Positions 1 through 20,134 of a stretch of DNA of 20,134 bases are shown here, piece by piece. Below the pieces are notes generated by a model. The model ran no database searches. It was not told where the DNA came from and was given only the letters and a program-made list of their open reading frames with translations. Every line of letters starts with the position of its first letter. Position 1 is the first letter of the stretch. Source of the DNA: a virus. The stretch spans positions 1 to 20,134 of the IMG/VR virus record IMGVR_UViG_3300042691_030096; one strand, written 5' to 3'. A program made the translations under genes and the position numbers.

Positions 1-493
1 CACCTACATCACCATTTGAATTGATGAACAACCTGCCAGACCCACCAGTGCTGATGGCTACTTGGTCTGCTCCGGGGGAGTACAGTCCAGTATTTGCGTC
101 CCCGCTAAAAAATAGTCCTGGCGTGGAAGCGCTGCCTGCAATGATACCTAGCGCGCCAGTCATCGTGTCGCCAGTTGTGTTTACGAACTCACCAGCTTCA
201 CTACGCCATGCGCTGCCGTCCCAAATCTTGAAGACGTAAGTACCACCACTGGTATCAAGCCATTGCTCGCCAAGGCTATTACCAGCAGTGCCGCCACTTG
301 CAGGGCTAACATTCGGAGCGCCGCTGCCAACATGCACAGGCCCCACTTTTACCAGACTTCCATTGCTGTCCTTGAAAAACATTCCAGGACTGCCGCTTGC
401 ATAGTTAATGGCAAATTGCCCATCAACCATAGAAGCAGGATTAGGACGCTTATTAAGTGTCGATGAACGCAGATGCTGAAGAACACCAGCCAT
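1..493 (-). CDS. Second tail fibre protein, 5' part only
   Basis: The ATG at 493 opens a frame that stays open to the left edge, so about 164 residues are visible and the C-terminus lies outside the window. The start MAGVLQHLRS is preceded by AAAGG eight bases upstream. Residues about 71-98 hold a 'GEQWLDTSGG...WDGSAW' unit like two units in the neighbouring large fibre. Residues about 104-115 (NTTGDTMTGALG) and 131-154 (GDANTGLYSPGADQ, then GRLFI) are patterns I recognise from tail fibres of cyanobacterial phages. The likely role is receptor binding at the tail tip, probably as a trimer. It follows the large fibre gene by 72 bases, with a long hairpin between them. Fibre identity is fairly secure; receptor and full length are unknown. 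Confidence 0.8.
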   Translation of the reverse strand, partial: MAGVLQHLRSSTLNKRPNPASMVDGQFAINYASGSPGMFFKDSNGSLVKVGPVHVGSGAPNVSPASGGTAGNSLGEQWLDTSGGTYVFKIWDGSAWRSEAGEFVNTTGDTMTGALGIIAGSASTPGLFFSGDANTGLYSPGADQVAISTGGSGRLFINSNGDVG

Positions 494-497
494 GATT

Positions 498-553
498 AAA
501 GCCTTTCGGAATTACAGAAGACTAATAAGTCTTTCGCAATTCTAAAAGGCTTT
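498..553 (-). promoter_or_regulatory. Long imperfect intergenic hairpin between the two fibre genes
   Basis: Read on the minus strand, AAAGCCTTT pairs with AAAGGCTTT (9 bp), GAATT with AATTC (5 bp) and AAGAC with GTCTT (5 bp) around a TTATTA loop, with two internal mismatched loops. It starts 12 bases after the stop codon of the large fibre and ends 4 bases before the ATG of the second fibre. The 3' arm contains AAAGG, the best ribosome binding site candidate for the second fibre. The T-run after it is short on the minus strand (TTT AATC) and somewhat better on the plus strand (TTTATTTG). It may be a weak terminator, an RNase III-type processing site or a structure hiding the ribosome binding site; the sequence does not decide. 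Confidence 0.6.
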
Positions 554-565
554 ATTTGTCATTGA

Positions 566-3500
566 TTAGAAAGTTCCTTCATCAATGGTGGCATCAATGG
601 TACCAGCGGAGAAATTACCGCTACTATCACGAGCAACAATTGCGCTTACAGTGTTGGCACTGGTGGCAGTGGTGGCGCTGTTGCTAACTTTTCCTGCAGT
701 GGAAATCGTATTCAGCTTGGTATCAGCAATGCTGCCAGCAAGCATCGTATTGGTAACAGTGCCAGTATCTCCCGTAGTGATAATTGTGCCAGTTACGTTG
801 GGAAGCGTGACCGTGCGATCAGCCGTAGCGTCTGCAGCAGCAAGTTGAATTTCAAAAGCATCATCAGTAGAGCCTTCAAAAAGCAACGTACCAGCGCTGC
901 TAATGACCACTTCGCCAGTGATGGTGCCACCAGCCCTGGGCAATGCAGCATTGGCCAAGTCAAACGCACTTTTCACTGCAGTGGCAGTAGCAGCAAGCGT
1001 AGAACTTGTAGTAGACGTGCTGTCAGTAAGAATGACAGTGCCACGAACGCTTGTCGTGGCGTCAGGAATGGAAATAACAGCATTCGTAGTGCCGCTCACG
1101 ACAGTGAGAGGAGAATTCACACTCACTGACAGAACAGTGCCGCTTGAAGGCGTGGTCCAATGCACGCCTCCGCCAAAAGCTGAATTAGCCGTAAGCACTT
1201 GTCCATTGGTCCCAACTGCTTGCCTAACAAGCGTTGTTCCACTGGCAACAAGAATGTCGCCTTTCGTGTAGGTATTAAAGCCCGTGCCGCCATAACCAGT
1301 GGTCAAAATACCACTTGCCACGTTGTTAATATTGCGGCATTCAGTATTAACTTCTTCAATTGCGGATTGCACATTGGTGCTTCCAATGGTTCCAGCAGGA
1401 GCGAACGCAACGTTAGAAGCAGTTTGCGACAGATAGGTGGAGCTAACATCAAGTTCCACCCATGCCGTACCATTACAAAGCAGGATGTCGGGCGGCTGCA
1501 AGACAGTTTCGGGAGCAGGCGATGTTCCCGTTCCACCACTCGCCACCACAACGTAATAGCGATTAAAAGTAGTTGAAGCGGCGGGCAGTGGTTGACCAAT
1601 AGACAAACCAATACCAGCACCATCGGCGCTAACACTGGCAATTGTATTTCCAGAAGCGTTGTAAGTGCCACCAAAAATAATCTCCCCCACTGAAATGCCA
1701 ACTGGGTTCCAAACGTTACCATCCCATAGATAGAGATCTTTCTCCAATGGATTGAAGAAGAATTGTCCAATAAAATCAGCAACTGGTGGCGCTTCACCAA
1801 ACTGACTCACTGAATAGTTGGCAAGCTTAGAAGCAAGAATTGCTTCGTCTTCAATAAATCCACTGCCAAATGTGCCAGTGGTAATTTTGCTTGCGGGAAT
1901 GCTTGGAATATCATCAGCGACGAGAGAGGCTTCGCCAGCGCTAACGTGTCCTTGCTCATCTACCGTCACTTTGTAATAAGTGCCAGAAGCCACGCTGTTT
2001 GCGTGATTGAAAATGCCGCTAACAGTGACCAAACCTGTACCAGCTTGCGCCACGCCTAATGCGGCAGTAGTTGCTTTTGGGAGATCGTCTGCAGTGATTG
2101 CCCGGAAAGTTGGAGCAGCATCAGCATTACCACTTGCCGGGCCAGCAAAAAAGCGTGTTGCTACTTGCGTGTTTAACGAAGGGACAATGGAAGCACTGAA
2201 TTCATCGGGGTAAGACGTGGTGTAAGCGTAAACAGTGTCGCCCGAAATAACAGTGGTGGCGAGGCCACTTTGACGGCGCCATTCGCTTCCTGTCCAGGTG
2301 TATTCAACGCCAGTATTTGTATTGAGCCATTGCTGACCAATGAAATCGCCATCACCAGTGGGGGTGGAGCCAGCAACAACAGCAGCGGAATTATCAGACA
2401 GCTTTGCAGCGGTTACGCCGCTGTCAACAATCTTTGCCGTGGTAATTGCATTATTGAGAATCTTGACAGTCGTGACAGCATCATTAGCAATGGTGGTAGT
2501 GAATCCAGCAGTGCCAGTGCCCGTAACGTCTCCCGAAAGAGTGATAGTTTGATCGCCAGTATTGGTGCCAGTGGAAGTACCAGAGAAGCTTCCATTTTGT
2601 GTGGCAAGCGTACCAAGGCCAAGCGTAGTGCGAATGTCAGCGACGCTCGCATCGTCAAGAATGGAGCGAGCTGCGGAAGTGCAAGGAATCTCCTCTACCG
2701 TGCCACCACTTGCAGAAAAGCGACCAAGGATGACATCGCTTGAGCTTGTAGCCTGAATTTTGCTGTAAGAAACTGCTGCATTAGCAATTTTGGCAGTTGT
2801 AACATTGCTGTCAACAATCTTGACAGTAGTAACTGAATCACTCGCAAGCTTGGCTGCCGTAACGTTTGCATCAACAATCTTGACAGTAGTAACGCCACTA
2901 TCAACAAGCTTTGCAGTGGTAATTGCACTATCGGCAATGTTGGCGGTGACAATGGAAGACGAATCATAGTCGCCGCTTCCAACTGTATTTTTTACGGCTA
3001 GCGAACCAAGGCCAAGCGTTGTACGCTGTGCGCTTGCATCAGCATCATCAAGAATGGCACGACCAGCAGCAGTGATCGTACTAGTGGCGTAAGTGTCAGA
3101 AGCAGTGGTATAAATGAGCTGACCAGATGCAGTGGTAAGTCCTGCAATTGAAGCAAGCGCTGCATCATAGGCCTGCACGTCAGTGCCAATAGCCAAGCCA
3201 AGATTGGTGCGAGCGCCAGAAGCAGTAGATGCGCCTGTACCGCCATCTGCAACTGCGAGATCAGTGATGCCACTGATGACACCCCCATTGATCGTTGCAT
3301 AAGAAATGGTGCCACTACTAAGCACGGCTGTGCCGCCAGTGATTGCCACGCCAGAAGCAGCTTGCACTGCCATGGTGTCAAGGCCAAGCGTTGTGCGCTG
3401 AGCAGCAGCATCTGCATCGTCTAGAAGCGCTCTACCAGCTTCTGTGAGCGTGATGCTTTCTACGTTGCCGCTACCAGCAGAAGCACGACCAAGAAGCACG

Positions 3501-4846
3501 CCACTTGCTACTTGCTGAATTTTGGCAAATGTAACGGCATTGTCTTCAATGGCAGCAGTGGGAATAGAACCACTTACATAGCTTCCAGAAGGGATGGAAC
3601 TGGCAGTAATAACCGCACCAGAAAGCTCTCCAGAAGAAAGACTTAGCTTGCTAATTGTGACAGCACCAGATGCAAGCTTTGCAGTGGTAATTCCGCTGTC
3701 AACAAGCTGTGCAGTATTGACGCTGCCGCTTGCTATCTTGGCGAGAGTTACGGCGGAATCGACAATGTTAATCGTGTCAATAGAACCACTTGCAAGCTTG
3801 CTTTGAGTGATGCCGCTATCGATGACGTTGATAGTGGCAACAGCGTTTGCAGCAAGCTTCGTTTGCGTAACGCCACTATCCAAGATATTAATAGTGGCCA
3901 CTGCATCAGCAGCAAGCTTGCTTTGCGTGATGCCGCTATCGACGAACTGCGCAGTGCCAACACTGCCGCTTGCCATCTTTGCGAGAGTAACAGCGCTATC
4001 AACAATATTGATTGTTGCAACACTGCCGCTTGCTAATTTGACCTGCGTAACTCCACTGTCAATGATATTAATTGTTGCTACGCTTCCAGAAGCTAGTTTT
4101 GCTTGCGTAACTCCACTGTCAATGATGTTGACGGTGGCAATGGATGAAGCAGCAAGTTTTGCTTGCGTGATGCCGCTATCAACTAACTGTGTGGTACCAA
4201 CTGAACTCGCTGCCATCTTCGCGAGTGTGACGCCACTAGCAGCAATATGCACAGTGTCAATGGCACCAGCACTTACATTGCTTCCAGTGATGCCACTGGT
4301 TTGAATTTTTGCAGAAGTGACAGCACCATCAAGAATTTTTGCCGTCTCCACTGCATCAGCAGCAAGCTTACCAGCAGTGACAGCTAGGTTATTAATCTTG
4401 CCAGTGGTAACACTTAAATCCTCAAGAAGGCTTGTGTTGACAGTGTTGCCAGTGGCAACCACTCCCAGTTCCAATGTGGAACGAGCGCCAGCAGCGTCAG
4501 CGTCATCAAGAAGCGTACGAATATAAACAGTGCAATCAATCTCTTCTACATTGCCAGTAGAAGCACTGCGACCAAGCAGCTTGTTCGCACTTACTTGCTG
4601 GATCTTGTCGTAAGTGAGAGTATTGGTGGCAATGGACGTGCCAGTAAGTTTTGCGGCGCTCGCCTGATTAATCTTTGAAATATCTAACGTCGATGCGTCG
4701 GCAATGTTAAAGCCTGCTTGAATCAGGCTCTTTACCTGCACCTTCTTGGTTTGACTGGCGCTAATGTCTGCAATAGGCAGCACATCATTTGAAGCTACGC
4801 CTCCCTGAGGAAGTTCGACGAGTTCCGTAATTCTTTGATCGGCCAT
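566..4846 (-). CDS. Large repeat-rich tail fibre protein (1426 aa)
   Basis: This is a probable host-recognition fibre or shaft at the tail tip. The N-terminus (residues 1-45, MADQRITELVELPQGG then LPIADISASQTKK) matches a motif I know from cyanophage fibres and may attach the fibre to the baseplate. Residues about 141-400 are tandem decapeptides of the type [LI]xDSGVTxAK, with shorter arrays at about 636-700 and 787-816. A module ending in 'LDDADAxAxRTTLGL' occurs four times (about 81-128, 442-489, 585-613, 697-745). 'GQxW...W.G..W' units lie at about 836-856 and 1026-1047. The C-terminus has SVRGTVILTD (1266-1275), GGTITGEV (1306-1313) and IVARDSSGNFSAG (1403-1415), then stops only 11 residues later, where related fibres usually continue. 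Low-complexity Ser/Thr/Ala/Gly/Val composition is typical. The fibre call is confident; the receptor is unknown. Confidence 0.9.
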   Translation of the reverse strand: MADQRITELVELPQGGVASNDVLPIADISASQTKKVQVKSLIQAGFNIADASTLDISKINQASAAKLTGTSIATNTLTYDKIQQVSANKLLGRSASTGNVEEIDCTVYIRTLLDDADAAGARSTLELGVVATGNTVNTSLLEDLSVTTGKINNLAVTAGKLAADAVETAKILDGAVTSAKIQTSGITGSNVSAGAIDTVHIAASGVTLAKMAASSVGTTQLVDSGITQAKLAASSIATVNIIDSGVTQAKLASGSVATINIIDSGVTQVKLASGSVATINIVDSAVTLAKMASGSVGTAQFVDSGITQSKLAADAVATINILDSGVTQTKLAANAVATINVIDSGITQSKLASGSIDTINIVDSAVTLAKIASGSVNTAQLVDSGITTAKLASGAVTISKLSLSSGELSGAVITASSIPSGSYVSGSIPTAAIEDNAVTFAKIQQVASGVLLGRASAGSGNVESITLTEAGRALLDDADAAAQRTTLGLDTMAVQAASGVAITGGTAVLSSGTISYATINGGVISGITDLAVADGGTGASTASGARTNLGLAIGTDVQAYDAALASIAGLTTASGQLIYTTASDTYATSTITAAGRAILDDADASAQRTTLGLGSLAVKNTVGSGDYDSSSIVTANIADSAITTAKLVDSGVTTVKIVDANVTAAKLASDSVTTVKIVDSNVTTAKIANAAVSYSKIQATSSSDVILGRFSASGGTVEEIPCTSAARSILDDASVADIRTTLGLGTLATQNGSFSGTSTGTNTGDQTITLSGDVTGTGTAGFTTTIANDAVTTVKILNNAITTAKIVDSGVTAAKLSDNSAAVVAGSTPTGDGDFIGQQWLNTNTGVEYTWTGSEWRRQSGLATTVISGDTVYAYTTSYPDEFSASIVPSLNTQVATRFFAGPASGNADAAPTFRAITADDLPKATTAALGVAQAGTGLVTVSGIFNHANSVASGTYYKVTVDEQGHVSAGEASLVADDIPSIPASKITTGTFGSGFIEDEAILASKLANYSVSQFGEAPPVADFIGQFFFNPLEKDLYLWDGNVWNPVGISVGEIIFGGTYNASGNTIASVSADGAGIGLSIGQPLPAASTTFNRYYVVVASGGTGTSPAPETVLQPPDILLCNGTAWVELDVSSTYLSQTASNVAFAPAGTIGSTNVQSAIEEVNTECRNINNVASGILTTGYGGTGFNTYTKGDILVASGTTLVRQAVGTNGQVLTANSAFGGGVHWTTPSSGTVLSVSVNSPLTVVSGTTNAVISIPDATTSVRGTVILTDSTSTTSSTLAATATAVKSAFDLANAALPRAGGTITGEVVISSAGTLLFEGSTDDAFEIQLAAADATADRTVTLPNVTGTIITTGDTGTVTNTMLAGSIADTKLNTISTAGKVSNSATTATSANTVSAIVARDSSGNFSAGTIDATIDEGTF
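2747..2941 (-). repeat. Second decapeptide array in the fibre
   Basis: Residues about 636-700 form another run of the ten-residue unit, here closer to 'NVTTAKIVDS' and 'GVTTVKIVDA'. It sits between the third and fourth 'LDDAD...RTTLGL' modules. A third short stretch (residues about 787-816, bases about 2400-2488) has three more units. The arrays share the Lys at unit position 6 or 10, depending on how the unit is phased, and the Val/Ile spacing with the main array. Confidence 0.8.
3647..4426 (-). repeat. In-frame decapeptide (30 bp) repeat array in the fibre shaft
   Basis: Residues about 141-400 of the fibre divide into 26 consecutive ten-residue units. Two unit types alternate, 'LASGSVATIN' and 'IIDSGVTQAK', giving a 20-residue (60 bp) repeat. 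Above this is an exact 80-residue (240 bp) period: the string 'VTLAK-[MI]A' recurs at residues about 206, 286 and 366, which fall near 4230, 3990 and 3750. Codons differ between copies at many synonymous positions, so the repeat is kept at the protein level rather than being freshly duplicated. Such regular spacing suggests a rod-like trimeric beta structure, which is inference. Confidence 0.9.
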
Positions 4847-4885
4847 CTCTCAAAAAGGCAGGGCTAAATACAGTCTAGTCTCTCT

Positions 4886-4903
4886 CGATAATAGCTATTA
4901 TCG
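4886..4903. promoter_or_regulatory. Perfect 18-bp palindrome upstream of the large fibre gene
   Basis: CGATAATAGCTATTATCG reads identically on both strands and lies in the 76-base gap between the tube-like gene and the large fibre gene. As RNA it would give a 7-bp stem with an AGCT loop. No T-run follows on the minus strand, so it does not look like an intrinsic terminator. GATAAT inside it resembles a bacterial -10 box, but I see no convincing -35 box. It could be a protein-binding operator, a promoter element or a processing hairpin. Confidence 0.45.
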
Positions 4904-4922
4904 CTTGCTCATCCTTGCTTTA

Positions 4923-5933
4923 TTAATCAGTCACTTCTTTCAGCAGGTAATCAAGGCCCTGCTCAAGATAAATGGCATCATTATCCTCCTTGAGAATGTA
5001 CTCAGGAGGAACGCCCACTCTAATCTTGAATTCGCCCGTGGTAACAAAGTCAACAGAGCAAGCGACCAGCGCATCAGAAGTGACTGTTACTCCCGCCCTC
5101 GTCACCACTGCTTCAATGTCGTAATAGACCTCTTCCCTGAAAGTGGCTGATTGTTCCACTGAAGACAGCGCAAGCAATGCCTTGAAGCTACTGCCCACAT
5201 CCAAGCGATTAATCACTTGCAACAAGAACAATGGCACGTCCTGATCTGCCACTGTTTCATAGCTAAATAAGCATTCAATGCTACCATTGCCACTTAATAA
5301 GCCAGCCGAATACTGCTGCTTGAATCGGTCGGACAGACTTGTCGTTTCCATGGCAGCCCTGTCAGTATTGATTTCAAACGAGGTGACGGAGCCGAGAGTG
5401 TTGTACCTTGTATCCCTCACTCCAACTGTAATTGCAATGGGCTCGCCGTAGAATTCGGCCAAAGCATATTCGTTCGCTCTTTCATTATTAACAGCATCGC
5501 CAAAATCTTCAAATAAACGAATGCCGCCCACGCGGTTTACGTTGGCATAGGCTCTAATATTGTCGGCAACAATATAATCGCTCAGCCTGAATTCGTCATA
5601 CCCCTCAGGAGGCAGGTCGCTGCTAGTCGTAATATCATCATCTAAATATCCCGATATTGCGACAGTGCTTCCCGAGGAAAATACGGCTGCGCTATAGCCA
5701 TCAACGTCTGGCCCTGGAATACTCCAGAACGTAGCTGGCATGAATAAAAGCCCCCTGGGATCTTCGGTTGAAATCTCCAGAAGATCGCCGGTGATTAAAT
5801 TATCATCGCTTCCTTCAAAGCTAAAGCGATTCAACGCAGTGTTTACATCACTAGGCGAGACAGTAGTTGTGAAAGTGTTTTCACCTCCTCGCTGAAGCTT
5901 GATAGCGCCTGTATGGCCAACAAAAAATGTCAT
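4923..5933 (-). CDS. Tail-tube-like protein with a large internal insertion (336 aa)
   Basis: The N-terminus MTFFVGHTGAIKLQR matches the start of the preceding gene product (MPFYTGRTGKLRLGG). After about 165 dissimilar residues the similarity resumes: residues about 184-225 (FEINTDRAAMETTSLSD, then GLLSGNGSIECLFSY) align with the neighbour's WTLDTSVNMLDTTALGD and GLFSATGSATLSY. Residues about 271-306 have the closing strands (YYDIEAVVTRAGVTVTSDAL, then DFVTTG). I read it as a tail tube fold split by an inserted domain at about residues 16-180, followed by a charged C-terminal tail (307-336). Its position between the J-like hub and the fibre suggests a distal tail or baseplate ring rather than the main tube. 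The ATG at 5933 follows GAAGCGAG. No catalytic motif is visible. Confidence 0.6.
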   Translation of the reverse strand: MTFFVGHTGAIKLQRGGENTFTTTVSPSDVNTALNRFSFEGSDDNLITGDLLEISTEDPRGLLFMPATFWSIPGPDVDGYSAAVFSSGSTVAISGYLDDDITTSSDLPPEGYDEFRLSDYIVADNIRAYANVNRVGGIRLFEDFGDAVNNERANEYALAEFYGEPIAITVGVRDTRYNTLGSVTSFEINTDRAAMETTSLSDRFKQQYSAGLLSGNGSIECLFSYETVADQDVPLFLLQVINRLDVGSSFKALLALSSVEQSATFREEVYYDIEAVVTRAGVTVTSDALVACSVDFVTTGEFKIRVGVPPEYILKEDNDAIYLEQGLDYLLKEVTD

Positions 5934-5994
5934 CTCGCTTCAGCGACTATTCTTCCATTGTACGAACAATGCAAATTGTAAATTAAGCTTTCTA

Positions 5995-6414
5995 TCAAGT
6001 GGTACCAGTGAGAACCACTGCATCAAGGGGACCATCAACCGTAAAGTTAAACGAAACGGTGGTCAGCTCGTCAGTGGAGGAAGTGATGCTTGCACTGTTA
6101 ATGTAAGCATCAGCATTAAATGTCTGGCTTGTCCCCACTTCAAAAGTGAGGTTGACGCGGTCGCTTTCAGTGACGGCGCCAGTTTTAGTGATCTTCTCAA
6201 GAAGATTGGTCACGTCAGTAGTATCGCCATTGTAATAAGACAGCGTGGCGCTACCAGTGGCGCTAAATAGACCAGGCGTGAATGTATTGGCAGTGTCTCC
6301 AAGCGCCGTGGTATCCAGCATGTTGACGGAGGTGTCAAGCGTCCAGTTGCGCACTTTCGACACTTCGCTGCCACCAAGACGCAATTTGCCAGTGCGGCCA
6401 GTATAAAAGGGCAT
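5995..6414 (-). CDS. Tail-tube-fold protein (139 aa)
   Basis: A small, acidic, beta-rich protein rich in Thr and Ser and lacking Cys. The order 'GRTGKLRLGG', 'WTLDTSVNMLDTTALGD', 'GLFSATGSATLSY', then a closing strand near 'SASITSSTDELTTVSFNF', is what I expect of phage tail tube proteins, which form hexameric rings. It lies 43 bases downstream of the hub gene and 61 bases upstream of its larger relative. Main tube proteins normally sit before the tape measure gene, and this phage seems to have one there (19554-20132). This copy may therefore form a specialised ring at the tail tip. It could instead be the true main tube protein, since its length fits that family well. Confidence 0.6.
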   Translation of the reverse strand: MPFYTGRTGKLRLGGSEVSKVRNWTLDTSVNMLDTTALGDTANTFTPGLFSATGSATLSYYNGDTTDVTNLLEKITKTGAVTESDRVNLTFEVGTSQTFNADAYINSASITSSTDELTTVSFNFTVDGPLDAVVLTGTT

Positions 6415-6457
6415 CGTCTTAAAGCTTTTGTTTTAATCTTAGCACTTTTGGGAATAG

Positions 6458-9400
6458 TCAATCAATGCGATATAGCGATGGGTCAAAGCGAACAATTTTG
6501 GACTTCGTTTGCCCGCCTTCTTCTTCGCATGGGTGCTCAATGGCTCTCACTGTAATTTCACCTTCTTCCTCCATTGACACTTCAGTTACGCGGAAAACAC
6601 GCTTGGCAGTTACTGCAGTGCCAAGTACAAACAACCATCCTTCGTATGCAGCAAGGGAGGATGATTGACTGTCTGCCACTGACACTGAAAGCTTTACAAT
6701 TCCTTCATTAGGGCTGCCGCTATACAGAAGCGCTGTGTAGGAGCCGTTGATTGGATCCTCGGCCAATGGCGTGTTTAGTCTGCCGTCTGCTTCAACAATA
6801 CCACTACGGAAATCGTCCCATTGATTCTGGTCTGTTTGCACATAAATGTAGCTGCCAGGCTCGATAGGGCTTTCAGTGGGGAAGGTTTTAAATTCAACGG
6901 CTCGCCTTGAAAGTCTACGTTGCTGGCAAAGCAACATTCCATAATGCAGCGCTTGCACTCTTCTTGTGACAAAATCTGACAAATTAAACGTCTGGCGAAC
7001 ACTATTGCTCTCCGATGCATCGGCCAGCATGATTGTCAAGCTTGTATTGCTCGGAAATACATTGTCATTTTCTGTGTTGCGGTAGACGATGGTGGCAATC
7101 AAATCTTGCGTATTGTCGCCATAGTCAAGAAACTCTTCTTTGTAGCTGTCCTCAAGAATGTTTCCTTGATTGAATAATGCGGAAATAGAAATATTTCTGG
7201 TGACATTACCAAAAGTGTCATAAGGCACGGCTGGAACCAGCGTTTCTTTTCCACCAATCCGCGCAAACTCAAGAAGAGAAAACGGTGCAACAGTGCTCCA
7301 AAATTCTCGCCATGATTGCGGCTCCGCAATCACTCCATCCATGTAGTAGCCATTGGCCCGGCAGAATTTTTGTGCCAAACCAAGGCGCACCGTATCAATG
7401 CCATTGACATTAGCATAGGCACCAATGCCATTTTTCTCGTCAAGAATGGTGTCAAGAAAAATCTCGGGAGCATAACTTGTTGACGAAACAAGGCTAGACG
7501 AATAGCTTCCGCTATCAGAAAGTTTCCGAACCTTCTTGCCTTTTGTCACCCATGCACTAAGAGAGCGCAAATCTTGCACACCTTGGCCGCTATAAATATT
7601 CAAACCAAGCAGAACAAGATCTTGGTAAAGATTGGACGAAAAGCTTTCAAGCTGCTGTTCAGTTACTGCGACCAAGGAATTTTCAGGGCCGCCATCAAAA
7701 GAAAAAGAAATTTGCGTGTCAGAACGCAAAGAGAAAAGCCCCCATTCATCAATAAACTTTGGCGTGCGATTTAAACGAGGCCGCAAACGGATGGTCCGGC
7801 GAATCGTGCCACGAAAAATAAGTCTATGTCCACCATCAAGATCCACTCCTTTTTGCTTGTCATTTAATCCATAGCCAAAAGTACGAAGATAAAGAATGTC
7901 GATATTTTGCGCATCATTGTGAGTGCGCAGCTCTGCTGGCAGGTCGACAATGGGCTCAAATCTAAACTGCCATTTTTCTTTTGATGCAGCAATAAAACGA
8001 AGATGGGTGTAAATATCAACTTCCTTGCCATTGCGAATGGCTAGCACGTACTTTGCTCTTGTATAACGAGAGTCCCCTGGTTTCTTATAAAGCATCCAAA
8101 ACATTGACGTACGATTGCGCACACCGTTGTCGCTATCCTTGTGCCCTTGCATGTCTTCTTCTGCATATTTACTTTGCCTTCCTTGAATGCGCTGGAAGAT
8201 TTTGCTCTTAAAACAAAAGTTAACAATGTCGCATTTAGTAGTAGCTTCGTAACTAATTTCGTCGATCTTTGCAATGCATTTTGTGTTGAAATAGTCGTTC
8301 CAATTATCCGTATTCTTTAGTTCCGCTTCTGTTTCTCGCAATTCTCTTGTTGCTTCGTCGTACTGTTGTTGCCATGCCCGCTGCGCCGCTGTTTCCGCTG
8401 GAATATCCCGCTGATTGCGCATGAGCTCGTCAATGGCGCGCCTGATTTGACGACGCTCCTTGCGCATGGCACGCAGCTCATCTTTTAAATTAGTCCTTGG
8501 TGAGCCATCAAATAAACCCTCTTCAATCGCCCTTGGCATGAGACGACGAACAATCTCGTTAATCTGTCGTCTGCTTTCTTTTTTGGCGGTTGTTTGATCG
8601 CGAATTGCTTGCCTTTTTTCACCTCTCTTTTCCTTGAGTTTCGCAATTCTTTCTCTTTGATTGTCAGTAAAAGGTCTTTCGGCCAAAAGGTCTTGAATCG
8701 TTGAATTAATATCTTCTAGTTCCTCGCGACGTGCATCAATAATCCTATTGCGCTCCCTGATGTCATCTTCTAGATTGTTAATTTGCACATTTGCTTCTTG
8801 GAAGGCGCCAGTTGAATCAAGGAGATCCCTAAAGTCCCGAGAAGAAATATCTCCTTTTCTGATGGCAGAAGCAAGTAAAATATTTTCATCTACTTGCTCC
8901 AATCTTGTAGCGTATTGATCAATTTGAGCTGCAGTGGCACCATTGATTTTATTCCCAAAAGCTATTCCTTTGCCAATAAGAAGCTGAGTGATGAGATCCT
9001 CTAATTGCTTTTTTTTCGCTCGCAGCTCTTCACCGTTTTCCTGGTAATTAAGCGTGCCATAATCTTCTTCGCATAGCACACCAGCTTCAATACATTTAAA
9101 TGTAAATCGACCCTCAATGTCAACATCGTCCCTAATATCACTGGAAATCATTTGTAACTTGGCTGCACCAAGCTTATACACGCTAGAAGAATCAAAAACG
9201 GAAATATAAGAACTGCGTAAATCAACAGCGGCTCTTTCCACGTCTTCATCAACGCTCTTGCCATCCTCTTCATTAAAAATAATCGTCAATCTTTCCCCAA
9301 TTGGCAACGCGGGACGCTCTCCTACAACAGGCCAGCTTGCTGGCCAATACCGACCTCTGTCCGACATGGTAATTCCAAGTCTGTCACGCTCCTCATTTCC

Positions 9401-10177
9401 TTCGTCATCCCTATCTTCCACTTGTACATTGATGGGCACCACGTCATAAGCTCCCAATGAGGTGCCTGTCGTAGGAGAAAAAGCTTGGCTAAAGCCCTCT
9501 GGTCTTCGCAGTCCAGACGTGTTTGCTTTGTAAACTGCATCGGACGGAGTAATTCCTTCCCTTGATGGATCATCATCGTTTAGAGGCTCTGGATATCTGT
9601 TATGAAGGAAAGCAAGGCGCCCGCCCTCTGGTTGTGCATAAAGCCAGAAGCGTTGTGCAGGAATGTCTCTTAATGGCGTTTGACCAAAAGCCGTGCGACC
9701 ATAGCCAAATTCTTCAATAGGACCAGCGCCCACCACTGCAAGCATTTGCATAAATTGGTTAGTTCCAAGACTATGCACTGCAGACCATACCAGCGAAGTA
9801 TTAACCCTTACGCCACCACTTGTAGTATTTTCTGCGATGTTGGTATAAATGAGATTGACCGGATCACCGTAACGGGCCACTTCCTGAAAGGAATTGAAAC
9901 CATATCGAGGAGCAAAGAATAAATTCCTGCTCCGCCGTCCCATTGTTGCGCTGGGAGCTTCTGGCTTGGGAGCAAGTAACGCAGCGCCAACTTGCGCCAA
10001 GGTTCCAATGATGGTGAGAACCAATGCTATGGTTCCCACCTCGTTCCTTACGTCAAAAACAGTTCCTTCTTTATTGTCGCGATAATTCAACCGCGCTAAA
10101 TAAAATTGCCAGTATTCCTCTTCCGAGATTTGCAGGGCTTCAATCAGGGCTTTTTCGTAAGGAAGAAGCTTGCGCAT
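6458..10177 (-). CDS. Lambda J-like tail tip / central hub protein (1239 aa)
   Basis: Size, place in the operon (after an NlpC/P60-like gene, before fibres) and sequence point to the J-like hub that closes the tail tip and carries the fibres. Residues about 1-45 are a charged helical segment, followed by one hydrophobic stretch (about 47-70, VGTIALVLTIIGTL onward) like that in the gpI/J region of lambdoid tails. Residues about 90-180 and 730-1239 look like the conserved hub, ending in beta-rich repeats (RVFRVTEVSMEEEGEITVRA, about 1193-1212). Between them, about 383-402 and 460-625, is a highly charged Arg/Glu/Lys coiled coil. Cys residues flank it (362, 369 before; 634, 649, 655 after). The ATG lies 2 bases after the stop of the upstream gene. 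Confidence 0.8.
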   Translation of the reverse strand: MRKLLPYEKALIEALQISEEEYWQFYLARLNYRDNKEGTVFDVRNEVGTIALVLTIIGTLAQVGAALLAPKPEAPSATMGRRSRNLFFAPRYGFNSFQEVARYGDPVNLIYTNIAENTTSGGVRVNTSLVWSAVHSLGTNQFMQMLAVVGAGPIEEFGYGRTAFGQTPLRDIPAQRFWLYAQPEGGRLAFLHNRYPEPLNDDDPSREGITPSDAVYKANTSGLRRPEGFSQAFSPTTGTSLGAYDVVPINVQVEDRDDEGNEERDRLGITMSDRGRYWPASWPVVGERPALPIGERLTIIFNEEDGKSVDEDVERAAVDLRSSYISVFDSSSVYKLGAAKLQMISSDIRDDVDIEGRFTFKCIEAGVLCEEDYGTLNYQENGEELRAKKKQLEDLITQLLIGKGIAFGNKINGATAAQIDQYATRLEQVDENILLASAIRKGDISSRDFRDLLDSTGAFQEANVQINNLEDDIRERNRIIDARREELEDINSTIQDLLAERPFTDNQRERIAKLKEKRGEKRQAIRDQTTAKKESRRQINEIVRRLMPRAIEEGLFDGSPRTNLKDELRAMRKERRQIRRAIDELMRNQRDIPAETAAQRAWQQQYDEATRELRETEAELKNTDNWNDYFNTKCIAKIDEISYEATTKCDIVNFCFKSKIFQRIQGRQSKYAEEDMQGHKDSDNGVRNRTSMFWMLYKKPGDSRYTRAKYVLAIRNGKEVDIYTHLRFIAASKEKWQFRFEPIVDLPAELRTHNDAQNIDILYLRTFGYGLNDKQKGVDLDGGHRLIFRGTIRRTIRLRPRLNRTPKFIDEWGLFSLRSDTQISFSFDGGPENSLVAVTEQQLESFSSNLYQDLVLLGLNIYSGQGVQDLRSLSAWVTKGKKVRKLSDSGSYSSSLVSSTSYAPEIFLDTILDEKNGIGAYANVNGIDTVRLGLAQKFCRANGYYMDGVIAEPQSWREFWSTVAPFSLLEFARIGGKETLVPAVPYDTFGNVTRNISISALFNQGNILEDSYKEEFLDYGDNTQDLIATIVYRNTENDNVFPSNTSLTIMLADASESNSVRQTFNLSDFVTRRVQALHYGMLLCQQRRLSRRAVEFKTFPTESPIEPGSYIYVQTDQNQWDDFRSGIVEADGRLNTPLAEDPINGSYTALLYSGSPNEGIVKLSVSVADSQSSSLAAYEGWLFVLGTAVTAKRVFRVTEVSMEEEGEITVRAIEHPCEEEGGQTKSKIVRFDPSLYRID
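8303..9031 (-). other. Charged coiled-coil insertion in the hub protein
   Basis: Codons for residues about 383-625 of the hub encode long runs of Glu, Arg, Lys and Gln with heptad-like Leu/Ile spacing, for example 'RIIDARREELEDINSTIQDL' and 'RKERRQIRRAIDELMRNQRD'. The flanks are beta-type sequence. Two helices separated by the Pro/Gly-containing 'GLFDGSPRTN' suggest a hairpin or an extended arm. Confidence 0.65.
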
Positions 10178-10179
10178 CG

Positions 10180-10557
10180 CTATCTCGGCCTAAACCAATG
10201 AGCGTATGATAATACGCTTTCGTTGCATTCAATGCTAACGCTTCTTCCCCTAGGTGCTATACAAAAAGCTCTTCCTCCCGCTGCAGTTATCAGCGCAGCT
10301 TTATCAATGCACATTCCCACGTCTCCATCTTTTATTGAATCAATGGGAAAAGAATTTTTCTTTAGCCATCGAAGCAGTAATCGCCAAGAAAAACTTTTTT
10401 CGTCGTATTGCTCATATGCCCACGCAAAAATGGATGCGTAGTCTTTCAAGCCTAAGCGTCGTCTGATAGTACAGCAAAGCTGAAAGCAATCAGACTTCCC
10501 CTCCCCATCGTCGGGGCTAGCTCCCCATTCATACTGCAAACCAATTAAATCATTCAT
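10180..10557 (-). CDS. NlpC/P60-like tail tip assembly protein, probably catalytically impaired (125 aa)
   Basis: Its place directly before the J-like gene is that of lambda gpK, and the N-terminus has the NlpC/P60 pattern: 'LQYEWGASPDDGEGKSDCFQL' spans residues 7-27, with the nucleophile-position Cys at 24. A 'DGDVGM' strand follows at 77-82, where the family usually has GDxxxF and then a catalytic His. Here the next part (ALITAAGGRAFCIAPRG, 88-104) has no His; the only His is at 120, near the end. Either the domain is a structural relic or the active site differs. Active homologues cleave cell-wall peptide cross-links during DNA entry or help assemble the tip. The ATG overlaps the previous stop as ATGA. 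Confidence 0.65.
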   Translation of the reverse strand: MNDLIGLQYEWGASPDDGEGKSDCFQLCCTIRRRLGLKDYASIFAWAYEQYDEKSFSWRLLLRWLKKNSFPIDSIKDGDVGMCIDKAALITAAGGRAFCIAPRGRSVSIECNESVLSYAHWFRPR

Positions 10558-11063
10558 CGCAGGCTAATTTCTGCATTCAATGGCAAGAATCCAACGTTTT
10601 TAGAAGAGAACGTTTGCCTTGGAAACGATGCACCCACGCTATCCATTGCACTCCTGAAGCGCAGTTCTACAGTGGTATCGTCAAATGAAGCGCCGACGCC
10701 CACGTAAAATTCCTCGTATTCGGCAGTCTTGGTATAGCTGCCGTAGTCAACGATGGAACCAGTTGTTGCCATCCACACGGTTTTCAAGGAAAGCTTGCTA
10801 AGGCGATTGCCTTCTCCGTTTTCAACGAGCGCAATGGTAAAAGCGCTATGCGGAAACAGTACGCGCAGCAAGCTATTTTCTCCATTCAAGGAAGACAACG
10901 CTCCTTCCACGCGAAACGGAGCGTGTCTATACGTTGGCGACGCGGTGCCTGGAATGGCCACTGTAGAAGCGCCAGTATTGAAGAAATAGTTTTGATAGTA
11001 GTGCGACTGTCCGTTGGCGGTTTCGATGAAAAGGAAATGAGCAATGTGAATAGAAGTTTCCAT
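10554..11063 (-). CDS. Minor tail protein, L-like position (169 aa)
   Basis: I assign this mainly by position: third gene after the tape measure start and directly before the NlpC/P60-like gene, where lambda has gpL. It is a beta-rich protein with 'APFRVEGALSSLNGENSLL' near residue 50 and a closing 'NVGFLPLNAEISLR'. The start is taken at ATG 11063, two bases after the preceding stop (TGATAATG); a TTG six bases upstream would add two residues but overlap the stop. It has no Cys, so the iron-sulfur ligands reported for lambda gpL are not expected here. It probably helps form the initiator complex of the tail tip. Confidence 0.55.
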   Translation of the reverse strand: METSIHIAHFLFIETANGQSHYYQNYFFNTGASTVAIPGTASPTYRHAPFRVEGALSSLNGENSLLRVLFPHSAFTIALVENGEGNRLSKLSLKTVWMATTGSIVDYGSYTKTAEYEEFYVGVGASFDDTTVELRFRSAMDSVGASFPRQTFSSKNVGFLPLNAEISLR

Positions 11064-11065
11064 TA

Positions 11066-11461
11066 TCAAGCGCCAGAATAATCAAGCTCGCCAATCAGTC
11101 TCACTGTAACAGTGCTTCGTCCATTGAACACGCTTTCCACTTGCGGAGGTTCGGCATATTCCCAAAGGATGCTAGTAAAAGCCTGTAGAACGCCTTTTAG
11201 CTCAGAGGAAATGCCAGAAAAAACAGCATCAGGGAGAGTGAAGCGAGCATAGTTACCAAACTGTCCATAGTAGTGATCAAGAATGGCTTTTGTATTTACG
11301 TCAGAAATGTTTTCAAATTGCAGATCGATGACATGGCCAAATGAGCGATTACCAAACACTCGCTTAACAGTGGCGCCTGAAAGGCCACGATAAGTTTTAG
11401 TGGGAAATTGCCCTGGCGAATAAGACCGCCCTGTTGGGCGAATAGAAGGGAAAACTGCCAT
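11066..11461 (-). CDS. Minor tail protein, M-like position (131 aa)
   Basis: The first gene after the tape measure, where siphoviruses encode the distal tail or gpM-like protein that initiates tube assembly. The N-terminus 'MAVFPSIRPTGRSYSPGQFP' and the middle 'RVFGNRSFGHVIDLQFENIS' (residues about 34-53), then 'WEYAEPPQVESVFNGRSTVT' (about 99-118), are a pattern I recognise from minor tail proteins of cyanobacterial and proteobacterial phages. The start codon overlaps the tape measure stop as TGATG, which suggests translational coupling. No enzyme motif is present. The structural role is likely; the exact ring it forms is not known. Confidence 0.6.
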   Translation of the reverse strand: MAVFPSIRPTGRSYSPGQFPTKTYRGLSGATVKRVFGNRSFGHVIDLQFENISDVNTKAILDHYYGQFGNYARFTLPDAVFSGISSELKGVLQAFTSILWEYAEPPQVESVFNGRSTVTVRLIGELDYSGA

Positions 11462-14400
11462 CAGCGAATACCAATGCTAGAGCGAGTGGAGGGGCTTTGT
11501 TTAATCTTATCGAGAGTCATTGACATGCCTCGTTGAGCGCCACCTGCAATGGAAGCGCGGCGAGTTTCTGCCATTGCTTGCTCTAATTGTTCGCGGCTAA
11601 CGTATTCTACGCCATTGATCTTAGTGGTTTCAAACTTCATGCTGAGAGAAGGCGCCTGAGGCATGCCAGGGGCGTTGTCGCCCATCATGTCACGAGCGGA
11701 ACGTCCGCCGAGCTGCACGGGAATGGAGCGGCCATCGGGAAGGGGTACAACTGCTTCGTTGTACTTACCTTCGCCGATGAGGCTAAGCGTGGGGCCTGTG
11801 ACAATGCCGCCATTAGCAAATGCAGGTGGCGCGAACGGCATAGAACCTGGCGCTCCACCTCCTCCCATGCCTCCTGCGTATTGACGTATTCCGGGAAGAC
11901 TGTCCGAAATACCTCCTCCGCTCCCTGCTGGATTGCCTCCTCCACCAAGGCCAGCAAACAGTTTTGCAATACCAATGGCGATGTAAGTGGCAATCATTTG
12001 CGAAGCTGCCTGAGACAATGCTTGACCTACGCTTTGCAAGAAGCTTGCGAATACTTCCTTGGCAGTGGCAGTGCCAGTAATGAGGCTCGCTACGCCCATA
12101 GTCAAGGCTTCTCCGAAAGCACTGCCAATTCCATAAATGGACTGTTTGATGGCTTCGTTTCTTGTCTCAAGAAGAGTGAGTTGATTCTGCAGTTCAGCAA
12201 AGCGCGACGCTTGATCTTGAGTGGCGTCGCGTCCAATAGCCTCTTCAAATTTTTCTCCAGCGGAACCAATAAAGCCCGCAGAAAGCCCCATCCCTCCCAA
12301 TGGCGTGGCACGAGTGATTTGCCCGCGAAGAGTGGATTCAGCAGTTTGCTGCTCCAAGCCAAGCCTCTCTCTTAATAGAGGAATGTAATTTGCAAGCGCT
12401 TTTTCTTGCTGGCTAATGTAATCAAGTTGTTTTTGGTTTTCTGCCGTTAATTGCTGATTGGTCAGCTTACCTTCGCTGGCCAAAGCGTTATTTTCTTCAA
12501 TCTTCTTCTTGGCGATGCCAATATTTAAAGTGGCCTTTTCTGTTGCCTCCGCAATTTTCGCCTCCGTCTCCAATCTTTCCCCAAATATCCCCGAAGAAAG
12601 AAGCGCAATCCTTTGCTGAACAAGTTGATTCTCCAGTTTTTGTTCTTCTACTGGTGCGATTAGCGCCACTTGCTCTTTAATTAGCGCGGCAATTTTCATC
12701 TGCGCTTCAATGTTTGCCTGCTTGATTAGTACTCCTTCTTGCTCTTTTTGATTAAGAGCTGTTTGAGCAGCAAGGGCGGCATTGTAGTCTTTCTTAAGTT
12801 CAGCCCTTTGACGTGAAGCAGGCATTCCGCCAGCACCTGGCTCCTGCAGATGTCCCACTTTATACATCTGCCCCTGTGGGCCACGAACATTAGCCGTATA
12901 CCCAAGGCCTCCTTCCATCCCGGAGCTGACCATGCTGTAGCCAGATGCGAGGTTCAATGGAGTGTTGGCAGCACCAGCGAGATCAATTCCGCGATGGAAC
13001 GTGCTAGCACCAGGAATGCCAGTGTTACGGGGACCGTAGCCACTTGTCATCTGCAAGCCTCTATTTACGCCAGCGTCAAATAGAGCGCGAGCTTCTGCTT
13101 CCGTGATGCGACCACCATCCGCTCGTCGAACATCAAAATGAGGACCACTAGAGATGCCAGTGCTACCTTGAAGAAGGCCAGTCACTCCACCGCCGCTGCC
13201 CCCTCCGGCAATATAAGACTTAGCCCCGGCATTGATTTCTGCTTTCGCAGTAGCTTCACGAGCCTTGCGCACTGCTTCAATGCGGCCAATCTCAACGTCT
13301 TGCAGTTGCTGTTGAAATTTAATAGCCTGTGACAAGAATGAATTCTCGCCGGCAATAAGGATGTTGTATTTTTCTTGTTGCAGAGATTTCCAATGCTCAA
13401 ATTGCAAATTATCCAATTCAAGAGCTTGGATGTTATTCATCTTTAGCAAATCACTTTCATACTTTGCTTTATCATCAGCAAGTTTACGGGCGTCTTCTGC
13501 GGCTTTTTCGGCTGCTCGTTTAGCCTTTTCGTCTGGCGCCTCCGCCTCGGTCTTAGTGGCAGGAGGAGTAGGAACATTGAGACCAATGTCTTTTGCGACT
13601 TGTTGCGCTGTTGTAACGGCTGATTTTGCCTCTTGTAGGCTTACTTTTTGTTCTTGCGCAACCCGACCAAAATCTTGCTGTAGCTGTTGCATTTGCTGGG
13701 TCGTAGGAAGCTGCATTTGGCGACGGCCGCCCCTAATTCCTCCGAGCATGCCTTTAGTAAGCTCAGAACCCTGTAATGCAGCGCTTTCTTCTGGAGTTAG
13801 TGAAACAGAGAATCCTCCTTCTCGCTGAAGGGCAGTAGATCTGGAGCGAAGATTACGAAGCGTTTCTAGAGCTTTTTTGTCCGCACGACTTTGAGCCAGG
13901 ATATTTTGCATGCTCATCTGAGCGCCTGCGACATTTCCGCTTGCGGCAGCATCAACGGCAGCTTTTGCCGCATCACGAGATGACTGAGCGGCTTCTTGCG
14001 CTCTATCTCTCATTGTGCCAAATGCTCCTGCTATCAGCATAATGCCGCCCACGATGGCGCCAAGAATTGTCGTTGCTGCAAACACGCGAAGAGCAGTGGT
14101 GAGTCCTACGGTTTTGACAGTAGCGCCAGTAGCGGCCACGCCGAGCACGTTAAAAGCTCCGGCCAAAGTATTTGCACCAACAGTGGCCGGGCCAAATCCA
14201 AGAATAGTGGACAAAGCGCGATAGGTTAAGAGTACTCCCATCAGAGCCATTGCCGCCAAGCGCGCAGTCTGGAAACCAATGTAAAAAGAAGTGATGAGGC
14301 TAATAACAGTGGTTAAATTGGTGCCAAGAATATTGAGAATGGGGGATAAAACACTGCCAATCGCTTTGGCTGTGTTCATCACAAAAGTGCCTGCCTTGGC

Positions 14401-17400
14401 AAGTTCCTGAGTGAACAATTGAATATCTTGTGCTTGCTTGGAAATCGCAGGATCTTGTGCTGCTTGCTGCAGAGTCTTGTATCGTGCAGTCAACGCCGCC
14501 ACGTTTTGCTCCGCTGCCCTTAATTGGCTTGCGTCAGCGCCACCTGTTCGTAAATCGCCAAGATCTTTCTGTGCTTCCTTGAGCTGCATAAACGTGCGCT
14601 CGATTTCGCCAGTGGCGATTTGAGCAGACATTGAAAGCTGTTTCAATGATCCGCCAAGAGGTCCAAGAATTGCCTGCGCTGCTGCATCTGCTAATGGCGC
14701 AAAGCTTTCAAGAGTGCGCTTAAAGTCGCCTTGAACAGTGTTGAGCAGACCCTGTAGTGACTTTCCTGCTGCTTGCGCTCCAGTGCCGAAGCGCCTCATA
14801 AGCTCATCAGCCACTTTCGCAAACGTATCTCTAAATTTGCTTCCAACAAATTCTCCGTCCTCCATCGCCTTGCTGAATTCCTTGACGGACATACCAGCAG
14901 CTTTTGCAAAGATGGCCAAGGCGCCAGGTAGCACATCGCCCAATTGCCCCTTGAGCTCTTCACTCATAATCTGGCCTTTGCTTGCCATTTGCCCGAAGGC
15001 GTAGATGACGCGCTCGGCCTTGTCCGGCGTCAGTTGCAAAGCGGCAGTGGCAGCGCTAATGCCAGTAAAAAGTTTTTCAATAGAGCCAGAATCAAAGCCT
15101 GTAGGCGCCATAGAGGCATAAAGCCTGGTAAAACCAGTACGTGTGGTTTCAAGATTCAAGCCAAATGCTCGTTGTACATTGTCAACGTACAAAAGTTCTT
15201 TCGCGAAAGTACCAGTGTCTTGCGTGGCGGTCTGCAAAGCATTATTGTATTGTTGCTGGCTCTTTGCTGCATTTAAAATTTGCCCAGGTAAACTTTGCAC
15301 AAAGGCAAGCGCCTTGTATGCAGTACCAAACAAAAGCACTTGTTTAATGGCGAAACCAAATTCGCCAGCAACTTCTCTTAGTCCTCCGACTAAAGGTAGT
15401 TGACTTGCCGTAAATTTCGCCGAAGTAGCCCGCGCCATTTCAAGCGCAGCGCTGTATTTTTTGGCGCTTTCAAAATATCCTTCTGGTAATCTTGTAGACG
15501 GCGCAAACGGAACAATCGCCCCTCCCCTTTGAGGTGGCTGACCCATCCCTGTCACACGGTCGGAACCGCCGGAACCTCCTATGGGCGGCAAGGCTCTTTG
15601 CAGAGGCATTCCAGGTAGTTGAGCACCCTGTCCAAACTCAAAAAACTGACGAGACTGAGCGGGTCTTGTTCCGGGGCCAAACAATCCTTCTTTCAATTGC
15701 TGAGAAATTCGCTGAACGAATTGACCTGGCCCCTCTTTTGTCGATGGCAAGTCGGAAACGCTAATCTTTTCGGGGCGGAATAAATTCAGATATTTGATGA
15801 CAGTTGGAGCATTTTGCGCAAAAGCAATCGCGCTCGCTTTGAGTTTTTCAAAGATACTGCCTTTCCCGCTAGTTATGAGTCCTTGCACGCCTCCTGTTTC
15901 TTGGCGTCCGAATGCTCCAATGTTCGCAAGACTGGATTGCAGCTCGCGATTTTTCATTAAGCCAAACGATGATTGCCCTGCCGCAGGCAAGGCTGGCACC
16001 CTCATTTGAGCACGTGTTTGCCTTAGCATCTCTCCCGCTTGAGTTCTTGCTTGACGAGCAGCAAAAATTGCAGCTTTTTCTGCGTCGATAGCAGCAGCTT
16101 TATCCATCGCTTCTTGGAAGCGTTGTTGTTCTTTCTGTTGGGGGCTTCTGTATGAAGTCTGCCCCGCGCCAGGCAGCAGCAGGCCTTGCATTTGCTGACG
16201 CAAGGCATTTTGCATATCAGTTTTAATGGCCTGTGTGATTGCAGCTTGAAATTGACGCTGCTCCATCATGGGCCGCAGCATTTCAGAAGATGGCAATGCG
16301 GCAATAGGACCACGAGCGCCAGTGATTGCTTTGATTCCTTGCGACGCCTGCTGCATTGAGGCGGCAAAATTACGAGTGGCACGAGGAAGATAGCTATTCG
16401 CTGCAAAATTTTCTTGCAACATGCGTTGTGCATCTTGCATGCCCTTGTAAAAATTTTTAACAACAACATCTTGTCCGCTAACCATGGGCACTGTTGAAAT
16501 ACCAGCAGGAAGCATTCTTCCTGCTGCCTGCGCTAGTGAGCCACGCTCGGAAGTTAATCTTTCTTGACGACGCTCTCTGATTTGAGCGAGCTGTGCATAT
16601 GCTTGGTCTATTTCTCGTGCAATAGGAGCGGATTCAGGCGCCCCTCCCATGGCAACAAAAGGAAAATCGCTCCGACGAGACGGAGTCATGCGAAGCATTG
16701 CTTGAAGCTTGCTTAGTCGCCCTTGAAGCTTGCGCTCAAGCTCATCAAAGGCTCTATCCATAGAGGCAATAGCGCCAAGCTCAAAGCCTTCCCCTACATT
16801 CTCACCAATTGCCTTGAATACTTTTGATGGCGAAGCAATGCCAAGAGTGCTCTTGATTGAAGAAATTAAAGACCTGCCAAGACCTTTGGCTGCAACTTTA
16901 ACCTGCGCATCTCCGCTTTTTAGGCCATTAAGCAAGCCTGCTATAGATTCTTGCCCTACTTCGCTAAGCTCTTTTGAGATTTTAGAGACGTTATTGGCGA
17001 TGGCATCATTGAACGCAACAATACCAGCCTCTGCTGCCGCTTTATACAAAGGCTTAATATCTTGCCCTAGTTTTTTTAACGCCGCCTGAGAAAATCTTTC
17101 GCCTGTCACGCCAGCAATGCCCTGAGCTTTTTGAGCTCTCGGCAAATCTCGCAATGCGTCCGCCAAATCTTTGGCTTTTTTAATTTCTGCGTCTAAGTTT
17201 GTTTTGACCTCAAGGGTATAATTCCTGCGTCGAATATTCGCGCCAAGCGCATTTAGCTCATTCTGTACAGAGCGTCGATCGAACTGTACTTTTACGGGGA
17301 GATTGTATCCAGCCGCGGTTTGCCCCAGCCCTACTAATTGCTGCCTAAAAAATCCCAGGTCAAGACTTACCTTCAGCTTCAATTCGGCGTCTTGAGCCAT
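11461..17400 (-). CDS. Tape measure protein (1979 aa) with a partial M23-like module
   Basis: The longest gene in the window and the protein that sets tail length. Residues about 180-206 hold a 'LGIASPSKVFKAIGENVGEG' motif common in tape measures. Residues about 715-900 look like the tape measure core domain ('GQMASKGQIMSEELKGQLGD', 'GLLNTVQGDFKRTLESF'). About 1003-1131 is strongly hydrophobic, and a second hydrophobic stretch is at about 1770-1817; such parts can enter membranes during DNA delivery. About 1453-1525 resembles an M23 peptidase ('TSGYGPRN', then HRGID with His1469 and Asp1473, and 'VGHL' with His1517). The C-terminus (about 1857-1890) ends in the usual 'GGIVTGPTLSLIGEGKYNEA' type. 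Upstream is the frameshifted chaperone gene, 34 bases away. Confidence 0.92.
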   Translation of the reverse strand: MAQDAELKLKVSLDLGFFRQQLVGLGQTAAGYNLPVKVQFDRRSVQNELNALGANIRRRNYTLEVKTNLDAEIKKAKDLADALRDLPRAQKAQGIAGVTGERFSQAALKKLGQDIKPLYKAAAEAGIVAFNDAIANNVSKISKELSEVGQESIAGLLNGLKSGDAQVKVAAKGLGRSLISSIKSTLGIASPSKVFKAIGENVGEGFELGAIASMDRAFDELERKLQGRLSKLQAMLRMTPSRRSDFPFVAMGGAPESAPIAREIDQAYAQLAQIRERRQERLTSERGSLAQAAGRMLPAGISTVPMVSGQDVVVKNFYKGMQDAQRMLQENFAANSYLPRATRNFAASMQQASQGIKAITGARGPIAALPSSEMLRPMMEQRQFQAAITQAIKTDMQNALRQQMQGLLLPGAGQTSYRSPQQKEQQRFQEAMDKAAAIDAEKAAIFAARQARTQAGEMLRQTRAQMRVPALPAAGQSSFGLMKNRELQSSLANIGAFGRQETGGVQGLITSGKGSIFEKLKASAIAFAQNAPTVIKYLNLFRPEKISVSDLPSTKEGPGQFVQRISQQLKEGLFGPGTRPAQSRQFFEFGQGAQLPGMPLQRALPPIGGSGGSDRVTGMGQPPQRGGAIVPFAPSTRLPEGYFESAKKYSAALEMARATSAKFTASQLPLVGGLREVAGEFGFAIKQVLLFGTAYKALAFVQSLPGQILNAAKSQQQYNNALQTATQDTGTFAKELLYVDNVQRAFGLNLETTRTGFTRLYASMAPTGFDSGSIEKLFTGISAATAALQLTPDKAERVIYAFGQMASKGQIMSEELKGQLGDVLPGALAIFAKAAGMSVKEFSKAMEDGEFVGSKFRDTFAKVADELMRRFGTGAQAAGKSLQGLLNTVQGDFKRTLESFAPLADAAAQAILGPLGGSLKQLSMSAQIATGEIERTFMQLKEAQKDLGDLRTGGADASQLRAAEQNVAALTARYKTLQQAAQDPAISKQAQDIQLFTQELAKAGTFVMNTAKAIGSVLSPILNILGTNLTTVISLITSFYIGFQTARLAAMALMGVLLTYRALSTILGFGPATVGANTLAGAFNVLGVAATGATVKTVGLTTALRVFAATTILGAIVGGIMLIAGAFGTMRDRAQEAAQSSRDAAKAAVDAAASGNVAGAQMSMQNILAQSRADKKALETLRNLRSRSTALQREGGFSVSLTPEESAALQGSELTKGMLGGIRGGRRQMQLPTTQQMQQLQQDFGRVAQEQKVSLQEAKSAVTTAQQVAKDIGLNVPTPPATKTEAEAPDEKAKRAAEKAAEDARKLADDKAKYESDLLKMNNIQALELDNLQFEHWKSLQQEKYNILIAGENSFLSQAIKFQQQLQDVEIGRIEAVRKAREATAKAEINAGAKSYIAGGGSGGGVTGLLQGSTGISSGPHFDVRRADGGRITEAEARALFDAGVNRGLQMTSGYGPRNTGIPGASTFHRGIDLAGAANTPLNLASGYSMVSSGMEGGLGYTANVRGPQGQMYKVGHLQEPGAGGMPASRQRAELKKDYNAALAAQTALNQKEQEGVLIKQANIEAQMKIAALIKEQVALIAPVEEQKLENQLVQQRIALLSSGIFGERLETEAKIAEATEKATLNIGIAKKKIEENNALASEGKLTNQQLTAENQKQLDYISQQEKALANYIPLLRERLGLEQQTAESTLRGQITRATPLGGMGLSAGFIGSAGEKFEEAIGRDATQDQASRFAELQNQLTLLETRNEAIKQSIYGIGSAFGEALTMGVASLITGTATAKEVFASFLQSVGQALSQAASQMIATYIAIGIAKLFAGLGGGGNPAGSGGGISDSLPGIRQYAGGMGGGGAPGSMPFAPPAFANGGIVTGPTLSLIGEGKYNEAVVPLPDGRSIPVQLGGRSARDMMGDNAPGMPQAPSLSMKFETTKINGVEYVSREQLEQAMAETRRASIAGGAQRGMSMTLDKIKQSPSTRSSIGIR

Positions 17401-17434
17401 TTGCCTATATGCCTACGTTCTCTTCATTCTATAA

Positions 17435-18408
17435 TCATTGTTCCTGATTGCGCCCAGCAAAAGCCTTTAGCTCATCAGCAAGCAACGCAATCACTCTTCC
17501 GTCCATCCTCCTCGTCTTCATCAAACGCTGAAGCACAATCAAACTAGCGTCTGTCACGCCATCTTCCTTCTTGAGCTGCTTCGTGTCGAACGGCAGAAAG
17601 TCCTCAGGCTTCACCTTACTCTTCTTGCCCGCCATCATTCCTGCTGCCATAGTACCAAGCTTGGCAACGGCAACGCTACTGACGTTGTATTTTGCAACGT
17701 CATGCCTATCTAAATATTTCAGGGCACGTTTAACGTCATCGAGCCTCTGGAGGCCAAAATTATTGGCACTCCATCGCTCGTCTTTAAAGTCAGAAGCTGA
17801 GAGCCTGAAATAGATTTCGTTCCAATCCGTCAGGCTCTTAAGCTGCTTCCTTGCTTGCGCTTCAAGCTTTTCTGCTACTGAGGACCATTCCTCTTCGTCG
17901 CTTTTTTTGCTTCTACGGCCTCCTGTGTCTCAGCATTCTGCTCTTCAGCAATAAATTCCACTACTTTCGCAATGGCTTTGCGCGGCAGGTTTTTGGTGTC
18001 TTCAATTTCCCAATCACCAAGATCCTGCCATTCGTTATCAATGAAACCCTGCCCGCGAGAACGAATAAAAGCAGTGACCATGCGAGCATTTGTAGCTTCC
18101 ACCGACGAGCCACTCGTGATCATACTCAGAGTCTCTTCAGTGAACTCAGAAAGCAGTTCAGCTTCAGTGATGGAACCACCGCCTTGCAGAAGCGCGAAAG
18201 CCTCATCGAGAGGGATCTCGCGCGATGCAGCAATGCGCTTGGCAAGTTGAACAGCACGAATGGTAGCCTGGCTTTGCAGCTTGCTGATTTCCTCCTGTTC
18301 AATGGATTCAGCGACCAGCCAACTGCCATATTTCTTCAGGCGAATTTCAGGCAGCAGCTCAAAATAACCTTCAGTTTTGGTCTGAACCAGAAAGCTGTAT
18401 TTGCTCAT
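17435..18408 (-). CDS. Tail assembly chaperone, frameshift fusion product (G-T like, about 324 aa)
   Basis: Translation begins in the upstream frame and shifts -1 at the A7 run (17902-17908). The new frame continues without a stop from 17902 to 17435, adding about 155 residues (KKSDEEEWSSVAEKLEAQAR and on to GRNQEQ). The downstream part has no plausible start near its beginning, as its first ATG is at 17650, so it is most likely made only by frameshifting. This is the widespread arrangement before tape measure genes: the short form binds the tape measure, and the rarer long form is thought to recruit tube protein. The gene ends 34 bases before the tape measure start. Transcriptional slippage on A7 is an alternative way to make the same fusion. 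Confidence 0.88.
17875..18408 (-). CDS. Tail assembly chaperone, short form (G-like, 177 aa)
   Basis: The in-frame product that terminates at TAG 17875-17877, just past the frameshift hairpin. I take ATG 18408 (MSKYSFLVQTKTEGYFELLP) as start; a TTG at 18414 would add two residues. The protein is acidic and mostly helical (residues about 35-130), with a Glu/Ala/Lys-rich tail (about 145-177). Position immediately before the tape measure and the frameshift make lambda-gpG function likely: soluble chaperone coating the tape measure, absent from the finished virion. The start lies inside the end of the preceding small gene, overlapping it by 38 bases, and has no clear Shine-Dalgarno, so translational coupling is plausible. 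Confidence 0.85.
   Translation of the reverse strand: MSKYSFLVQTKTEGYFELLPEIRLKKYGSWLVAESIEQEEISKLQSQATIRAVQLAKRIAASREIPLDEAFALLQGGGSITEAELLSEFTEETLSMITSGSSVEATNARMVTAFIRSRGQGFIDNEWQDLGDWEIEDTKNLPRKAIAKVVEFIAEEQNAETQEAVEAKKATKRNGPQ
17880..17924 (-). promoter_or_regulatory. Tripartite -1 ribosomal frameshift signal
   Basis: On the minus strand: AGGAGG (17919-17924), then 10 bases, then A AAA AAA in zero frame (17902-17908), then an 8-base spacer, then hairpin GAGGA-ATGG-TCCTC (17880-17893). The 0-frame stop follows 2 bases later. Internal Shine-Dalgarno, slippery heptamer and downstream stem, with a 10-base SD spacing, is the layout known from the Escherichia coli dnaX frameshift site. Both tRNA-Lys sites can re-pair fully after a -1 slip. 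Confidence 0.88.
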
Positions 18409-18634
18409 GATCAAGAATGTTAAGCAATGCGTTGAACACCTTCACTCGCTCATGAGAAGAACGAAATTCTGGCGGCACTTCAACCAACATTGAATGATTG
18501 TCGTTGCCAATTCTAATGGTCGTTTCCCTACAGGAAACAAGGCAAAGAATGCCCGCTTCCAAGGCTGCACCATCAACTAGGCAATTAATGGCATGAACAG
18601 TGTTGTCTGCGCTCCATAAATAGTCAATCTTCAT
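18371..18634 (-). CDS. Small tail-region protein of unknown function (87 aa)
   Basis: I do not recognise this protein. It starts with MKIDYLWSADNTVHAINCLV and has three Cys in its first half (residues 18, 31 and 35), Val/Ile-rich strands and a helical C-terminal part (RVKVFNALLNILDHEQIQLS). The start overlaps the upstream stop as ATGA, and its last 38 bases overlap the chaperone gene. The tight packing supports real translation and co-expression with the chaperone. Position between tail completion candidates and the chaperone suggests an assembly role, but nothing in the sequence shows one. Confidence 0.65.
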   Translation of the reverse strand: MKIDYLWSADNTVHAINCLVDGAALEAGILCLVSCRETTIRIGNDNHSMLVEVPPEFRSSHERVKVFNALLNILDHEQIQLSGSDQN

Positions 18635-19092
18635 TTGCCCATTGCCGTGCGAATGCGGGCCAGAAGTTGTCGTTTTACCATGCTTTGTTCAAATCGGCTT
18701 GGAATGGCAATGTCTTGAGTCCACGGTCTTGCGTATGGCACGCTTGTTCCTCTCAGCGCATCGTGAACATAACGAGCATAAGGCTGACCACTGCTATTCG
18801 TAGCATCCCAGTTCCAGCTTGCTTGAGCGTTAGATGGTGATAAGGAGATGTCAAAGCTGTCCCTTCCGCTCTTGTAAAGCTCTCCTAAATCGTAAATGTC
18901 GCGCTGACCAGCAGGAATGAGCGTTCCGTTCTTTCTTTTGGTGTCCCTGCCATAGTCCCACTTCTCATCAAGAAACTCGTCTTGGAAATGATCATTCACG
19001 TCAAAGCGAGCCCAAGTTTCAAAAGCCTTGGCAAGCTTATTGACAATATCTTCAGGATTGACGAGGTTGCCGCCAGTGATAATCGCTGCCAT
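18631..19092 (-). CDS. Probable tail completion / head-tail joining protein (153 aa)
   Basis: A basic to neutral protein with Trp/Tyr-rich middle. The pattern 'IYDLGELYKSGRDSFDISLS' (66-85), 'QPYARYVHDALRGT' (103-116), 'ARPWTQDIAIPSRFEQSMVK' (121-140) and a helical basic end resembles HK97 gp10-type neck proteins, which often end with 'ARPF' or 'ARPW' before a C-terminal helix. I could not confirm this by comparison. The ATG overlaps the preceding stop (TAATG) and the stop overlaps the next start (ATGA), so it is embedded in a coupled set of small genes. If the call is right, it acts where the tail meets the head. Confidence 0.5.
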   Translation of the reverse strand: MAAIITGGNLVNPEDIVNKLAKAFETWARFDVNDHFQDEFLDEKWDYGRDTKRKNGTLIPAGQRDIYDLGELYKSGRDSFDISLSPSNAQASWNWDATNSSGQPYARYVHDALRGTSVPYARPWTQDIAIPSRFEQSMVKRQLLARIRTAMGK

Positions 19093-19502
19093 TAGATTGC
19101 TGGATACAACTGCTTGACAATGCGATCAGGAACAATAAACTTGCATTGCTCATAAGCAATGTCATCGCCAGGAAAGTACGATGGCGTGGAATCAGGAAAC
19201 CGTCTAACCATTCTTTCCATCGCATCACTCAATGTGGTACTGTTAGGAGTGAATTGTGCAAGCCTCACTTCCCACAGTTGATTCACTTGCACCATGCCCA
19301 CCATCGCACGAGGAAGTCGATCTGGAAACTCTCTCATGGTCACTTCCAAGCCTTTCGCTTTCCATTCCTTTGGCACGCTTTGCCTTCCCACTACATACAC
19401 GGCAGGAATCGTTGAGTTATTAGGCAGCGTATAAGTGCCAATCAAGTTGGGCGACGCAGAAAGAAGCGTAGTAATCGTATCGCGAAGCTGAGAAATGTTC
19501 AT
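19092..19502 (-). CDS. Candidate tail terminator protein (136 aa)
   Basis: The start is taken at ATG 19502 (MNISQLRDTITTLLSASPNL), preceded by AGG seven bases upstream. An ATG at 19520 in the same frame would lie inside the terminator hairpin loop and has no ribosome binding site. The protein has an N-terminal helix, a central beta part ('TIPAVYVVGRQSVPKEW', then 'QLWEVRLAQF') and a C-terminal 'AMERMVRRFPDSTPSYFPGD'. A helix, then strands running through 'W.V.L', then a second helix fits the small alpha/beta fold of tail terminators such as lambda gpU. This is a position and pattern argument only. It could equally be another neck protein. Confidence 0.45.
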   Translation of the reverse strand: MNISQLRDTITTLLSASPNLIGTYTLPNNSTIPAVYVVGRQSVPKEWKAKGLEVTMREFPDRLPRAMVGMVQVNQLWEVRLAQFTPNSTTLSDAMERMVRRFPDSTPSYFPGDDIAYEQCKFIVPDRIVKQLYPAI

Positions 19503-19532
19503 TAAAAAGCCTGCCCCCATAGGAGACAGGCT
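19503..19532 (-). terminator. Intrinsic terminator after the probable major tail protein gene
   Basis: On the minus strand an 11-bp stem (AGCCTGTCTCC with GGGGGCAGGCT, two G-T pairs) closes a TAT loop and is followed by TTTT. The arms are 19522-19532 and 19508-19518. It starts 21 bases after the tail protein stop. A terminator here would make the abundant tube protein without overproducing the low-copy genes downstream; some read-through must occur because no promoter is obvious below it. The 3' arm also supplies the AGG that precedes the next start codon. Confidence 0.85.
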
Positions 19533-19553
19533 AGCGAAGATTCAATGAAAGAA

Positions 19554-20132
19554 TCAGGAATTAGGAGCAGTCGGGATGATGCTGCCAGTCTCCGAAGCAT
19601 TCTGGTGGATACCAATGCGACCACGACTGGTCAGATCAAACGTCACTTCCACGAGGTTATCAGCAGGATAGCTCTCGTTGTAGTTCATCACGCAAGCGAC
19701 GAAAGCCACGCGATCATAATAGTAAGTGTTGCCCGAAGCGCCAAGTTGCTTGTTGATCTCCACGTACACTTCGTGGTTCTTGTCGTAACGACTAGCACTT
19801 ACAGTTTGGAAAGCTTCGTCAAAACTGTTGGGCAGGAACACAGTGCCATCGACGTCCTTCTGGAAGTAGGAAGTGATGGAAGCAGTGGCCTGGCTGGTGG
19901 TAATTATGCTATCAGCGAAACCGCCGCCGCCCAGCAGGTAGAATTCTTGGTTGCCATCGTTAAAGGCAACAGAAGCAGTGGTAGCTGCTTGCAGAGTGTA
20001 GAGAGTGGGGGCGCCGCTAACAGTAAAAGTGGCGCCACTTTGAGTGATAACGGGACGAGAAGTACCGCCAATGGAGCCAACGCGGACAATCACGTCCTGG
20101 CTCTTCACTAGCTCAGTGGGATGGTAGAGCAT
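19554..20132 (-). CDS. Probable major tail tube protein (192 aa, start near window edge)
   Basis: A beta-rich protein with few charged residues in its first half and a clear closing part: 'FLPNSFDEAFQTVSASRYDK' (about 98-117), 'HEVYVEINKQLG' (119-130), 'YYYDRVAFVACVMNYN' (136-151) and 'VEVTFDLTSRGRIGI' (160-174). The last strand, with 'FDLTSRG', is typical of tail tube proteins of TP901-1 or lambda V type, which stack as hexameric rings around the tape measure. The strong terminator directly after it fits a highly expressed structural gene. The ATG at 20132 is two bases from the window edge, so a longer upstream start cannot be excluded. A decoration or neck protein is the main alternative. 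Confidence 0.6.
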   Translation of the reverse strand: MLYHPTELVKSQDVIVRVGSIGGTSRPVITQSGATFTVSGAPTLYTLQAATTASVAFNDGNQEFYLLGGGGFADSIITTSQATASITSYFQKDVDGTVFLPNSFDEAFQTVSASRYDKNHEVYVEINKQLGASGNTYYYDRVAFVACVMNYNESYPADNLVEVTFDLTSRGRIGIHQNASETGSIIPTAPNS

Positions 20133-20134
20133 GA

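Follow-up and report, generated by a model that had tools for sequence, protein, structure and literature searches.

Why two proteins with a tail-tube fold should be encoded beside the hub of a phage tail, when a probable main tube gene lies elsewhere in the same DNA, is the question raised by a 20,134-base viral fragment (the window, that is, the whole stretch of DNA that was analysed). Every tail gene of the window lies on the minus strand: MT, small tail genes, the tape measure, tip genes of 131, 171 and 125 aa, a J-like gene, P1, P2 and a fibre gene. P1 and P2 are directly downstream of the J-like gene and thus between a tail-tip gene and the fibre gene (features below, with the evidence in brackets).

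19554-20132, minus strand: MT, probable main tail tube protein, 192 aa (phrog_1407, E 3.1e-5; kept in G023 and S-CBS4)
11461-17400, minus strand: tape measure, 1979 aa
11066-11461, minus strand: minor tail protein, 131 aa (phrog_15525, E 8e-20)
6458-10177, minus strand: J-like hub/central fibre, 1239 aa (phrog_31 'central tail fiber J', E 3.5e-12; phrog_469, 1e-4)
5995-6414, minus strand: P1, minimal tail-tube-fold protein of 139 aa with no insert (PHROG profiles, tblastn, AF2, Foldseek)
4923-5933, minus strand: P2, tail-tube-fold protein of 336 aa with an inserted domain (profile alignment, AF2, Foldseek)
566-4846, minus strand: repetitive tail fibre, 1426 aa (phrog_28766, tail fibre, E 2.2e-40)
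4667-4846, minus strand: first 60 residues of the fibre, N-terminal anchor and candidate partner of P2 (conservation, co-occurrence)

Compared with the near relative G001, the tape measure is a patchwork (last 120 residues 90% identical, residues 577-1636 43%), and the small genes beside it are 97-100% identical; tape measure residues 1450-1520 gave a weak match to a metallo-endopeptidase family. J is only 42% identical to the J of G001, whereas the 131-aa gene and P1/P2 are 92-98% identical, and J residues ~380-640 form a long charged coiled-coil-like segment with a weak match to tape-measure profiles. The fibre is rich in degenerate repeats with the pattern SG(S/A)VATINIIDSGVTQ(A/T)KLA.

Both open reading frames were found at the positions, and with the sizes (139 and 336 aa), given for them in the original prediction, which had also described a shared stretch of the first ~15 residues and, past an insertion of about 165 residues in the larger protein, a second aligned block. 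The first 15 residues do pair (MPFYTGRTGKLRLGG / MTFFVGHTGAIKLQR), and the second block was recovered as P1 17-128 against P2 179-300 with an offset of 162 residues; the Smith-Waterman score of P1 against P2 was 76, compared with 37.9 +/- 6.6 for shuffled P2, and lies beyond chance, with 0 of 500 shuffles scoring as high. Profile-profile alignment with hhalign paired P1 17-132 with P2 179-304 (E 1.2e-5), and one loop motif is common to both (TTSLSD...SAG, conserved in P2, against TTALGD...TPG in P1). The tree built from the tube part placed P2 in a clade of its own (100/97), apart from a second clade that joins P1 to canonical major tail proteins (100/97), so the split between P1 and P2 predates the divergence of the sampled phages. 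P1 and P2 are old paralogues with a tail-tube fold. Origin of P2 by recent duplication of P1 was ruled out by the same tree, and a frameshift fusion of the two was rejected as well, P2 having its own complete N-terminus and P1 stopping 61 bases before P2.

Profile comparison with tail tube families and structure prediction, two checks proposed with the original prediction, both led to tail-tube proteins. P1 matched the major tail protein families phrog_10528 (E 3.4e-9) and phrog_1407 (E 4.2e-8); P2 matched phrog_1407 (0.0027), as did 16 of the 28 P2 family members. The match of P1 to Pfam PF16460 falls under the curated cut-off (18.1 against 28.4 bits). By tblastn, P1 hit proteins that are major tail proteins by annotation or by position in P-HS2/MED4-184 (39% over 79 residues), S-H1 (29%), phi3LM21 (28%), DSL-LC06 (29%) and some Roseobacter phages, and in 4 of 4 records inspected the P1-like major tail gene precedes the tape measure. 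Judged by sequence, P1 is related over its whole length to genuine major tail proteins. AF2 models of the two proteins (single chains, built with 20-28 relatives, of moderate confidence with mean pLDDT 65 and 68) showed the common element order b1-b2-b3-helix-b4-b5-b6, which was also read as two long strands, a helix and then three strands. In Foldseek searches of the PDB, the top matches of P1 were all tail-tube or neck-ring proteins (prob 1.0; C. difficile CD1364, lambda gpV, GTA, R4C) and those of P2 were 80alpha baseplate/tube chains and the R4C tail tube protein (prob 0.9-1.0), with E-values that were modest for these matches (2e-3 to 0.15). Another strong phrog_1407 match (E 2.6e-11) was noticed at G010:C1:80688-81104, on a 106.7-kb contig that also carries P1 and P2 at ~44 kb; it may be a further tube gene or reflect a joined assembly.

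If P1 is so close to major tail proteins, it might itself be the real main tube, moved behind J, with MT serving another role, for example as head-tail connector. P1 does match major tail families better than MT (3.4e-9 and 4.2e-8 against 3.1e-5), it groups with true major tail proteins in the tree and it has the minimal, GTA-like size; moreover, MT stands ahead of two 142-153-aa genes rather than beside the tape measure, and by hhalign it had no detectable similarity to P1 or P2 (P 0.78 and 0.07). Against this, MT matches phrog_1407, the 'major tail protein' family, in 8 of 10 members of its own family (3.1e-5 being the best E), and is kept where the pair is missing. Among 20 MT-bearing records checked, P1 and P2 were both present in 15 and both absent from 5. 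Two of the latter (G019 and G032) are short fragments; S-CBS4, G023 and G027 keep MT, the small genes that follow it and parts of the tape measure, and have a different tip module, in S-CBS4 one with lambda-type tail proteins and J, with the window-type J, P1, P2 and the fibre anchor all absent. G023 and S-CBS4 need a tube protein, have no P1-like one at E 0.1, and offer MT (94% and 54% identical to that of the window, respectively) as the only candidate found. Since MT is 94% identical in G023, which lacks P1 and P2, the shaft is probably made of MT there and, by the same token, in the phage of the window. Most long relatives hold two to three phrog_1407 genes. A main shaft tube gene was expected between the connector genes and the tape measure in all relatives, which is not where, or how widely, P1 and P2 occur; the linkage of P1 is with P2, J and the fibre, not with the shaft genes. 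A relocated main tube is thus rather unlikely, and MT is, as far as sequence can tell, the likely main tube protein of the shaft. The original prediction had placed a probable main tube at 19554-20132, which agrees with the family match, with its location where a tube gene usually lies and with the retention of MT in relatives without P2, though its product is not directly similar to P1 and P2. The pair would then be additional to the main tube and not the tube of the shaft.

Co-occurrence in related phages, likewise proposed as a check, was strict. The linkage runs J-(131 aa)-P1-P2-fibre: P1 was directly upstream in 67 of 67 distinct P2 genes, and at these 67 loci P1 was preceded by J in 61 cases and by the 131-aa gene in 5, with one contig ending there (the 131-aa gene lies between J and P1 in some relatives; gene order in L225, L221 and L294-L310). 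Next after P2, in 55 of the 56 genes having room, came a fibre with a common 60-residue N-terminus, and these first 60 positions show 72-79% mean pairwise identity, falling to 41-60% beyond. The fibre anchor was found in 8 of 9 P2-bearing and 0 of 5 P2-less records tested. Relatives of P2 numbered 536 among the IMG/VR candidates. The carriers are uncultured aquatic phages, the nearest isolate being a Synechococcus phage; tblastn of P2 against 50,697 isolate phage records gave no match, and a scan of bacterial genomes with two patterns gave none that was confirmed. The link to the fibre N-terminus, missed in the original prediction, is the best functional clue.

P2 could be divided into four regions.

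5877-5933, minus strand: P2 residues 1-19, first strand region, common to P1 (alignment; 72% mean pairwise identity in the P2 family)
5436-5876, minus strand: P2 residues 20-166, domain inserted in the beta1-beta2 hairpin (alignment)
5007-5435, minus strand: P2 residues 167-309, remaining tube fold with the TTSLSD...SAG loop (alignment, model)
4926-5006, minus strand: P2 residues 310-336, conserved C-terminal tail, EYILKEDNDAIYLEQGLDYLLKEVTD (70% mean pairwise identity)

The insert of ~147 residues thus sits within the beta1-beta2 hairpin. Its middle (P2 residues 76-125) is the least conserved part (37% mean pairwise identity, length 3-50 residues), compared with 58-61% in the insert flanks and 70% in the tube part. 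Searches of Pfam, PHROG and PDB sequences with the insert of the P2 family gave no match; in Foldseek the only alignments, long but weak, were with baseplate wedge initiators of cyanomyophages (prob ~0.6). The same hairpin is a hot spot for insertion, as G031-type homologues of P1 (276 aa, at 18 loci) carry an independent insert there; such ~276-aa homologues, at L220:5546-6373 and L311-L328, had no significant match to the P2 insert profile. The C-terminal tail had no structure in the AF2 model (pLDDT <50, residues 311-336), yet it is conserved about as well as the tube part, and a search for its motif in the nearest whole genome, G001, returned P2 itself and one chance-looking ORF only. In lambda gpV the beta1-beta2 loop contacts the outer Ig domain, and in a type VI secretion tube the outer sheath (PMC8718954). 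Because the loop faces outward in these tubes (PMC8718954), the P2 insert is expected, by analogy, to point outward too. The exposure of the inserted domain that the original prediction had supposed is supported by this position and by the variability of its middle.

An outward, variable domain would also suit a model in which P1 and P2 are minor components interspersed in the shaft and the P2 insert decorates the length of the tail and binds carbohydrate, as in Ig-decorated tubes. Outward decorations are common on tube proteins (lambda, T5, YSD1, JBD30), and the insert middle is the fastest-changing part of P2, as for a surface domain. The genes nevertheless lie beside J and the fibre, co-occur strictly with them and are absent with other tips despite the same MT, and the far divergence of MT from P1 and P2 makes co-polymerisation less likely; we regard shaft subunits as very unlikely. 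Of the two arrangements that had been envisaged, a stepped ring stack or a decorated tube, one or more rings at the tip therefore seem plausible and decoration of the whole tail less likely, because the pair travels with J and the fibre and is absent despite a near-identical MT.

The insert and the fibre N-terminus changed together. At G025 and 16 related loci (type B), the tip module has the order J-131aa-P1-P2-fibre, in which J, the 131-aa protein, P1 and P2 (in its tube part) can still be recognised. The type-A insert profile gave no match in G025 P2, nor did blastp, and the type-B fibre begins with a sequence unrelated to anchor A (MTAILLPGQAGAINDIDITQAGF...). At all 17 of these loci the other type was seen in insert and fibre N-terminus alike, and never in just one of them: 17 of 17 type-B P2 genes were followed by a type-B fibre, and type-A P2 genes with room by a type-A fibre. 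Types A and B together amount to about one evolutionary switch. G021 shares its gene order with type B, and its J scores nearer to type B than to the window, yet it carries insert A and anchor A. At L328 the fibre start was missed by the simple start rule, though the frame matched anchor A. Judged by eye, insert B retains a GD...GL-like core, so that it may be distantly related to insert A. The type-B fibre at L221:11054-15499 (1481 aa) has a beta-helix-like N-terminal part (PFKTLQRALIEAARLS..., SPGEHIIDN), which presumably resembles cyanomyophage structural proteins. Since insert and anchor are encoded in neighbouring genes, transfer of a single DNA block could change both without contact between them.

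P1 and P2 might also act purely as tip assembly rings, initiators in the manner of T4 gp48/gp54, with the fibre bound to J or to the 131-aa protein. Additional tube-fold rings do start the tube in T4 (PMC10038345), and the tube loop motif is preserved in both P1 and P2; a pure initiator leaves the large insert, and its joint change with the fibre anchor, unexplained, and appears quite unlikely. The arrangement that we favour, and hold to be somewhat more probable than its alternatives taken together, is that of accessory tip rings at the distal end of the tube, with the P2 insert facing outward as a fibre dock. P1 would form a plain ring that continues the tube, and P2 a ring from which the beta1-beta2 insert projects outward; the insert, possibly with the conserved C-terminal tail, would hold the first ~60 residues of the fibre whose gene follows, and the side fibres would in this way be mounted on the tail tip. 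As regards this last contact, J or the 131-aa protein may equally well be the partner of the fibre. More tentatively, and with rather less confidence than in the rings themselves, a tube fold may have been turned into a socket, the P2 insert recognising the side-fibre N-terminus, with socket and plug exchanged together.

Duplicated tube folds at a tail tip are less unusual than the original prediction had held, as T5 p140 and T4 gp54 provide precedents (PMC10038345). T5 p140 forms a tube-fold ring that adjoins the last tube ring and is encircled by the p132 collar bearing the side fibres, which are grafted on the collar probably via ~50 N-terminal fibre residues; p140 is only 9% identical to pb6, and the authors of the T5 structure regard the p140/p132 genes as a landmark of T5-like phages only (PMC10038345). 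The likeness would lie in an additional tube-derived ring at the distal end with side fibres. In T5, however, the collar is a separate Ig-fold protein, whereas here the outward part would lie within the ring protein, and the p140-type gene (read as T5.144) adjoins the main tube gene and is not behind the hub. Comparison of P1 and P2 with T5 tail proteins (HMM, hhalign), which covered p132 only via small ORFs near ltf, gave no similarity to p140 or pb6 (P 0.05-0.28). On the best reading of this analogy, P1 and P2 would work like the T5 collar and are not detectably homologous to p140/p132. T4 gp54, another extra tube-fold ring, and gp48 are comparable by description, as extra tube-fold rings between the hub and the first main tube ring (PMC10038345). 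T4 differs in its contractile tail. We know of no link between an insert and a fibre for T4 gp54/gp48.

Other tube proteins share single traits with the pair. P1 is similar over its full length to the minimal major tail proteins of siphophages and GTA (phrog_10528, phrog_1407, PF16460), with the same size and topology, and differs from them in lying behind J instead of before the tape measure and in being a second tube gene in the genome. The YSD1 tube protein (domain 2) and the JBD30 decoration domain resemble P2 in having an additional domain within the tube fold, which is inserted there after the helix and before beta4 and in P2 in the beta1-beta2 hairpin. The Synechococcus siphophage S-H1 likewise has a doubled tube gene, with two adjacent, unannotated tube-fold genes (L136:32532-33373), both matching phrog_10528 and both similar to the P1 and P2 profiles, but in the canonical place before the tape measure and neither with an insert.

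Extra tip rings are therefore already known, and what appears new is the beta1-beta2 insert with its linkage to the fibre N-terminus: no description of it, and none of a 'second tail tube protein' for this phage group, was found in the literature searched, most subscription journals lying outside it. How side fibres attach to long, flexible tails has been established in few phages. Widespread aquatic phages appear to reach a T5-like solution from the tube fold itself, and if the socket reading is true, they would have a fibre mount that can be swapped and needs no separate collar protein. The joint change of insert and anchor leads directly to a prediction that can be tested, and it would assist the annotation of fibre attachment among uncultured phages.
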